A stretch of 64,000 nucleotides of DNA from Bacteroidales bacterium (GTDB taxonomy: Bacteria > Bacteroidota > Bacteroidia > Bacteroidales > F082). Location of the stretch: NCBI GenBank assembly GCA_017537965.1, contig JAFYJV010000011.1, positions 1 through 64,000 on the forward strand, read 5' to 3'. Under the pieces are notes generated by a model. That model did no database searches and was not told where the DNA came from. It saw only the letters and a list, made by a program, of their open reading frames with translations. The position numbers were made by a program, and so were the translations under genes. Positions 1 to 64,000 of this stretch are shown piece by piece (position 1 is the first letter of the stretch; every line of letters starts with the position of its first letter).

Positions 1-1
1 A

Positions 2-832
2 AACATCTATCTTGAGTCTGGCGACTTGGATTCTGCGGATTATTATTACAGCCGTTTGGAGGAACTTGTGTCCAAAACCGAGCCTAATGAAGATACTTGG
101 TTCTATTACGGTGTCCTGTCCGATTTTGCCGAAGAGCGCGGCGATTATGAAACCGCTTGCAAATACGGCTGTCTGTATGAGGAGGGCAGCAATTTAAGAG
201 AAATAGAGCAACAGGAGAACAATCTGGCGCTCATCAGCCATAAATATGACAGTGAGGTGATGCGGAACGAGTTGAACCGGAAAATCATCATCAAGCAGCG
301 CATCATCGTCATCGTCAGCTTGGTAGCGACTTTGGTTTTGGCAGCGTTGTTGGTTTCGCAAATCCGCTTGGCAAGACGGCGCAAACGCGAGGCCGAAATC
401 AATGCCGAGCTGTTCCACTTCAAGCAGCAGAACAAGGATTTGACCCAGAAACACGTTGAGCACGAGCAAATACAGCAGGACTATGCCGACCGCCTTTCGG
501 ACGCCCTGAAGAAGGAACAACGTATTATGCTATTATTGGATAACTATCTGAATAGCAACAAAAAAGCCATTCTTCTCAAAGACTTGGAAACGTTCGTTTA
601 CGATGACAAGAACCATTGGGAGGCCATGCTTGAGGTGGTGGACAAGCTTTACCCAGACCTTATGGCAACCCTCCAGAAGAAATATCCCGACTTGGACGAG
701 GACGAGCGGAAGTCCTACATCCTTTCCTACTTCAAGCTCTCGCGCCAAGAGGAAGCCGACTATCTCGGCACTACTGTCAACATGATTGACAAACTGCGTG
801 GAAGACGTAGAAAAAAGATGGAGGAAGGATAA
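2..832 (+). CDS. TPR/transmembrane/HTH regulator, C-terminal part (5' end outside window)
   Basis: The reading frame is open from the first bases of the window, so the true start lies upstream and about 277 residues are visible. The visible part has helical, TPR-like sequence, one transmembrane segment (IVIVSLVATLVLAALLV), a basic stop-transfer, a long coiled coil rich in Gln/Glu/Lys, and a C-terminal domain with a probable helix-turn-helix (EEADYLGTTVNMIDKLRGRR). This order (periplasmic TPRs, membrane span, coiled coil, cytoplasmic DNA-binding domain) is common in Bacteroidales regulators that join sensing and DNA binding in one protein. Target genes and ligand cannot be read from the sequence. 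TTG at 26 is just an internal leucine codon. Confidence 0.75.
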   Translation, partial: NIYLESGDLDSADYYYSRLEELVSKTEPNEDTWFYYGVLSDFAEERGDYETACKYGCLYEEGSNLREIEQQENNLALISHKYDSEVMRNELNRKIIIKQRIIVIVSLVATLVLAALLVSQIRLARRRKREAEINAELFHFKQQNKDLTQKHVEHEQIQQDYADRLSDALKKEQRIMLLLDNYLNSNKKAILLKDLETFVYDDKNHWEAMLEVVDKLYPDLMATLQKKYPDLDEDERKSYILSYFKLSRQEEADYLGTTVNMIDKLRGRRRKKMEEG

Positions 833-1010
833 AATACTTTGGACTGTTTCCAAAAAACGTTTGGAAGAGGCATTTTATTATCTTATTCGTTTTCAAGAAT
901 TTACACTTTTCATTACTCGAAATTGCTTGGAATGCCTGCCCGACCGCTTGACAAAGGTGGTTGGTTTGCAGCGACATATCACTAATTATTCACAATTAAA
1001 ATCAAAAGCA

Positions 1011-1469
1011 ATGAAGAGAGTTATTTATCTGCTTGGCATCATGCTCCTTATGACAGGAGCGGCCAAGGCGCAAGACGCAAAGACCCAGAGCGGTCCTGAA
1101 ATCGAATTTGAGGAAATCGTCCACGACTACGGCGATGTGCCTTACAACGGCAACGGCGAATGTGAGTTCCGTTTCACCAACACGGGCGACGCGCCCCTGC
1201 TGATTCAAAAACCCAAGTCAAGTTGCGGATGTACCATCCCTTCCTGGCCTAATGAGCCTATCCTCCCTGGTGAGTCGGATGTCATCAAGGTGACTTATAG
1301 GACCAATCGTGCTGGCAACTTCAACAAGACTGTTACGGTTACCTCCAATGCCATCAAGAACGCCACTGTGGTGTTGCGCATCAAGGGTCGAGTGCTTGAT
1401 CAACCCACGGAAACCCTTCCCGAAAAGACAGACGGCTTCGGCAATGGCTCTCCCGTCAACAACGACTGA
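1011..1469 (+). CDS. DUF1573 domain secreted protein
   Basis: 152 residues starting at an ATG followed by a clear signal peptide (MKRVIYLLGIMLLMTGAAKA, cleavage near AKA-QD). The open frame extends upstream but only the ATG at 1011 gives an export signal. The mature part is one DUF1573 domain (about residues 30-135), an immunoglobulin-like fold seen widely in Bacteroidota, with the family hallmark SSCGCT after a phrase close to 'FRFTNTGDAPL', and a beta-rich C-terminal half. Its biochemical role is unknown; related domains occur in periplasmic or surface proteins and possibly aid adhesion or assembly. It is monocistronic, with an intrinsic terminator 25 bases after the stop. Confidence 0.88.
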   Translation: MKRVIYLLGIMLLMTGAAKAQDAKTQSGPEIEFEEIVHDYGDVPYNGNGECEFRFTNTGDAPLLIQKPKSSCGCTIPSWPNEPILPGESDVIKVTYRTNRAGNFNKTVTVTSNAIKNATVVLRIKGRVLDQPTETLPEKTDGFGNGSPVNND

Positions 1470-1494
1470 TCTGAAGTCATTATTTGGTTATCAT

Positions 1495-1520
1495 AAAGCC
1501 GTCTAAGTCTAGACGGCTTT
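1495..1520 (+). terminator. Intrinsic terminator after the DUF1573 gene
   Basis: Perfect 10-bp inverted repeat AAAGCCGTCT / AGACGGCTTT (1495-1504 and 1511-1520) around a 6-base loop, ending in T residues. It lies just downstream of the DUF1573 stop and ahead of the protease promoter. Confidence 0.8.
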
Positions 1521-1595
1521 ATTCGTGCTTCTTAATCGATTTGTAAGGATTCCATACACTTTTCCAAAAGTAAAAAATATATAAATAACTATTTG

Positions 1596-1603
1596 TATAT
1601 TTG
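1596..1603 (+). promoter_or_regulatory. -7 box (TATATTTG) for the S8 protease
   Basis: Matches the Bacteroidota sigma-ABfr -7 consensus TAnnTTTG and sits 25 bases before the chosen ATG at 1629. No convincing -33 element is visible. Confidence 0.55.
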
Positions 1604-1628
1604 CAGTCCTACTAAAAAGCAATATCCC

Positions 1629-3212
1629 ATGAAAAAAAACATTATCGTTGTATTCATTATGACCTTGATGCTTTGCTCCATGGTTTCTTTAGGACAAGAG
1701 CAAGGGTCTCAAAGTCACGATGCCACGTATGTGGAAAACGAGTTCATCATCTGGCTGGAGCAAGGCGTGGATGCATCCGCTTTTGCCGTCAGCTCCAATT
1801 CCGGAATTGCGCCCAAAAGGCAACTTTCGGAACGGTTGAATATATGGCTTTTCGAGATTACGGACAGCAGAGAGCTGAGAGAAGACAAGATGGACCGTTT
1901 GGCTTCAAACGCTGATGTGCGTGTTATCCAAAACAACCATACCAACATCAAGCTGCGCGAAGCCGTTCCTGACGATCCGTACTATTACCAGCAATGGGCA
2001 CCTGCTATCATGAGTCTTCCACAGGCTTGGGAGGAATTCACTACTGGGGGTGTCACTGTAATAGGCGACACCATTGTGGTGGCCGTCATTGACGGAGGGG
2101 CTTATCTGTCTCATGAGGATTTGAATTTCTGGAAAAACTACCATGAGATTCCCAACAACGGAATCGATGATGACGGTAACGGTTATGTGGATGATTTCCA
2201 TGGTTGGAATGCTTATAGCCACAACGGCAATATCTCCAGCAATGACCACGGTACCCATGTAGCTGGCATTATCGGGGCGGTTGGTAACAACGGTAAGGGC
2301 GTTTGTGGTGTGAATTGGAACGTAAAGGTTATGCCGGTAGGTGGTAGTTCAGGCAACGAGTCTATCGTTGTGGAAGCCTATTCATACGTCTTGGAAATGC
2401 GTGCCCGATACAACGAGACCAATGGCGAGGAGGGTGCATTTGTTGTAGCCACCAATTCGTCGTTCGGTGTCGATTATGGCAACCCCGACAATTACCCGAT
2501 ATGGTGTTCCATGTATGACGAGATGGGCAATGTCGGGATATTGAGTTGTGGCGCAGGTCCCAACATGAACGTGAATGTCGATGTGGTCGGTGATGTGCCT
2601 TCCACTTGTCCTGGTAATTATCTGATTGGAGTCACCAACACCACCTCAGCCGATGTGAAATACAATAGTGCTGGTTACGGAATCAATAACATCGACATAG
2701 GGGCGCCGGGTACCACCATCTATTCCACTGTGCCCAACAATGGCTATGGTAACAAGACGGGTACTTCCATGGCAACCCCACAAGTCACTGGCACCATCGC
2801 ACTGATGTATGCGGCAATGCCTCAGGAGATGATGCAAGTCTGCAAAGACGACCCCGCCAATTTCTCCCTTTCGGTAAGGCAATCGCTATTTGACGGCGCC
2901 GACCATCTTGCCTCTCTTGACGGCTTGGTGGCTGAAGGCAGAAGATTAAATGCCTTAGGAGCCTTAAAAGAACTAATTGACAACTGGAGACCTAATGAGT
3001 TGGGTGAGAATAAAACGGAGGATTTCAAGGTCTATCCCAATCCTACGACAGGTAGTGTCACCGTGGAAGGCAAAGGACAACTAATCGTTACAAATTCTTT
3101 AGGGCAAGTCGTTTTAAGGAAGGAGATTGACGGGAAAAAGACGATGACATTGCCCTCGGGATTGTATTTCGTAAAGCTGGATGATACGGTAAGAAAAATC
3201 ATGGTGGAATAG
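1629..3212 (+). CDS. Subtilisin-like serine protease (S8) with T9SS type A sorting domain
   Basis: 527 residues. The ATG at 1629 starts a signal peptide (MKKNIIVVFIMTLMLCSMVS, cleaved near SLG-QE); an in-frame upstream extension is ignored because a -7 box covers it. A propeptide-like region is followed by the S8 domain with the triad Asp155 (VAVIDGG), His207 (NDHGTHVAG) and Ser380 (GTSMATP). The last 70 residues form a T9SS C-terminal domain with the usual landmarks FKVYPNPTTG, NSLGQ and LPSGLYFVKL. It should therefore be exported by Sec, cross the outer membrane through the PorU/Sov-type machinery and be released or anchored at the surface, with peptide degradation or protein maturation as likely roles. 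The regulator pair begins 26 bases downstream and may be co-transcribed. Confidence 0.92.
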   Translation: MKKNIIVVFIMTLMLCSMVSLGQEQGSQSHDATYVENEFIIWLEQGVDASAFAVSSNSGIAPKRQLSERLNIWLFEITDSRELREDKMDRLASNADVRVIQNNHTNIKLREAVPDDPYYYQQWAPAIMSLPQAWEEFTTGGVTVIGDTIVVAVIDGGAYLSHEDLNFWKNYHEIPNNGIDDDGNGYVDDFHGWNAYSHNGNISSNDHGTHVAGIIGAVGNNGKGVCGVNWNVKVMPVGGSSGNESIVVEAYSYVLEMRARYNETNGEEGAFVVATNSSFGVDYGNPDNYPIWCSMYDEMGNVGILSCGAGPNMNVNVDVVGDVPSTCPGNYLIGVTNTTSADVKYNSAGYGINNIDIGAPGTTIYSTVPNNGYGNKTGTSMATPQVTGTIALMYAAMPQEMMQVCKDDPANFSLSVRQSLFDGADHLASLDGLVAEGRRLNALGALKELIDNWRPNELGENKTEDFKVYPNPTTGSVTVEGKGQLIVTNSLGQVVLRKEIDGKKTMTLPSGLYFVKLDDTVRKIMVE

Positions 3213-3238
3213 TTTCCACGAGCATCAAGCCATTAGCC

Positions 3239-4579
3239 ATGTCCAAACTCAAATCAAAAATTCTGGTCGTTGACGACAACGCCGGCATCCGCTCGGCACT
3301 GAAAATCCTCTTGCCCATGCGCTTCGAGGAGGTGGAACTGATTGCCTCGCCGAAGGAACTGATGAGCACGATGCAACGCTTCAAGCCGGATGTGGTGTTG
3401 CTTGACATGAACTTCGACACCGACATTAACACTGGCAACGAGGGACTTTTTTGGCTTTCTGAGTTGAAACGTGAATTCAAAGAGCTGGAGGTGGTGCTAT
3501 TTACAGCTTACGCCGACATTGCCTTGGCTGTGGAAGGCATGAAACGCGGTGCCTTCGACTTCGTCGTGAAGCCTTGGGATAACGTCAAACTATTGAGTGT
3601 CCTGGAACAGGCATGTAACAAACGAAAGCCTAAGGCGGAACCGATGGAGACGCCTTCGCTGATGGTATGGAGCGAGAGTCCAAACATGACAGAACTGCAT
3701 CGCATGGTGGAGAAGATTGCGCCGACTGATGCCACGGTGCTTATTACAGGCGAGAACGGAACGGGTAAGGATGTGTTGGCCAATGAAATACATCGTCTTT
3801 CAAAGCGTAGTGGCAAGAGCATGGTGAGCGTCGATATAGGATCCATTACAGGTACCTTGTTTGAGAGCGAGCTGTTTGGCCATGTGAAAGGGTCTTTCAC
3901 CGATGCCCATGCCGACCATGTCGGGAAGTTTGAGTTGGCCAATGGCACCACACTATTCCTTGACGAGATCGGCAACATCCCCTTGAACCTGCAAGCCAAG
4001 CTGTTACGTGTACTCCAAAACCGTAGTGTGACAAGGGTGGGAGACACCAAATCGATTCCTATTGATATCCGACTGATTTGTGCCACCAACATGGATTTGG
4101 CAAAGATGGTGCGTGAAGGTCAGTTCAGAGAGGACCTCTATTACCGTATCAACACAGTGACGCTTCAACTGCCGCCGTTAAGGGAACGTACGGATGAGAT
4201 CGCTCCACTAGCCAACTTGTTTTTGGAACGCTTCGCTGAAAAGTATCATCGTGAGGTGAAAAGCATTGACGATGAAGCTGTTCGACTTCTGCAACGTTGC
4301 CAATGGAAAGGAAACATCCGCGAATTGCAAAACTGCATCGAGAAGGCAGTGATTTTGTCGGAAGGGGAGCGGATTCAGGCCAAAGACCTTCAAATCAACC
4401 CTGTGGATCTGGAAGACTACGTCGAGAGTTCGGCAAATCAAGAGTCGTTGGAGAATGCTGAGGAGAAGGTGATACGTGCCGCCATGAAGAAATACAACGG
4501 CAATCTTTCTCTGGTGGCGAAATCCTTGAATATCAGTCGTCCAACGCTTTATAACCGACTAAAGAAATACGGAATATGA
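3239..4579 (+). CDS. Sigma-54-dependent response regulator (NtrC family)
   Basis: 446 residues in standard NtrC order. The receiver domain (1-125) has acidic residues Asp13/Asp14 and phospho-acceptor Asp56 (LLDMNFD). The AAA+ domain (about 145-380) has Walker A GENGTGKD (171-178), a Walker B region FLDEIGN and the sigma-54 contact loop. The Fis-type helix-turn-helix (about 400-446) has NLSLVAKSLNISRPTLYNRL. The contact loop reads GSFTDA (218-223) instead of the textbook GAFTGA; similar forms occur in Bacteroidota regulators as I recall. It overlaps the histidine kinase start by 4 bases (ATGA), so the two are translationally coupled. Target promoters are not evident here. Confidence 0.93.
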   Translation: MSKLKSKILVVDDNAGIRSALKILLPMRFEEVELIASPKELMSTMQRFKPDVVLLDMNFDTDINTGNEGLFWLSELKREFKELEVVLFTAYADIALAVEGMKRGAFDFVVKPWDNVKLLSVLEQACNKRKPKAEPMETPSLMVWSESPNMTELHRMVEKIAPTDATVLITGENGTGKDVLANEIHRLSKRSGKSMVSVDIGSITGTLFESELFGHVKGSFTDAHADHVGKFELANGTTLFLDEIGNIPLNLQAKLLRVLQNRSVTRVGDTKSIPIDIRLICATNMDLAKMVREGQFREDLYYRINTVTLQLPPLRERTDEIAPLANLFLERFAEKYHREVKSIDDEAVRLLQRCQWKGNIRELQNCIEKAVILSEGERIQAKDLQINPVDLEDYVESSANQESLENAEEKVIRAAMKKYNGNLSLVAKSLNISRPTLYNRLKKYGI

Positions 4580-5433
4580 GCGCGTTGTGGTGGATCGGAA
4601 TCATCGTTGTGGCGGTCGCAGTGGCGATCGTCATTTCGGTCTGGCTGACTCGAAAGCATGACACCAAGAAGGTTTCTTACATGATGGATGCCCTTGAAGA
4701 TGATGAATTGAACTTCCGTTTTCAAGAGACCTCTTCCTTGAATCGCGCCCTCAACCGCATCCGTGGCATCTTTGAGCGGCGTAGCGCCATCAATGAGGAA
4801 GCCTCTTGGAGCAAGCTCTTCCGTGTAATGACTCACGAGATTATGAACACTGTTGCGCCCATCGCCTCTTTGAGCGACGCACTTTCAAAAGATGAGAATC
4901 TTGACGCAAAAGAAGGGCTGGAGACGATCGCGGCTTCCTCCAAAGACTTGATTCGATTTGTGGATTCTTATCGCAATTTCACCCAGTCGGTTCCATTGAC
5001 TAAAAAAGCTGTTTTGGTTGATGAACTGATTGATAGGGTTTTGAGACTCAACCGTCCGAAACTCGAAGAACAAGGCGTTACTTTGACTTATTCTGCTAAG
5101 ACGCCCGACTTGTTGATTTATGCCGATGAGGGCCAGTTGATGCAGGTGTTCAACAACATGATCAAGAACGCCGTGCAAGCAGGTGCCGTCTCCATTTGGA
5201 TCACCGCAGAACTTAACAAAGAAGACCAAATAGTCATCCGTATCGCCAACAACGGCAAGGCCATTCCACTGCGTCAACATGAAGAGATCTTTGTACCGTT
5301 TTACACTACCAAACCCAATGGCACCGGTATCGGCCTCAGCCTTTCCAAACAGATCATGGTGCGGCACAATGGCATGTTAAACTTAGTGCAAAGTGACGAC
5401 AGGATGACATCCTTTGCGCTGGTATTCAAATGA
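4576..5433 (+). CDS. Short membrane histidine kinase, partner of the sigma-54 regulator
   Basis: 285 residues. One N-terminal transmembrane segment (WIGIIVVAVAVAIVISVWL) is followed at once by a cytoplasmic linker and the kinase core: H box FRVMTHEIMNTVAPI with His87, N box VFNNMIKNAVQAG, and G box NGTGIGLSLSKQI. There is no periplasmic sensing domain and no room for PAS or a full HAMP, so the N-terminal input part seen in many NtrB-like kinases is missing. The start ATG overlaps the regulator's stop. It presumably phosphorylates the upstream regulator; its signal may come from another protein. The downstream outer-membrane gene is convergent, 25 bases away. Confidence 0.9.
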   Translation: MSALWWIGIIVVAVAVAIVISVWLTRKHDTKKVSYMMDALEDDELNFRFQETSSLNRALNRIRGIFERRSAINEEASWSKLFRVMTHEIMNTVAPIASLSDALSKDENLDAKEGLETIAASSKDLIRFVDSYRNFTQSVPLTKKAVLVDELIDRVLRLNRPKLEEQGVTLTYSAKTPDLLIYADEGQLMQVFNNMIKNAVQAGAVSIWITAELNKEDQIVIRIANNGKAIPLRQHEEIFVPFYTTKPNGTGIGLSLSKQIMVRHNGMLNLVQSDDRMTSFALVFK

Positions 5434-5458
5434 TTGGGCATTTCGATGGTTGGAACGT

Positions 5459-7648
5459 TCAGAATTTCCCTATGATTTCCATTTTTAAGTCGGTCTTGGT
5501 TTTTTCTTGAAGAATGGTGATCCCGATTCTTGAATAGAGACTTAGACAACCGAACAGATTGATCTTGCCCAGCAAGTAGATCCTCGTCCCCATGCCACTC
5601 AAGCTGGGGATGCTGAATGAACCCCAAACATCGTTTTCATAGATGCTGATTCTGCTGTTGTAGTCGTCGCTTTCAAAGAGGGCATATCGGAGACTAAGGT
5701 AGTATGGCTTTCCTCTTGGTTTGTATGCGATATCCTGGCTGACGAGATAGCCATGGCTGTTGATGCAATCATCGCTGGCATATTGTGCAAATGATAGCTT
5801 GTTGCTGAGTTGTAGGTTACCCAAAACCGCATAGTTGACATGTAACTGATAGGTGCGTTTGGTGTAGAAGATGGGGCGGTGGGAGAATACATGGTCGTCA
5901 GCGGAGTTTTTCATCTTGGTCTTTGACTTGAATCGTAGCTGTATGGTGGCATCGTTGCTTATTTGATGCGACACTTTCAGTTGGTATTCTTGTCCCCAAG
6001 ATGGCGTGTAAACCTGGCTCGTCAACCATTTGAAACGGAAGAAGTCGGCGTGTGCGATGACATCCCAACCGGGTGCTGGGGCGAGTTGCAACCCGATATA
6101 ATAGCCTTCTTCAGCTTGGCCGCGACTGCTTTCCTTGATGGCACCGAGGAAGAGGTTTTGGTAACGGGTGCCATAGTTACGGTAGAGTAGGGTGAAGTTG
6201 ATGTATCCTGCCGGCTTGGCGGTCATGCCTAACAGTCCCGCGAACGCGGCGTTGTCGCTCATGGAAAGCTCGCCGAAAAAGACCGTTTTGGGAAGCTGCC
6301 ATCGGAAATCCAATCCCATGTTGGTGAGTTGATCGCCACGGAAGAAAAACTGGTTGTATTTTGAAGGTTTGGGCTCAAGTATGGAGCTGAGTCTTACATG
6401 GTAGGCGGTGGCTCCAATCTCCAGCTGTGGACTGATGTAGGTGAGGTGACCGCCCCAGACCTGTTGCCTTATGGTGTTTCGCTTCATCAGTTCTCCCAAT
6501 GTGCGATGGTAGCCGCTTTCTTGCAAGGCACTGACGAGTTCTTGCTCTTCAAGGTCGTCGGTCAAGGTGTCGGATTCAGTCAAGGTGGCGTCGATTTTTC
6601 GATATGAGTAAAAGGCGGTGAGTTGGAAGGTGTGGTATTGGAGGGTGGTGGCGGCACCACGGAAGAACTTCCCTTCGCCGGCGGAGGCCTTTGGCCGAAC
6701 GCCGGCGGCTCTTTTCATCACCGAGCTTCCACCGGATGCCTTGCCGAAACTCAGCCCCGTCCATAGCGTCATGCCCTGCCCGAAACTGAGTTGATAGTCG
6801 CCTAAGGCCAACTCTTTGATGCCACATGGCCCGTCAGTCATGTAAAAATGCGCCCCATAGAAGTCGAATCCTGGCGGTCGGTATTTCCTCACCGTTTCCC
6901 GTAGCGTGTCGCTGAGCGCCCCAAATAACAGTAGCTCTCCCGCGTCTTTTTCCATGGCAACGCCCGCCCTGAGTCTCGACCCATAGCGATAGTTGTATTT
7001 CAGTTGCATTTTCCATGGGTCTCCCAATTCGTAGGCGTTGGGTCTTGCCAACATCAATGAATCGGACGCATCCTCTTGTGTTTCGGAGTTGTCGAACTTG
7101 CGGGCCATGTTCACCGTCACCTGGTGCTTTCCTTTTGTGACGGCTTTGCTCAGGGTGACTCTCTCTTGTTCCATAATATGATCGTTCTTTCCAAAAAAGA
7201 CGATGGGTGCAAGGATGGCAATAGTGTGTTCGTCGAAGGCCTCGATCATCCTCAGCTCTTCGATGAAAAGCAGGTCGCCGAAGTATCTTCGGTATTGTCG
7301 GAGACTCTCCATTTGGAAATGGCTTAGCAGCCCCAATTCGCACAGCTTCGTCGCGGCCTCGCTGTTGAGGTTGACGGGACTTCCTCTCAGGTGTTCGTAT
7401 TCAATAAGTAGTTCTTCGACGGCATCGCTCGCCTCCTCGCCGTCATCCGGCTCGTCGGCGAGGGCTTCCGCCTCTTCGAACAGCCTTTGGTACAGAAACT
7501 CTATGTTGCCATAGACCCTCAAGCTGTCGGAGTAAGGTCTGAGGCTGTCCGAAGGGAAGGGGACGGACTCTTCGAATTGTCCGAATGCCATGGCTTCAAA
7601 ACCCATCAATAATATCAATACCCATCTCCGTCTCATATACTCTCTCAT
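5459..7648 (-). CDS. Helix-hairpin-helix N-terminal, outer-membrane beta-barrel-like protein
   Basis: 729 residues with a signal peptide (MRRRWVLILLMGFEAMAFG, cleaved before Q). Either ATG at 7648 or the one at 7636 could be used; the second gives a more normal signal peptide. After an acidic segment, residues ~80-150 hold ComEA-like helix-hairpin-helix repeats (PVNLNSEAATKLCELGLLS, then FGDLLFIEELRMIEAFDE). The remainder alternates aromatic and polar residues as in a large beta-barrel, and ends in FLQE/KMEIIGKF-like strands. Such proteins recur in Bacteroidota and are called helix-hairpin-helix domain proteins; their function is not established. It lies 21 bases downstream of the PorV/PorQ-like gene on the same strand, so the two probably form an operon. 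Confidence 0.75.
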   Translation of the reverse strand: MREYMRRRWVLILLMGFEAMAFGQFEESVPFPSDSLRPYSDSLRVYGNIEFLYQRLFEEAEALADEPDDGEEASDAVEELLIEYEHLRGSPVNLNSEAATKLCELGLLSHFQMESLRQYRRYFGDLLFIEELRMIEAFDEHTIAILAPIVFFGKNDHIMEQERVTLSKAVTKGKHQVTVNMARKFDNSETQEDASDSLMLARPNAYELGDPWKMQLKYNYRYGSRLRAGVAMEKDAGELLLFGALSDTLRETVRKYRPPGFDFYGAHFYMTDGPCGIKELALGDYQLSFGQGMTLWTGLSFGKASGGSSVMKRAAGVRPKASAGEGKFFRGAATTLQYHTFQLTAFYSYRKIDATLTESDTLTDDLEEQELVSALQESGYHRTLGELMKRNTIRQQVWGGHLTYISPQLEIGATAYHVRLSSILEPKPSKYNQFFFRGDQLTNMGLDFRWQLPKTVFFGELSMSDNAAFAGLLGMTAKPAGYINFTLLYRNYGTRYQNLFLGAIKESSRGQAEEGYYIGLQLAPAPGWDVIAHADFFRFKWLTSQVYTPSWGQEYQLKVSHQISNDATIQLRFKSKTKMKNSADDHVFSHRPIFYTKRTYQLHVNYAVLGNLQLSNKLSFAQYASDDCINSHGYLVSQDIAYKPRGKPYYLSLRYALFESDDYNSRISIYENDVWGSFSIPSLSGMGTRIYLLGKINLFGCLSLYSRIGITILQEKTKTDLKMEIIGKF

Positions 7649-7669
7649 TCTCCTCCTTCTGTCTTCTGA

Positions 7670-8497
7670 CTACTGTCTTTCGAATTCATAGTTAATTCCA
7701 ATCTGAACCGATGCTCCCAGCATCTGGTGCATCTGGGCCGCCACGTCCACCTTGAGATGTCTCATGGAGTATGCTGCACCGAAACTCAGGATGTCGGGGT
7801 TGTGTTGTATCCCAGCCCGAAGGCTGAATTGCTTGAGCAACAGGTATTCGAAGCCTCCGCTCAGGCGTACGCCTGAGCGGAGGCGGTCCTTCTCCACGTC
7901 AACCTGTACCACGAAATCGTCAACGCATTGGAAAGCCAATCCGAAACGCATCACCACGGGAAGCTGGTCGCCGTTGAGGGTGGCGGTCTTGACTGGGATA
8001 GGGTGAAAGATGCAGGCACCTGCGCGGAGCCGCTCCGTTAGCTGTGATTGCATCCCCAAGCTGATGCTGAACGCTCCTCGGTTGGGATACCCCTCACCCC
8101 AGTGCAATAGCAGATAGTCGGCGCTCAAGCCCAACTGAAGATACGGCCCGAATCCTCGGGCGTATGCCAACCCCAACCGGCTCTCGCTATATTGACCGCC
8201 ACCGAATTGCTGGACACTTACGCCGAAACAGCCCACGTTGGGCACCGACTTGATCGCCGCTCCCGCTTTGAAAGCAGTCTCGCGCAAGAGCCACTGGTTC
8301 TCGTAGTAAAGCCCGAGATGCCAACTGTTGAGAAAGGCCATTCCCGCTGGATTGTTCTGCAAGGACCAAACGCTGCGTTCGCAGACCGACGTCCGTCCCA
8401 TGGCGGCAGCTCTTCCTCCGCTCACTCGAAATAGGTCGGTCGCCCAAAGTGGATGCCGCAGCAACATCCATAACGCTATGAACAAGATTTTTTTCAT
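7670..8497 (-). CDS. PorV/PorQ-like outer-membrane beta-barrel protein
   Basis: 275 residues with signal peptide (MKKILFIALWMLLRHPLWA). The start of the mature protein reads like the PorV/PorQ/UPF0164 group: RVSGGRAAAMGRTSV followed by WSLQNNPAGMAFL, then regular amphipathic strands with glycines to the end. PorQ and PorV are accessory outer-membrane proteins of the type IX secretion system; this one is shorter than typical PorQ and could be another member of the FadL-like superfamily. It is first of a two-gene operon with the helix-hairpin-helix protein. A -7 box lies 17 bases upstream of the ATG. Confidence 0.7.
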   Translation of the reverse strand: MKKILFIALWMLLRHPLWATDLFRVSGGRAAAMGRTSVCERSVWSLQNNPAGMAFLNSWHLGLYYENQWLLRETAFKAGAAIKSVPNVGCFGVSVQQFGGGQYSESRLGLAYARGFGPYLQLGLSADYLLLHWGEGYPNRGAFSISLGMQSQLTERLRAGACIFHPIPVKTATLNGDQLPVVMRFGLAFQCVDDFVVQVDVEKDRLRSGVRLSGGFEYLLLKQFSLRAGIQHNPDILSFGAAYSMRHLKVDVAAQMHQMLGASVQIGINYEFERQ

Positions 8498-8514
8498 ATC
8501 ATGGAAATATTTTG

Positions 8515-8522
8515 CAAAAATA
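8515..8522 (-). promoter_or_regulatory. -7 box (TATTTTTG) for the PorV/PorQ-like operon
   Basis: On the minus strand TATTTTTG matches TAnnTTTG, 17 bases before the ATG at 8497. Confidence 0.5.
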
Positions 8523-8623
8523 TATAATAATAGGTTGCAAAATACAAGATTGATGATGAATTATTTTCAAATATTGAATGGCGTTATTTTTGCATGAAAA
8601 TTGAAAGGTTTCCGAAAAATGTC

Positions 8624-8631
8624 TATCTTTG
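8624..8631 (+). promoter_or_regulatory. -7 box (TATCTTTG) with -33 TTG for the DUF456/transketolase operon
   Basis: TATCTTTG at 8624-8631, preceded at 20-base spacing by TTG (8601-8603). Both match the Bacteroidota promoter pattern. The DUF456 ATG follows 17 bases downstream. Confidence 0.65.
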
Positions 8632-8648
8632 CTAAATAATAGAATACT

Positions 8649-9149
8649 ATGACTTGGTTATTGATCATCTTGGCTTTCCTGCTTTCCCTTGTGGGTGTGG
8701 TGGGCGCCATCGTTCCAGGCATTGCCGGACCGCCATTCAGTTTCCTCGGACTGCTTGCCATGTCGTTCGTGCGTGGCATCGACTATTCCGTGGAGTTTTT
8801 GGTGGTCATGGGAATCATCGGTGCGGTGGTTTTTGTCCTCGACTATGTGGTGCCGATTTGGGGAACCAAGAAGCTGGGTGGCACCAAAGCAGGAGTTCGT
8901 GGCAGCACCATAGGACTAATCCTGGGCTTGCTCATCACGATCCTCTTTCCCATAGGATTCATCGCAATTCTCCTCGGACCATTTTTTGGCGCATATATCG
9001 GCGAGAAGACCAATGGAACTGACGATCATCTGGCTTGGCGTTCGGCGTTTGGAAGCTTCGTCGGATTTCTGACAGGCACGTTTCTCAAACTGGTCTATGC
9101 GGTCGTATGTATCTATTACATTGTCAAAGATTTAATAGGATTGATATGA
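8649..9149 (+). CDS. DUF456 family inner-membrane protein
   Basis: 166 residues, almost entirely hydrophobic, with about four to five transmembrane helices. The family signature IVPGIAGPPFSFLGLL near residue 20 and glycine-rich helical hairpins (GPFFGAYIGEK) identify DUF456, a small membrane family of unknown function. Its stop overlaps the transketolase N-terminal start by 4 bases (ATGA), so it heads an operon with the two transketolase genes. A link to pentose phosphate metabolism is suggested only by this position. Confidence 0.88.
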   Translation: MTWLLIILAFLLSLVGVVGAIVPGIAGPPFSFLGLLAMSFVRGIDYSVEFLVVMGIIGAVVFVLDYVVPIWGTKKLGGTKAGVRGSTIGLILGLLITILFPIGFIAILLGPFFGAYIGEKTNGTDDHLAWRSAFGSFVGFLTGTFLKLVYAVVCIYYIVKDLIGLI

Positions 9150-9949
9150 TTGATTTACATCGCGAGGCAAGACATATTCGCGAATTGATATTGAAGTCCC
9201 TCGCGGAAGCAGGGTCGGGACACACGGGCGGCTCGCTCGATCTGGTGGATGTCTTTACAGTCTTGTATTTTGACCACATGCGTCACGATCCAGCCCGTCC
9301 GAAATGGGAGGGCCGCGACAAGCTGATCTTGTCGATAGGTCACACGGCACCAGTGCTTTATGCTACGCTTGCTGCTGCTGGCTACTTCCCCGAGGAGGAG
9401 ATGATGACGCTCCGTAAGCTGGGCAGCCGTCTCCAAGGACATCCGAGCTATGCGTTTCAGCTGCCAGGCCTGGAGTCATGTTCCGGTTCTCTCGGACAAG
9501 GCCTCGGCGTGGCGTTGGGGATGGCACTGTCGGCCAAGATGGACGGTATGCCGAACAGAGTTTTCTGCGTCATGGGCGACGGCGAACAGCAGGAGGGAAG
9601 TGTATGGGAGTCGGCCATGGCAGCTGCCCATTACAAAGCGGACAACCTCTGTGCCATCATCGACCGCAACCGCCTCCAGATCGATGGTGGGACGGAACAG
9701 GTGATGGGTATCGATCCGCTGAAAGATAAATGGGTTGCCTTTGGATGGAATGCCATCGAGATCGACGGTCACGATTTCAGCCAGATAAAAACCGCCCTGA
9801 AAAGAGCCGATGAGACCAGCGGAAAGCCCACGGTGATCATCGCCGACACCATCATGGGCAAGGGAGTCCCGTCCATTGAAAACAACAACCAATGGCATGG
9901 GAAAGTCCCGTCTAAAGAGCAGCTGGAGCTGTTCTTGAAAGACCTATAA
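9146..9949 (+). CDS. Transketolase, N-terminal (thiamine diphosphate-binding) subunit
   Basis: 267 residues; the ATG at 9146 overlaps the DUF456 stop. Split transketolases of this size are common in Bacteroidota and Firmicutes. Visible motifs are SGHTGGSLD near the N terminus, the IGHTAP loop, GSLGQGLGVALGMA, and the ThDP/Mg motif GDGEQQEGSVWESA (from Gly144) ending at DRN. It moves two-carbon ketol units between sugar phosphates (xylulose-5-P, ribose-5-P, sedoheptulose-7-P, erythrose-4-P) and works with the C-terminal subunit, which begins 18 bases downstream. Confidence 0.95.
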   Translation: MIDLHREARHIRELILKSLAEAGSGHTGGSLDLVDVFTVLYFDHMRHDPARPKWEGRDKLILSIGHTAPVLYATLAAAGYFPEEEMMTLRKLGSRLQGHPSYAFQLPGLESCSGSLGQGLGVALGMALSAKMDGMPNRVFCVMGDGEQQEGSVWESAMAAAHYKADNLCAIIDRNRLQIDGGTEQVMGIDPLKDKWVAFGWNAIEIDGHDFSQIKTALKRADETSGKPTVIIADTIMGKGVPSIENNNQWHGKVPSKEQLELFLKDL

Positions 9950-9967
9950 TCTTGAAAACAATGAATC

Positions 9968-11848
9968 ATGGAATACGAGAATAAAGGAAATAAGGCGACC
10001 AAACTGGGATTTGGTGAAGGCGTGCTGGAAGCGGCACGTCAAGATAAGCGTGTCGTCGGACTTGGAGCCGACATCACCGCCTCTGTGGGCATGGATCTCT
10101 TCAGGGATGCTTTCCCCGACAGGTTCTTCTCAATGGGCATTGCAGAACAAGACGCTGTCGCCGTGGCCTCGGGCATGGCGCTGAGTGGCAAGATCCCTGT
10201 TTTCAGCACATACGGGGTCTTTGCTGCCCATCGTGCCAATGACCAGATCCGTATCTCTGTTTGCTATAACAACGTACATGTCGTCATCGGAGGTGCCCAT
10301 GCCGGCGTATCGGTCGGCCCTGACGGCGCTACACATCAGGCGTTGGAAGACATTGCCGCGATGAGGGTGCTGCCCAACATGACGGTCATATCGCCTTGCG
10401 ACGCCACTCAAGCCAAAATTGCCACCATGAAGGCCATCACCGAACTTGACGGACCTGTGTATGTCCGTTTCGGACGTGAGCCAGTGCCAGACTTCACTGC
10501 CGAGGACCAGGATTTCGAGATAGGGAAGGCCCAGCTGATGAGAGAAGGTAGCGACATCACCCTTGTCGCCACAGGACATGAGGTCTGGGAGGCTCTTAAG
10601 GCAGCCCACATGCTTGAGCACATGGGTATTTCCACAAGGGTCGTCAACATGCATACCATCAAGCCTCTCGACGGTGACATCCTGAGAAAGGCAGCCGACG
10701 AGACCCGTATGATCTTCACCGTCGAGGAACACCAGGCCGTTGGCGGCCTGGGTGGTGCAGTGGCGGAATACCTCTCCGAATGCCATCCAATCCGAGTTTA
10801 CCGTATCGGCATGGAGGATTGCTTTGGCGAGTCGGGTCAGGCGTCGGCGTTGATGCACAAGTTCGGACTCGACTCGGCAGGCATCGTCAACCGAGTGTTG
10901 GAAGAGATCGCCAAAGACGACCTGTGTGTCTTTATCCCAAAGATGGACAAGCCTTTCTCCACTTATCCGAAGGGGCTGTATTGCTGCAAAGTGCTCTACG
11001 AAGGATATGACTATCACGACGATGCGTCCTTCGAGAACTGCTTCGACACGAGGGTTTACAATCACTATATCAGTTTCGGCAAACGTGGACAGGATGTCAG
11101 GGAGACGCTGGCCCGAGCCTTGCACGACCATTTTATTACGCATTCCTTGTATAAGTTACTCGACCAGTATGACGAGAAGATGGTCATCGGGGTCATGGGA
11201 GGACACGCCCGACGTCGCGACGATCCCCAATACCGTCAGATCGTCTATCTTAGCAAGAAACTCACCGAGATGGGGCGTCTGATGGTCACAGGAGGTGGCC
11301 CGGGTGCCATGGAGGCAACGCATCTGGGCGCTTACATGGCAGGCCGTCCCGATCATGAAGTGGAGGAAGCCCTGGCCATGATGATACCTTCTCCCACCTT
11401 CTGCGACGAGGGCTGGCTCCGCAGGTCCTTCGAAGTCATGGAACGTTTCCCGCTGACCACGGATTATCGAAGCCTCGCCATCCCGACATGGTATTATGGT
11501 CATGAGCCAACCGCGCCTTTTGCCACCGACATCGCCAAGTATTTCGACAACAGCGTCCGAGAGGATGGCATCGTGACAGTTGCCAAGGGAGGCATCGTCT
11601 ATACTCCAGGTAGTGCCGGCACCATGCAGGAGATCTTCCAGGATGCGGGTCAAAACCATTATGAGAGCGTGGGTTATGCCAGCCCGATGATCTTCATGGG
11701 CAAAGACTACTATACGAATTATATGCCCGCCTATGCGCTGCTTAAGGATCTAAGCGATCGGGGCATCTTCAAGAACATGATCCTCACCATTTCTGACGAC
11801 AACGATGAGATCATTGATGCCATCGTGCGGTTCAAGGAGGGACAATAA
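9968..11848 (+). CDS. Transketolase C-terminal subunit fused to a LOG-family (nucleotide hydrolase-like) domain
   Basis: 626 residues in one uninterrupted frame, twice the usual length of a transketolase C-terminal subunit (~310). Residues 1-316 are that subunit: GLGADITAS, MGIAEQDAVAVASGMAL, YVRFGREPVP, then VVNMHTIKPLD and FTVEEHQAVGGLGGA. From about residue 317 a second protein begins: FDTRVYNHYISFGKRGQD, VMGGHARRR (~410-418), TGGGPGAMEATHLGAYMAG (from 441), and TPGSAGTMQEIFQDA (546-560). These fit the Rossmann LOG/lysine-decarboxylase-like family, in which GGGPGAM and PGGxGTxxE bind a nucleotide; here the second motif is PGSAGT, as in one long LOG subgroup. Characterised LOG enzymes hydrolyse nucleoside monophosphates to base plus ribose-5-phosphate, a transketolase substrate. 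The domain's activity here is inferred. Confidence 0.88.
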   Translation: MEYENKGNKATKLGFGEGVLEAARQDKRVVGLGADITASVGMDLFRDAFPDRFFSMGIAEQDAVAVASGMALSGKIPVFSTYGVFAAHRANDQIRISVCYNNVHVVIGGAHAGVSVGPDGATHQALEDIAAMRVLPNMTVISPCDATQAKIATMKAITELDGPVYVRFGREPVPDFTAEDQDFEIGKAQLMREGSDITLVATGHEVWEALKAAHMLEHMGISTRVVNMHTIKPLDGDILRKAADETRMIFTVEEHQAVGGLGGAVAEYLSECHPIRVYRIGMEDCFGESGQASALMHKFGLDSAGIVNRVLEEIAKDDLCVFIPKMDKPFSTYPKGLYCCKVLYEGYDYHDDASFENCFDTRVYNHYISFGKRGQDVRETLARALHDHFITHSLYKLLDQYDEKMVIGVMGGHARRRDDPQYRQIVYLSKKLTEMGRLMVTGGGPGAMEATHLGAYMAGRPDHEVEEALAMMIPSPTFCDEGWLRRSFEVMERFPLTTDYRSLAIPTWYYGHEPTAPFATDIAKYFDNSVREDGIVTVAKGGIVYTPGSAGTMQEIFQDAGQNHYESVGYASPMIFMGKDYYTNYMPAYALLKDLSDRGIFKNMILTISDDNDEIIDAIVRFKEGQ

Positions 11849-11878
11849 GCATGAGATGGAATACAAATACATTGTAAT

Positions 11879-13720
11879 ATGAAAAAAATACTATTTACTA
11901 TTGTTGCCCTGATGCTGTCGATGATGATGACGGCAGGCAATTTCGTGATGATCTCCTATTCGGGTCGTGCCGAATTGGAGCGCTTGTTCGACGATCCAAA
12001 TCTGACCGTGCATTTTTACACGGATTCGGAGGTTTATGCCACGGCAGGGCATTTCGATGCCTCTACAATGGTCTTGCTCGATAAGAACGCTTTCTCTGAA
12101 AACGAGACCTATTCCCTGGTGTATTGTCCTTTGTCAAATCAAAATTCTTATCTTGAAGAAAATCAAATTGATGCTATAATTCAATTAAAGGATTACTTTA
12201 TAGCAAAAGGCTCGGCGAAACCTTTCAAGAACGATGGCGCCGTGGCCATCTTCAACAAAGAGGCACGCCTGCCGCAACTCACTCGCGATTTCCCAACAGT
12301 GACAGAGGAAGATCCACGCATACGCGAGATGATGAATCAAGTGAACATGGATTCGCTGGAAGCTACCGTACAGCATCTTCAAGATCTTAACAGTCGTATT
12401 TGGAACTCCACCAACGCTTTCACTGCATCAGATTGGATCGCAGGTAGGATGGAGGCGCTAGGGTTGGAGGTGGAGCAACAAGCCTTCTACGCCAACACAT
12501 GGTTGGGCAGTGGCCAGGCTGCGCCGAACGTGATCGGCATTCAACGTGGCACGCTCTATCCCGACACCTACGTGGTCTGTGGAAGCCATTTCGATTCTTT
12601 CTCATGGGAATCCATGTATGGTAGTGGCAATGCTCCAGGTGCCGATGACAATGCCACGGGTGTTGCCAGTGTGCTCGAAAGTGCGAGAATCCTTACTCAA
12701 TATGAGTTTGAATATTCCATTGTTTATTGCGCATACGGCTGCGAGGAAATGGGCCTTTATGGCAGCGAGGCCTATGCATCCCGATGCCAACAACAAGGTA
12801 TGGACATCATCGGCTATTTCAACAATGACATGAACGGCTATCTCTATGGAGATCAGATACATATCGATTGCATCTATCCTAACAGTGTGGCACCCATCGG
12901 CAACTATTACATCAATGTAGGCAACGTCTATTTTCCGGAAATGCAAGTCCGTCACGTCAACTTCAACGAGGGCGACAGCGACCACACTTCCTTCAACAAC
13001 CACGGTTACATGGGCATCTATCCTTTTGAGGATTACCAAAACTACAGCCCTTATATCCATACTCCAAATGATTTGATCGGCAACAGTGTCAACAGTTGGG
13101 CCATGTCGCAGCGTTACTGCCAGATGAACATCGGATGCCTGGCGGAGATAGCCAATCCGATTGGAGAGACGCCTGTGGTGGAATGCAATCCTCCTTTGGA
13201 TTTTCAATTCCTTTTTCCGATTGACAGGGAGTTAAGTTATCTATATTTGTATTGGAGCGTTCCCGAGGAAGGTTCAACAGGAGAGCTTCTTCATTTCGAT
13301 GTTTATCGCGACAATTCAGTCATTGCAACTTTGGAGTATGAGGCTCCCAATATCCATTACGAATACTGGGACACCATTACTATCGGTGAGCAAGCGGAAT
13401 ATTTCATTATGGCGGTTTATAGCGATGGTTGTGAAGCATCTTCCGATACTTTGATCGGTGAAGGTCAATGGTACAGTGTGAATGAAATGGACGTGGATCA
13501 AGCTCTAATCTATCCCAACCCCGTGGAAGGTGAGCTGACTATCCAAGCAGAAGGCCTCCAGCGTGTGGTGATCTATAATGCGATGGGCCAGCAGGTGGCT
13601 TCTGTTGAAACAAAGGAATCGGAATGCACCCTGTCTATGGAGGCCTATCCCAAGGGACTATATACCATCCGATTGATTACCCGTGACGGGGTAGTCGCTC
13701 GCAGTGTGGTCTTGAAGTAA
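11879..13720 (+). CDS. M28-family zinc aminopeptidase with T9SS type A sorting domain
   Basis: 613 residues with signal peptide (MKKILFTIVALMLSMMMTAG). After an N-terminal region, the M28 catalytic domain (about 190-420) shows the expected metal ligands: His237 (CGSHFDS), Asp256 or Asp257 (GADDNATG), catalytic Glu289/Glu290 (CEEMGLYGSEA) and His369 (GDSDHTSF). A fibronectin-like stretch (about 440-535) comes next. The last ~75 residues are a T9SS sorting domain (LIYPNPVEGELTIQ, YNAMGQ, YPKGLYTIRL). It is thus a cell-surface or released exopeptidase for amino acid acquisition. It follows the transketolase fusion after 30 bases with no obvious promoter, so read-through is possible. Confidence 0.92.
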   Translation: MKKILFTIVALMLSMMMTAGNFVMISYSGRAELERLFDDPNLTVHFYTDSEVYATAGHFDASTMVLLDKNAFSENETYSLVYCPLSNQNSYLEENQIDAIIQLKDYFIAKGSAKPFKNDGAVAIFNKEARLPQLTRDFPTVTEEDPRIREMMNQVNMDSLEATVQHLQDLNSRIWNSTNAFTASDWIAGRMEALGLEVEQQAFYANTWLGSGQAAPNVIGIQRGTLYPDTYVVCGSHFDSFSWESMYGSGNAPGADDNATGVASVLESARILTQYEFEYSIVYCAYGCEEMGLYGSEAYASRCQQQGMDIIGYFNNDMNGYLYGDQIHIDCIYPNSVAPIGNYYINVGNVYFPEMQVRHVNFNEGDSDHTSFNNHGYMGIYPFEDYQNYSPYIHTPNDLIGNSVNSWAMSQRYCQMNIGCLAEIANPIGETPVVECNPPLDFQFLFPIDRELSYLYLYWSVPEEGSTGELLHFDVYRDNSVIATLEYEAPNIHYEYWDTITIGEQAEYFIMAVYSDGCEASSDTLIGEGQWYSVNEMDVDQALIYPNPVEGELTIQAEGLQRVVIYNAMGQQVASVETKESECTLSMEAYPKGLYTIRLITRDGVVARSVVLK

Positions 13721-13740
13721 TACAATAAAAACCATTCAAT

Positions 13741-14826
13741 ATGAAAAAAACAATCTATCTATTTGCGTTGCTGCTGGTTTTTGCTTTTGCCAGCTGTGGT
13801 TCGAAAAAGACGCATGAAACGTCCAAGGCCAACAATGACTCCAAAGTGCAGGAACAACAAGCCGCTGAAGTCGGATCCGAAACGGTCAACCTTTCCGATT
13901 GTGACATCGTGTTCTTTGACAATGGCAAATTGAGTTTCTATGACTCAAAGAAACAAACAACTACTCCTTATTTATTTGAGAAGGACAGTGTCGTGAATTG
14001 TGTTTTCACACAAGACAACAAGCTTTATTACTGTGTCGCCGTTGACGATAAGATTTACCTGAGGTCGATTGATTTGGAAGAGAGTTCCCCACGGCCGCAA
14101 CAGCTTATTGACTGGGGTGTGCCGTATGAGAAATGCGTCACTGAGACCTATGGCACCTGTTCACCGCTTTGCTATTATGCTGGACGTAATATGTTGGGGC
14201 TGTGGCATGAGTTCAGTTGGGATTCCTATTCGCTGACAGAACAGAAGCTCTACAATATCAACACGGAAGCCATTACCGACTGGGACTGGGAACAATGGGA
14301 GGAAGAGGAGTTGGCTAAGGCAGAAGAGGCTGAAGAAGAGGATCATGTCGCATTTGTCCGCGATGAGTTAAGTGAGTATCTCAGCACCATCGACTCCAAC
14401 TATTATCTTACTGACGGCCTGGAACCTGTCTGTCTCACGGATCAGATTGAATACAGGAAATACATCTCCGACCCCGACTATTACGAAGGTCCCGAGTTTG
14501 AATTCGTCTCTTCGTCGCCCGACAACATGAAGGTGCTTTTCATGATCATTCTGGAGTGGGGCGATTTCCCGCACGGTATCTTGTGTGTTTCAAGCATTGA
14601 CGGCAAGACACAGATTCCGCTTGAAGACACTGATTGCACTGGCTTCAACGCCCAATGGCTTGACGACGGATCGTTGGTCTATGTGGGTGAGGAGCCATTA
14701 TCGCCTGATGATCCCGATTTTGATGAAAACTGGCATTACCGTGCCCATTGTATCAAACGGATCCTTCCCGATGGAACCACCGAGATCATAGCGCATTGTG
14801 GGGATTTCCAGATGAAGAGTTGGTGA
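13741..14826 (+). CDS. Lipoprotein of unknown function
   Basis: 361 residues with a lipoprotein signal peptide and lipobox ending at Cys19 (FAFASCGSKK). The mature part begins with a charged linker, then mixed beta-rich sequence with many Tyr and Trp, plus an acidic helical insert (EEEELAKAEEAEEED, near 185). Repeated short strands suggest a beta-propeller-like fold (TolB/YncE type), but no family motif is clear. It begins 20 bases after the M28 peptidase and ends at a strong terminator. Confidence 0.7.
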   Translation: MKKTIYLFALLLVFAFASCGSKKTHETSKANNDSKVQEQQAAEVGSETVNLSDCDIVFFDNGKLSFYDSKKQTTTPYLFEKDSVVNCVFTQDNKLYYCVAVDDKIYLRSIDLEESSPRPQQLIDWGVPYEKCVTETYGTCSPLCYYAGRNMLGLWHEFSWDSYSLTEQKLYNINTEAITDWDWEQWEEEELAKAEEAEEEDHVAFVRDELSEYLSTIDSNYYLTDGLEPVCLTDQIEYRKYISDPDYYEGPEFEFVSSSPDNMKVLFMIILEWGDFPHGILCVSSIDGKTQIPLEDTDCTGFNAQWLDDGSLVYVGEEPLSPDDPDFDENWHYRAHCIKRILPDGTTEIIAHCGDFQMKSW

Positions 14827-14831
14827 AAAAG

Positions 14832-14859
14832 AAAAAGGGCTTCGGAAGAAGCCCTTTTT
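14832..14859. terminator. Bidirectional intrinsic terminator
   Basis: 12-bp stem AAAAAGGGCTTC / GAAGCCCTTTTT (14832-14843 and 14848-14859) with a GGAA loop, A-tract on one side and T-tract on the other. It can end both the lipoprotein transcript (+) and the tRNA-Lys transcript (-). Confidence 0.88.
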
Positions 14860-14863
14860 TTGG

Positions 14864-14936
14864 TGACCCGGCTGGGGCTCGAACCCAGGACCCCAACATT
14901 AAAAGTGTTGTGCTCTACCTGCTGAGCTACCGAGTC
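14864..14936 (-). tRNA. tRNA-Lys (anticodon TTT)
   Basis: 73-nt cloverleaf on the minus strand. The acceptor stem pairs GACTCGG with CCGGGTC (one G-T). The D arm is GCTC/GAGC, the anticodon loop is CTTTTAA on a CAACA/TGTTG stem (anticodon at 14901-14903), and the T arm is CTGGG TTCGAGC CCCAG. Discriminator A is followed by an encoded CC. Confidence 0.96.
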
Positions 14937-15016
14937 AACCTATTTGGTTGATTTGCGGCTGCAAAATTACACCTTTTTTTTCATTCCGCAAGGAATAATG
15001 ACAAAATCTTTCAACC

Positions 15017-15631
15017 TCAATCCAAGACGCCTTTGCCCTGACGGACTATCATGGGTTCCTCCTCGGTGCAGTCCACCACTGTGCTGGCCACATGCTCACC
15101 GGAACCACCATTGATAACGATGTCCACCAGATCCTTGTACTTCTCGTAGATCTCCTCGGGATCAGTGAGGTAACGGCCCATTTCGTCTTCTTCGTCAACC
15201 AAGGAAGTGGTCATAATCGGCGATCCTAATTCCTCCACCAGATTGGTGATGATGGGCTGGTCGGGGATACGGATGCCTATGGTCTTTTTCTTGCTCTGGA
15301 AGATGCGCGGGATGTTATTGTTGGCATTCAGGATGAAAGTGAAAGGTCCGGGAAGATTCCGCTTCATCATTTTGTAAACCTCGTTGTTGATCGGCTTGGT
15401 GAACTCGCTCAACATGCTGAGATCGTGAAAGATAAATGAGAAGTTTGCCTTCTCTTTCTTGATGCCCTTGATACGGCAGACGCGATCCAATACCTTGGGA
15501 CTGCGAATGCTGCCTCCCACGCCATAAATGGTATCTGTGGGGAAGATGATGACCCCGTCGTCCTGAAGACACTCCAAAATCATCTTGACATGCCTTGGAT
15601 TGGGGTTCGTAGGATGTAACTCTAAAAACAT
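15017..15631 (-). CDS. Sua5/YciO/YrdC family protein (threonylcarbamoyl-AMP synthase-like)
   Basis: 204 residues, one YrdC domain. Family motifs are IIFPTDTIYGVGG (about 27-39), IKGIKKEKANFSFIF, LPGPFTFIL, IGIRIPD and STVVDCT. YrdC/Sua5 enzymes make threonylcarbamoyl-AMP from threonine, bicarbonate and ATP for the t6A37 modification of ANN-decoding tRNAs. At this length, with no Sua5 C-terminal domain, it may be the YciO paralogue, whose role is less certain. It is divergent from the transporter, with a -7 box 19 bases upstream of the ATG. Confidence 0.9.
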   Translation of the reverse strand: MFLELHPTNPNPRHVKMILECLQDDGVIIFPTDTIYGVGGSIRSPKVLDRVCRIKGIKKEKANFSFIFHDLSMLSEFTKPINNEVYKMMKRNLPGPFTFILNANNNIPRIFQSKKKTIGIRIPDQPIITNLVEELGSPIMTTSLVDEEDEMGRYLTDPEEIYEKYKDLVDIVINGGSGEHVASTVVDCTEEEPMIVRQGKGVLD

Positions 15632-15650
15632 CGGCTCTTTTTTTGAGCTG

Positions 15651-15658
15651 CAAAATTA
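15651..15658 (-). promoter_or_regulatory. -7 box (TAATTTTG) for the Sua5/YciO gene
   Basis: Minus-strand TAATTTTG, 19 bases before the ATG at 15631. The divergent transporter's -7 box starts 20 bases to the right. Confidence 0.5.
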
Positions 15659-15677
15659 CAAAAACCAACGAAATGTG

Positions 15678-15685
15678 TACCTTTG
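15678..15685 (+). promoter_or_regulatory. -7 box (TACCTTTG) for the NhaD/ArsB-type transporter
   Basis: TACCTTTG 23 bases before the ATG at 15709. Because transcription should begin near 15692, it rules out start codons farther upstream in the open frame. Confidence 0.55.
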
Positions 15686-15708
15686 CAGCCCGAAAAAAAC
15701 ACGGGAAT

Positions 15709-17019
15709 ATGGCTTTGACCTTGACAATTTGCATTGTGACTTGCCTTGCGATGATCCTGGGCGTGCTGTTTTTCCCAAAAATAAGGCTAGGCCACCTGTG
15801 TGTTGGGAGCTATTGGGTGATTGCTTTGTCAGGCGCTTTGCTGTTGCTCATTACCAAGCAAGTGCCGCTTGCCACGGTGGGAGGAGCCTTGGTCAGCAAC
15901 GATGCCATCAACCCGTTGAAAATCCTGGTCCTGTTCATCTCCATGACCATCTTGTCGATCTATCTTGACGAGTTGGGATTTTTCCGTTACTTGGCCAACA
16001 AGACCTTGAAAAGGGCAGGACATAACCAGCTAAAGCTGTTCATCTACCTTTATCTCATCGTGTCGGTCCTGACAGTGTTTACTTCCAACGACGTCATCAT
16101 CCTGTCATTCACGCCATTCATCTGTTATTTCGCTAATAATGCCAAGATCAATGCCATCCCATACCTTGCCACGGAGTTTGTCGCAGCCAACACCTGGTCG
16201 ATGGCCTTTATCATCGGCAACCCGACCAACATCTATCTTGGGACCTCTCATGGCATCGGCTTCATGGAATACCTGGATGTGATGTGGTTGCCGACTATTG
16301 GTGCAGGTCTCACCGCATTCCTGATGCTTTATCTTACTTCGCGCAGACACTTGAAAGAACCTTTACGCGGTGAGGCGGAAGAGGTCGTCATCAAAGATCG
16401 GCTCAGCCTTTGGGTTGGCATCGTACACCTGGCATTTTGCACGGTGATGCTGGCCGTCTCTTCTTATCTTGGCATTGAGATGTGGCTTGTGTCGGCGTTG
16501 GCGGTGCTGAGTCTAATGCTTTGGTGCCTTGTCATCGACTTGAGTCGCCGTCATGTCCCCGATGAACTTCTCGCATGCATAAAAAGAGCGCCATGGCAGT
16601 TGATCCCTTTTGTGCTCTCCATGTTCGTCATGACCATCGTCCTATCGGAAAAAGGAGTGACGTCGGCCATTGGCAACTTCTTGGGATCCCAATACACCTC
16701 TTTTAAATATGGCATCAGCTCTTTCTTGGCGGCTAACATCGTCAACAACATCCCCATGAGTGTGTTGTTCTGCTCTGTCATGCAGTCATGTGATCCATCT
16801 GTGCTTTCCGAGGCGGTTTATGCCACCGTCATCGGTTCGAATATTGGCGCGTTCCTGACGCCTATCGGTGCGCTGGCGGGCATCATGTGGAGTTCCATCC
16901 TCAATGAGCACGGTTTGAGATTCGGCTATCTAAAATTCTTGAAAATCGGCGTAACTGTCGCTGTTCCAACGCTATTGGTTTCTTTGTTATTATTATCAGT
17001 TTTTTTGGTTGCGCCATAA
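15709..17019 (+). CDS. NhaD/ArsB-type ion transporter (IT superfamily)
   Basis: 436 residues with about 11-12 hydrophobic helices over the whole length. Landmarks of the ion-transporter superfamily are the half-repeat motifs FTSNDVIILSFTPFICYFA (about 125-143), AFIIGNPTNIYLG (about 165-177), ANIVNNIPMSVLF and GSNIGAFLTPIGALAG. They fit ArsB/NhaD-type sodium-proton antiporters or related anion transporters. NhaD-like sodium export and arsenite export cannot be separated by eye; no arsenic genes are nearby. The ATG at 15709 is preferred because a -7 box lies 23 bases upstream. Confidence 0.83.
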   Translation: MALTLTICIVTCLAMILGVLFFPKIRLGHLCVGSYWVIALSGALLLLITKQVPLATVGGALVSNDAINPLKILVLFISMTILSIYLDELGFFRYLANKTLKRAGHNQLKLFIYLYLIVSVLTVFTSNDVIILSFTPFICYFANNAKINAIPYLATEFVAANTWSMAFIIGNPTNIYLGTSHGIGFMEYLDVMWLPTIGAGLTAFLMLYLTSRRHLKEPLRGEAEEVVIKDRLSLWVGIVHLAFCTVMLAVSSYLGIEMWLVSALAVLSLMLWCLVIDLSRRHVPDELLACIKRAPWQLIPFVLSMFVMTIVLSEKGVTSAIGNFLGSQYTSFKYGISSFLAANIVNNIPMSVLFCSVMQSCDPSVLSEAVYATVIGSNIGAFLTPIGALAGIMWSSILNEHGLRFGYLKFLKIGVTVAVPTLLVSLLLLSVFLVAP

Positions 17020-17029
17020 AGAATTTTTA

Positions 17030-17037
17030 TAGTTTTG
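17030..17037 (+). promoter_or_regulatory. -7 box (TAGTTTTG) for the PurF-like gene
   Basis: TAGTTTTG 22 bases before the ATG at 17060, in the 40-base gap after the transporter. Confidence 0.5.
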
Positions 17038-17059
17038 CGCTTTCAAAAAACAGCAGACT

Positions 17060-18469
17060 ATGGGAGGTTTCTTCGGTGTCGTTTCCAAACGACCTTGTGC
17101 CACGGATTTGTTCTATGGCATTGATTATCATTCACATCTTGGAACAAAACGTGCAGGAATGGTTACCCGTATCGGTGACCAGTTTTTCCGTTCCATCCAT
17201 GACATTGAGAACACCTATTTCAGGACGAAGTTCTGTGATGAATTGCCAAAGTTCCAAGGCAACATGGGGATCGGTGTCATCAGTGATACGGATGCCCAGC
17301 CCATCGTGGTGAATTCACATTTGGGCAAGTTCGGTATTGTCACGGTAGCCAAGATCAACAACATTGATGAATTGGTGCAGCATTGTCTCGAAAACCGTCA
17401 ACAGTTCACCGAGTTGAGTTCGGGTTGGACTAATCCGACGGAGTTGGTCGCCTTGTTGATCACGCAAGGGGAGGATTTCGTCGATGGCATCAAGAATGTC
17501 TATCAAAAGATCAAGGGTTCATGCTCCATGCTTATCCTTACTGAGGATGGCATCATCGCTGCACGCGATTTCTATGGACGTACTCCCATTGTCATTGGAA
17601 AGGACGACGACGGCTATGCGGTTGCCTTTGAGAGTCATAGTTACATCAATCTCGACTACACTACGGTGCGCAATGTGGGCCCCGGTGAGATCGTGAAGAT
17701 CAGTGCCGATGGCATTGAACAGATGCTGGCTCCTCAGCCAAGGAAGCAGATATGCTCCTTCCTTTGGATTTATTATGGTTTCCCGGCCTCCGATTACGAG
17801 AATATCAACGTTGAGGACATGCGTTATCGTAATGGTTGCGAATTCGGCAAGGCTGACGATGTGGACGCTGACTATGTCTCTGCCATCCCAGACTCCGGCA
17901 TTGGCATGGCAGTGGGCTTCTCCAATGGGAGACGGCTGCCTTACAAGCGTGGCGTGGTCAAATACACGCCGACCTGGTCGAGGAGTTTCATGCCTGTCAA
18001 CCAAAGTCAACGCGAACATGTTGCCAAGATGAAGTTGATCCCCAACCATGCCTTGCTGAAAGGGAAGAGGGTGGTCTTCTGTGACGACTCCATCGTGCGT
18101 GGCACCCAGCTGAGAGACAATGTGAAGATGTTGTACGACTATGGCGCCGACAAAGTCAATGTAAGGATCAGCTGTCCTCCGCTGCTTTACGGATGTCCAT
18201 TCCTCAACTTCTCGGCCTCTAAGACGGAATTGGAGCTGATTACTCGAAGAATCATTGAGCAACTTGAGGGCGACTCGACGAAGAACTTGGAGAAATATTG
18301 TGATCACAACTCATCCGAATATGCCGCCATGGTCGAAGAGATTCGCAAGCATCTTGGCGTGGACTCTTTGAAATTCAATACGATCGACATCCTTGAGAAA
18401 GCCATCGGCTTGCCTAAGTGCGAGATCTGCACCCACTGCTTCGATGGTTCGAGTTACGGTCATTGTTGA
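17060..18469 (+). CDS. PurF-like amidophosphoribosyltransferase homologue lacking the N-terminal catalytic Cys
   Basis: 469 residues, the length of PurF (PRPP plus glutamine to phosphoribosylamine, first step of purine synthesis). The PRPP-binding loop is intact: VVFCDDSIVRGT (338-349). Cysteines that could hold an iron-sulfur cluster are present: Cys232 (QICSFLW), Cys372/Cys379 (CPPLLYGC), and Cys454/457/460 (CEICTHC). The glutaminase domain fold is recognisable (YHSHLGTKRAGM, SSGWTNPTELV). However, the N terminus reads MGGFFG where functional enzymes have MCGIFG, so the nucleophile that releases ammonia is Gly. It may use free ammonia, borrow ammonia from a partner, or have another role. 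I recall Bacteroides homologues with the same start; that is memory, not checked. It has its own promoter. Confidence 0.88.
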   Translation: MGGFFGVVSKRPCATDLFYGIDYHSHLGTKRAGMVTRIGDQFFRSIHDIENTYFRTKFCDELPKFQGNMGIGVISDTDAQPIVVNSHLGKFGIVTVAKINNIDELVQHCLENRQQFTELSSGWTNPTELVALLITQGEDFVDGIKNVYQKIKGSCSMLILTEDGIIAARDFYGRTPIVIGKDDDGYAVAFESHSYINLDYTTVRNVGPGEIVKISADGIEQMLAPQPRKQICSFLWIYYGFPASDYENINVEDMRYRNGCEFGKADDVDADYVSAIPDSGIGMAVGFSNGRRLPYKRGVVKYTPTWSRSFMPVNQSQREHVAKMKLIPNHALLKGKRVVFCDDSIVRGTQLRDNVKMLYDYGADKVNVRISCPPLLYGCPFLNFSASKTELELITRRIIEQLEGDSTKNLEKYCDHNSSEYAAMVEEIRKHLGVDSLKFNTIDILEKAIGLPKCEICTHCFDGSSYGHC

Positions 18470-18509
18470 AAAAAGAATAGAATTCACTTGCCAATTCAAT
18501 AAAAAGATG

Positions 18510-18517
18510 TACTTTTG
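18510..18517 (+). promoter_or_regulatory. Promoter of the SRP RNA: -7 box TACTTTTG with -33 TTG
   Basis: TACTTTTG (18510-18517), with TTG at 18488-18490 giving 19-base spacing. The RNA starts about 5 bases after the -7 box, which supports reading these boxes as real promoters across the window. Confidence 0.7.
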
Positions 18518-18521
18518 CATC

Positions 18522-18618
18522 GGGTAAGTCTTATACGACCAGCTCCTGCTGAAATCCCCCAGGACCGGAAGGTAGCAAGGGTAGGTGGTTGTAGCGGTGC
18601 GATGTAAGTAGCTTACCC
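18522..18618 (+). ncRNA. ffs: Signal recognition particle RNA, small bacterial (4.5S) type
   Basis: About 97 nt. The ends pair (GGGTAAG / CTTACCC). The apical domain carries the universal SRP core: CCAGGACCGGAAGGTAGCAA with the GGAA tetraloop and the asymmetric internal loop for Ffh binding. Six T residues follow the terminal helix and can act as its terminator. It binds Ffh and targets membrane proteins to the translocon with FtsY. No separate tRNA or ribosomal gene adjoins it. Confidence 0.95.
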
Positions 18619-18627
18619 TTTTTTGTT

Positions 18628-18635
18628 TATCTTTG
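18628..18635 (+). promoter_or_regulatory. -7 box (TATCTTTG) for the glycosyltransferase
   Basis: TATCTTTG just 13 bases before the ATG at 18649, implying a leader of only a few bases. It abuts the SRP RNA terminator. Confidence 0.5.
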
Positions 18636-18648
18636 CAAAAACAACATC

Positions 18649-19587
18649 ATGGACCTGTCAATTGTCATCCCGTTGCTGAATGAAGCCGAATCGCTTCCCG
18701 AGCTCGAAGCGTGGATTCGCCGTGTCGTTGAAAAAGAAAACCTCAGCTATGAGATTGTCTTCGTTGACGATGGCTCCACCGACAACTCCTGGAAGATCAT
18801 ACAAGATCTCGCCAAAAACAACCCCAACGTCCACGCGTTGCGATTCAGGAAAAACTATGGCAAGTCTCCGGCATTGAACGAAGGCTTCAAGGTGGTGCAG
18901 GGCGATGTGGTGATCACCATGGATGCTGACTTGCAGGATAGCCCCGATGAGATCCCAGAGCTTTACCGTATGATCAAGGAAGACGGCTACGATCTGGTCT
19001 CTGGATGGAAGAAGGTGCGCTACGACTCCAAGATGATGAAAAACATCCCTTCGAAATTCTTCAACTGGACCACACGCCGCATGTCGGGCATCAAGCTTCA
19101 TGACTTTAACTGTGGTCTGAAGGCTTACCGTCTTGATCTGGTGAAAAGCATCCAAGTCTATGGTGAGATGCATCGTTACATCCCTGTCATCGCCAAGATG
19201 AACGGCTTCTCCAACATAGGGGAGAAGGTGGTCCATCATCAGAAACGCCTGTATGGTAAGAGCAAATTCGGAATGAGCCGTTTCGTGCGTGGTTACCTTG
19301 ACTTGATCACGATCAACTTCATTTCGAAGTTCAGCAATCGCCCCATGCACTTCTTCGGGTTACTGGGTTCGTTGACTTTCCTTGCCGGTTTCATCATCGC
19401 CGTTTATCTTGTCTGTACAAAGTATTTTGGACACAGTTATATCGCGATGACCAGCCGTCCTTTGTTCTATCTTGGCATCTTGGCCATGATCGTGGGCGTG
19501 CAGCTTTTCAGCACAGGTTTCCTCGCCGAGATGATTACCTCGACACAAAGGGACAAGAGGGTTTATTCCATTGCGGAAAGGATTTGA
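18649..19587 (+). CDS. Family 2 glycosyltransferase, polyprenyl-phosphate (DPM1/GtrB) type
   Basis: 312 residues. The GT-A domain (1-230) has LSIVIPLLNEAESLPEL, VFVDDGSTDNSW, the LRFRKNYGKSPALNEGF segment, the metal motif MDADLQD and a DFNCGLKAYR acceptor loop. Two transmembrane helices (about 235-260 and 270-295) complete the GtrB/ArnC-like layout. Such enzymes load a sugar from a nucleotide donor onto undecaprenyl phosphate for surface glycan building. The sugar is not predictable. It is followed by a repeat hairpin. Confidence 0.92.
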   Translation: MDLSIVIPLLNEAESLPELEAWIRRVVEKENLSYEIVFVDDGSTDNSWKIIQDLAKNNPNVHALRFRKNYGKSPALNEGFKVVQGDVVITMDADLQDSPDEIPELYRMIKEDGYDLVSGWKKVRYDSKMMKNIPSKFFNWTTRRMSGIKLHDFNCGLKAYRLDLVKSIQVYGEMHRYIPVIAKMNGFSNIGEKVVHHQKRLYGKSKFGMSRFVRGYLDLITINFISKFSNRPMHFFGLLGSLTFLAGFIIAVYLVCTKYFGHSYIAMTSRPLFYLGILAMIVGVQLFSTGFLAEMITSTQRDKRVYSIAERI

Positions 19588-19672
19588 TGAGTTAGGAATT
19601 AGGAGTGAGGAGTTAAGCTTCGACCGAAAGAAATCCCTAACTCCTAACTTCTAACTCCTAACTCCTAACTTA
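19588..19672. repeat. Imperfect inverted repeat built of TTAGGAGT/AACTCCTA units
   Basis: The left arm (19588-19616) has units such as GAGTTAGGA and GTGAGGAGTTA. The right arm (about 19636-19671) has several copies of TAACTCCTAACTT-like 7-8-mers. The arms can pair across a ~20-base loop and lie between two convergent genes, so the element could also end transcription. Similar unit sequence occurs at 50490-50525. Confidence 0.7.
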
Positions 19673-20113
19673 ATAAAGGTCATCTAGATTTCCATCGTAG
19701 CTGTCGCCACCGAAGGAGTCGCCAAACTCATTGCCGAATTCGTCAAATTCGTCCTCATCGAACTCGTCTTCAAATTCGTCGAATGGACTGTCATCTGGGA
19801 TGTCGGCATTGTCCCAGTCGAAATCTTCTTCCAACTTCTCTTCGCTGAACTCATCGTTATCGTCCATGTCGTGCATGAAGGTGTCGATCTCTTCGTCGCT
19901 CATTTTGTCAAAGTCCATATCCAACAAGGCGGAGTCGCTGATGGCTCTTCCCAAGGACTTCAACTCGCGTTTCACGGAAGGGGAGACATAGAACTCGTCG
20001 ATGTTCTCCTCACAATATTTGATGTATTTGGGGTCCTTCTCATAGACCTCGGCAATGGTCATCCCTTCGTACTTGCCGAAAGTGAAGACGGAATCAAGAT
20101 CATAGAATTTCAT
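19670..20113 (-). CDS. Small acidic protein with exonuclease X C-terminal-like motif
   Basis: 147 residues. Residues 8-40 (FGKYEGMTIAEVYEKDPKYI...) match the short 'FGKYKGxxLxDVxxxDPxYLxW' module found at the C terminus of exodeoxyribonuclease X and in DUF3820-type proteins, but no nuclease domain is present. The C-terminal half is extremely acidic (Asp/Glu with Phe, Gly and Tyr), is probably disordered, and resembles DNA mimics or chaperone tails. Function unknown; nucleic-acid-related binding is a guess. A -7 box lies 23 bases upstream and interleaves with the divergent gmhA promoter. Confidence 0.75.
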   Translation of the reverse strand: MKFYDLDSVFTFGKYEGMTIAEVYEKDPKYIKYCEENIDEFYVSPSVKRELKSLGRAISDSALLDMDFDKMSDEEIDTFMHDMDDNDEFSEEKLEEDFDWDNADIPDDSPFDEFEDEFDEDEFDEFGNEFGDSFGGDSYDGNLDDLY

Positions 20114-20136
20114 AATCAGTGATTGATAAAACGTGG

Positions 20137-20144
20137 CAAAGATA
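20137..20144 (-). promoter_or_regulatory. -7 box (TATCTTTG) for the acidic protein gene
   Basis: Minus-strand TATCTTTG, 23 bases before the ATG at 20113. The gmhA -7 box begins 15 bases to the right. Confidence 0.55.
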
Positions 20145-20158
20145 AGTTTAATTTTTCA

Positions 20159-20166
20159 TATCTTTG
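20159..20166 (+). promoter_or_regulatory. -7 box (TATCTTTG) for gmhA operon
   Basis: TATCTTTG 15 bases before the ATG at 20182. The box contains the TTG at 20164, which therefore cannot be the start codon. Confidence 0.6.
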
Positions 20167-20181
20167 CTTAAAATTTCAAAT

Positions 20182-20766
20182 ATGACAAAACACATTTCCG
20201 ACATCAAAAGAGCCATGGAAGGCTCTATACAGACTAAACAGCTGTTTCTTAGCGACAATGTCCTCATTGACAAGGTGGAAGACACCATCGACCTTTGTGT
20301 GGAATCGCTCCGCAAGGGTGGAAAGATCTGGTTTGCGGGCAACGGAGGGAGCGCCGCCGATGCGCAGCATCTGGCGGCGGAACTCAGCGGACGCTTTTAT
20401 ATTGACCGCAAGCCGTTGCCCGCAGAAGCCCTCCATGTCAACTCGAGTTTCCTTACGGCTGTTGCCAATGACTATGGCTACGACAGGACGTACGCCCGAC
20501 TTATTGAGGGCTGTGCCCATGAAGGCGATGTGCTGGTGGCCATCAGCACATCGGGCAACTCGAAGAATATCCTTGAAGCTGCTAAAGTCGCCAAGTCGAT
20601 AGGAGTGAAGGTTGTCGCTTTTACAGGGAGCAAAGGCGGAGAACTCCGACAGCATTGCGACCTTTTGCTGAATGTGCCAAGCGACGACACTCCCCGTATT
20701 CAGGAATGTCATATCTTGATTGGACATGTCATTTGCGAAAACATCGAAAAAGAGCTTTTCGGATGA
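20182..20766 (+). CDS. gmhA: D-sedoheptulose 7-phosphate isomerase (SIS domain)
   Basis: 194 residues, the normal GmhA length. SIS-domain landmarks are IWFAGNGGSAADAQHLAAEL (from ~49), the FLTAVANDYGYDRTYARLI segment, VAISTSGNSKNI and AFTGSKGGEL, with metal or catalytic candidates in the C-terminal GHVICE. It converts sedoheptulose 7-phosphate to D-glycero-D-manno-heptose 7-phosphate, the first step to ADP-heptose for LPS core or surface glycans. The start was chosen as the first ATG after a -7 box. It overlaps the next gene by 4 bases (ATGA). Confidence 0.92.
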   Translation: MTKHISDIKRAMEGSIQTKQLFLSDNVLIDKVEDTIDLCVESLRKGGKIWFAGNGGSAADAQHLAAELSGRFYIDRKPLPAEALHVNSSFLTAVANDYGYDRTYARLIEGCAHEGDVLVAISTSGNSKNILEAAKVAKSIGVKVVAFTGSKGGELRQHCDLLLNVPSDDTPRIQECHILIGHVICENIEKELFG

Positions 20767-21305
20767 ACGTCAACTGGGATCGAACCATACAAGAAGACTG
20801 GTCGTTGTTGCTGGACCGTGATGGGGTCGTCAACAGACGCATCGTTGACGGATATGTCACGACTTGGGAGCAGTTTGAGTTTCTGCCTGGTGTGTTGGAT
20901 GCCATGCGGGTGTTGGCGCAACGATTCAAGTACATCTTCATCATCACCAACCAGCAAGGGATTGGGAAGGGACTGATGACCATGGAGCAACTTGATGAGA
21001 TCCATGACCGCATGTGTGCCGAAATTGAATGTCATGGAGGCCGCATCGATGGCATCCTCGTCTGTCCGCAACTGTCCACCGAACCTGACAATTATCGCAA
21101 GCCCAGCCCGAAGATGGCTTTCATGGCCAAGGAACTAGCTCCTGAAATGGATCTGCAAAAGTGTATCATGGTCGGTGATGGCGATACCGATGTCGAATTC
21201 GGTCGCAACGCAGGAGTCCACACGGTTTTCATTGGTGAAGAGCATCCCGATGCCGATGACAGCTTCCCTTCCTTATACTCTTTCTCACAAGCATTGACAT
21301 TATGA
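20763..21305 (+). CDS. GmhB-like HAD phosphatase (heptose bisphosphate phosphatase family)
   Basis: 180 residues, HAD-IIIA subfamily. Motif I is LLDRDGVVNRR (nucleophile Asp), motif II IITNQQGIGKG, the Lys motif is RKPSPKM and motif IV is GDGDTDVEFGRNAG. Position directly after gmhA supports removal of the 7-phosphate from heptose 1,7-bisphosphate. Unlike zinc-type GmhB, the loop between ILVCPQ and RKPSP keeps one Cys but lacks the His and other Cys ligands, so this is the zinc-free form or a related histidinol-phosphatase-like enzyme. The ATG overlaps the gmhA stop, and its own stop overlaps the transporter start. Confidence 0.85.
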   Translation: MNVNWDRTIQEDWSLLLDRDGVVNRRIVDGYVTTWEQFEFLPGVLDAMRVLAQRFKYIFIITNQQGIGKGLMTMEQLDEIHDRMCAEIECHGGRIDGILVCPQLSTEPDNYRKPSPKMAFMAKELAPEMDLQKCIMVGDGDTDVEFGRNAGVHTVFIGEEHPDADDSFPSLYSFSQALTL

Positions 21306-22780
21306 CACCCACCATCGTTTTCACAGTATTCGTCATCTATACTGCGCTGTTGTTCGTCATCGCGCACTTTACTTCGCGGAAATCCAACAACGACGCTTTC
21401 TTCAAAGGCAATCGCAAGTCTCCTTGGTTTGTCGTGGCATACGGCATGATCGGCGCGTCCTTGTCGGGGGTTACCTTCATGTCTGTTCCCGGTGGCGTCT
21501 ATTCCGGGCAGTTCACCTACATTGGCATTGTGTTGGGCTATGTCATCGGCTATGCGGTCATCGCCCTCGTGCTGTTGCCGCTTTATTACAAGTTGAATCT
21601 CACTTCCATCTACTCCTATCTGGAGATGCGTTTCGGTGTGCATTCCGAGCGTACGGGAGCGGCGTTTTTCCTGCTTTCGAGGCTGTTGGGATCGGCCTTG
21701 AGGATGTATCTGGTGGTCTTCGTGCTCTATGAATATGTGTTCAAGGCTTGGGGCATTCCTTTCTGGGTGCCAGCCATTGTGTTCATTGTCATCATATTGC
21801 TTTATACCTTCAAAGGAGGGATTAAGACCGTGGTTTGGACCGATACCTTGCAAACCACATTCCTGATACTTGCTGCAGTGCTCACCGTGGTCTATATCAC
21901 CAGAAATCTGGGGAGTGGCATCGGCGACATCTTGAAAGCAGCGGAAGCAGAGGGTTACACCAAGATGTTCGAGACAGATTGGACACACAATAAATTCTGG
22001 TTGAAACAGATCCTCAGTGGCGCTTTCATCACGATCACCATGACGGGTTTGGATCAGGATATGATGCAGAAGAACTTGACTTGTAAGAACCTGCGTGATG
22101 CGCAAAAGAATGTGATGACTTCATCGGGCTTGTTCATCCTTGTGAATCTTGTCTTCCTCAGCCTTGGCGCTGCCTTGATCTATTACGCACATCAGACGGG
22201 TCTGGCATTGCCTGTCAATGCCAGTGGGGTGGTGGTCAACGACAAGATCTTCCCATCGGTGGCGTTCTCGCTGAGTACCTTTACTGCCGTGGTTTTCGTC
22301 TTGGGTCTTGTCGCTGCGGGTTATTCCAGCGCCGACGGCACGCTTACCGCCTTGACCACGACTTTCTGTTATGATTTCCTTCATTTCGAAAAGAAAGGCT
22401 ATAGTGAGCAGCAAGTGACAAGATACCGCAAGCTTATCCATGTGGCTTTCGCCTTGTTGTATCTGTTGGTGATCATCTTGTTCAGGCCTTTCCACAACGA
22501 GTCGCTCATCGACAAGGTCTTCGACATTGCCGGCTTGACGTATGGTCCGCTGTTGGGCTTGTACACCTTCGGGCTGTTCGTGAAAAACAGGAAAGTCATC
22601 GACAAGGCGGTGCCGTTTATCGCCATAGCATCACCTATCATCAGCTACCTGCTGAAGAGCTATTCAAAGGAACTCTTATGGGGCTATCAGTTTGGATTTG
22701 AGATACTGATCCTCAATGGGTTGTTGACATTCTTGGGCTTGTGGGCTTGCAGCCGAAAGGTCACTCCATCCCTAAGCTGA
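21302..22780 (+). CDS. Sodium:solute symporter (SSS family)
   Basis: 492 residues with about 13 transmembrane helices. Family features are the N-terminal SxKSNNDAFFKGNRKSPWFV loop, MIGASLSGVTFMSVPGG, YKLNLTSIYSYLEMRFG and FTAVVFVLGLVAAGYSSADGTLTAL. Members move sugars, amino acids or carboxylates with sodium. The substrate is unknown; being the third gene of a heptose operon (4-base overlap) hints at a sugar or polyol. The last 20 bases overlap the convergent DUF4831 gene. Confidence 0.9.
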   Translation: MTPTIVFTVFVIYTALLFVIAHFTSRKSNNDAFFKGNRKSPWFVVAYGMIGASLSGVTFMSVPGGVYSGQFTYIGIVLGYVIGYAVIALVLLPLYYKLNLTSIYSYLEMRFGVHSERTGAAFFLLSRLLGSALRMYLVVFVLYEYVFKAWGIPFWVPAIVFIVIILLYTFKGGIKTVVWTDTLQTTFLILAAVLTVVYITRNLGSGIGDILKAAEAEGYTKMFETDWTHNKFWLKQILSGAFITITMTGLDQDMMQKNLTCKNLRDAQKNVMTSSGLFILVNLVFLSLGAALIYYAHQTGLALPVNASGVVVNDKIFPSVAFSLSTFTAVVFVLGLVAAGYSSADGTLTALTTTFCYDFLHFEKKGYSEQQVTRYRKLIHVAFALLYLLVIILFRPFHNESLIDKVFDIAGLTYGPLLGLYTFGLFVKNRKVIDKAVPFIAIASPIISYLLKSYSKELLWGYQFGFEILILNGLLTFLGLWACSRKVTPSLS

Positions 22781-23828
22781 CGATCTGTCCCGTCCTGGGA
22801 TCCATCATCAATTTGGTCTTGGCAAGAGGAGCTAGCATGAACACGCCGTATTGTGCGATGGTCTCACGGCTTTCCAACAGTGTTTTTCCACCCATGCTTA
22901 CCTTGACATTGGCGATCTCGGGAATGCGGTAAAACAGTTTGTTTTCGAGGCTTAGCGACTCCACTGCCGACTGGCTGGGTGAGTTGATGGTTCCAGTGGT
23001 CTGCAAGGAGATGAGTTGTACGGTGATGACATCGCCGTAACCAGATGTCCCGACGGTGAGTCCATCTTCAGATGAGAACTTGGCAACGCTTTGTGTTGTG
23101 ACTTCCTTGTTGGGTGTGACATAGACGGTCTTGACGATGGTCTTGCTCAATTTCTTGCCAACGAACAGGCTAAGATAATCGTTTTCCATGGCATCCAAGT
23201 CGGCATACATCTGGCGATAGGTGTCGAGGGTGAAGGCTGTCTCCTGGAATCCTGTGATGAGTTTGAGTTTCTCTTCGCGGATCCTGTTGATCATGTCTGC
23301 TGCGGAACGGGCTGCCTGCTCTTCACCTCTGGCGTTCACTGAGCCGTAACGGAAGTTGAAGTTCTCTTCCTGGGAACATTCTTGAGGAATCGTTGGAGTA
23401 ACGACGATATCGGGATCATAGGCGGGGCATTCCATTCCAACACCTTGTAGGATGCCTTGTGGGGTGAGACAGAAACTCGTGGTGTTGTCTTTCTTGGGTG
23501 TCATGGCGACGAAGAAGGTGGCTTGGGGATCTGGCTCCGCCTTGGAGGTCATCGTGACTCCTTTGAGCTCATATTCCTTGCTGTCTTCCATGACATAGTC
23601 TTGTGCGCCGATATAGTTGGCATACTGACTGTATGGGCCTTCCAGAAACTGGGTTTCCTCGATGATGAAATTCAGTTGCAGGACGGTGCGGGGCAAGGAG
23701 TAGTACAAGCCGTTTTGTTGGCCTGGCATGGCCGCCTTGGCGTGTGTGGTGACATATTGTGCAGAGGCGTTTCCAATTGCAAGGGCGGTCAAAGCCATGA
23801 CAAGGAAGAGTTTTCTCAAGTGTTTCAT
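22761..23828 (-). CDS. DUF4831 family secreted protein
   Basis: 355 residues from the ATG at 23828, with signal peptide (MKHLRKLFLVMALTALAIGNASA, cut before Q). In-frame codons further upstream are excluded because they would bury the signal peptide and pass the promoter. The mature protein resembles DUF4831, known only from Bacteroidota: YYSLPRTVLQLNFIIEET near the N terminus, then helical and beta segments (AARSAADMINRIREEKLKLI). Function unknown. The 3' end overlaps the convergent symporter by 20 bases. Confidence 0.83.
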   Translation of the reverse strand: MKHLRKLFLVMALTALAIGNASAQYVTTHAKAAMPGQQNGLYYSLPRTVLQLNFIIEETQFLEGPYSQYANYIGAQDYVMEDSKEYELKGVTMTSKAEPDPQATFFVAMTPKKDNTTSFCLTPQGILQGVGMECPAYDPDIVVTPTIPQECSQEENFNFRYGSVNARGEEQAARSAADMINRIREEKLKLITGFQETAFTLDTYRQMYADLDAMENDYLSLFVGKKLSKTIVKTVYVTPNKEVTTQSVAKFSSEDGLTVGTSGYGDVITVQLISLQTTGTINSPSQSAVESLSLENKLFYRIPEIANVKVSMGGKTLLESRETIAQYGVFMLAPLAKTKLMMDPRTGQIVSLGME

Positions 23829-23863
23829 GATTGGATGTGTTTTGTTATTTCCATACAAGGCTT

Positions 23864-23871
23864 CAAAAATA
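23864..23871 (-). promoter_or_regulatory. -7 box (TATTTTTG) for the DUF4831 gene
   Basis: Minus-strand TATTTTTG, 35 bases before the ATG at 23828. The kdsA -7 box begins 14 bases to the right. Confidence 0.45.
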
Positions 23872-23884
23872 AGAAAAATATTCA

Positions 23885-23892
23885 TAGTTTTG
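23885..23892 (+). promoter_or_regulatory. -7 box (TAGTTTTG) for kdsA
   Basis: TAGTTTTG, 12 bases before the ATG at 23905. Confidence 0.5.
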
Positions 23893-23904
23893 CAAAAAAA
23901 TACG

Positions 23905-24705
23905 ATGATGATTGCGTATCCATATAAAAAGGACCGTCGTTTCTTCTTGTTGGCTGGTCCTTGTGTCATCGAAGATGAGTCCGCTCCGCTTCGCGTCGCG
24001 GAACAGTTGGCAGAGACCTGTCAGCGCCTCGGAATCCCCTTTGTCTTCAAGGCTTCATACCGCAAGGCGAACCGTTCGAGGCTGGACTCTTTCACGGGCA
24101 TCGGCGACGAGAAGGCGCTGAAGGTGCTAGAAAAGGTGCGTGAGAGCCTTGGCATTCCTGTCGTCACCGACATCCATGCCCCTGAGGAGGCCGCCATGGC
24201 GGCCCAGGTGGCGGACATCCTCCAGATACCGGCCTTCCTGTGTCGTCAGACCGACTTGCTGGTGGCCGCCGCCAAGACGGGAAAGGTAGTGAACGTCAAG
24301 AAGGGGCAGTTCGTCTCCGGCGAAAGCATGGGCTTCGCCGTCGAGAAGGTGCGCCGATCAGGCAACGACAAGGTGATGCTCACCGAGAGAGGATCCATGT
24401 TCGGATACCAGGACCTCGTAGTTGACTATCGTAACATACCGGTGATGCAAGGCTTCAACGTGCCGGTCGTGCTTGACGTGACCCATTCGCTGCAACAGCC
24501 AAACCAGACCTCTGGCGTCACTGGTGGACGTCCGGAGCTGATTGCTGTCATGGCCAAGGCAGGCATCGCTGCCGGTGCCGACGGCATCTTCATGGAGACG
24601 CATCCCGATCCAGCTCACGCCAAGTCCGATGGAGCCAACATGTTGCCTCTCGACAAGGTGGAGCCGTTGCTGCGTCAGCTTATCGCCATCCGCGAGGCGT
24701 TATGA
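23905..24705 (+). CDS. kdsA: 3-deoxy-8-phosphooctulonate synthase
   Basis: 266 residues. Two adjacent ATGs (23905, 23908) are possible. Motifs of Kdo8P synthase: FFLLAGPCVIEDE (from ~11), FKASYRKANRSRLDSFTG, VTDIHAPEEA, LQIPAFLCRQTDL, NVKKGQFVSGESM, RGSMFGYQDLVVDYRN, VLDVTHSLQQPN and METHPDPAHAKSDGANML. It condenses phosphoenolpyruvate with arabinose 5-phosphate to Kdo 8-phosphate for lipid A inner core. The Cys in the AGPC motif is normal. It is divergent from DUF4831 and overlaps the convergent hydrolase by 6 bases. Sequence is more GC-rich than its neighbours. Confidence 0.96.
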   Translation: MMIAYPYKKDRRFFLLAGPCVIEDESAPLRVAEQLAETCQRLGIPFVFKASYRKANRSRLDSFTGIGDEKALKVLEKVRESLGIPVVTDIHAPEEAAMAAQVADILQIPAFLCRQTDLLVAAAKTGKVVNVKKGQFVSGESMGFAVEKVRRSGNDKVMLTERGSMFGYQDLVVDYRNIPVMQGFNVPVVLDVTHSLQQPNQTSGVTGGRPELIAVMAKAGIAAGADGIFMETHPDPAHAKSDGANMLPLDKVEPLLRQLIAIREAL

Positions 24706-25644
24706 TCTTCTTGGCTTTTCGGGACCTGTCCGCCTGACGATCTCGCGGATGGCGTCGAAGCCTTCTTTTACGGGAAACATCGGGAAGGTGTGGAACATGC
24801 CATCGTATTCTTTTGCAAATATAGGTCTTCCCAGTTGTTGGAGCTTCTCAACCAGCATCTCCGCATCCACCTTCAGGATCTCGTGTCCACCGTAAACCAA
24901 CACGGTGCGTTCGGGAAGGCAGGTCAAGTCTCCATAGATGGGACTGGCCCAAGGATGGTTGGCGGGGAGGTCGCCTCTCCAGAGATTCATCAAGGTCTGA
25001 ATCCGATCCAACTTGAGCATGGTGTCAAGTGGCTGAATGGCCATCATCTGGTCAACACGAGGATAGGTGATATCTACCGAAGGGGAGACCATCACTAGTC
25101 CATTGATGGGAGTCCATCCTCGGCGATGGATCTCCTGCGCCATAGTCAAGGCTATGCAAGCCCCTATGGAGTCGCCCATGAGGATCACCCGTTTTGCCTT
25201 TCTTGGAAGCACCTCGCGCTCGTAGAAATCCATCATGACCTCCATATTGAAAGCACACTGGTATTCGGGTGCCTTGGGGTAGATGGGCATGAGGAAGACG
25301 TCATGGGTCCTCACAGCAAGGTCATGCACGAAACGCCAATGGAAGAAGACGGGCTGATAGATGCAGGCACCGCCATGGAGATAGAGGACAAGGCCGTCGC
25401 CGCCCTTCGGATAATGAGGGGTGGAGAATACTTGCATGTTGAATCCGTTGGCGGCTTTGAAGGAAGTCTCCGAGAAACTCTTTTTGAAATAACGGGGGAC
25501 TCTGACGGGTTTACGGTTGATGTTACGGCAAAGCTCCAGCTCCTCCTGCACCTGCTCGGGCGTCGCATCCCGAAGCGAGGAGAACATCACCTGTAGGTAT
25601 CGGTCGGTGAATCGTTTCCCTGGACTGACAAAACCGTCACTCAT
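24700..25644 (-). CDS. Alpha/beta hydrolase (hormone-sensitive-lipase-like esterase)
   Basis: 314 residues, Abhydrolase_3 type. Oxyanion motif LYLHGGACIY (~88-97), nucleophile elbow GDSIGAC (Ser in GDSIG), a conserved Asp before PLDTML or in the KVDAEM segment, and catalytic His in YDGMFHTFPMF. Such enzymes hydrolyse esters of small or lipid substrates. It begins 1 base after the MscS gene stop and is last in a four-gene minus-strand operon with the phosphoglycerol transferase and lipid kinase, so a lipid or acyl-glycan substrate is plausible but unproven. Confidence 0.87.
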   Translation of the reverse strand: MSDGFVSPGKRFTDRYLQVMFSSLRDATPEQVQEELELCRNINRKPVRVPRYFKKSFSETSFKAANGFNMQVFSTPHYPKGGDGLVLYLHGGACIYQPVFFHWRFVHDLAVRTHDVFLMPIYPKAPEYQCAFNMEVMMDFYEREVLPRKAKRVILMGDSIGACIALTMAQEIHRRGWTPINGLVMVSPSVDITYPRVDQMMAIQPLDTMLKLDRIQTLMNLWRGDLPANHPWASPIYGDLTCLPERTVLVYGGHEILKVDAEMLVEKLQQLGRPIFAKEYDGMFHTFPMFPVKEGFDAIREIVRRTGPEKPRRS

Positions 25645-25645
25645 C

Positions 25646-26869
25646 TTACACCTTTCTTTGGAATATCTTCAGATCAAACAGGGGAGCGGCGGCGATGATA
25701 TGGTCGAATATGTCGCTTTGGATCTCCTCGTATTTGGTCCATTCCTTGTCCATGCTGAAGGCATATACCTGCAACGGGATGCCGAACTCATTGGGCTGCA
25801 ACTGTCGGACCATCATGGTCATGTTGTGGTTGAGCTTGGGATTGGCGTTGATGTATGCCAGGATATAGGCTCTGAATACACCCAGGTTGGTCTGTTGGCG
25901 GCCGTTGAGGACGTTGCTGGTATCGACCTTGTTGGCTTTGTTGTATTCAGTGATGTCTTCTTCCTTTTGGTCGATGTACTGGCTGATCCTCTCGATGCCT
26001 CTGAAGCGTTCGATCATCTCTGGAGTGCAGAATTTCACCGATGAGACGTCGATGGTCACACTTCTCATGATACGGCGACCGCCGCCTTCCGACATGCCCC
26101 TCCAGTTGGTGAATTGGTTGGTGACCATGGATGAGGTCGGGATGGTGGTGATGGTGTTGTCGAAGTTCTGCACTTTGACAGTGGTCAGGTTGATCTCCGT
26201 CACGGTGCCGTCGGCCTGCCCCATGACAATCCAGTCGCCGATACGAAGCATGTCGTTGATGGTCAGCTGTATGCTTCCGACGAATCCCAGGATCACGTTC
26301 TGGAATAGCAGCAGCAACACTGCTGAGAGGGTTCCCAAGCCGATGATGACAGAGCTGACTCTCTTGCCCATCAGGAAGGAAATGATCAAGAGGACACAGA
26401 ACACGATGAGGATGATCTTGATGGTTTGCACGACGCCGGTCATGGGCTTCATCTTGGCGGTTTGGTGCATGTTGTAGATGTCGTTGCCGGCATTTACTAT
26501 GGAGAACAGCACCATGGTGATCACCACGATGATGTAGATGATGCAACAGTTGAACACAAAGTGTTGTATGTTGGGGAAGCTGGGCAGCACATCGGCGTAG
26601 TATTTCATGGCCAACACTGCGGGAATCAAGAGACAGAGTCGCATCAGCACCTTGTTGTTGATGATCTGGTCGTCGTATTTTGATTCCGTTTTCACGATGA
26701 CCTTGTACACCGTTTGCTTGATGATAAATCGGGAGAGGTAGAGCAGCAGGACGCCGAGGACCAACAGGACAACAAAGGAGATGCCTTGTGACAGCGCAAC
26801 CGCGTAGTAGTCGCTTACGCCCATGCTCTTGAACAGGTTGTACAATAGTTCGATGAGTTTGGTTATCAT
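25646..26869 (-). CDS. Mechanosensitive channel, MscS family (YbdG-like)
   Basis: 407 residues. Five hydrophobic helices occupy residues 1-180. The pore-lining TM3 and following beta domain are clear: LGTLSAVLLLLFQNVILGFVG (181-201 region), then DWIVMGQADGTVTEINLTTVKVQNFDN and IPTSSMVTNQFTNW, typical of the MscS beta domain in the larger YbdG group. The C-terminal alpha-beta domain has RQLQPNEFGIPLQVYAFS. It opens under membrane tension to release solutes in hypo-osmotic shock. It lies 20 bases after the lipid kinase, in the same operon. Confidence 0.92.
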   Translation of the reverse strand: MITKLIELLYNLFKSMGVSDYYAVALSQGISFVVLLVLGVLLLYLSRFIIKQTVYKVIVKTESKYDDQIINNKVLMRLCLLIPAVLAMKYYADVLPSFPNIQHFVFNCCIIYIIVVITMVLFSIVNAGNDIYNMHQTAKMKPMTGVVQTIKIILIVFCVLLIISFLMGKRVSSVIIGLGTLSAVLLLLFQNVILGFVGSIQLTINDMLRIGDWIVMGQADGTVTEINLTTVKVQNFDNTITTIPTSSMVTNQFTNWRGMSEGGGRRIMRSVTIDVSSVKFCTPEMIERFRGIERISQYIDQKEEDITEYNKANKVDTSNVLNGRQQTNLGVFRAYILAYINANPKLNHNMTMMVRQLQPNEFGIPLQVYAFSMDKEWTKYEEIQSDIFDHIIAAAPLFDLKIFQRKV

Positions 26870-26889
26870 GGATATCGGTTTTTTTTGAA

Positions 26890-27765
26890 TTACACTATGA
26901 CGTTGAGTGAGAGTGGGTTGATCTTGATATGCAGGTCCTTGTCAAACATGATGGCTTCACCGTCGATGTTGACCACGGCGGGTTCTGGCCTGACAATCAC
27001 CGCCGAGGCCGTTTGGATGATGTCCACTTTGGGTGCCTTGTCCATGTGTTTGCTGATAAAATATCCTCCGACGATGGGCAACTCCAAGGCGTTGGGTTTC
27101 CTGACGATGCAGAGGTCCACCAATCCGTCCCACAACGAGGCTTTCGGGGAGATGGGCACGTCGTAGCCCATCTGGTTGGAGTTGGCGAAGGAAATGAAGA
27201 AGGCATCGGTGGTGAAGGAGCGGTCGGGAAGTATGATGGTATATGTCTTTTCATGCAAGGTGAAGTAGTTGCGGACGATGTACCGGAAGTAGGTCTCGAA
27301 ACCCCGACGGGGGTCTTTTGCGTAGTCGTCAGCCACTTGGGCGTCGTAGCCGGTGCCGCCGATGCTGATGAAAGGCTTCTCGTTCACCAGTACCGTGTCG
27401 ATCTGGCATACCGCTTTGCGGTTGATTCGTTCCAAGGCTTTGACGGGGTCGCGTGGGATGTCCAGGCAACGTGACAGCCCGTTGCCCGAGCCGCAGGGAA
27501 GGACTGCCAAGGCAATATCGGTGCCGATGAGGCAGGTGCCCACTTCGTTGATGGAGCCGTCGCCTCCGGCGACGGCGACAATGTCATACAGCTGTTCTAC
27601 AGCTTCGCGTGCCAACTCAACGGCATGCCCCGCATATTCTGTGACATGGAGGTCGTAGATGAACCGGCTGCTGTCAAGATGCTGCTCAATCTGTTCCGGC
27701 AACTGTGTCCAATGTGTCTTGCCAGCAATCGGGTTGAGGATGAATCGTATCTTCTTCTTGTTCAT
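26890..27765 (-). CDS. Diacylglycerol/lipid kinase family protein (DgkB/YegS type)
   Basis: 291 residues starting at the ATG at 27765; a TTG farther upstream is not needed. Lipid-kinase (DAGKc) landmarks: FILNPIAGK (from ~8), VAVAGGDGSINEV (canonical GGDGT with Ser), LPCGSGNGLSRCL, ISIGGTGYDAQVA, ANSNQMGYDVPISPKASLWDG and VVNIDGEAIMFDKDL. It phosphorylates diacylglycerol or a similar lipid with ATP at the inner face of the membrane. The start lies 80 bases inside the upstream phosphoglycerol transferase gene, in another frame, so translation is probably coupled. Diacylglycerol is the by-product of phosphatidylglycerol-using transferases, which fits the neighbour. Confidence 0.92.
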   Translation of the reverse strand: MNKKKIRFILNPIAGKTHWTQLPEQIEQHLDSSRFIYDLHVTEYAGHAVELAREAVEQLYDIVAVAGGDGSINEVGTCLIGTDIALAVLPCGSGNGLSRCLDIPRDPVKALERINRKAVCQIDTVLVNEKPFISIGGTGYDAQVADDYAKDPRRGFETYFRYIVRNYFTLHEKTYTIILPDRSFTTDAFFISFANSNQMGYDVPISPKASLWDGLVDLCIVRKPNALELPIVGGYFISKHMDKAPKVDIIQTASAVIVRPEPAVVNIDGEAIMFDKDLHIKINPLSLNVIV

Positions 27766-29716
27766 GCAAAGCCTCTTTGTCAATATACAATTGATTAAAT
27801 ATCAGTCTGTTGTTGTATTCTTGAAGCCGTTCCCTCAGCATCTTGGAGAGATCGGGGCATTGGATGCGGTCCACGAGGTTGTCGTTCAATCCGCGGTCGG
27901 CCTGTATGTTGAACACTCCGATGGTATGCTTGCCGTCGGATTGGATCAAGTAATGTCCGTCGCTATATTGGTAGGTCTGGTTCAGATAAGCGATGAAGGA
28001 AGGTTCCGTGAGGGAGTCGAAGACGTTGCGTCCAAAGGAGAACACCGTGTCGTTCACGCCCAGGGCAGAGAGGATGGAGAGGTTGAGGTCAGCCTGCTGC
28101 ACGAGTTCGTTGCTCTGTTGGGCAGGTATCCGCGAAGGCATGAAGAACGCGATGGGAATGGAATACATGCCCCATAGGTTGCTGTATTCTGACAGGTAAT
28201 GCTCGGTGTTGGCATGGTCTGAGGTGATGACAAACAAGGTACTGTCAAACCAAGGCTGTTGCGAGGCCTCTTCGAAGAAGTCGCGCAAGGCACAGTCGGC
28301 ATAATAGACGGTCTTCTCGAATCCGCTCCACAGGTAGGCTTTCTTGGGCAGCTCGAAGCCCTTGGGAAGGGTATAGGGATGATGGGAGGAGAGGGTGTAT
28401 ACCACAGATGCGAATGGCTGTGGCATGGAACCGACTTGATGCAGGAAATACTGGAGGAAGGGACCGTCGAAGATGCCCCAGCGACCGTCAAAGTCATCGT
28501 CGTTGCCATACTCGTTTCGTCCATAATAATCGTCGAATCCGGCGTTTTTCGCATAGACGTCGAAATTCATGGTTCCGTTGTTGCCCCCATGGAACATGGA
28601 GGTGTGATATCCGTGAGCCTTCAAGGTGTTGCCTAGGCCGTCCACCTTGTTGCTGAAATAGGGAGACGAAGTCAGATCCACCTCCATCAACGACGGGATG
28701 CCGGAGAGGAGCGAAGGCAAGGCCTCGATGGATCGACGGCCGTTGGCACGGCCGTCGAAGGTGAGACTCTGCGCCAACAGTGAATCCAGGAAAGGCGTCA
28801 GCTGATACCGACGGTCCTTGTTATAATAGGTGATCATCTCCTGACCGAAGCTCTCAAGTACCAAATAAACCAAGTTGGGAGCGTACTCCAGACTGTCGGT
28901 GACGAAACGGTTTGCAGCGGAGGAAAAATGAACGGGAGAGAAGGTCATTTCCTCCGGCTCATAGTAATGCACCTCGCTTAACACCTTGCTTGTGGAACTC
29001 TTCACCATCGAGAACGGCGTGTTGATGACAATAGGGACGTTCTGTGAATCGGCATATTTCAATGCGGTCATCAGGTTGACAGGCTTCGACTGCAGTCCGC
29101 CGCGACAGGCAAGAGGCGTGAGCAATGCCATGACCATCAGCGAGATCCATTGGATGAAATACCAACGGTTGGTGATGACAGCGGTTTCTTGTCGCAAGGG
29201 GGTTCTGCGAACGACCACCACAAGGACCAACACCAGTAGCAAGGTCAAAACCAACATGTACCAGTAATCGACGAAGACCTGCCCGATGATGGGGCCGATG
29301 TTCTCGTCAGAGTTTCCGAAAAACTGGAAGAACTCCGAGGTCATGCGCTTGCCGATAAAGCGGAAGTAGATCACGTCAATCATGTTGAATAGCAAGATGA
29401 CGGAGTTGACCAGTACATAGTAGATGTTCATGATCCTTTGGAAGCCCCTTCGATAGATGAACTTGAAGGGAAGGCAATAGTAAAGGATAACGGGAATGTT
29501 GGCGTATGCGATGACTACCAGGTCGAAACGCATCCCTACAAAATACAATCGGAACGACTCGCCCAGACTCAGATGGTTGAAGAAGTCGAGGTTGAAAAGA
29601 TAGATCAGCCAGCGGCTTAGCGAAAACAGGAGGAGGACGATCAATAGCCTGATAATCAAAGTGATCAGAGGAATATGGAGTCGTTCTTTATTCTTTTTGG
29701 AGGCGTAATAGTTCAT
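27686..29716 (-). CDS. LTA synthase/OpgB-type phosphoglycerol transferase (sulfatase superfamily)
   Basis: 676 residues from ATG at 29716. Five transmembrane helices cover residues 1-200. The extracytoplasmic alkaline-phosphatase-like domain follows: metal Glu in YLVLESFGQEM (~288), probable nucleophile Ser329 in ANGRRSIEALPSLLSGIP (Thr in staphylococcal LtaS), MFHGGNNGTMNFDVYAKNAG, and metal ligands in VITSDHANTEH. LtaS and OpgB take phosphoglycerol from phosphatidylglycerol and place it on a glycan or glycolipid, leaving diacylglycerol. Gram-negative Bacteroidales have no lipoteichoic acid, so a periplasmic or surface glycan is the likely acceptor. It heads the operon with lipid kinase, MscS and hydrolase. 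A -7 box lies 28 bases upstream. Confidence 0.9.
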   Translation of the reverse strand: MNYYASKKNKERLHIPLITLIIRLLIVLLLFSLSRWLIYLFNLDFFNHLSLGESFRLYFVGMRFDLVVIAYANIPVILYYCLPFKFIYRRGFQRIMNIYYVLVNSVILLFNMIDVIYFRFIGKRMTSEFFQFFGNSDENIGPIIGQVFVDYWYMLVLTLLLVLVLVVVVRRTPLRQETAVITNRWYFIQWISLMVMALLTPLACRGGLQSKPVNLMTALKYADSQNVPIVINTPFSMVKSSTSKVLSEVHYYEPEEMTFSPVHFSSAANRFVTDSLEYAPNLVYLVLESFGQEMITYYNKDRRYQLTPFLDSLLAQSLTFDGRANGRRSIEALPSLLSGIPSLMEVDLTSSPYFSNKVDGLGNTLKAHGYHTSMFHGGNNGTMNFDVYAKNAGFDDYYGRNEYGNDDDFDGRWGIFDGPFLQYFLHQVGSMPQPFASVVYTLSSHHPYTLPKGFELPKKAYLWSGFEKTVYYADCALRDFFEEASQQPWFDSTLFVITSDHANTEHYLSEYSNLWGMYSIPIAFFMPSRIPAQQSNELVQQADLNLSILSALGVNDTVFSFGRNVFDSLTEPSFIAYLNQTYQYSDGHYLIQSDGKHTIGVFNIQADRGLNDNLVDRIQCPDLSKMLRERLQEYNNRLIFNQLYIDKEALHEQEEDTIHPQPDCWQDTLDTVAGTD

Positions 29717-29744
29717 CGCAAACAATTCAATATAAGAATGCCTG

Positions 29745-29752
29745 CAAAAATA
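29745..29752 (-). promoter_or_regulatory. -7 box (TATTTTTG) for the phosphoglycerol transferase operon
   Basis: Minus-strand TATTTTTG, 28 bases before the ATG at 29716. It excludes in-frame codons farther upstream as starts. Confidence 0.55.
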
Positions 29753-29795
29753 GTTTTTTATCTTCAATGGGCAATTGCATTTCGACAAATTGTCG

Positions 29796-29803
29796 TATAT
29801 TTG
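29796..29803 (+). promoter_or_regulatory. -7 box (TATATTTG) for the M23 peptidase
   Basis: TATATTTG, 18 bases before the ATG at 29822. Confidence 0.55.
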
Positions 29804-29821
29804 CTTTTTAAACGAATCCAA

Positions 29822-31531
29822 ATGAAAAAGACAGGTCTTCTTTTCCTCTTGTTTCTGCTGGCGGTCTCGGGACGCGCCCAGGAGGTGTTTCCACAGTATC
29901 CCTCACCGCTCGACATTCCCATTTATTTGAGTGCGACTTTCGCTGAGCTTCGCAGCAATAGTTTCCATGCCGGTGTTGACATCAAGACCCAAGGCGTGGA
30001 GGGAAAGAACGTCTATGCTGTTGCCGACGGCTATGTCAGCCGAATCGGTGTTTCGCCATACGGATATGGCAATGTCGTCTATATCACTCACAACGACGGC
30101 TTCACTTCGGTGTATGCCCATCTTCAGCGTTTTAACAAGGCCATCGCCAAGTATGTGAAAGACTATCAATACCGTAACAAGTCGTTCTCGGCGACCATCT
30201 ATCCCTCAAAGGAAACGTTTCCTATCAAGGCGGGCGACTTCATCGGCTATACTGGCAATTCGGGTGGCTCTGGCGGGCCGCATCTCCACTATGAGATCAG
30301 GCATACGGCAAGCGAGAAACCGGTCAACCCGCTCTATTTTGGATTGAATGTGGCTGACGATGTGCGACCCAACATCAAAGGCATTTCGGTTTATCCGGTT
30401 GACGACACTTCGACAGTTGAGCGCAACGACCAGCCAATCTATTGCACCGTGGAGGGTAAGAAAACCAATTATATGCTTAAGGACAGGGAATATGTCTATG
30501 CTAACGGTCGCATCGCCTTTGGCATCAATACCGACGACCAAGTGGGCACTTCGCCCAACAAAAACGGCCCTTATACCTATGAACTCTATCTTGACGATGT
30601 GCTAAGCTTCAAGTTTGAATGCGACAGCTTCTCCTATAGCGAGCCGAAATACATCAATAGCCTGATCGACTACAAACGCTACAAAGAGAAGGGAAATCGC
30701 TACGTTCGCACGGAAGTGGATCCTTTCAACAAACTCTCCATGTATGTAGTGAAAAAAGGTGTGGTCAAGGTGGAGGAGGGCGATACGGTAAGGGTGTGCT
30801 TCAAGATCACCGACTATGCAGGTAACGTTTCTTCCGCATCGTTTGGCTTAGTTGGTACCGAGCCTGTCACCGTCGAGAAGGAGCCGCTGTCACGTAGCCA
30901 GTATTTCGTAAAAGCCGATGGGAGTCTCAATAACAAGATCGAAATCGAGGACTTTCAAGTAAACACGGAGAAGGGTACACTCTTCAGGGACACTTGGATG
31001 AAAACGGGTGCCGCCGATCCCAAAGGATGTTGCTCACGCTGCTATCGCTTTGGCGAGGACACACAAGCTGTCTTCAAGCTTTTCAAAGTCCGTATCAAGC
31101 CCAATGAGAAATGGGCCAAAAACTCTAAAATGTTCATCGCATATTACGACAGCAATGGCAAAGTTTCGTCCCTTGGAGGCAAGATGTGCAGCGATGGTTA
31201 CATGGAGACCTCTACACGGAACCTCGGCCAGTATGCCTTGAAGATCGATTCAATTGCGCCTGTAATCAAATCGTTGAATTTCAAAGAAAATGATACAATT
31301 ACTTCTAGTAATACTTTAAGATGTAAAATCAGTGATGACATGACGGGCATCGAGACTTATGACATGTATGCAAACGACCAATGGCTGCTGGGACAGTACG
31401 ATGCCAAAAACGATTTGCTGTATTATGAAGTTGACAGTCATCTCAAAGCAGGCAAGAACTGCGTGAAGATCGTTGTGAAGGATGCTGTGGGAAACAAGAC
31501 CACAAAACAAGTCAATATTTATAAAAAATAA
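29822..31531 (+). CDS. M23 (LytM) family peptidoglycan endopeptidase-like protein
   Basis: 569 residues with signal peptide (MKKTGLLFLLFLLAVSGRA, cut before Q). The M23 domain is N-terminal (about 20-180) with zinc ligands in FHAGVDIKT (HxxxD) and GGPHLHYEIR (HxH), and the typical VYAVADGYVSRIGVSPYGYGN strand pair, so it should be active against peptidoglycan cross-links. The rest is beta-rich (several Ig-like repeats, such as VVKKGVVKVEEGDTVRVCF and the C-terminal CVKIVVKDAVGNKTTK). This layout, an N-terminal M23 with a long beta tail, is common in Bacteroidota and predicted periplasmic or outer-membrane facing. The start was chosen for the signal peptide and the -7 box. Confidence 0.9.
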   Translation: MKKTGLLFLLFLLAVSGRAQEVFPQYPSPLDIPIYLSATFAELRSNSFHAGVDIKTQGVEGKNVYAVADGYVSRIGVSPYGYGNVVYITHNDGFTSVYAHLQRFNKAIAKYVKDYQYRNKSFSATIYPSKETFPIKAGDFIGYTGNSGGSGGPHLHYEIRHTASEKPVNPLYFGLNVADDVRPNIKGISVYPVDDTSTVERNDQPIYCTVEGKKTNYMLKDREYVYANGRIAFGINTDDQVGTSPNKNGPYTYELYLDDVLSFKFECDSFSYSEPKYINSLIDYKRYKEKGNRYVRTEVDPFNKLSMYVVKKGVVKVEEGDTVRVCFKITDYAGNVSSASFGLVGTEPVTVEKEPLSRSQYFVKADGSLNNKIEIEDFQVNTEKGTLFRDTWMKTGAADPKGCCSRCYRFGEDTQAVFKLFKVRIKPNEKWAKNSKMFIAYYDSNGKVSSLGGKMCSDGYMETSTRNLGQYALKIDSIAPVIKSLNFKENDTITSSNTLRCKISDDMTGIETYDMYANDQWLLGQYDAKNDLLYYEVDSHLKAGKNCVKIVVKDAVGNKTTKQVNIYKK

Positions 31532-31564
31532 TTTTCATCCACTTGTAGATATTTAAATAATCTC

Positions 31565-31572
31565 TATATTTG
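31565..31572 (+). promoter_or_regulatory. -7 box (TATATTTG) for the sigma-like gene
   Basis: TATATTTG, 27 bases before the ATG at 31600. Confidence 0.45.
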
Positions 31573-31599
31573 TAGAATTATTTAAAATATTTGCATGGA

Positions 31600-32508
31600 A
31601 TGAATAATAGAGAAGCATGGGAGCGGTATGAGCCCTCCAGTTATTGCGAATCCATCCTTGACAGAAAAGGGGACTATTCGGAAGCGGTTTACTATTTGCT
31701 GAAAAAGCGTTTGGCTAGAGCGCTTCGCAGAGTCTATGACAATCATGGCTTTGGCCTGGTTGACGAGTTTGAGGACACCATCGATGATTTTTATCTCTAT
31801 CTTTATGAAGGCAATAGGACTGTGTCGCAACAGCCGTTCTCCATCCTGGAACGTATTCGTAATAGACAAGCATTCTTCGGCTGGGTGTTGAGTACCTATC
31901 GCAACTATTTGTTGAATCGGGCCAAGGAGATGGAACGGGAGAAAGACGTCTTGTTCAATGCCATGATACATGCTAGGGAAGACGAGAAGGCCCTGACTGA
32001 GGAAGCCATGACGCATATTTTGTCAACTGCCATTGCATACGCCGATCAGCAGTTCATTGTCCGCAACCGATTCATCTTTTATCGTATGCTCCTGTCGTTG
32101 CTCGACCATCGGATGGCGATTCCGCAAGAGGAGATGGCCAAGGCGCTTGGAATGCAGGCTGTTACCTATAGGGTGTGCGCCAAAAGGCAAAAGGACCGTT
32201 TCTTGGTTTATGTCACCTTGTTGGAGGCAGGCGAGACCTTGGAATTGAATCCCTGGCATCGGGCGATGCGCAACCGGATCCTGCTTCATTTTGACAGTCT
32301 ATACGAGGTGCTGATGGAGTACTATCTTCAGGCCCTGGAGGCACTTCCGAGTTCTCTTGAGATCCAACGGTTGCGCATGGAGTTCGGAAGCATGACAACG
32401 CCGATGGTGCATGAGGAAACGTCGTCATACGGCGAGTTGGCACTCACAGCTAATGGTTTGTATTTGAGAATCAGGAGTATTGGTCAAACGTTAGCTTCCT
32501 GTGGGTAG
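31600..32508 (+). CDS. Sigma-70-like (ECF-type) protein with C-terminal extension
   Basis: 302 residues. The first ATG is at 31600. Residues 20-110 resemble sigma region 2: VDEFEDTIDDFYLYLYE then AFFGWVLSTYRNYLLNRAKE, the pattern of an RNAP-binding helix and a -10 recognition helix. Residues ~170-200 look like a region 4 helix-turn-helix (IPQEEMAKALGMQAVTYRVCAKRQKDRF). About 100 further residues of unknown, mainly helical type follow. No anti-sigma gene adjoins it. It may be an unusual ECF factor or a DNA-binding relative. The 3' end overlaps the convergent truA by 25 bases. Confidence 0.65.
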   Translation: MNNREAWERYEPSSYCESILDRKGDYSEAVYYLLKKRLARALRRVYDNHGFGLVDEFEDTIDDFYLYLYEGNRTVSQQPFSILERIRNRQAFFGWVLSTYRNYLLNRAKEMEREKDVLFNAMIHAREDEKALTEEAMTHILSTAIAYADQQFIVRNRFIFYRMLLSLLDHRMAIPQEEMAKALGMQAVTYRVCAKRQKDRFLVYVTLLEAGETLELNPWHRAMRNRILLHFDSLYEVLMEYYLQALEALPSSLEIQRLRMEFGSMTTPMVHEETSSYGELALTANGLYLRIRSIGQTLASCG

Positions 32509-33233
32509 GTTACTTCTTCGAGGAAAAGGGCATGGGCGGGTACCGACTCCCCGGCGGCGCATCGGTCTTTTTTTTCAAGGACGTCGCGGAACTCCCCAAG
32601 CGTCATCTTTCCTTTGCCAACCTCAAGCAGGGTGCCCACCACGGCCCGCACCATGTTGCGCAAAAACCTGTCAGCCTTGATGCGAAACACCAACAGACCG
32701 TCTTGCTCAAACCAGCGTGCTTCCATGATGTTACAGTTGTTGGTCTTGACCTGGGTGTGGAGTTTGCTGAAGCTGGTGAAGTCCTTGTACTCAAAGAGGA
32801 GGTCGGCAGCCTGTTGCATCCTCTCGACATCCAATGGCCCGAAAAGAGCGAAGGCGTCGTCTTGATGAAAGGGATTTTTGCTTTGTGAGATGTAGTAATG
32901 ATAGGTGCGTGAAAGGGCGTCGAAACGGGCATGGAGGTTGGGATCGACTTCCCAAATCTTGAAAACCACGATGTCGGATGGCAAGAAGACATTCAGTCGG
33001 TAGGCCAGTTCCACACAGTCGTCAATAGGATCTTCCAGGTCGAAGTGTGCATAGAAACTACGGGCATGGACTCCAGTGTCGGTGCGACCGCATCCCGTGA
33101 GGTGGACTGGCTGACCGAGCTTCAGTCCAAGACAACGCTCCAATTCAGCTTGGACGCTGGGCGCATGGGGCTGGATCTGCCATCCGCAGTAGTTCTTTCC
33201 GTTGTAGGCTAGATGGATAAAATACCTTTTCAT
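32484..33233 (-). CDS. truA: tRNA pseudouridine(38-40) synthase
   Basis: 249 residues. TruA landmarks: YFIHLAYNGKNYCGWQIQP at the N terminus, catalytic Asp in TGCGRTDTGVHARSFYAHFD (~52-72), FDALSRTYHYYI, and the C-terminal RIKADRFLRNMVRAVVGTLLEVGKGK. It isomerises uridines 38-40 in the anticodon arm of many tRNAs. The ATG at 33233 is used. Its -7 box is only 4 bases upstream, so the message may be leaderless. mnmE, another tRNA-modification gene, is divergent. Confidence 0.96.
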   Translation of the reverse strand: MKRYFIHLAYNGKNYCGWQIQPHAPSVQAELERCLGLKLGQPVHLTGCGRTDTGVHARSFYAHFDLEDPIDDCVELAYRLNVFLPSDIVVFKIWEVDPNLHARFDALSRTYHYYISQSKNPFHQDDAFALFGPLDVERMQQAADLLFEYKDFTSFSKLHTQVKTNNCNIMEARWFEQDGLLVFRIKADRFLRNMVRAVVGTLLEVGKGKMTLGEFRDVLEKKDRCAAGESVPAHALFLEEVTYPQEANV

Positions 33234-33237
33234 GACG

Positions 33238-33245
33238 CAAAAATA
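33238..33245 (-). promoter_or_regulatory. Candidate -7 box (TATTTTTG) for truA
   Basis: Minus-strand TATTTTTG 4 bases before the ATG, with TTG 19 bases upstream of it (33265-33267). It would give a leaderless mRNA. The mnmE -7 box begins 11 bases to the right. Confidence 0.4.
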
Positions 33246-33255
33246 CAAAATAGCG

Positions 33256-33263
33256 TATCTTTG
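33256..33263 (+). promoter_or_regulatory. -7 box (TATCTTTG) for mnmE
   Basis: TATCTTTG, 17 bases before the ATG at 33281. Confidence 0.55.
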
Positions 33264-33280
33264 CCAACAAAAACATAGCC

Positions 33281-34738
33281 ATGAGAACGAGTTTTTTATC
33301 TGACGATACCATTTGTGCCGTTGCCACCCCGCCTGGCATGGGGGCGATCGCCGTGGTCAGGATATCGGGCCCGAAGTCGCATGAGATCGCATGTGGCCTG
33401 TTTCAACGAAACGGACAGCCCGTCTCGATGGAGAAGATCAAATCCCACCACAGTTACTACGGAAACATCGTTTTTCCTGCTTCGTCGGAACATGCTGGAG
33501 AGCTTCTTGACGAGGTGTTGGTGACTTTCTTCAATGCCCCACATTCCTTTACCGGCGAAGACGCCGTTGAGATCAGCACGCATGGATCCATATACGTTCA
33601 ACAGCGGCTGCTGGAGCTCCTCGTTGAACAGGGCGCACGTATGGCCATGGCTGGAGAGTTTACGCGACGTGCGTTTGTCAACCGCAGGTTCGATCTGGCA
33701 CAGGCGGAGGCTGTGGCCGACATTATCGCATCCCAAAGCGAGGCTGCACACCGTCTTGCCATGAACCAACTCAAAGGTGGGTTCTCAAAGGAACTGCAAA
33801 CGCTTCGTTCAGGGTTGTTGGAGATCACCTCCTTGATGGAACTCGAGCTGGACTTCTCTGAAGAAGACGTGGAGTTTGCCGATCGAAGCCGACTGAGATC
33901 ATTGCTGGATAAGACCCAAAACCATGTCAAGCGTTTGACGGATTCGTTCCGTTGGGGTAACGCCATCAAGAACGGGATTCCTGTTGCCATTGTGGGTGAG
34001 ACCAACACTGGGAAATCGACTTTGCTGAATGCACTCTTGGGAGAGGACCGTGCCATCGTGTCGGATATCGCCGGCACTACCCGCGATACCATCGAGGAGG
34101 TGATGAACCTCGATGGCATCCTGTTCCGTTTTATCGATACGGCAGGCATTCGCGAGACGGAGGAGACCATTGAAAAAATTGGCATCGAACGGACTTTCCG
34201 CAAGATCCATGAGGCGGAGATTGTCCTTGGCATGGTTGACATCACCCAAGGGTTGGAAGCCATGAAAGCGGCGGCTCGTTTCATCCTCAACAAGGCCGAT
34301 CCCGCGCATCAAACGCTGGTCCTGTTGTTGAACAAGTCGGACCGTTGTCCCGACACCGCCGCTGAGGCCATCGATGAGATCAAGAACATGGTCTGTGAGA
34401 CATTGGGAGATGATGCCGCCCATGTGTATATCCAGACGCTCTCTGCCAAGACAGGCAATGGAATGGACGCTCTTCGACAGACTTTGAAAGAGATTCAGCA
34501 GCGTTGGCGTGTCCACCAAAATGAGACGTTGGTGACCAATGTGCGGCATTACGAGGCTTTGAGCCATGCAGGCCAGAGCTTGGATGCCGTGAGGCGCGGC
34601 CTTGACGACGGGCTGCCTACCGATCTCGTAGCCCAAGACCTGAGGGAAGCGCTTTATTACCTTGGATCCATCACAGGTGAGATCACCACCGAGGAGGTGC
34701 TCGGATCCGTCTTCAGCCGCTTTTGCATCGGTAAATAG
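33281..34738 (+). CDS. mnmE: tRNA uridine-5-carboxymethylaminomethyl modification GTPase
   Basis: 485 residues. The folate-binding N-terminal domain begins DDTICAVATPPGMGAIAVVR, with HGSIYVQQRLLELL and GEFTRRAFVNRRFDLAQAEAV. The G domain has P-loop GETNTGKST (239-247), switch II DTAGIRET and NKSD. The C terminus is the invariant FCIGK, the Cys needed for catalysis. With MnmG it makes cmnm5U34 in the wobble position of several tRNAs. Confidence 0.97.
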   Translation: MRTSFLSDDTICAVATPPGMGAIAVVRISGPKSHEIACGLFQRNGQPVSMEKIKSHHSYYGNIVFPASSEHAGELLDEVLVTFFNAPHSFTGEDAVEISTHGSIYVQQRLLELLVEQGARMAMAGEFTRRAFVNRRFDLAQAEAVADIIASQSEAAHRLAMNQLKGGFSKELQTLRSGLLEITSLMELELDFSEEDVEFADRSRLRSLLDKTQNHVKRLTDSFRWGNAIKNGIPVAIVGETNTGKSTLLNALLGEDRAIVSDIAGTTRDTIEEVMNLDGILFRFIDTAGIRETEETIEKIGIERTFRKIHEAEIVLGMVDITQGLEAMKAAARFILNKADPAHQTLVLLLNKSDRCPDTAAEAIDEIKNMVCETLGDDAAHVYIQTLSAKTGNGMDALRQTLKEIQQRWRVHQNETLVTNVRHYEALSHAGQSLDAVRRGLDDGLPTDLVAQDLREALYYLGSITGEITTEEVLGSVFSRFCIGK

Positions 34739-34746
34739 ATAAAAAA

Positions 34747-34773
34747 ATCCAGGGGGCGGAACGCCCCCTGGAT
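34747..34773 (-). terminator. Intrinsic terminator of the 2091-residue protein gene
   Basis: Perfect 12-bp stem ATCCAGGGGGCG / CGCCCCCTGGAT around GAA; on the minus strand it is followed by a run of T. On the plus strand it could also weakly end mnmE. Confidence 0.85.
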
Positions 34774-34796
34774 TACATTCCCTTACGGCTTATGGA

Positions 34797-37700
34797 TTAT
34801 CTGACCACGATCTTCGTGGAAGTCATGCCTGTAGCATGTTGCAAGGTGACGACATACACGCCTTCGGAGAGGCTGTGATTAATGTGTGCATTGCTGTTTG
34901 CTGCAATGCTCTTGTGCATCACCGGCTGGCCGAGGACGTTGTAAACGGTCATCACGAGACGGCTGTCTTCACCATTCTCGACAGTGATCTCTTGGTCGGC
35001 ATTCCAGACCTTCACGTCCATGGATGCCACCTCTTCAACACTCCACTCGGTGAGGTCGATGAAGAGAGGCTGGTCAAGACCGCCCGTCGGGTTGACTGTG
35101 TTGGTAACGCCCCAGAGGCCGTCTTCGGAGTAATAATCGTTGATGACATAGCTCTCCAAATCCAGTATCCAGATAGCAAAGACACCATCGGCATTGTCGT
35201 TCGGGAGGATGCCTCCAAAGTAGCCGTTCTTGCCAGAGACTTCCTCTTGATAGAAATCGGCATATTGGTTGATTCCCGTGTAGTCTATGCCAGTGGCTTC
35301 GATGCTTGTTGAGTAAATGGGACGCATGTCATCATCGTTTGAGAACAACATCGCAAACGACATGGGCGCCTCTTCCGACTTGGCATAGAAGGCGGTGCCT
35401 TGGTTGGCGCCTGATTCCGTACCGAAATTCAACACGGTTGCATAGTCGGTGGTCGTGAAGACATGGTTCACTGCCGTGCCGTCATGACCGTCATTGATAC
35501 GAATACGCAGATAGACGTGGTTGCCTGGTGTGAAACGGGTGTTGGCTGTCGGCTCGTTGATGAACCAAGCAAAGCCCATTCCATATTCGTCGGTCGTAAA
35601 CTCACCATAGCCGCCTTCTGAGGAGAGGCTGGGGCTGGTGGTGCGGTAGAAGCCGTCAGGATTGGCATAGATCACATTGCCTGCGCCAGCGGTCTCGGGA
35701 CCGTCGTTATCGTCCACTAACTGGTTGACATAACGGTAGGTGGTATTGGGCTCAAGGTTCTCGATATAAACGGCGATGGCAACCGGGACACGGTTGTTGT
35801 TCGAGCCGTTGTTGCCTTGGATATACATGGGCATGAATTCCTCGATAAAGGGCTGGTCGGCACTCAGTACCTCACCGGAGAGGGCAACCTCAATACTGAC
35901 TCCTGAGGGTTCCTCAATGTTGATGACGGTGCTGTATTGTCCTATCTCGTCTCCGTTCAACCTGACATAGATTGTTGTGGGTTCTAGTTGCAGCGTCTCA
36001 TCCAATTCAATGGAGAGGATGTGATGGTATTCCTCACCGTCAAGTGACATCTCGAAATCGTTGTCGCCAAGGGTAAGGTACACAGAGCCATAGCCGCCAC
36101 CAGGAAGCGGTAGGAAGTACCCACCGCTCAGTTCAAAGGTCTGAGCTCCAGATGGGCCTTCACCAACGATGTGGCTGAATCCACTCAAGGCATTCGGCGT
36201 TGCAACGAGGTATGGGTCATTGCTGCTGCCACCGCTGTAAAGCGTGATGTCGTCAACTTCCCAGCCTGCGGCGGCATCTTCCGTAGAGGTGTATCTATAG
36301 CCGATGTAGCAGTTGCTTCCGCTGAAGGCATCCAACGAAAGCTCACCTGTTTCCACCCAGTTCCAGCTGCCTTGTGAGAGTGCGCAAGCAATGGGTTGCC
36401 ATGTTGCGTTGGTGGGATTCTGTCCGTCATAATCGTTGGAGAAATAGACTTCGATGTTGGGACCGTTGTAGTTGCGTGCGGTACGGAAGCTGAGTACGGC
36501 TCCTGGGTTGGCGTCAAGGTCGAAGGCGGGAGAAATCAGCCAGTCCTCGGTGGCGCCTTGGTTGTAGGCATTGGCGTATGCATAATGGTTGCCACTGTAT
36601 GAGCCGATGGTCCACTGTGGCTCGCCATACACGCTGACTTCCGTCCAGCCGTTCCAGTCGCCTTCCCAATCTTGGTCGAAAAGAATTACCATGTTGTCGC
36701 GAATGACATACTCTGCACTGACCACAGCGCTGGGGTTATAGTCGTCCTTTTCGGCGTATGCCCAAAGAGTCATGTCGGAAGCGACAAGGATAGGAGCCTC
36801 GTATGCTGTCCAAGGTCCTTCTTCGGAGACGTTGCTGAAATAGATGACCGCTCCTTCGGTGGCACACTGCAACGACACTTCCTGGGCTTCGTAATAGACA
36901 CCGGCTTCAGGTGAGAATACGGGAGCACTCACCGTAGGAGTAACGCTGGTGCTGTTAACGAAAATGTCGAGGTAGAAGTTATAGTTGGCACCGTTGCCAT
37001 TGGTCATGTTGGAAGTGGAGTAGGGACCGAAATTGTGGTTGGTGTTCAACGCAGCAGCCCTATTGGTGACATTGCCGTTGATGATGTTGAATCCAGCGTA
37101 GTTGGAGACCATCACACCCGTGTCGATGGAGACGCCTTCGTTGATGCTCCAAGCGATGTTGTCTCCTCCAGTGGCGAAGTTGGTGCTGGAAGAATAACCC
37201 AGTACGGATCCACCAGTGTTGGTAAAGGTGTATTTATCGCCTACGATGCCCAGAGTCCAAGCAAAAGTTTCGGCATTACCGCTGATTTCAGAAGGCAAGA
37301 CTTCATCAGCGCCCGACGTCGTGGAGGTGAAGAACACCCCTTCGGGCTTGCCGCTGGTGGAAGCAGTCATGGCATAGTAACAGTTTGTGTTTTCGTTGTC
37401 GTATCGGGCGGCGATGATGATGCGGTTGCCTTCAGCCAACTCACTGATACTGTGGATCCTTCTCCAGTCATTGTCACCTGGAGTGCCTTGCTCGTGGACG
37501 CTTCCAGAGCAGGTGGCCACCACTTCGTCAGCTCCTTCAGAGGTGACGGAGATGCTTTCGTTGTTGTATTGTCCTAAGGCAAGACCTTCTTTCAAACGTA
37601 CATACACTGTTGCTGCGTTAACTTCGCCATCCACAGGGAAGAAGACGATTGCTTCAGCAGGCATGAACTGAGTCCCTGAAGCCAACGAGATCTCATAGTG

Positions 37701-40700
37701 TTCTGAAGCAGCCACCCTGATGTTGCCACTGAGGTTGGTGCCATTGACAGAGAGCGTCTGTTCGGCAGATGGGCCCTGGCCGACAACATATTCGAATCCT
37801 GAAAGGGCGTTGGGCGTAACAGCAATAGTAGGACGATGGGTGTAAGTCACATCTTCGCTGTTGCGTACCAGGAGTTGAGGCGCATTGAAGCAACCAACCA
37901 CACCAGTTACTGTGACGAAGTCACCCACGACAAGGCCGTCAACAACAGGCATCTTGTAGATGTTTATCTGAGCGTCGCCTTGAGTGATCTGCGAGTTGCC
38001 ATTGGGATTGATGCTTCTGATGGTTGCATTGACGATGCGGACACGGGTCGATTGCAACATGTTGTCACCTTGGTAGTCGGCTTGGAGCTGTGCGATGGTC
38101 TTGTTCTTCAACGGTAGCGTGTTGCCCGACGAAAGGATCATGAACACATTCTCATTGTTGCCATTGATGCCCGAGAGTTCCACAAGGCCTGAATAGACGG
38201 TCTTCTTTCCGTAGCTGCGCACACGGTCTCCAACAGCCAAATTGGCGGGAATTGTATTGTTGTTTAAATAAAGCACGATGCCTGCCGTTTTGTCTTGGAC
38301 ATAGACGTTGCGGTTGTCGATCATGGTCACGATGCCTTCAACCGTGGCATATTGGTTGTTGGCAAGCTGACGTGCCTCGGCGATGGTGATTGGAGTGAGG
38401 ATCTCGTAAGTGGCGCTGGCGACATAACTGTTCATCCAGTTCAGTCTCATTCCTATTGCTTTGATGGTCATACTTTGATCCACTGCGATAGGAGCCGTAT
38501 AGACCGGGCTGCTTTCTGTTGGATCGGTGCCATCGGTGGTGTAATGGATCACGGCACCTTCCGTTTCACAGGTGATGGACACCGTTTGAGGAGTCATGTA
38601 GGCTCCAGAAGCTAAACTCAATACTGGAGTTGAAACCATGTTGCTCATGGTGACCGCTCCGCTCAATGACAAGGAAACTTCATCTTCACCGCTTGTCACC
38701 GTGACGTTTGAAGTATAGTTGTCCATTGTAAGATCGGCTACCATGCGTACATAAAGGGTGGTCTCCTCCAAAACGCCACCCGTAGTCGTCAAGTTCAACG
38801 AAGCCGTATAGGTACCTTGTGGGGTGAGGCTTAGTTCAAAATACTGTACGGCTGATACCGTGACATCAGGAGCCAGATACTGTCCGCTGACGGTGAACGA
38901 TTGAGGGACTGACGGGCCTTCGCCTTGTTCGTATGTAAAGCCTTGGAGGCTCATGGGTGTCACGAACAGGTTGGCATTCAGTGCCAAGACGTCGGCGGCG
39001 CTTGCCACGCGAAGTTGAGGTGCGTTGAAGTAGCCGATCACTGCGGTGACGTTGACATGGCTATTCGCTTCGATGTCAGTCAAGGCGGGAATCCTATAGA
39101 TGTTGATGCTTTGGCCTCCCTGGGTCAGTACGGTGTTGCCGGAGGTGTTGATGTCGCCGATGACGGCATCCTGAATCATGACACGGGTGCTTTGCAGCAG
39201 GTCGGCACCGCCAATGAGGCATTCTTCGACGGTCTTGACTGCCAAGGGCAGGGTGTTCCCAGAACTAAGCACTTGGAAACAGGCCTCGTCGCCGCCGTTG
39301 ATGTCGGAGAGTTCGACCAGTCCTTTGTACACTGCTTTCTTGCCGTATGCGCGTACCTGGTCGCCAATGGCGAGCGTTGAGGGCACCGTGTTGCTGTTCA
39401 GGTAGAGGACGATACCGGCAGTGGCATCTTGGGCATAGATGTTACGGCCGTCGATGAAGGTCACCACGCCTTCAACGAGCGCAAATTCCCCGTTGTTCAA
39501 GGCGCGAGCCTCAGCTATGGTCAGAACAGTGGGGAGGGAATAGGTGGCTTCTGCAACCTCGCTGTCGTTCATGCCTTCTTTTACAGCCATGGCCTTTACC
39601 GTGGTGGTAGTGCTAATGGTAAAAGGTGTGGAATAAACCGGGCTGGACGCTGTGGGGCTTGTGCCGTTAAGGGTATAATGAATGGTGGCACCTTCGGTGG
39701 CGCAACTGATGCTTACTGTGACAGGTGCAGTGAACGAGCCGCCTTCTGGGTTGAAGACTGGTGTGGCGACGGAGAGAGTGGGAGTGCTTTGGACAATCAC
39801 GTCGTCGGTGCTATTGACACGCAGTTGAGGTGCGTTGAAGCAGCCCACGACGCCGGTCACCGTGATCACATCGCCCGAGGCAAGACCGTCCACGGCAGGC
39901 ATCTTATAGATGTTGAGTGTCTGGTCATCCTGGATGATTGTGGTGTTGTTGGAAAAGTTGATGGTGCCGACAGTGGCATCCACGATCTGAACACGGGTCG
40001 ATTGCAACGCATCAGTGCCGTTTTCATGGTCGCTGAGTATCTCGGCGATAGTTTTCACCGCTAAGGGGAGCTCGTGGCCACTAGATAACACGCTGAATTG
40101 GCTGGCGTCGCTGGGGTTGATGCCCGAAAGCTCAACAAGGCCTTTGTAGTCGGCTCTCTTGCCGTAAGCGGAAACCATGTCGCCCAAAGCGAGTGTGCTG
40201 GGCACATTGCTGGTGAGAAACAGGTCGATGCCGGCTGTGGCATCTTGGATGTACACGTTCTTGCCATCAATGAAGGTGACGACACCTTCCACCTGGGCGT
40301 ATTCATTCAAAGCCAGTGCCCTGGCCTCGGCGATGGTGATGGCTGTGGTAGTGGTGGGCTCTTGAATCGTGTAAGTCGTGGTAGCGACAGCGCTGTTTTG
40401 GAAGCCGTCTTTTACACCTATTGCCTTCACCGTGGTGGTCTCGTTTACCGTAAAGGGGCCGGAATAAAGCAGACTTCCCGTAGTGGGCGTGCCGCCGTCC
40501 AAGGTGTAGTAGATGGAAGCACCAGCCGTAGCGCATTGGATGCTCACCGTCTGGGCTTCATAATAGGTGCCTCCAGCAGGAGAGAACGTGGGCGTCGAGA
40601 CGCTTTCAACCACTGTGCCGCCGTCATCGTATGTCACTTCAATCGCTTTAATACGGCGATGTCCCGATGTCCCTTGGATGGTCAAGACAACCGAACCCGA

Positions 40701-41072
40701 TGACCCTGTCCAAACAGGATACTCCAAATCGCCAACGTCAGCGGTGACTTCATTGGTTTTGTCGCCGGAACCGGGAGTGATGACAATACTGGAAATCACC
40801 CCAGAAGCAGCTGAGAACTCCACCGTGTTGCCTGCGTAAGCTCGGATGGATGTTCCTGTTGAATAATACGCCGGAGCGGTTCCTCCATCAGCTTTGTTAA
40901 ATACGACACTGACGTTAGCGTCAATGTCGATGACTTCACCATTGACATCTTGTCCGTTTTCATATCCTTGTTCGGAAAAATCGATTACGGATACCGTGCG
41001 CTGTTGTCCCCATAATGGGGTCATGAGGGCAATGAGCATCGCTGCCAATAAAATGGTACATTTTCTTTTCAT
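34797..41072 (-). CDS. Giant repetitive secreted protein with T9SS sorting domain
   Basis: 2091 residues. A signal peptide (1-22) precedes alternating modules. There are four chitobiase-type Ig repeats (about 156-234, 431-511, 813-891, 1381-1461; each 'xFSPxxGxYxxxQxVSIxCATxGAxIxYTxDG'). There are three ~185-residue OB-fold-like modules (about 241-430, 514-696, 893-1080; each starting ITIAEARALxxxEYAxVEGVV and holding VYIQDATAGI and YGKRADYKGLVELSGI). Ig-like 'ALSGFxYVxGEGPSxxQ' repeats lie between them. A jelly-roll 'choice-of-anchor J' module (~1461-1615) begins FDQDWEGDWNGW. A T9SS type A domain ends the protein. No catalytic site is seen. It is presumably a surface or released adhesin or carbohydrate/DNA-binding scaffold. 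The gene has its own -7 box. Confidence 0.9.
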   Translation of the reverse strand: MKRKCTILLAAMLIALMTPLWGQQRTVSVIDFSEQGYENGQDVNGEVIDIDANVSVVFNKADGGTAPAYYSTGTSIRAYAGNTVEFSAASGVISSIVITPGSGDKTNEVTADVGDLEYPVWTGSSGSVVLTIQGTSGHRRIKAIEVTYDDGGTVVESVSTPTFSPAGGTYYEAQTVSIQCATAGASIYYTLDGGTPTTGSLLYSGPFTVNETTTVKAIGVKDGFQNSAVATTTYTIQEPTTTTAITIAEARALALNEYAQVEGVVTFIDGKNVYIQDATAGIDLFLTSNVPSTLALGDMVSAYGKRADYKGLVELSGINPSDASQFSVLSSGHELPLAVKTIAEILSDHENGTDALQSTRVQIVDATVGTINFSNNTTIIQDDQTLNIYKMPAVDGLASGDVITVTGVVGCFNAPQLRVNSTDDVIVQSTPTLSVATPVFNPEGGSFTAPVTVSISCATEGATIHYTLNGTSPTASSPVYSTPFTISTTTTVKAMAVKEGMNDSEVAEATYSLPTVLTIAEARALNNGEFALVEGVVTFIDGRNIYAQDATAGIVLYLNSNTVPSTLAIGDQVRAYGKKAVYKGLVELSDINGGDEACFQVLSSGNTLPLAVKTVEECLIGGADLLQSTRVMIQDAVIGDINTSGNTVLTQGGQSINIYRIPALTDIEANSHVNVTAVIGYFNAPQLRVASAADVLALNANLFVTPMSLQGFTYEQGEGPSVPQSFTVSGQYLAPDVTVSAVQYFELSLTPQGTYTASLNLTTTGGVLEETTLYVRMVADLTMDNYTSNVTVTSGEDEVSLSLSGAVTMSNMVSTPVLSLASGAYMTPQTVSITCETEGAVIHYTTDGTDPTESSPVYTAPIAVDQSMTIKAIGMRLNWMNSYVASATYEILTPITIAEARQLANNQYATVEGIVTMIDNRNVYVQDKTAGIVLYLNNNTIPANLAVGDRVRSYGKKTVYSGLVELSGINGNNENVFMILSSGNTLPLKNKTIAQLQADYQGDNMLQSTRVRIVNATIRSINPNGNSQITQGDAQINIYKMPVVDGLVVGDFVTVTGVVGCFNAPQLLVRNSEDVTYTHRPTIAVTPNALSGFEYVVGQGPSAEQTLSVNGTNLSGNIRVAASEHYEISLASGTQFMPAEAIVFFPVDGEVNAATVYVRLKEGLALGQYNNESISVTSEGADEVVATCSGSVHEQGTPGDNDWRRIHSISELAEGNRIIIAARYDNENTNCYYAMTASTSGKPEGVFFTSTTSGADEVLPSEISGNAETFAWTLGIVGDKYTFTNTGGSVLGYSSSTNFATGGDNIAWSINEGVSIDTGVMVSNYAGFNIINGNVTNRAAALNTNHNFGPYSTSNMTNGNGANYNFYLDIFVNSTSVTPTVSAPVFSPEAGVYYEAQEVSLQCATEGAVIYFSNVSEEGPWTAYEAPILVASDMTLWAYAEKDDYNPSAVVSAEYVIRDNMVILFDQDWEGDWNGWTEVSVYGEPQWTIGSYSGNHYAYANAYNQGATEDWLISPAFDLDANPGAVLSFRTARNYNGPNIEVYFSNDYDGQNPTNATWQPIACALSQGSWNWVETGELSLDAFSGSNCYIGYRYTSTEDAAAGWEVDDITLYSGGSSNDPYLVATPNALSGFSHIVGEGPSGAQTFELSGGYFLPLPGGGYGSVYLTLGDNDFEMSLDGEEYHHILSIELDETLQLEPTTIYVRLNGDEIGQYSTVINIEEPSGVSIEVALSGEVLSADQPFIEEFMPMYIQGNNGSNNNRVPVAIAVYIENLEPNTTYRYVNQLVDDNDGPETAGAGNVIYANPDGFYRTTSPSLSSEGGYGEFTTDEYGMGFAWFINEPTANTRFTPGNHVYLRIRINDGHDGTAVNHVFTTTDYATVLNFGTESGANQGTAFYAKSEEAPMSFAMLFSNDDDMRPIYSTSIEATGIDYTGINQYADFYQEEVSGKNGYFGGILPNDNADGVFAIWILDLESYVINDYYSEDGLWGVTNTVNPTGGLDQPLFIDLTEWSVEEVASMDVKVWNADQEITVENGEDSRLVMTVYNVLGQPVMHKSIAANSNAHINHSLSEGVYVVTLQHATGMTSTKIVVR
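37835..40350 (-). repeat. Three tandem ~550-bp OB-fold-like coding repeats
   Basis: Copies at about 39785-40350, 38985-39530 and 37835-38395 encode near-identical modules inside the giant secreted protein; two more chitobiase-type repeats are interspersed. Divergent third bases show the copies are not recent. Confidence 0.8.
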
Positions 41073-41138
41073 AATAAGAAATTTAATAGATTGATATTTA
41101 ATATTTTACATTATTTCTACCATAGAAACCTCCAAAAA

Positions 41139-41146
41139 CAAAAATA
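41139..41146 (-). promoter_or_regulatory. -7 box (TATTTTTG) for the giant secreted protein
   Basis: Minus-strand TATTTTTG, 66 bases before the ATG at 41072; the leader is longer than at most genes here. Confidence 0.4.
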
Positions 41147-41248
41147 GACAAATGCCTTTTTATAATAAAGATCGCACGCGCACGAATTATCAACAAGGTA
41201 TGTTGAAAAAACTGTTGATTACGAGACGTGTTTGGTCGAGAATTTGAT

Positions 41249-41256
41249 TACCTTTG
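41249..41256 (+). promoter_or_regulatory. -7 box (TACCTTTG) for the small lipoprotein gene
   Basis: TACCTTTG, 22 bases before the ATG at 41279. Confidence 0.5.
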
Positions 41257-41278
41257 CTATCAATAAAACACAATCAAT

Positions 41279-41593
41279 ATGAAAAGAATCGGAAATAAAG
41301 TTTGGATTGCCATCATGGCGGTGCTCGCTGTGGTTGTCGGTGCCTGTTGCACCCACAAGAATGCTCCTACAAACAATGAGGATCCTGCCAATCAGGAATC
41401 GAATGAGCACGAGATGACGAAAAAAGAATTGAAGGAAAGGATTGCCCAGATTCGTGCCCGTGTCAAGGAGCGTGAGATGTCTTGTGTGTATGGCTCTCCT
41501 GAAGTCATCCATGAATATGGCATGGAGACCCAGCGGCTTAGGTTGGAAGCTGATTCGCTCCAAAACGTATTGGACAATTACGACAAGAGGTAA
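41279..41593 (+). CDS. Small lipoprotein with coiled-coil tail
   Basis: 104 residues. A signal peptide ends in lipobox VVGAC (Cys23). A Asn/Glu-rich linker and a helical segment (MTKKELKERIAQIRARVKERE, then YGMETQRLRLEADSLQNVLDNY) follow, so a short coiled coil anchored in a membrane is expected. No family is recognised. It is 11 bases ahead of the shikimate kinase gene and shares its promoter. Confidence 0.75.
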   Translation: MKRIGNKVWIAIMAVLAVVVGACCTHKNAPTNNEDPANQESNEHEMTKKELKERIAQIRARVKEREMSCVYGSPEVIHEYGMETQRLRLEADSLQNVLDNYDKR

Positions 41594-41604
41594 TAACTGC
41601 TTCC

Positions 41605-42135
41605 ATGAGGATCTACATTGTCGGATATATGGGTGCAGGCAAGACGACTGTAGCTAGACGTTTGGCACATTGTCTTGGGATGGATTGCTTCGACACCGAC
41701 CATCTATTTGAGGAGCGATTCAAGATTTCAACGGATGGTTTTTTCCATAAATACGACGAGCCATTGTATCGCAAGCTGGAAAGCCAGATCCTTCAATCGA
41801 CCGAGCGGTTTGACAATGCGGTGATTTCAACAGGAGGGGGTACTGCGTGTTACAATGACAATATGGATTGGATGAACCAGCATGGAATCACGGTCTTTCT
41901 GAAGGTGAGCCCTAAGACTTCCTATGACCGTCTGCTTCACGCCAAGGTGAAGCGTCCCCTCATTACCGACCAATCGCCCGAGATGCTGCTGGAATTCATC
42001 CAACAGCACTATTCGGAAAGGTTGCCTTTTTATGAAAAGGCCATGTTAACCGTCAAAGGGGAGGACGTTGACGTGGAGGCTTTGGCTGCCGCCGTCAACG
42101 AGCTTATTCCTCAGGTTTCAGTTCCAAAAGGGTGA
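41605..42135 (+). CDS. aroK: Shikimate kinase
   Basis: 176 residues. P-loop YMGAGKTTVA (8-17), the shikimate-binding Asp in CFDTDHLF, GGGTACY (central GGG), and the lid motif KRPLITDQSPE. It phosphorylates shikimate at O3 in aromatic amino acid and chorismate synthesis. The stop lies 32 bases inside the convergent rlmD 3' end. Confidence 0.95.
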   Translation: MRIYIVGYMGAGKTTVARRLAHCLGMDCFDTDHLFEERFKISTDGFFHKYDEPLYRKLESQILQSTERFDNAVISTGGGTACYNDNMDWMNQHGITVFLKVSPKTSYDRLLHAKVKRPLITDQSPEMLLEFIQQHYSERLPFYEKAMLTVKGEDVDVEALAAAVNELIPQVSVPKG

Positions 42136-43540
42136 TGTTTTCCACATGCTGGGTATGTGGAAACATATCAACGGGCTGTACGGCTTTCACTTGATATGAC
42201 TCGCACAGACGTTGAAGATCCCGCGCCTGGGTGGCAGGGTTGCAACTTACATAAACAATCTTCGAGGCGCGGATCTTAAGCAGCTGATCGACAACTTTCT
42301 CTGCCATGCCGGCGCGTGGCGGGTCGGTCACGATAAAGTCGGGTTTTCCGTTGGCTTCGATGAACTCGTCGGTGAAGATCTTGGCCATGTCGCCTGCATA
42401 GAAAGTGCAGTTGTCGATCCCGTTGATGGACGCATTCACCTTGGCGTCGGCGATGGCTTCCTCCACATACTCGATGCCTACTACGCGTCTCACGAAACGG
42501 GAGAAATACTGGGCGATGGTGCCCGTTCCAGTGTAGAGGTCATACATCAGCTCGTCGCCTTTGACATTGGCTAGATCGAAAGCGGCATGGTACAGCCTTT
42601 CTGCTTGATAGACATTGGTTTGGAAGAAGGAAACCGGGCCGATGCGGAACTTCAAGTCGGGGAAGCCGGGACGGGGAGAAGCCATGGTCTCAATGAGATA
42701 TGGATCGCCCTTCAGGCATTCAAAAGGCAGGTCGTTGATGACGTCGTTCAGCTTGTTGTTGATGATGAGCAGCAGGGAGACGATCTGTGGGAACTGGCTT
42801 TCCAAGGCTGGGATCAGCTCGTTGCGGACGACGGCGTTCTCTTCGCTGATGACCAAGATGACCATGAACTCACCCTTGGAGTTGCAGCGGATCACCAAAT
42901 TGCGCATCAAGCCTTCGTGATGGCGTACGCTATAATAGGATAGTCCGTGATCCATGGTGAACTGCCTGACAAACAAGCGGATGTCGTTGGAAGGATCTGC
43001 TTGGAGATGGCATCTCTCCACGTCAACCACGCGGTCAAATAGAGAAGGAAGGTGGAAGCCGAGCCCTTTGACTTCGTCTTCTCCGTAGGTGCCTGATGGA
43101 GCGCCGTCGGTGAGCCATTTTCGGTTGGAGAAGGCATATTCCAACTTGTTGCGGTAGAAATACTGCCTCTCACATCCTAGGATGGGTTGGGTTCCAGGGT
43201 AGTCGATCTTCCCGATGCGGTCGAAGTTGTCCTTGACCTGCTTCTGCTTGTAGTACAACTGCCATTCGTAGCCGAGATGTTGCCATTTGCAGCCTCCACA
43301 AAGGCCGAAATGCTGGCACACAGGATCGACTCGTTTATCAGAATATTTCTTGAATCTCAGGATCCTTCCCTCGAAATAGTTTTTCTTCTTCTTGAATACT
43401 TCTATGTCAACGATGTCGCCTGGTACGCCGAAAGGGATGAAAACCACTCTGCCTTCGGGTTTGGCAACCGACATACCTTCGCTGCCGGCATCGACGATGA
43501 GGACGTCGTTCAAATACTCGGGTTCTTTTTTCTTTTTCAT
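42104..43540 (-). CDS. rlmD: 23S rRNA (uracil-C5)-methyltransferase RlmD/RumA type
   Basis: 478 residues. N-terminal TRAM-type OB domain (VIVDAGSEGMSVAKPEGRVVFI...), Fe-S cysteines in CQHFGLCGGCKWQHL, SAM pocket DLYTGTGTIAQ, and catalytic motifs DPPRAGM and IVYVSCNPATQARDL (nucleophile Cys in SCNP). It forms m5U in 23S rRNA (position 1939 or 747 in E. coli numbering; Bacteroidota members are often labelled RlmD). It overlaps the nnr stop by 4 bases, suggesting one transcript. Confidence 0.93.
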   Translation of the reverse strand: MKKKKEPEYLNDVLIVDAGSEGMSVAKPEGRVVFIPFGVPGDIVDIEVFKKKKNYFEGRILRFKKYSDKRVDPVCQHFGLCGGCKWQHLGYEWQLYYKQKQVKDNFDRIGKIDYPGTQPILGCERQYFYRNKLEYAFSNRKWLTDGAPSGTYGEDEVKGLGFHLPSLFDRVVDVERCHLQADPSNDIRLFVRQFTMDHGLSYYSVRHHEGLMRNLVIRCNSKGEFMVILVISEENAVVRNELIPALESQFPQIVSLLLIINNKLNDVINDLPFECLKGDPYLIETMASPRPGFPDLKFRIGPVSFFQTNVYQAERLYHAAFDLANVKGDELMYDLYTGTGTIAQYFSRFVRRVVGIEYVEEAIADAKVNASINGIDNCTFYAGDMAKIFTDEFIEANGKPDFIVTDPPRAGMAEKVVDQLLKIRASKIVYVSCNPATQARDLQRLCESYQVKAVQPVDMFPHTQHVENITLLELKPEE

Positions 43541-45018
43541 GATTGCTGCAATGTCAAATAGGCTTTGCCAATATGTTCTGTGATATCAGAGGCGATCATG
43601 GCCTCTTGGCTGAGTTCCTCCGCCGCAAGATCACCCGCCAAGCCATGTAGAAAGACGCCCAACACAGCGGCTTCCTCAGGTTCGTAACGTTGTGCGAGGA
43701 GAGAGAGGATCATGCCGGTGAGCACGTCGCCGCTGCCTGCCGTGGCCATGCCAGGATTGCCTGTGCTGTTGAAGAACACGGTGCCGTTGGGTAATGCCGT
43801 GGAGGTGTTTGCGCCTTTTAGCACGATGATGATGTCGTATTTCTTGGCCATCTCTCGCTGTAACTCAAGCCTTTCAAACGAAGTGTCCGTTTCGCCGAAC
43901 AGTCGCGCAAACTCCTTGGGATGGGGCGTCAGGATGGTCTTTGCCGGCAGAAACGCCAGCCATGTCTTGTTTTCGGAGAGGATGTTGAGCGCATCGGCAT
44001 CCATCACCAAGGGAACATGGCATTCCTGGATCAGACATTTCAAGGCGCGTTGGGTCTCTTCGGCTTTACCCAACCCGGGACCGATTCCAATGGCGTTGAA
44101 GGCATCCAACTTGTCATCGACATGGATCATGGCCTCGGGAACGGCGGTCTGGAGCGGTGTCCATGCTGACTGAGGCAGCTTCACCGAAAGCAGGCCGACA
44201 CCTGTCCGAAGGCACGATTTGGCACCCAAGATGGCTGCTCCTGTCTTGCCTTCCGATCCGGCGATCAACAGGGCGTGACCATAGGTGCCTTTGTGTGAAA
44301 ACTTCATTCTTGGATGAAGCATGTTTAAAACCATCTTTTTGTCAATCAATAAGTTGATTGTTGTTACTTCATCTAAAAATTTAGGATGCAATTGGATATC
44401 GAGAATCTCCAACTGACCTGTGTAAATGTCGTTTTCTGGCATCAGAAAAGCAAGTTTCGGAGTCTGGAAAGTGAGGGTATAATCAGCTTGGAAGATGACA
44501 TTATTGGTGCAGGGGGCGTCAGCAATAAGGCCAGAGGCAATGTCAATGGCGATATTGATGGCATTTTGGTCGTTGAGATATTCGATTAAGTCACCTGCCA
44601 TGCCTTCGATGGGGCGGTTCAGCCCTGAACCGAATATGGCATCGATAATGATTTCATTCTCAGATATGGCAGGGAAGTCGTCTTTCGAACGGATATCAAG
44701 GATGGGCACTTTGGTTTCTTCCTTAAGCCGTTTGTAATTGGCTTCGCAGTCCAGACTCATCTTTTCCGAATAGCGCACCATAAATACTTTCGAGGTGATG
44801 CCTTTGCAATAAAATAGTCTGGCCAACACCAAGCCATCGCCACCGTTGTTGCCCATGCCACAGAATATGGATATCTTGTCGTCGTTGCCAATTCGAGGCA
44901 TGAGCCACTCAAATGCTTTGGTGGCGGCACGTTCCATCAGGTCAACAGAGGAGATGGGCTCGTTCTGGATGGTATATTGGTCTGCTTGGCGGATTTGTTC
45001 GGTGCTGAGTACTTTCAT
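43537..45018 (-). CDS. nnr: Bifunctional NAD(P)H-hydrate epimerase/dehydratase
   Basis: 493 residues from the ATG at 45018; a preceding in-frame extension is rejected because a -7 box lies in it. The epimerase half (1-215) has FCGMGNNGGDGLV and AIFGSGLNRPI. The ADP-dependent dehydratase half (~225-493) has HKGTYGHALLIAGSEGKTGAA, IGIGPGLG, TPHPKEFARL, VLKGANT and NPGMATAGSGDVLTG. It repairs hydrated NADH and NADPH. rlmD follows with a 4-base overlap. Confidence 0.96.
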   Translation of the reverse strand: MKVLSTEQIRQADQYTIQNEPISSVDLMERAATKAFEWLMPRIGNDDKISIFCGMGNNGGDGLVLARLFYCKGITSKVFMVRYSEKMSLDCEANYKRLKEETKVPILDIRSKDDFPAISENEIIIDAIFGSGLNRPIEGMAGDLIEYLNDQNAINIAIDIASGLIADAPCTNNVIFQADYTLTFQTPKLAFLMPENDIYTGQLEILDIQLHPKFLDEVTTINLLIDKKMVLNMLHPRMKFSHKGTYGHALLIAGSEGKTGAAILGAKSCLRTGVGLLSVKLPQSAWTPLQTAVPEAMIHVDDKLDAFNAIGIGPGLGKAEETQRALKCLIQECHVPLVMDADALNILSENKTWLAFLPAKTILTPHPKEFARLFGETDTSFERLELQREMAKKYDIIIVLKGANTSTALPNGTVFFNSTGNPGMATAGSGDVLTGMILSLLAQRYEPEEAAVLGVFLHGLAGDLAAEELSQEAMIASDITEHIGKAYLTLQQS

Positions 45019-45035
45019 GGGTTGGATATTTTCCG

Positions 45036-45043
45036 CAAAGATA
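45036..45043 (-). promoter_or_regulatory. -7 box (TATCTTTG) for nnr-rlmD
   Basis: Minus-strand TATCTTTG, 17 bases before the ATG at 45018. The plus-strand box at 45052 begins just 9 bases away. Confidence 0.55.
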
Positions 45044-45051
45044 AAAAACAC

Positions 45052-45059
45052 TATCTTTG
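45052..45059 (+). promoter_or_regulatory. -7 box (TATCTTTG) for the 97-residue protein
   Basis: TATCTTTG, 75 bases before the ATG at 45135. Only 8 bases separate it from the nnr box. Confidence 0.45.
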
Positions 45060-45134
45060 TAGCCGTAAAAAACTTCAACGAAAAGACTTTTACTGACTCT
45101 TATGGTCATGTCTAGCTAATACGGTTTTTTGACA

Positions 45135-45428
45135 ATGAGCGATCGAGCTACTCTCTCATACGACAACACCCATATTTACGACTCCTATCAGATCAGGAGC
45201 AAGGAGGACATGCGCACGTTTCTGAACAACATAAGAGAGCATTGCGATCCTGACTTGGCTGTGGCCGTGCGTAGCATGAAGTCGCTCGTCTGTGAATGGC
45301 GCAGCCACAACTTCTTTTATTATCTTCATGTGTTCCGCAGCCGTACCAAGGACGTGGACCTTGAACGGAAACAGACATGGTGGAGGGAATGCTTTTGTAG
45401 GATCGTCAGCTTTTTCTATTTCTGGTAA
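45135..45428 (+). CDS. Hypothetical small protein
   Basis: 97 residues (the TTG codon at 45129 is not needed). The sequence is plain: a helical, charged N-terminal two thirds (RSKEDMRTFLNNIREHCDPDL) and an aromatic, Cys-rich basic end (WWRECFCRIVSFFYF). There is no signal peptide or membrane span. No family is recognised. It is supported only by a -7 box upstream, codon pattern and placement between genes of opposite strand; it may be an orphan or spurious. Confidence 0.5.
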   Translation: MSDRATLSYDNTHIYDSYQIRSKEDMRTFLNNIREHCDPDLAVAVRSMKSLVCEWRSHNFFYYLHVFRSRTKDVDLERKQTWWRECFCRIVSFFYFW

Positions 45429-45446
45429 GTAAGTGGACTGCGTGGG

Positions 45447-47291
45447 TCATTCCACTGTGACGGACTTGGCCAGGTTTCTTGGCTGGTCAACGTTGCAGCC
45501 GCGCATCACGGCGATGTGGTAGGCGAGGATCTGCAACGGTACTGTAGCCAATAGGGGCGAGTAGAGGCATTCCGTTTCGGGGATCTCGATGACATAATCC
45601 GCCATCTTGCGGGCAAGGACGTCTTTTTCGCTTATCACGGCGATGATCTTGCCGTCTCGTGCCTTCACTTCTTGGATGTTGCTGAGCACCTTCTCGTAGG
45701 TGCTATGGTTGGTGGCGATGAACACCACAGGCATGTCTTTGTCAATCAAAGCGATAGGACCATGCTTCATCTCTGCGGCAGGATAACCTTCGGCGTGGAT
45801 ATAGGAGATCTCCTTCAACTTCAAGGCGCCTTCAAGGGCCACTGGATAGTTTTGCAGACGGCCTAGATAGAGCATGTTGCGCACGTCCTTGTACTTCTCG
45901 GCGATATCTTTCACATGACCGCTGTGGTCAAGCGTCCATTGGATCTTCTCTGGGATGCGGTCCAGTTCCTGGATGAATTCCATGCGCTCTTCGTCTTTCA
46001 TAGAGCCTTTCAGTTCTGCAAGACGCAAAGCCAGCATGGCCATCACGGTCACTTGTGAGGTGAATGCCTTTGTGGAGGCCACGCCGATCTCAGGACCTGC
46101 ATGGGTATAGATGCCTGCGTCGGTCGCTCTCGAGATGGAAGAGCCGATGACGTTGCAGATGCCCAGCACCACGGCGCCTTTCTCCTTGGCCAGCTGGATA
46201 GCGGCCAAGGTATCGGCGGTCTCGCCTGACTGCGAGACCGCGATCACCACGTCATGCGGTGTGATGACAGGATCACGGTAACGGAACTCCGAAGCATATT
46301 CCACCTTGACACGGATCTTGGCCAGTTTTTCGATGAGATAGCTGCCCACGAGGCTGGCGTGCCATGAGGTGCCACAGGCCACAAACACGATGTTGTCGGC
46401 ATAAAGCAATTGTTTCTCGTATTTCAGGATGCCTCCCAAGCGCACGGTGTTGGCTTCGGGATGCAGACGTCCGCGCATGGTGTCTCGTACGATGGTAGGC
46501 TGCTCGTAAATCTCTTTCATCATGAAGTGGTCGAAACCAGCCTTCTCAATGCTGTCGAGATTCATCTTCAGCTCCTGCACGTAAGGGATGGCCTCTACGT
46601 CTTGGATGGTCTTGATGTGCAGTTCTTCACCCATTTTTACACGAACTACCTGCTCGTCGTCGATATAGACCACTTTCTGCGTGCGGCCTACGATAGGCGT
46701 TGCATCGGAGGCGATGTAATACTCCCCATCGCCAATGCCAATTACCATGGGACTTCCTTTGCGAGCCGCGATCAGCTGGTCGGGATGATCCTTCTCAATC
46801 ACTACAATCGCATAGGCACCGACCACATGGTTCAAGGCGATGCGCACCGCTTCGAACAAATCGACGTGTTCGCTCTGCTGCACATCCTCGATCAGGTTGG
46901 TCAGGACTTCAGTGTCAGTGGAAGATTGAAAGGTATAGCCTCGCTTCTCCAGCTCTTTGCGCAGACTCAGGTAGTTCTCGATGATGCCGTTATGGATCAA
47001 TGCGATATGGCCTGAGTTGGAACGGTGTGGATGGGCGTTCACCTGGTTGGGTTCTCCATGGGTGGCCCAACGGGTATGGGCGATGCCGATGTGTCCGCTG
47101 ATGTCTTTCCCTGAAGCAAAGGTTTCCAAATCGGCGACCTTGCCTTTTGTCTTATAAATGTTGAGTTCGTCCTTTTGGTTCAACAATGCAACTCCAGCAC
47201 TGTCATACCCCCTGTATTCAAGACGTTTCAGTCCCTCAATCAAGATGGGATAGGCCTCTTCGTGACCTACATAAGCAACAATTCCACACAT
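45447..47291 (-). CDS. glmS: Glutamine-fructose-6-phosphate aminotransferase (isomerizing)
   Basis: 614 residues, with the start at the ATG before Cys (MCGIVAYVG), the cleaved N-terminal nucleophile. Class II glutaminase domain (LKRLEYRGYDSAGVALL, HTRWATHGEPNQVNAHPH) and two SIS domains (ACGTSWHASLV, SQSGETADTLAA; LGRLQNYPVALEGALKLKE, EGYPAAEMKHGPIALID) end in LAKSVTVE. It makes glucosamine-6-phosphate for peptidoglycan and LPS. No glmS ribozyme is visible in the short leader. Confidence 0.97.
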   Translation of the reverse strand: MCGIVAYVGHEEAYPILIEGLKRLEYRGYDSAGVALLNQKDELNIYKTKGKVADLETFASGKDISGHIGIAHTRWATHGEPNQVNAHPHRSNSGHIALIHNGIIENYLSLRKELEKRGYTFQSSTDTEVLTNLIEDVQQSEHVDLFEAVRIALNHVVGAYAIVVIEKDHPDQLIAARKGSPMVIGIGDGEYYIASDATPIVGRTQKVVYIDDEQVVRVKMGEELHIKTIQDVEAIPYVQELKMNLDSIEKAGFDHFMMKEIYEQPTIVRDTMRGRLHPEANTVRLGGILKYEKQLLYADNIVFVACGTSWHASLVGSYLIEKLAKIRVKVEYASEFRYRDPVITPHDVVIAVSQSGETADTLAAIQLAKEKGAVVLGICNVIGSSISRATDAGIYTHAGPEIGVASTKAFTSQVTVMAMLALRLAELKGSMKDEERMEFIQELDRIPEKIQWTLDHSGHVKDIAEKYKDVRNMLYLGRLQNYPVALEGALKLKEISYIHAEGYPAAEMKHGPIALIDKDMPVVFIATNHSTYEKVLSNIQEVKARDGKIIAVISEKDVLARKMADYVIEIPETECLYSPLLATVPLQILAYHIAVMRGCNVDQPRNLAKSVTVE

Positions 47292-47310
47292 AGTATTATT
47301 TTTAAAAAAG

Positions 47311-47318
47311 CAAAAGTA
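47311..47318 (-). promoter_or_regulatory. -7 box (TACTTTTG) for glmS
   Basis: Minus-strand TACTTTTG, 19 bases before the ATG at 47291. Confidence 0.5.
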
Positions 47319-47393
47319 CGTTTTTTTGGAAAAAAGCAAGAAAAAAAGCGGCACTTTTGGAAAAATAGTAATTTTACCATCCAATTGACTTAT

Positions 47394-48131
47394 ATGAAGA
47401 AGATTGTCGTAACGGTATTTCTCTGTATCAGTGCCTTGTTTGCCAGTGCTCAGTACGGCATCCAGTTGGAGAATCGGGGTTTTGAGCGTTGGGAGAACTT
47501 TGGCAAGGACAGCCGCTCCACAGAGCCAGTACATTGGCATTCCACAAAATCTGCCACGGGTACTTTCAACTCCTTCCTTTCACAACAGATCGAAGCTTCG
47601 CCCCATTCTCGACCGGGCAGCACAGGAGGGAAGAGTGTAAGGGTTTGGCCGGTGTCGGTCGTAGGAATCACAGCCAATGGCAACCTGACCAACGGAAGAA
47701 TGAATGCGGGTAGCATGACCGTCACAGGTAAAGGCAATTACAACTATACGCAACGTTCCGACAAACGCTTTTGCACACCCATATCGGTCGTTCCCGATTC
47801 TCTTGTGGTATGGATCTGTTTCCGATGCGACGACCCCATGCAAGAGGCTATGGTCAAGACGGTGATTCATGGCGACGCCGACTTCAAGTTGATCGCTGAT
47901 GGTACAGTGGAGCCAGCCGATAAACTCGTAGCCACAGCCAAAACCACATTCAAGCGCACCAGCCCTGCAGGTGGCAATCTCGTCTGGCGCAGGCTCTCTA
48001 TCCCGTTTGTAAAAAACGGACCGTGCGACGACCCGCGCTACCTGCTTTTCACCATTACCACCAATGCCATTCCTGGACGAGGCGATACTGCTGTCGATCT
48101 CTTTGTCGATGATGTCATGCTGATTTACTGA
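47394..48131 (+). CDS. Secreted PCMD-like carbohydrate-domain protein
   Basis: 245 residues with signal peptide (MKKIVVTVFLCISALFASA, cut before Q). The mature protein resembles the PCMD (putative carbohydrate metabolism) domain of Bacteroidota: a beta-sandwich beginning IQLENRGFERW, with PVHWHS, GGKSVRVWP, a tryptophan-rich strand and a C-terminal VDLFVDDVMLIY strand. It has no catalytic motif and no T9SS tail, so it is likely periplasmic or surface bound. Divergent from glmS. Confidence 0.65.
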   Translation: MKKIVVTVFLCISALFASAQYGIQLENRGFERWENFGKDSRSTEPVHWHSTKSATGTFNSFLSQQIEASPHSRPGSTGGKSVRVWPVSVVGITANGNLTNGRMNAGSMTVTGKGNYNYTQRSDKRFCTPISVVPDSLVVWICFRCDDPMQEAMVKTVIHGDADFKLIADGTVEPADKLVATAKTTFKRTSPAGGNLVWRRLSIPFVKNGPCDDPRYLLFTITTNAIPGRGDTAVDLFVDDVMLIY

Positions 48132-48213
48132 ACAGGCGTTCGCTTTTATAGAAACAAGGTGCCATTGGTTTCCACGTGAACAGATAATGGTTGACCAGCG
48201 ATATTAAAACATA

Positions 48214-48254
48214 GCACACTGCTGCCAATCCCGTATGGATCAACAGCAGTGTGC
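48214..48254. terminator. Hairpin between convergent genes (possible terminator)
   Basis: Perfect 11-bp inverted repeat GCACACTGCTG / CAGCAGTGTGC around a 19-base loop. Neither arm is followed by a T-run, so its role in ending transcription is uncertain. Confidence 0.4.
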
Positions 48255-48283
48255 CAGAGCGTTTGGAAGTGATGGAAGGAAAA

Positions 48284-50428
48284 TTACTTAGTAGGGTATT
48301 TCAGTCCCATGTTGTATAGGATGAACGAGTAGATGTCGGCTGTCTCTTCGATCACCTTGGCGATGGGTTTGCCGCCACCGTGACCTGCCTTGGTCTCAAT
48401 ACGGATGATCTTGGGCTCGTCGCCTGTTTGGGCAGCTTGAAGAGCGGCAGCATACTTGAACGAATGTGCAGGAACCACACGGTCGTCGTGGTCGGCGGTG
48501 GTCACCATGATGGCGGGATAATGTACATCCTCGCCGCTCTTGATGGTGTGCAAGGGAGAATAGGCATACAACGCCTTGAACATCTCTTCGTCGTCTTCGC
48601 TGGTACCATAGTCGCTTGCCCAGTTCCAGCCGATAGTGAACAGATGGTAGCGGAGCATGTCCATCACGCCGACCTGAGGGACGGCAACACGGAACAAGTC
48701 GGGACGTTGGTTCACTACAGCACCGACCAGAAGTCCTCCGTTGGAGCCGCCGTTCAAGGCGAGGTAGTCGGAAGAGGTGTAGCCATTTTGGATCAGGTAT
48801 TCGGCACAGGCGATGCAGTCGTCGAAGACATTCTGTTTCTCCAGCTTCGTGCCGGCAAGATGCCATTCCTCTCCATACTCGTTGCCACCGCGAAGGTTCA
48901 TCTGGGCATAGATGCCACCGTTCTCAAGGAAGGGGAGACGTGAGACTGAGAATCCAGGGTTCAAAGTGATGTTGAAACCGCCATATCCATAAAGCAAGGT
49001 GGGGTTCTGACCATCTTTCTTCAAGCCTTTCTTATAAGTCAGGAACATAGGCACTTTGGTACCGTCTTTGCTGATGACAAACACTTGTTCGGTGGTGTAG
49101 TTCTCGGGCTTGAAGTCCACCGCCGGAGCACGGAACACAGTGGATTTGTTGGTTTCCATGTCATATTTGAAGACCGTCATGGGATACACGAACGAGGTGA
49201 AGCCATAGTAAACCTCCTCTTCCTCGTAACGTCCACTAAAGCCAACCTCGCCGAAGGTGGGCAACTCGATCTCATGCAGCATCTCGCCATCGAGGGTGTA
49301 AACGAAGGCGTGGTTGGCAGCGTCTTTGTCGAAGGTCACGATCATCTTGCCTGCGGCCAACTCAGCGGAGACAATGACATTCTCCGATTCAGGGACGATC
49401 TCTTCCCAGTTGGCGATCTGAGGCGCCTTGGCGTTGACACGGCATACGCGACCCTTGTCGGCACCAAAATTGGTGAAGATATAGATCTGGTCGTTCACCA
49501 CGTCAAACGGACTGTAGAAGTGGTCTTGGTCGTCTGTGATGCGGAGGAAGGGATTCTTGGGATTTGACATGTCCTTGATCAGCAACGAATTGCCTGAACC
49601 GGCGCCGCTCTCGAACAAGAAGCAGTACTTCTCGTCGTCGGTGACGGCCACTGAATGGAAGAATCGTGGCTGGTTGGGGTTCTCATAGAAGAGTTCGTCT
49701 TCCGACTGAGGCGTGCCCAACTTGTGGTAATACACCTTGTGGTTTTCGTTCACGTTGGAGAATTCCTTGCCTTCTACGGGAGCATCATAGGCTGAATAGT
49801 AGAAGCCGTCCTTGAACCAAGAGGCGCCGGTGAACTTGGCCCATTCGATATGGTCGGGGAGGAGCTCCTTGGTGGCGATGTCCATCACGTAGATCTCTAC
49901 CCAGTCGGATCCGCTGCGTTGGATCGTATAGGCGAAATACTTTCCGTCGTTCGACATGGAACCGCCTCCGAAGGCCACGGTGCCGTCATCGGAGAGCTTG
50001 TTGGGGTCGAGCAGCACCTCGGGCTCGGCGTCGGGACCATTCTGGATGTAAAGCACACTCTGGTTCTGCAAGCCGTCGTTCTTGCTGAAGAGATAGCGTC
50101 CGAAGCGCTTTGAAGGCACGCTGTAACGTTCATAGTTCATCAAGTTCATCAGTCGGTCCTTGATGGCGCCGCGGAATGGGATGTGACTCAGGTAGTCGTC
50201 AGTCACGGCACGCTGGGCATCGACCCAGGCGGTCGTCTGCTCTGAGGTGTCGTTCTCCAACCAACGGTATGGATCGGCGACCTTGGTTCCAAAATAATCG
50301 TCCACCACGCTAGTGTCCTGATAGGTGTCGGGATAAGCCGGCACTTGATAACGAGGTTCCGGTTTCTCTGTGCAAGCTGCTAAGGCAATCACGCTTCCCA
50401 TGATCAAAAGCTTTGTATTAATCTTCAT
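48284..50428 (-). CDS. Prolyl oligopeptidase family lipoprotein (S9A)
   Basis: 714 residues, the normal S9A length. Lipoprotein signal with lipobox LAAC (Cys19). The propeller covers ~40-440 (YFGTKVADPYRWLEND at its start). The alpha/beta hydrolase domain has LYGYGGFN, the nucleophile Ser in LNGGSNGGLLVGAV, Asp in TADHDDRVVP and His in KAGHGGGKP. It cleaves after proline in short peptides and is attached to a membrane, probably facing the periplasm. No clear -7 box is visible upstream; parE ends 77 bases before it on the same strand. Confidence 0.95.
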   Translation of the reverse strand: MKINTKLLIMGSVIALAACTEKPEPRYQVPAYPDTYQDTSVVDDYFGTKVADPYRWLENDTSEQTTAWVDAQRAVTDDYLSHIPFRGAIKDRLMNLMNYERYSVPSKRFGRYLFSKNDGLQNQSVLYIQNGPDAEPEVLLDPNKLSDDGTVAFGGGSMSNDGKYFAYTIQRSGSDWVEIYVMDIATKELLPDHIEWAKFTGASWFKDGFYYSAYDAPVEGKEFSNVNENHKVYYHKLGTPQSEDELFYENPNQPRFFHSVAVTDDEKYCFLFESGAGSGNSLLIKDMSNPKNPFLRITDDQDHFYSPFDVVNDQIYIFTNFGADKGRVCRVNAKAPQIANWEEIVPESENVIVSAELAAGKMIVTFDKDAANHAFVYTLDGEMLHEIELPTFGEVGFSGRYEEEEVYYGFTSFVYPMTVFKYDMETNKSTVFRAPAVDFKPENYTTEQVFVISKDGTKVPMFLTYKKGLKKDGQNPTLLYGYGGFNITLNPGFSVSRLPFLENGGIYAQMNLRGGNEYGEEWHLAGTKLEKQNVFDDCIACAEYLIQNGYTSSDYLALNGGSNGGLLVGAVVNQRPDLFRVAVPQVGVMDMLRYHLFTIGWNWASDYGTSEDDEEMFKALYAYSPLHTIKSGEDVHYPAIMVTTADHDDRVVPAHSFKYAAALQAAQTGDEPKIIRIETKAGHGGGKPIAKVIEETADIYSFILYNMGLKYPTK

Positions 50429-50489
50429 AATTCTGTTATTTAGTGTTTTCGATTTTTAAATCCTTCTTTTTATACCCCCCCAAATAACC

Positions 50490-50525
50490 TTCTTACTTCT
50501 TTCTCCTAACTTCTTACTTCTAACT
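50490..50525. repeat. Purine-rich short-unit repeat overlapping the parE 3' end
   Basis: Units such as CTTACTTCT, CTCCTAACTTCT and CTTACTTCTAACT (plus strand) resemble the 19588-19672 element. The last five codons and the TAG stop of parE (50506-50523) lie within it. Confidence 0.6.
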
Positions 50526-52461
50526 TATCAATATAAGTATCGTCTTCAATCCTTAGATTCTCGATGATAAACTTTTGGCGTTCCGGGGTGTTGTTGCCCA
50601 TATAGTACTTCAGTAGTTCCTTGATGCCGAAGTCATATTGCAAGATGACTGGCTCCAACCGCATGTTGGGTCCGATGAAGGTCCTGAACTCGTCGGGTGA
50701 GATCTCGCCCAAGCCTTTGAAACGGGTGATCTCGGCCTGCTTGCCGCATTTCACGATGGAGTTGATTCTTTCCTCTTCAGTATAGCAGTAGAAGGTCTCT
50801 TTCTTGTTGCGTACCCTGAACAATGGGGTTTGCAGTATGTAAACATGGCCGTTGCGTACCACGTCGGGATAGAACTGGAGGAAGAATGTCAGCATCAGCA
50901 GACGGATGTGCATTCCGTCAACATCGGCATCGGTGGCGATCACGATGTTGTTATAGCGCAGGTTCTCAATGTCTTCGTCGATATTCAATGCGGCTTGTAG
51001 CAGGTTGAATTCCTCGTTCTCATAGCATACTTTCTTGGTCATGCCCAGACAGTTCAATGGCTTTCCTCTCAAGCTGAACACTGCCTGGGTCTGCACGTCA
51101 CGGCTCTTGGTGATGCTTCCGGAAGCGGAGTCGCCCTCAGTGATGAAGATGGTGCTCTCTAGTCTTTTCTCGTGATTGGTGTTCAAGTGGATGCGGCAGT
51201 CGCGGAGTTTCTTGTTGTTCAGGCTGACCTTCTTGGCACTTTCACGAGCTGCTTTCTTGATGCCAGCGATCTCTTTGCGTTCTTTCTCATTCGCCTGGAT
51301 CTTCTGTTGCAGCACGCCGACCGTCTCGGGATTCTTGTGCAGATAGTTGTCGAGATGGCGTTTCAGGATGTCGAACACGTAGGTCTTGAGGAAGGGGCTG
51401 TCGTTGCTGCCGTCGGGATTGTTGGGGGCCAGATGGGTGGAGCCAAGCTTGGTCTTCGTTTGGGCTTCAAAGACGGGCTCTTGTATCCTCACACACATGG
51501 CGCATATCAAGCCTTGGCGGATGTCGGCAGGCTCGTATTCTTTTTGATAGAACTCACGGATCACACGTGCGTATGCCTCGCGGAATGCCGATTGGTGGGT
51601 GCCGCCCTCGGTGGTGTGTTGGCCGTTGACAAACGAATAGAAATAGTCGCTCGACTGGCCGTTCACATGAGTGAAAGCAGCCTCGAAGTCGCCGTCCTTG
51701 ATATGGATGATGGGGTAGAGCCCTTCGCCTTCCATGTTGTTGTTGAGAAGGTCCAGCAAGCCGTTCTTGGAGAAATAGCGCTTGTCGTTGTAGAACAAAG
51801 TCAGGCCGCGGTTCAGATAGGCATAGTTCCACACACGCTTTTCAACATAGTCGTCCACATAATGGAAATTGCCGAACTTGGCGCTGTCGGGGATGAACTC
51901 CACCAAGGTGCCCGATTCCTCTGCATTGTTGTACGGCACGATGCCAGAATCAGAAGTCATCTTACCTTGCGAGAATTCCACGATGCGTGTCTTGCCTTCG
52001 CGGATGGACTGCACCTTGAAATAGGATGAGAGCGCATTGACGGCTTTGGTACCCACACCGTTCAGTCCCACGGACTTCTGGAAAACCTTGCTGTCGTATT
52101 TGGCTCCCGTATTCAGCTGAGAGACGGCTTCCACCAGTTTCCCCAACGGAATGCCTCGCCCATAGTCGCGGATGGACACTTTCTTTTCGTTTTTGTCGAT
52201 ATGGAGTTCGATCTTTTTTCCAAAGCCCGAGGTGAATTCGTCGATGGAGTTGTCCATCACCTCCTTGATCAACACATAGATGCCATCGTCCTGCGAGGCG
52301 CCATCGCCGAGTTTGCCGATATACATGCCGGGACGGAGACGGATGTGCTCCATGTCCTCAAGATGGATGATGTCGTCGTCGCCATATCGTCTTTCCACTG
52401 TCGGTGGGATTTCAGGCTGGTTGAAAATATCGTTGTTCTCTTCTAATATGTCGTTTTCCAT
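50506..52461 (-). CDS. parE: DNA topoisomerase IV subunit B (ParE; GyrB-family)
   Basis: 651 residues. GHKL ATPase motifs: [27 protein letters not shown] and [14 protein letters not shown] (ATP lid). TOPRIM motifs are [12 protein letters not shown] and [14 protein letters not shown], and the C-terminal end holds [17 protein letters not shown]. The [13 protein letters not shown] segment is typical of the Bacteroidota ParE group. Its promoter box lies in the 3' end of the upstream flippase. With ParC (not in this window) it decatenates chromosomes. Confidence 0.92.
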
Positions 52462-52467
52462 GCGTCG

Positions 52468-53760
52468 TTATTTTTTTGCAAAGATAGCGAAAAATTCCTC
52501 TTTGCACCAAATCCAATCCTCTTTGGTCAGTAACAAATCTTTTGCCTTGACTCCGGTGAGTCGCTTGAAGGTGAACCATTGGTATAGCATGATGGCGGTA
52601 TAGGTGCAGGAGAAGGCGATGGCTGCCCCCACGATACCCATGGAGGGGATCATCAGGAAGGTGCAGGGGATGGTCACGGCCAATCCTGTCAAGGCGGCAA
52701 ATAGGTTGTATTTCGGGATGCCAGTGCCGGAGAAATAATGGGAGAAGATCATCTGGGCGGAGAGGAAGAGCAAGCCTGGCGACATCAGCAGGATGATCTC
52801 CTTCACCTGACCGAATTCATCCGAGAAAAGCCATGTAAAGAGGCTCACTGGAAGGCAGGCGATGACCAACAAGGCGATCAAGGTCAGCACTACGGTGAGT
52901 TTCAGGAATTTGATGGTCAGCTTCACGATCTTTTCCTCGTCGGTGAGATTGCTCAGTCTCGAAAACTGGACCATAGAGATGCTCAAGCCAAACACCTTCA
53001 CGCCTTCTCCAACCTGAGTGCCAGCGCCATAGACGCCCACCGACGAGGATGAACAATGTTGACGAAGCAGGTAAATGCTCATACGACGGTTCAAAGTGCT
53101 CACCAGAGTGGAAAGCTGAATCACATAGCCATATCGTAGCATCTCCTTAGCAGTAGCCATAATGGGATCATACCCCTCGTGTTTCACCATGGGCAACATC
53201 AGGATGAAGCCCACGATAAAAGCCACGGAATAGCCACACAATAAGGAATAAACAAAGGCACGGGCGTCATGGAGATGAAACACGAAGATGAACAAAGCCA
53301 TGGAACTCACCTGTATGAAGATCTGCAAGAGGAAGATCCAGTTAAATGTGCCGACTTTCTCCTTGCCGAGGAAAACGTTTAAGTTGAAGTTATGGAAGCT
53401 ATACACCAAGGTGAGCAGCAAGGTGATCACCTCATAACCTTTGGGTACGATTCGGTCAAAAACCAGAGGGAAGAAAGACAAGGTGAAAAACAGCAACACA
53501 TAGAATGCCATCACCATAAGGATCCAGCTATAGGAGACCAACATCAAGGTGGAGAGTTTCTTTCTGGGGGTGAAGTACACCAACCCGCTGCCTGCCAGGA
53601 ACTCGATGCCGATCAGCAGGAAGGTGACATCGGTCAGCACGGTGAAACCAATTCCCCATTCAGTGGATCCGAGCACTCTAGTGCCCATCATCATCGTGAT
53701 GAAGCCTATCAACAGGTTCATCACTCTTGTCATGCCCGTTCCAAGTATTTTCTTAAACAT
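52468..53760 (-). CDS. Lipid-linked oligosaccharide flippase (Wzx/MOP type)
   Basis: 430 residues, about 12 transmembrane helices. The N-terminal segment MTRVMNLLIGFITMMMGTRVLG with LGSTEWGIGFTVLTDV and the VYGAGTQVGEGVKVFGLSISM segment match the MOP-superfamily polysaccharide exporters. It moves undecaprenyl-linked glycans across the inner membrane. It starts 8 bases inside the glycosyltransferase-like gene and is followed by parE after 6 bases. Confidence 0.88.
   Translation of the reverse strand: MFKKILGTGMTRVMNLLIGFITMMMGTRVLGSTEWGIGFTVLTDVTFLLIGIEFLAGSGLVYFTPRKKLSTLMLVSYSWILMVMAFYVLLFFTLSFFPLVFDRIVPKGYEVITLLLTLVYSFHNFNLNVFLGKEKVGTFNWIFLLQIFIQVSSMALFIFVFHLHDARAFVYSLLCGYSVAFIVGFILMLPMVKHEGYDPIMATAKEMLRYGYVIQLSTLVSTLNRRMSIYLLRQHCSSSSVGVYGAGTQVGEGVKVFGLSISMVQFSRLSNLTDEEKIVKLTIKFLKLTVVLTLIALLVIACLPVSLFTWLFSDEFGQVKEIILLMSPGLLFLSAQMIFSHYFSGTGIPKYNLFAALTGLAVTIPCTFLMIPSMGIVGAAIAFSCTYTAIMLYQWFTFKRLTGVKAKDLLLTKEDWIWCKEEFFAIFAKK
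52479..52486 (-). promoter_or_regulatory. -7 box (TATCTTTG) for parE inside the flippase 3' end
   Basis: Minus-strand TATCTTTG, 17 bases before the parE ATG, overlapping the last codons of the flippase. parE can thus be transcribed apart from the glycan genes. Confidence 0.5.
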
Positions 53761-55459
53761 GCCGTTTGCCTTTCTTGTTTATCTTGTTGCCCAACTGATG
53801 AAACATTCCCGACAGTGTGAACTCCCAGCGTTTTCCGTCAAATACAGTGAATTGTCCGTTGCCGTTCAAAGTGTGCAAGCCTTGCTTGAATGGGGATCTT
53901 CTGAATGGTTCGATCGTGTTTGCAAGCGTTTCGTGATACTGGTCATCGGTGATTTTGTCCACTCGGTTAAGACATACAGCGGTTCCATAGTATCGAACGC
54001 ATTCCTGTGAGGGTCGTATCAACGAACCATTGTACTCGAAGAAACGTCCTGCCATCCGGGCACTGGCACAATCTGCTTTCACGGGATTGCCATGGAACGG
54101 TTTATAAGGTCCTTTCAGATCGTCTGCGAGATATCGGTACAGCTTCACGCTTGGGAAATCTTTTTTGGTCAAGAACAGGTTCCAACGTCCTTCAACATAC
54201 ACCAGGGTGGGATCCACTGCCTTGATGTGATCCATCAGCACACATGCCTGTTCCAGTCGCATTGTCTTTTCGTCAAAGCGGTACAGGATCAGCCTGTTCG
54301 ACTCGTTGGCTTCGGGAAGGCAATACACAACTCCTTCGTGTTCAAACACAAACGGATAGGAGAGGTGGAAGGGTTCCGTCAACACCGTGTGGTGTTTCTT
54401 GAAGTCGTCCGACAATCTTGTTGCTTGGATACATCCCTTTCCTGTTCGGTAATCATATTGTTCGAAGAAGATATAAGTGTCTTTTTTTGTGGTAATTATG
54501 AATGGATCGGCATAATATTCCGACAGCCGTTTCCGCCTAAACCAACGGATCTTGGTCTCAAAATCCAATGGGGATTCAATAAAGCGTGACAACGGTGCTT
54601 CCACAAATCCCACATCCCAGTCCTCTTGCTTGAACAAGTCATGCAGGTGGAAACGGCAACGTCGCGTCACGCATTTGATCCAGTATTCCAGCATCTTAAC
54701 ATTGTTTGGCGCATGATAGATGGGAGCCTTCGATTCCGACAGGTGCTCATCCAAGACACCGGATTGCAACAACTCACGGCAGACCTGCAAAGACATGTCG
54801 GTACTATCGAAATACAGCTGGTCGAGATGTGCCCGATAGGAATGAAGGATCGTAGGATATTGCCGTTTTTTGAGGACATAGCCTTTGTCGAGCGATTCCG
54901 TCAGGCGTTGTAACAAAATCCCGTTGCAGGGATCGTCGCCCATCCACTCCCAGAATCCTGGGGGACCACCACGGTAGCGCATCTCGTCGTCGTGATGATA
55001 GGACCAAACCCCGTATCTCGCCACGTTCAAAATCTCCCCGCGAAGGATGTTGAATCCAAATCTTATGATAAAGTCAAGATTCTGATTCTTAATTAGTTCT
55101 ATATCTTTATCTAACAAATAGGTTGAAATACCTTTTTGGACTGGCTCGCAATCCAAAGTGGGTATTTCCATGAGGTTCAGACCTAGTAATGACAAAGCAG
55201 GAACCAAGGGGACCATCTTCTTGGATTCGGGTTTGAACAGGTAGTGGTTCCATATTTGGAAAAACAACTTTCGGTATGGATAGTCCTTCAATTTTCTATG
55301 AAGTCCATTTTGTTCCGGCTTTGTGTCGTTACGGATCACCAAAGCGAGCGTCATGCCGCCTTTCACAAGCTTCCTGACGGTTTCCACCTTCCACGCTTCC
55401 AGCGTGAGGTCGTCAACCAAGATGCCGAAACGTAATGAAGCTTTGGGTTGTTCTTCCAT
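53753..55459 (-). CDS. Formyltransferase-like/GINT1-like glycan enzyme
   Basis: 568 residues. The N-terminal part (1-225) looks formyltransferase-like: FGILVDDLTLEAWKVET..., LDFIIRFGFNILRGEI and GVWSYHHDDEMRYRGGPPGF. The C-terminal part (~270-568) looks like the beta-propeller (GH43/GH117-like) domain of plant glucosamine-inositolphosphorylceramide transferases: YADPFIITTKKDTYIFFEQYD, SYPFVFEHEGVVYCLPEANES and LFLTKKDF. A role in adding an amino- or formylated sugar to a lipid or glycan is suggested by the flippase, which overlaps its end by 8 bases. The -7 box lies 25 bases upstream. Confidence 0.65.
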   Translation of the reverse strand: MEEQPKASLRFGILVDDLTLEAWKVETVRKLVKGGMTLALVIRNDTKPEQNGLHRKLKDYPYRKLFFQIWNHYLFKPESKKMVPLVPALSLLGLNLMEIPTLDCEPVQKGISTYLLDKDIELIKNQNLDFIIRFGFNILRGEILNVARYGVWSYHHDDEMRYRGGPPGFWEWMGDDPCNGILLQRLTESLDKGYVLKKRQYPTILHSYRAHLDQLYFDSTDMSLQVCRELLQSGVLDEHLSESKAPIYHAPNNVKMLEYWIKCVTRRCRFHLHDLFKQEDWDVGFVEAPLSRFIESPLDFETKIRWFRRKRLSEYYADPFIITTKKDTYIFFEQYDYRTGKGCIQATRLSDDFKKHHTVLTEPFHLSYPFVFEHEGVVYCLPEANESNRLILYRFDEKTMRLEQACVLMDHIKAVDPTLVYVEGRWNLFLTKKDFPSVKLYRYLADDLKGPYKPFHGNPVKADCASARMAGRFFEYNGSLIRPSQECVRYYGTAVCLNRVDKITDDQYHETLANTIEPFRRSPFKQGLHTLNGNGQFTVFDGKRWEFTLSGMFHQLGNKINKKGKRHV

Positions 55460-55484
55460 ACGAGACCTAACGAGTTTTTCGGGT

Positions 55485-55492
55485 CAAAATTA
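55485..55492 (-). promoter_or_regulatory. -7 box (TAATTTTG) for the GINT1-like gene
   Basis: Minus-strand TAATTTTG, 25 bases before the ATG at 55459. Confidence 0.5.
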
Positions 55493-55544
55493 CAATTCTT
55501 TTGGGGAATAATCGTTAATTAGATGTCCTTTCGGGAAAAATTCC

Positions 55545-55552
55545 TAATTTTG
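55545..55552 (+). promoter_or_regulatory. -7 box (TAATTTTG) for the multi-domain glycosyltransferase
   Basis: TAATTTTG, 15 bases before the ATG at 55568. It also excludes in-frame codons to the left as starts. Confidence 0.5.
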
Positions 55553-55567
55553 GACACTTTTTTAGCC

Positions 55568-57547
55568 ATGAAGATCTCCGTCGTCATCGTCAATTACAAT
55601 GTAGAATACTTTCTTGAGCAGTGTCTGTATTCGGTGCGTCGCGCCTTGCAAGGCATTGATGGGGAAGTGTTTGTTGTTGACAACAACTCCGTTGACGGCT
55701 CTTTGAAGATGTTGTCGGAGAAGTTCCCAGAGGTGAAGGTCATTGCCAACAAGGAGAACCTGGGATTTAGTCGAGCCAACAACCAGGCCATCAAAGTCTC
55801 CAGCGGCGAGTATGTGTTGTTGCTCAATCCCGACACTGTTGTGGAGGACGACACTTTTAGCAAATGTCTTGCCTTCATGGATGCCCATCCCGATGCCGGT
55901 GGTTTGGGTGTGAAGATGGTGGACGGCAAGGGTAATTTCCTGCCCGAATCCAAACGTGGACTGCCCACCCCGGCCGCTGCTTTCTACAAGATGTTCGGCT
56001 TGGCCAAGCTGTTTCCTCACTCCAAGCGTTTCGCACATTATTACATGGGTCATCTCTCCAACGACGAGACCAACGAAGTGGAGATCTTGGCAGGTGCCTT
56101 CATGCTGATGCGTCGTGAGACGCTCGACAAGGTGGGGTTGCTTGACGAGACCTTCTTCATGTACGGCGAAGACATTGACCTCTCGTACCGCATCACCCAA
56201 GGGGGCTACAAGAACTACTATTTCCCTGAGACGCGCATCATCCACTATAAAGGGGAGAGTACCAAGAAGACCAGCGTCAATTACGTGTTGGTGTTTTACA
56301 AGGCCATGGAGATCTTCGCCAAGAAACATTTTGGCCAAAAGCGCGCCTTCTGGTTCTCCTTCTTTATTAATTTGGCCATCTATTTCAAGGCTTTTCTTGC
56401 CTTGGTGTCACAGCTTTTCCACAAGATCGCCATCCCGTTCCTTGACGCCGTGTTGGGTTATGGAGGGTTGGCCGCCATCAGCTACTATTGGGGCAAGATG
56501 ACCGTTTATGAAGGCATTGGAAGCTATCCCACCACGTTGTTTGCCTTGGTCTTGCCCGCCTATATCTTGATTTGGCTGCTAAGCACCTATTTCACAGGTG
56601 GATACGACAAGCCTTACAGTATTGGAAAGAGTGTCTTTGGCATCGCCATCGGCAGCGTCTTTGTGCTGATGCTCTACGCCTTGCTGCCTGAGTCGCTCCG
56701 CTTCTCCCGTGCCTTGATCCTCTTCGGCACGTTATGGCTCGCCTTGGAGATGAGCGTCACTCGACTTGTCGGCATTTGGATGGGGAAGGAGTCGTTCCTA
56801 TCGAAACGCAACGCCAAGAAGCGTTTCGTGTTGATTGGCAATCCCGATGAGGCACATCGAGTGGAGTCGCTGATCCAAAGTACCTCCATCAAGCCTGACT
56901 TCATAGGGCTGGTCAGCTCGGATCCAAAAGGGGAGACGCCTGATGGTTTCATTGGTAGGATAAACCAGGTGCCTGACATCATCAATATCTATAAGATTAC
57001 CGAAGTCATCTTCTGCTCAAAGGACGTGCCTCATCAGGTCATCATTGACAAAATGGTGGAGTGGCATGCGTCCAATGTGGACTATAAGATTGCTCCTGAA
57101 GACAGTCTTTCCATCATCGGAAGCAACAGCATCAACACTAGGGGAGATCTCTATACCGTTGACATCAAGGCCATTGATACGGTGGCCAACCGACGCAACA
57201 AAAGGTTGTTGGATGTGGTCCTTTCCATTTTCAGCTTGGTGTTCTGGCTGCCTTTGGCATTGGTGGTGAAGCGACCCATCCGTTTCTTGAAGGATGCCAT
57301 ATTGGTCTTGTTGGGCCGTCGTACTTGGGTGGGTTATTGCAACAGCGATGAGATCCAGAAACTCCCCAAGATCCGTCGTGGCATCTATACACCGGCTTCA
57401 CTCATGGAGCGGAACGTCGGAGACGATGCGCGCACGGTTTCTACAGCTGACGCCGCTGTCTATAACCAACTCAACCTGCTTTATGCCCGTGACTACACCG
57501 TCTGGAAGGACGCGGAGATCTTTTTCAAGTCGGTGGCAGCAAAATAA
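55568..57547 (+). CDS. Multi-domain glycosyltransferase: GT2, membrane helices, Rossmann and degenerate sugar-phosphate transferase domain
   Basis: 659 residues. GT2 domain (1-230): ISVVIVNYNVEYFLEQCL, EVFVVDNNSVDGS, VLLLNPDTVVE, AFMLMRRETLD and MYGEDIDLSYR, the rhamnosyltransferase-like pattern. Several membrane helices (about 255-400) follow. A Rossmann domain (~417-500) starts KKRFVLIGNPDEA. A C-terminal stretch (544-659) begins NKRLLDVVLSIFSLVFWLPL like a polyprenyl-phosphate sugar-1-phosphate transferase but lacks the family's QxRVG, KFRSM and catalytic DE/H signals, so it is probably inactive. It builds a lipid-linked surface glycan. It is divergent from the GINT1-like and flippase genes, with a terminator at its end. 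Confidence 0.87.
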   Translation: MKISVVIVNYNVEYFLEQCLYSVRRALQGIDGEVFVVDNNSVDGSLKMLSEKFPEVKVIANKENLGFSRANNQAIKVSSGEYVLLLNPDTVVEDDTFSKCLAFMDAHPDAGGLGVKMVDGKGNFLPESKRGLPTPAAAFYKMFGLAKLFPHSKRFAHYYMGHLSNDETNEVEILAGAFMLMRRETLDKVGLLDETFFMYGEDIDLSYRITQGGYKNYYFPETRIIHYKGESTKKTSVNYVLVFYKAMEIFAKKHFGQKRAFWFSFFINLAIYFKAFLALVSQLFHKIAIPFLDAVLGYGGLAAISYYWGKMTVYEGIGSYPTTLFALVLPAYILIWLLSTYFTGGYDKPYSIGKSVFGIAIGSVFVLMLYALLPESLRFSRALILFGTLWLALEMSVTRLVGIWMGKESFLSKRNAKKRFVLIGNPDEAHRVESLIQSTSIKPDFIGLVSSDPKGETPDGFIGRINQVPDIINIYKITEVIFCSKDVPHQVIIDKMVEWHASNVDYKIAPEDSLSIIGSNSINTRGDLYTVDIKAIDTVANRRNKRLLDVVLSIFSLVFWLPLALVVKRPIRFLKDAILVLLGRRTWVGYCNSDEIQKLPKIRRGIYTPASLMERNVGDDARTVSTADAAVYNQLNLLYARDYTVWKDAEIFFKSVAAK

Positions 57548-57579
57548 GAGGCCGTTTGGGACAAACGGCCTCTTATTTT
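57541..57579. terminator. Bidirectional intrinsic terminator, 17-bp perfect stem
   Basis: AAAATAAGAGGCCGTTT pairs perfectly with AAACGGCCTCTTATTTT around GGGAC. It serves the convergent glycosyltransferase (+) and GH109-type gene (-), and its left arm contains the TAA stop of the former. Confidence 0.9.
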
Positions 57580-57597
57580 CAACTATTTGTTTTTAGA

Positions 57598-59007
57598 TCA
57601 TTTTGTTGCGTGCTTATACCCTTGGATCTTGTTCCAATCACCTCTGGTGAAGTCAGGCATCGCCACCGGCATACCGCCGTTGGCGATGGAGGCAGCTGTG
57701 AGCTCGCCTAGGCAGGACCATTCGGCGGCATCATATACATCCTGGTCAAGCGGCAAGCCATTTTGCAGGCAGTAAATCAGGCGATAGTCCATGATGAAAT
57801 CCATGCCGCCGTGACCGCCCACTTCCTTGGCTTTTTCTTCGATTTCAACTGCGATGGGATGGAGGTATTCTTTCAAGATCTTGTCGCGCACCTCGGCTGG
57901 GACGAAACCATGAGGGTTCAGGCGCTGACCTTCGGCAAGAAAACCTTGAGGCAGCTTATCTTCCAAGACCGTGAAGCCTTCAATGGGATACTTGTTGGCA
58001 AAGCCATCCGTACCAGTGAGCTGATACAGGCGGTTATAGGGGCGATACGTATAGACGTTATGCTCGATGAGCAAGGTCTTGCCTTTCTCTGTCTGGATCA
58101 TGGTGGTGGTCATGTCGCCATTCGCAAACTCGTCCACATTCATCATCTCCTTGGCAATCTTTTTCCCATTGTATGATGGCGTGCTCATGGAGGTCAGGGT
58201 TTTCATGCGGTCGCCGCGGTGGATGTTGAAAGCCTGGCAGAGGGGGCCGAGGCCATGGGTGGGATACACGTCGCCCGCATGGTTTTGGTTGAATTCCAGG
58301 CGCCAGTTTTCATAATACTCATGCCAAAAGGGTTCCAGGTTGTGGATGTAGGCTCCCTCGCCGTGTATGAGCTCGCCGAACATGCCTTGTTGAGCCATGT
58401 TGAGGGCAGTCAACTCGAAGAAGTCGTAGCAGCAGTTCTCCAGCATCATGCAGTGGCGTTGGGTCTGTTCGGCCACATCGACGAGTTGCCAGCATTCTTC
58501 TAGAGAAGTGGCGGCAGGCACTTCCACGGCTACATGCTTGCCGTGTTGCATGGCATATACCGACATCGGGACATGGTTCTTCCAGTCGGTACAGATATAA
58601 ACCAAGTCGATGTCATCGCGCTCGCAAAGCTCTTTCCATCCCTCGCGTCCAGTGTAGGCGGCAGCACGGGGCAGGCCTCTGGCTTCTAAGATGTTGGTCT
58701 GCACGGCTTCTACGCGGTCAGGTTCAATGTCGCACAATGCCACGACGGTCACGCCATCGATATAAGTGATACGGTCAACGGCATCATAGCCGCGCATACC
58801 GAGGCCGATGTAGCCGATGCGTACATTCTCAATGGGGTCAACGGTGAATTGGAGGACGCTTTTTTGGCCATCCTGGCGTTGAGGCTCGTCAAAGACGATG
58901 GTGTTGTCCTTGATGACGTAATTTCCATGTCGATCCTCTTTATTGTTTGTACATGCCGACAAGAGGCAGACAACGGCACATAAAAATGCGAAAAGTTTCG
59001 TTTTCAT
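57598..59007 (-). CDS. GH109-type (Gfo/Idh/MocA fold) lipoprotein, possible alpha-N-acetylgalactosaminidase
   Basis: 469 residues. A lipobox LLSAC (Cys19) follows the signal. The NAD-binding Rossmann domain carries RIGYIGLGMRGYDAV (~64-78) and VVALCDIEPDR. The middle has YICTDWKNHVPMSVYAMQHG, HVAVEVPAAT, CMMLENCCYDFFEL and HAGDVYPTHGLGPLCQAF, matching GH109 enzymes, which use bound NAD and release GalNAc by an oxidation-elimination route. It is divergent from a NahK-like kinase. Export as a lipoprotein agrees with known GH109 proteins of Bacteroidota, as I recall. Confidence 0.9.
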   Translation of the reverse strand: MKTKLFAFLCAVVCLLSACTNNKEDRHGNYVIKDNTIVFDEPQRQDGQKSVLQFTVDPIENVRIGYIGLGMRGYDAVDRITYIDGVTVVALCDIEPDRVEAVQTNILEARGLPRAAAYTGREGWKELCERDDIDLVYICTDWKNHVPMSVYAMQHGKHVAVEVPAATSLEECWQLVDVAEQTQRHCMMLENCCYDFFELTALNMAQQGMFGELIHGEGAYIHNLEPFWHEYYENWRLEFNQNHAGDVYPTHGLGPLCQAFNIHRGDRMKTLTSMSTPSYNGKKIAKEMMNVDEFANGDMTTTMIQTEKGKTLLIEHNVYTYRPYNRLYQLTGTDGFANKYPIEGFTVLEDKLPQGFLAEGQRLNPHGFVPAEVRDKILKEYLHPIAVEIEEKAKEVGGHGGMDFIMDYRLIYCLQNGLPLDQDVYDAAEWSCLGELTAASIANGGMPVAMPDFTRGDWNKIQGYKHATK

Positions 59008-59032
59008 AGGAATAGTATTGTTGATTGAGCAA

Positions 59033-59040
59033 CAAAGATA
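59033..59040 (-). promoter_or_regulatory. -7 box (TATCTTTG) for the GH109-type gene
   Basis: Minus-strand TATCTTTG, 25 bases before the ATG at 59007. The kinase box starts 13 bases to its right. Confidence 0.55.
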
Positions 59041-59052
59041 GGAAATGTTTCG

Positions 59053-59060
59053 TATCTTTG
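59053..59060 (+). promoter_or_regulatory. -7 box (TATCTTTG) for the NahK-like kinase
   Basis: TATCTTTG, 17 bases before the ATG at 59078. Confidence 0.55.
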
Positions 59061-59077
59061 TCAAAAAATAAACGACC

Positions 59078-60157
59078 ATGAGCGAAAAGAATCCTTTTTT
59101 TCCCATTGCCGCCCACTTCGTCGATGTGGCACAAGTTACTAGTATCCAGCCTATGGGCAATGGACTGATCAACGATACCTATAAGATCATGATAAACGGA
59201 CATGAACAGCCCAAATATGTGTTGCAACATATCAATGACAAGGTGTTCACTGACGTGGAGATGCTTCAACGCAATATTGAAATAGTTACCAACCATATCC
59301 GTCGCAAATACGAACAGGCTGGACTGAGCCACATCGATCGTCGTGTGTTGCATTTCTTGAAGGCAGACACTGGGAAGACATACGTGAAAGTTGGGGAGGA
59401 GTACTGGCGTGTGATGGATTTCATTGCCGACTCGGTCACTCAAGAAGCCGTCACACCACAATCCGCTTACGACGCGGGCCGTTCCTTCGGTGATTTTGAG
59501 TCGCTGCTGTCGGATGTGAAGGAGCCGATAGGGGAGATCATTCCCAATTTCCACAACATTGAGTTCCGGCTGAAGCAGTTGGACGAAGCCATCGCTGCCG
59601 ACCCTGTTGGTCGGATGAGTGACCAGGAAGTCCAAGATTATGTCAAGAAAATCAAAGACTTAGCCTATGAGATGTGTCTTGGCGAGCGATTGTTCCGTGA
59701 AGGCAAGTTGCCGAAACGTATTTGCCATTGCGACACAAAGGTGAACAACATGCTCTTCGATAAAGAAGGTAATGTGTTGTGTATCATCGATTTAGATACT
59801 ATTATGCCAAGTTTCGTCTTTTCCGATTTCGGCGATTTCCTGCGTTCTGCCGCCAATACTGGTGCTGAGGACGATCCTGATCTCGGCAATATCCACTTCA
59901 ATTTGGAGATCTATGACGCGTTTCTGAATGGCTATCTTGAAGGCACAAAAACTTTCTTGACACCCATAGAGCGTGAGAATTTGCCATACGCTGCGACATT
60001 GTTCCCATACATGCAGGCGGTTCGGTTTTTTGCTGATTATATCAACGGTGACACCTATTATAAAACAAGGTATCCCGAGCACAACATGGTACGTACTCGT
60101 GCGCAGTGGAAGTTGTTCCAGGAAGCCAGAAGTCAGAAACTGGAAGCCAGTGTTTAG
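59078..60157 (+). CDS. Aminoglycoside-phosphotransferase-fold sugar kinase, NahK-like
   Basis: 359 residues, about the length of NahK. N-terminal lobe with GNGLINDTYKI (P-loop-like) and KYVLQHINDKVF. Catalytic motif CHCDTKVNNMLFD (Asp base) and the metal motif IIDLDTIMPS, then FSDFGDFLRSAA. These match N-acetylhexosamine 1-kinases, which phosphorylate GlcNAc/GalNAc at C1 in the lacto-/galacto-N-biose route. Sharing a promoter region with a GH109-type GalNAc-releasing enzyme supports a GalNAc substrate. The family also includes other sugar and small-molecule kinases. The 3' end overlaps the DUF3127 gene by 4 bases. Confidence 0.87.
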   Translation: MSEKNPFFPIAAHFVDVAQVTSIQPMGNGLINDTYKIMINGHEQPKYVLQHINDKVFTDVEMLQRNIEIVTNHIRRKYEQAGLSHIDRRVLHFLKADTGKTYVKVGEEYWRVMDFIADSVTQEAVTPQSAYDAGRSFGDFESLLSDVKEPIGEIIPNFHNIEFRLKQLDEAIAADPVGRMSDQEVQDYVKKIKDLAYEMCLGERLFREGKLPKRICHCDTKVNNMLFDKEGNVLCIIDLDTIMPSFVFSDFGDFLRSAANTGAEDDPDLGNIHFNLEIYDAFLNGYLEGTKTFLTPIERENLPYAATLFPYMQAVRFFADYINGDTYYKTRYPEHNMVRTRAQWKLFQEARSQKLEASV

Positions 60158-60558
60158 AACGGTAAATCGTCGCCGTTGTTGTCGGCGCCAAAGTATGGTT
60201 CTTCTGAAGGTGAAGATGCTGCAGGTGTGGGGTGTGCTGTTTGAGGATGATATGGAGCACTTTGGACTGGAGCGGAGGCTGGTGTTGTTGCACCGACAGG
60301 ATCGAAACGCCACACGCGCACATCCGTGTACCATTTACCATTAAATTCCCGTGAAGAGATATCTATTTGTGCTTTGACCATTTGACCGGGAACCATGTTT
60401 TGGATTTCGTCGATTTGGTTTGTCCAGCAAGTCAGACATACTGTCTTGGGGAATTGTTCGTCAGTTTCGATGATTAGATCTTGTTTACGCCAGGGGCCGC
60501 GGGCACTTGTGCCTTCGGTTAGACCGCCGAGTCTTACGACTTTTCCGATGATTTCCAT
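60154..60558 (-). CDS. DUF3127 domain protein
   Basis: 134 residues from the ATG at 60558. The DUF3127 domain (1-85), found in Bacteroidota, has an OB-like pattern: MEIIGKVVRLGGLTEGTSA, GPWRKQDLIIETDEQFPKT and ISSREFNGKWYTDVRVWR. The Pro/Ala-rich tail ends in GDDLPF, like the acidic tip of single-strand DNA-binding proteins, which bind partners through that tip. Its function is not established; nucleic-acid binding is an inference from the SSB-like layout. The convergent sugar kinase overlaps its 3' end by 4 bases. Confidence 0.85.
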   Translation of the reverse strand: MEIIGKVVRLGGLTEGTSARGPWRKQDLIIETDEQFPKTVCLTCWTNQIDEIQNMVPGQMVKAQIDISSREFNGKWYTDVRVWRFDPVGATTPASAPVQSAPYHPQTAHPTPAASSPSEEPYFGADNNGDDLPF

Positions 60559-60603
60559 AGTTGCGATTATTTTGATAAATATTTCTAAATTTGTTTTCCG
60601 TTG

Positions 60604-60611
60604 CAAATATA
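60604..60611 (-). promoter_or_regulatory. -7 box (TATATTTG) for the DUF3127 gene
   Basis: Minus-strand TATATTTG, 45 bases before the ATG at 60558. The rest of 60559-60802 is AT-rich without a gene or RNA that I can see. Confidence 0.45.
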
Positions 60612-60802
60612 CTCACCCTTTGTCAAAGTATTGCTGTTTGTGGAATTCTTTTCCAAAATATTTTCAATCCTTGTATTTTGTCTCGAAACGCCCTGTTCCA
60701 ATATAATCAATATTATGTTAAATTGAAATTATTGGAACAAGAAAAGAGGGTTCGAGATATCTCTACCCCAAACCCCCATTTTGAATATTTCAATTCAATG
60801 AA

Positions 60803-61966
60803 TTATTGGTTTTCCAAGGCTTTGGCCTCTTCCATCATGTTCAGCTGCACATACATGCTCTTCAAAACATGCTTGATGTCATCAGAAGGTTGTGCGTCAT
60901 AAGCTTGTTTCACGTATGGAAGACCAGTGCGGACAAGATCCTCGGCTTGGTGTACCAGTGAGTCATATCTTTCAATCTCAGCCTTTGAGAAACCGGTGAT
61001 CTCGTTTGCTTCAGCCTTCAGCTTGTTTGACAAAGTGATGTACATTGCGCCAAGGTTGTAAACCGCATCATAATAGTTCGGGTTGATGTTGATGGCTTGC
61101 ATGTAATAGTCAATAGCTTTTTGACCGTCAAAAATGTCATTCTTCTCATCACCGAAGATGGTTCCAAGGATGAACAGGATCGACGGGTTGTCGGGATCGA
61201 GTTCCTGAAGCTTGTTGAGGTCAGCAAGTGCTTCTTCGCCTCTACCTTGTTTCAGATAAACGTTCACCTTCTCGATGATCAAACCGGCATCACCAGGGAA
61301 TTTATCAAGACCCTGCTGAATAGTCTCAATGCCTTTTTCTTGATCGCCCATGCCGTTGTAGCAGGCAGCCAAGTTCTTATAGAGGTCAACGTTGTTGTAT
61401 CCGAGATCTTTCAACTCATTGTAGTTGACAAGTGCATCTTCGAACATGCTGGCTCTTTGATATGAAAGCGCTGCGTTGACCAAAGCAACGGTATCAGGAT
61501 TGGTACCGCTTAAAGAGATCTCATACGATTTTCTGAAACTGGCACCAGCTTCGGGATACACCTTGTTGTTGAAGTTGGTCACGCCGTCCTGGAAGTAGTT
61601 CACAGCGATAGCAGCCACGCGTGGATAAACATCCTGAGCGTTGTCCTTGGCATAGCCAGGATCAGCCTTGATGCAGTTCTGAAGCGCCTCGTATGCCTTC
61701 TCCAGTGCATCGGGATATTTGGGTGCAAGTTCGGCCGACTGGTGGATGTTGAGGTAAATCATACCGCGATACAGCCATGCCTGAGCTTGATCCTTTGGCT
61801 TCATGCCAAGGAAGGACTCGTGGTTCACGCACTTCTCGATGGATTCAGCCGCTTTTTCATACTGACCGTTCTTGTTGTACATGTACGCATTGGTACGGTC
61901 GGTCTTCTGGGCCATCATCACATTCGCTGAGAGAATGACAGCCAATAAAATCATTACTTTTTTCAT
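60803..61966 (-). CDS. Tetratricopeptide-repeat protein downstream of gyrA
   Basis: 387 residues with signal peptide (MKKVMILLAVILSANVMMA, cut before Q). At least six TPR-like helix pairs are visible: KNGQYEKAAESIEKCV, ALSYQRASMFEDALVNYNEL, LAACYNGMGDQEKGIETIQQG, GRGEEALADLNKLQELDP and AIDYYMQAININPNYYDAVYNLGA. It likely acts in the periplasm as an assembly platform for outer-membrane or envelope parts. It begins 76 bases after gyrA on the same strand with no obvious promoter, so co-transcription is likely. Confidence 0.87.
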   Translation of the reverse strand: MKKVMILLAVILSANVMMAQKTDRTNAYMYNKNGQYEKAAESIEKCVNHESFLGMKPKDQAQAWLYRGMIYLNIHQSAELAPKYPDALEKAYEALQNCIKADPGYAKDNAQDVYPRVAAIAVNYFQDGVTNFNNKVYPEAGASFRKSYEISLSGTNPDTVALVNAALSYQRASMFEDALVNYNELKDLGYNNVDLYKNLAACYNGMGDQEKGIETIQQGLDKFPGDAGLIIEKVNVYLKQGRGEEALADLNKLQELDPDNPSILFILGTIFGDEKNDIFDGQKAIDYYMQAININPNYYDAVYNLGAMYITLSNKLKAEANEITGFSKAEIERYDSLVHQAEDLVRTGLPYVKQAYDAQPSDDIKHVLKSMYVQLNMMEEAKALENQ

Positions 61967-62042
61967 TGTTTTTCAATTTATTGTTATACAAACTAATTTC
62001 TTGAACTTCAAGATACTTGTTTTATCAATTACCGTTCCAAAA

Positions 62043-64000
62043 TTATTCTTCGGTGGTCTCTGGTTGATCCTCCGTGCTGTTTTCGATGTTGGGCTCCTCT
62101 CCCACTGCCGTTTCAGGCATGATCGGGTTGCCTTCCTCGTCATACTGGACCTCTGCTTCTTCGTCCTCGTCTTCGCGTTTCACCTTAGTGACAGCGGCGA
62201 TCTCGTCATTGCCTCGGAGGTCGATGAGCTTGACACCTTGGGTTGCTCTGCCCATCACACGCAGCGTATCGGCACCAATGCGGATCAGGATGCCCGACTT
62301 GTTAATAATAATAAGGTCATCATCGTCGGTCACGTCCTTGATGGCAATCAGATCGCCAGTCTTTTCCGTGATATTCAATGTCTTGACGCCCTTGCCACCA
62401 CGGTTGGTCACACGATAGTCGTCAATGCCGCTACGTTTGCCAAATCCCTTTTCAGAAACCACCAACACGGTCTGTTCAGGACTGTGCAGGCAAATCATTC
62501 CGATGACCTCGTCTTGTTCGGATGCCAAGGTGATGCCCTTCACACCGGAGGCGGTACGACCCATCGGACGGACGGTCTTCTCATTGAATCTCACGGCTTT
62601 ACCAGAGCGTAATGCCATCAAGACCTCGTCTTCGCCGCTGGTCAAGTTGGCCGTCAGCAGTTCATCTCCCTCACGGATGTTGATGGCGTTGATGCCAGCC
62701 TTGCGTGGGCGTGAATAGGCCTCCAAAGTGGTCTTCTTGATGATACCTTTCTTGGTGCAAAGGATCACATAGTTGTTGTTGATGAACTCTTCGTCCTTCA
62801 GATCCTTGACATTGAGGGTAGTAATTACCTTGTTGTCTTTATCGACATTCAACAGGTTTTGGATGGCCCTGCCTTTGCTGTTCTTGCCTTCTTCGGGGAT
62901 CTCGAAAGCCCTTAGCCAGTAGCACTTGCCTTGTTCCGTAAAGAACAGCAGGTAGTTGTGATTGGTGCAGGTGAAGATATGTTCGATGAAGTCGGTGTCG
63001 CGAGTCGAGGAGCCTTTCGATCCCTTGCCTCCCCTGCTCTGGCGGCGGTATTCGCGAAGCGGGGTGCGTTTCACATAGCCGAGATGGGAGATGGTGACAA
63101 CCACTGTGTCGTCGGCGATCATATCCTCAATGCGGAACTCGCCAGCAGCGGGAACGATCTGGGTCCTGCGAGCATCGCCATATTTATTCTTGATTTCCAG
63201 CAATTCATCCTTGATGATCTGGAACTGCATGTCCACATTTTGTAGAACGTTGTGGAAATGACGGATTTTTTCCTCGAGTTCTTCCAACTCGTCCATGATC
63301 TTCTTGATCTCAAGTCCGGCCAACTGACCAAGGCGGTATGCCACGATGGCAGATGCCTGTGGGTCGTCGAAGCCGAACTTCTCCATGATGGCTTGCTTGG
63401 CTTCGGCAGAGCCGCCTTTGCAGGCGCGGATGGTGGCGATGATTTCATCCACAATGTCGATGGCACGTGCAAGACCTTCCAGGATATGGGCGCGTTCCTC
63501 TGCCTTCTTCAAGTCGAACTGGGTGCGGCGAATCACCACTTGATGGCGATGATCCACGAAATGCTTGATCAAGTCTTTCAGATTCAGCGTGTAAGGACGG
63601 CCATTGACCAAAGCTACGTTGTTCACGTTGAATGAGCTCTGGAGGGCGGTCATCTGGTAGAGCTTGTTCAGGACGATCTCTGCGTTGGCGTCACGCTTCA
63701 ACTCATAAACGATGCGGATGCCCTTGCGGTCTGACTCGTCGCGGATGTCGGCGATGCCGTCCAGTTTCTTGTCGTTGACCAGGTCGGCGGTCTTCTTGAT
63801 CATGTCGGCTTTGTTGACCTGATATGGGATGGAGGTGGCGATGATGCGCTCGTGGCCGTTGTGCTCTTCGATGCTGGCCTCGCCGCGAACCACGATGCGT
63901 CCCCTACCCGTCTCAAACGCTTCGCGGACCCCCTCATAGCCATAGATGACGCCGGCTGTCGGGAAGTCGGGCGCTTTGATGTATTCCATCAACTCTTGGA
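62043..64000 (-). CDS. gyrA: DNA gyrase subunit A, C-terminal two thirds (5' end outside window)
   Basis: About 652 residues are visible; the N-terminal catalytic Tyr region is beyond the right edge. Present are the tower and coiled-coil core (PDFPTAGVIYG, RIVVRGEASIEEHNG, LNLKDLIKHFVDHRHQVVIRRTQFDL), the GyrA-box-like QSRGGKG, and six beta-propeller blades (for example GYVKRTPLREYRRQSRGGKG, GIIKKTTLEAYSRPRKAGI, GVKGITLASEQDEVIG, GVKTLNITEKTGDLIA). The GyrA box marks it as gyrase, not ParC. The acidic tail (EEEGNPIMPETAVGEEP and onward) is typical of the phylum. With GyrB it adds negative supercoils. Confidence 0.96.
   Translation of the reverse strand, partial: QELMEYIKAPDFPTAGVIYGYEGVREAFETGRGRIVVRGEASIEEHNGHERIIATSIPYQVNKADMIKKTADLVNDKKLDGIADIRDESDRKGIRIVYELKRDANAEIVLNKLYQMTALQSSFNVNNVALVNGRPYTLNLKDLIKHFVDHRHQVVIRRTQFDLKKAEERAHILEGLARAIDIVDEIIATIRACKGGSAEAKQAIMEKFGFDDPQASAIVAYRLGQLAGLEIKKIMDELEELEEKIRHFHNVLQNVDMQFQIIKDELLEIKNKYGDARRTQIVPAAGEFRIEDMIADDTVVVTISHLGYVKRTPLREYRRQSRGGKGSKGSSTRDTDFIEHIFTCTNHNYLLFFTEQGKCYWLRAFEIPEEGKNSKGRAIQNLLNVDKDNKVITTLNVKDLKDEEFINNNYVILCTKKGIIKKTTLEAYSRPRKAGINAINIREGDELLTANLTSGEDEVLMALRSGKAVRFNEKTVRPMGRTASGVKGITLASEQDEVIGMICLHSPEQTVLVVSEKGFGKRSGIDDYRVTNRGGKGVKTLNITEKTGDLIAIKDVTDDDDLIIINKSGILIRIGADTLRVMGRATQGVKLIDLRGNDEIAAVTKVKREDEDEEAEVQYDEEGNPIMPETAVGEEPNIENSTEDQPETTEE

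Follow-up and report, generated by a model that had tools for sequence, protein, structure and literature searches.

Organization of the locus

The window, by which we mean the whole stretch of 64,000 nucleotides that was analysed, contains on its forward strand a unit that begins with the gene for a DUF456 membrane protein and continues with the two subunit genes of a split transketolase. The second of these subunits (TKC) is fused in frame to a Rossmann domain which resembles the LOG enzymes. The features are:

8649..9149, + strand: DUF456 membrane protein gene, first in the unit (PF04306, 110.7 bits)
9146..9949, + strand: TKN, N-terminal subunit of a split transketolase with predicted thiamine diphosphate binding (PF00456, 180.1 bits, and catalytic motifs)
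9968..11848, + strand: fused gene TKC::LOG-like, a single open frame of 626 codons with one terminal stop
9968..10915, + strand: transketolase C-terminal subunit part, residues 1-316 (PF02779, PF02780; closest solved chain 6yaj)
10880..10972, + strand: junction, residues 305-335 (omega higher than in either half)
10916..11845, + strand: LOG-like Rossmann domain, about residues 317-626 (structure matches, profile comparison, conserved columns)
11291..11311, + strand: GGGPGAM motif, residues 442-448 (translation, family alignment)
11558..11563, + strand: R531, the catalytic Arg of LOG, and E532, a Lys in LOG (profile alignment with LOGs)
11606..11632, + strand: PGSAGTMQE motif, residues 547-555, with T552, Q554 and the catalytic E555 (alignment)
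11879-13720, + strand: M28 peptidase carrying a Por secretion tail, separated from the fused gene by 30 bases

The start codon of TKN overlaps the 3′ end of the DUF456 gene (the PF00456 scan was begun at 9143, the ATG is at 9146), and on its other side TKN adjoins the fused gene as the gene of the partner subunit. A DUF456 gene of family c1 lies upstream in all 54 loci drawn except L111, which is on a short contig. The downstream genes differ in other species, and the M28 peptidase is therefore not part of the unit. Two genes of 729 and 275 aa (5459-8497 of the window, − strand) are divergent from the DUF456 operon and stay next to it in almost every locus drawn; the 275-aa gene has a weak match to outer-membrane barrels.

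In the fused chain a complete split-transketolase C-terminal subunit is followed by an equally complete LOG-like Rossmann domain. One uninterrupted 626-codon frame with both halves complete had been described in the initial annotation, and translation as well as Pfam and profile matches bear this out; the motifs GGGPGAM and TPGSAGTMQE (residues 546-555) are also found at the residues given there. In the whole chain, PF02779 is matched at residues 10-171 with 135.6 bits (cut-off 27) and PF02780 at residues 186-306 with 111.6 bits (cut-off 25.9). The Pfam matches of the second domain are weak. SLOG (PF18306, residues 404-459) scores 24.5 bits against a cut-off of 26.3 in the whole chain and exactly the cut-off, 26.3 bits, when the domain is scanned alone. 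Lysine_decarbox (PF03641, residues 512-613) stays under its cut-off in the whole chain and reaches 19.8 against 27 with the domain alone.

The transketolase half

Among solved structures, residues 5-310 best match the C-terminal chain of 6yaj (E 1.5e-87). We compared the positions of human transketolase E366, S345, H416, D424, R474, R318 and Q428, which we take to be the catalytic glutamate and the sugar-phosphate residues. The equivalents of the first five are kept in every fused row that has a letter there. At the position of R318, presumably a phosphate-binding residue, the fused protein has Lys 12, and a Lys is found in 36 of 36 fused rows; the position of Q428 is a His in the fused proteins. 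The TKN motif is present beside 36 of the 37 fused genes known from the genus. SIGH, QGHP, GDGE and WHGK occur in all 36 of these neighbours, GSGHTGG in 34 and NR.QIDG in 33.

The split transketolase of Carboxydothermus hydrogenoformans (6yaj/6yak) likewise has separate N- and C-chains encoded by adjacent genes and forms an active alpha2-beta2 enzyme (PMC7661550). Unlike the fused protein, however, its C chain does not continue beyond the transketolase domain into a LOG-like extension, and it has Arg instead of Lys at the R318 position. Going by the families, the TKC half would have transketolase activity and would assemble with TKN in the same alpha2-beta2 manner.

Another transketolase pair of this genome, which is not fused, lies 64 kb further along the contig. 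Among the matches listed, at least 33 of the 37 fused genomes have a separate C-subunit paralogue, and thus the fused transketolase may not be the pathway enzyme. A further C-subunit-like paralogue of about 35% identity is found in G016, G021 and G101.

The LOG-like half

The initial annotation had called the second half a LOG-type domain, which stands as far as the fold and the catalytic residues are concerned. Residues ~317-626 give short matches to LOG structures (E 3e-9), and an hhalign comparison with nine classical LOGs gives a probability of 98.9. With the type II enzyme CgLOGII (Cg1261, 5wq3) the domain has in common the Rossmann fold, by profile alignment, and the catalytic Arg, Thr and Glu; R155, T175 and E178 of CgLOGII correspond to R531, T552 and E555 (PMC5379747). 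The agreement with LOG is not complete. The domain reads PGSxGTxxE where the LOG motif is PGGxGTxxE, and two base-binding positions differ, Lys156 of CgLOGII being replaced by E532 and Asp177 by Q554. It also has an extra N-terminal region and an extra stretch between the halves of the fold. In CgLOGII all activity is lost in R155A, T175A and E178A, and the alanine mutants of K156 and D177 are inactive or almost so (PMC5379747). With the PGS motif and the two changed base-binding positions, nucleotide hydrolysis by the LOG-like half stays putative.

These departures are family-wide and not specific to the fusion, since the residues R531, E532, S549, T552, Q554 and E555 occur without exception in the 72 standalone, the 37 fused and the 5 LOG-only sequences (Ser 549 in 72/72 standalone and 37/37 fused). 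The fused proteins moreover retain 69 of the 75 columns conserved in the 72 standalone proteins, and both halves keep their predicted main catalytic residues. Uncharacterised chains of the size of PpnN, which are presumably PpnN-like, align weakly (E 0.13-0.91) and have a Leu after the Arg and a Glu in place of Asp177. These positions thus vary among LOG-like enzymes and are alone no bar to activity.

The domain stays under the curated cut-offs of both TIGR00730 (LOG, 19.6 against 96.35 bits) and NF038390 (PpnN, 24.5 against 450 bits). PpnN is its best NCBIfam match (59 of 63 members, E <= 0.01), but the likeness consists of short stretches of the Rossmann core only, and the DUF4478 and DUF3412 domains of PpnN were absent from Pfam scans of the whole chain and of the domain alone. 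Judged by sequence, the LOG-like half is a member of a standalone Bacteroidota family and neither a proper LOG nor PpnN. DUF4478 and DUF3412 build the alarmone pocket of PpnN (PMC6717881). Control by (p)ppGpp, proposed earlier by analogy with PpnN, was set aside because Pfam finds neither domain in the fused chain. The genome itself contains two classical LOG genes above the Pfam cut-off and no PpnN at E <= 0.001. With the fused gene PADLOC gave no match and PHROGs a weak DprA-like match across the Rossmann motif.

In the standalone Bacteroidota family (L137-L212 and others) the same domain is not joined to a transketolase in any locus seen. Most of these proteins have an N-terminal extension of their own of about 45-70 residues, and in the fusion the transketolase takes its place. 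No neighbour family is common to more than 8 of 76 standalone loci, and gene context therefore lends no support to a link with sugar metabolism. Four standalone proteins from Bacteroidaceae/Prevotellaceae MAGs (L147, L149, L151 and L155) have a Lys-rich, hydrophobic start followed by a lipobox-like Cys; they thus look like lipoproteins, that is, exported members of a nucleotide-enzyme family.

Selection on the two halves

Omega values were calculated pairwise (NG86) among the 37 fused genes. As synonymous sites are near saturation among the 666 pairs (median pS about 0.7), only pairs with unsaturated synonymous sites were used, and these gave a median omega of 0.055 for the transketolase part (439 pairs), 0.068 for the LOG-like part (380 pairs) and 0.205 for residues 305-335 at the junction (5-95% 0.041-0.548; 424 pairs). 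Purifying selection acts on both halves, and constraint is weaker at the junction between them.

Distribution of the fusion

Of the 99 genomes searched in the genus, ours among them, 37 contain the fused frame (one per species), at 78-100% identity and with zero internal stops. Absence from close relatives, which the initial annotation had named as evidence against the fusion, is not what we see: 36 further species of the genus have the frame. The match runs from residue 1-2 to 622-626 in 36 of the 37 frames and begins only at residue 30 in G081. A profile search found the LOG-like domain in 42 of the 99 genomes, fused in 37 and standing alone in five. Four public MAG contigs (L133-L136) also carry the fused frame; not all of them, at least not L133, are independent of the 37 genomes.

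At the order level, 20 of 393 genomes searched had a match and 17 of these show the LOG-like domain in short frames of 80-460 codons; at the phylum level this holds for 12 of 13 genomes with a match among 395 searched. Such frames are too short to hold both parts (the frame of L217 has 460 aa). In the long frames from outside the genus, L202 (673 aa), L219, L220, L222, L223 and L071, no transketolase sequence precedes the domain, and L165 (433 aa) has no transketolase motif, judged by the motif alone. Among the matches listed for 80 public loci, drawn from 423 relatives, 76 have both motifs in one frame; 72 of these are unfused and the four fused ones are all within, or near-identical to, the genus of the window. 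No TKC::LOG-like fusion was seen outside the genus among the matches listed for the sampled order, phylum and public loci. As far as these samples go, it seems to be restricted to the genus.

No description of a TKC::LOG-like fusion was found in the open-licence papers searched, in agreement with the initial annotation, and the available text of PMC10107265 and PMC5702140 gave no account of it. The two parts each belong to a known kind, and their fused architecture appears to be new to us.

History of the locus

The same locus occurs as DUF456-TKN-TKC::LOG (37 species), as DUF456-TKN-TKC (five close and seven more distant species) and as DUF456-LOG (five species). In the locus drawing DUF456 is upstream in 7 of 7 TKC-only species. 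G036, which belongs to another family, also has the unfused DUF456-TKN-TKC, which points to the unfused arrangement as the older one.

In a joint tree of TKN and TKC, rooted on G036 as a single distant outgroup, the earliest branches are those of the seven distant unfused species, and the five close unfused species fall within the fused clade (starred branches 98/93 and 99/97); the direction of change follows from this rooting. The tree of TKC only leaves the LOG-less species unplaced. The five LOG-only species group with the fused G078 and G081 in the tree of the LOG domain (starred, 100/98). In this tree the bootstrap had not settled (0.977), long outgroup branches met, and the outgroup was made up of 14 standalone sequences out of 72. 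A single loss of transketolase, as against two, was obtained in 38% of the bootstrap trees.

A sixth LOG-less case is G109 (L131, at the start of contig C40), in which the last 20 residues of TKC resemble the end of the LOG domain in the fused proteins, 14 of the 20 being identical to G055. A profile search found no LOG-like domain elsewhere in this draft. Here the LOG domain appears to have been removed by an in-frame deletion which left a C-terminal scar, in a gene that is broken over two contigs of a 71% complete draft and where a misassembly is possible. In the other loci, neither LOG remains beside unfused TKC nor TKC remains beside LOG-only genes were found above chance.

Both the trees and the order of the genes point to a single fusion in a DUF456-TKN-TKC operon, apparently followed by loss of the transketolase genes in five species and of the LOG domain in six. 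The simplest account would be that, after one fusion, LOG was lost at least twice and transketolase once or twice.

Possible function of the fused protein

We tentatively suggest that the chain is bifunctional and that a LOG-like hydrolase passes ribose 5-phosphate to the transketolase subunit to which it is joined. Residues 1-316 would pair with TKN, encoded upstream, into an alpha2-beta2 transketolase. The last 310 residues would act as a LOG-like nucleoside-monophosphate hydrolase and release ribose 5-phosphate, on which transketolase acts. Being joined, both enzymes would be equal in number and close together, and ribose 5-phosphate from nucleotide breakdown could enter the non-oxidative pentose phosphate pathway near the point of its release. 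Hydrolysis of nucleoside monophosphates by the LOG-like half and the importance of the closeness of the sites are what we infer here, and they are the weakest part of the proposal. The reaction of PpnN gives ribose 5-phosphate (PMC6717881, PMC10311079). For E. coli it has been argued that this product flows into the pentose phosphate pathway; levels of sedoheptulose 7-phosphate and erythrose 4-phosphate rise in the wild type and not in the ppnN mutant (PMC10311079). That the fused chain is a short cut of this kind, leading from the turnover of RNA and nucleotides over ribose 5-phosphate released beside the transketolase site to these two sugar phosphates, we consider rather doubtful.

Almost as likely as the hand-over of ribose 5-phosphate is that two enzymes with separate jobs came to lie on one chain, because the transketolase operon received a LOG-like gene at its end, in the matching frame. 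Such a joint would be tolerated and bring shared expression at most, with no metabolite handed over. The losses in both directions, including G109 with its 20-residue scar, fit this well and mean that a coupling is dispensable and that neither half needs the other. The weaker constraint on the junction than on the domains and the standalone life of the family elsewhere, without common neighbours, point the same way. On the other hand, one point change would split the halves and yet they are unsplit in 37 of 37 fused genomes, and the fusion is retained in 37 of the 48 genomes of the lineage (the others are 5 with LOG alone and 6 in which transketolase is left after LOG was apparently lost). This retention suggests some benefit.

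A role of the LOG-like domain as a nucleotide sensor, which would switch or scaffold the transketolase and bind its ligand but hardly hydrolyse it, is in our view unlikely. SLOG-type domains act as sensors elsewhere, and PGS instead of PGG as well as Glu and Gln at the two base-binding positions would suit such a role. A pure sensor, however, needs none of the catalytic Arg, Thr and Glu which are invariant throughout the standalone, fused and LOG-only sequences. Furthermore, the LOG-only species retain the domain without a transketolase to control, and the alarmone domains of PpnN are absent. Finally, an artefact of assembly or annotation is for practical purposes refuted: every fused sequence comes from a draft genome, and those with names are metagenome-assembled, but a frame that is free of internal stops in 37 genomes, each from a different species, and that has homologous junctions as well as low omega is not an assembly accident.

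A fused protein with both functions would make a hand-over from nucleotide degradation to transketolase directly testable in vitro, and with its fused, transketolase-only and LOG-only versions of one locus the genus supplies the natural comparisons. The LOG-like family, widespread in Bacteroidota, stands out in that its active site departs from the textbook motif. Within one uncultured group of gut bacteria the fusion has been kept in dozens of species, despite relatives which have dropped either part.
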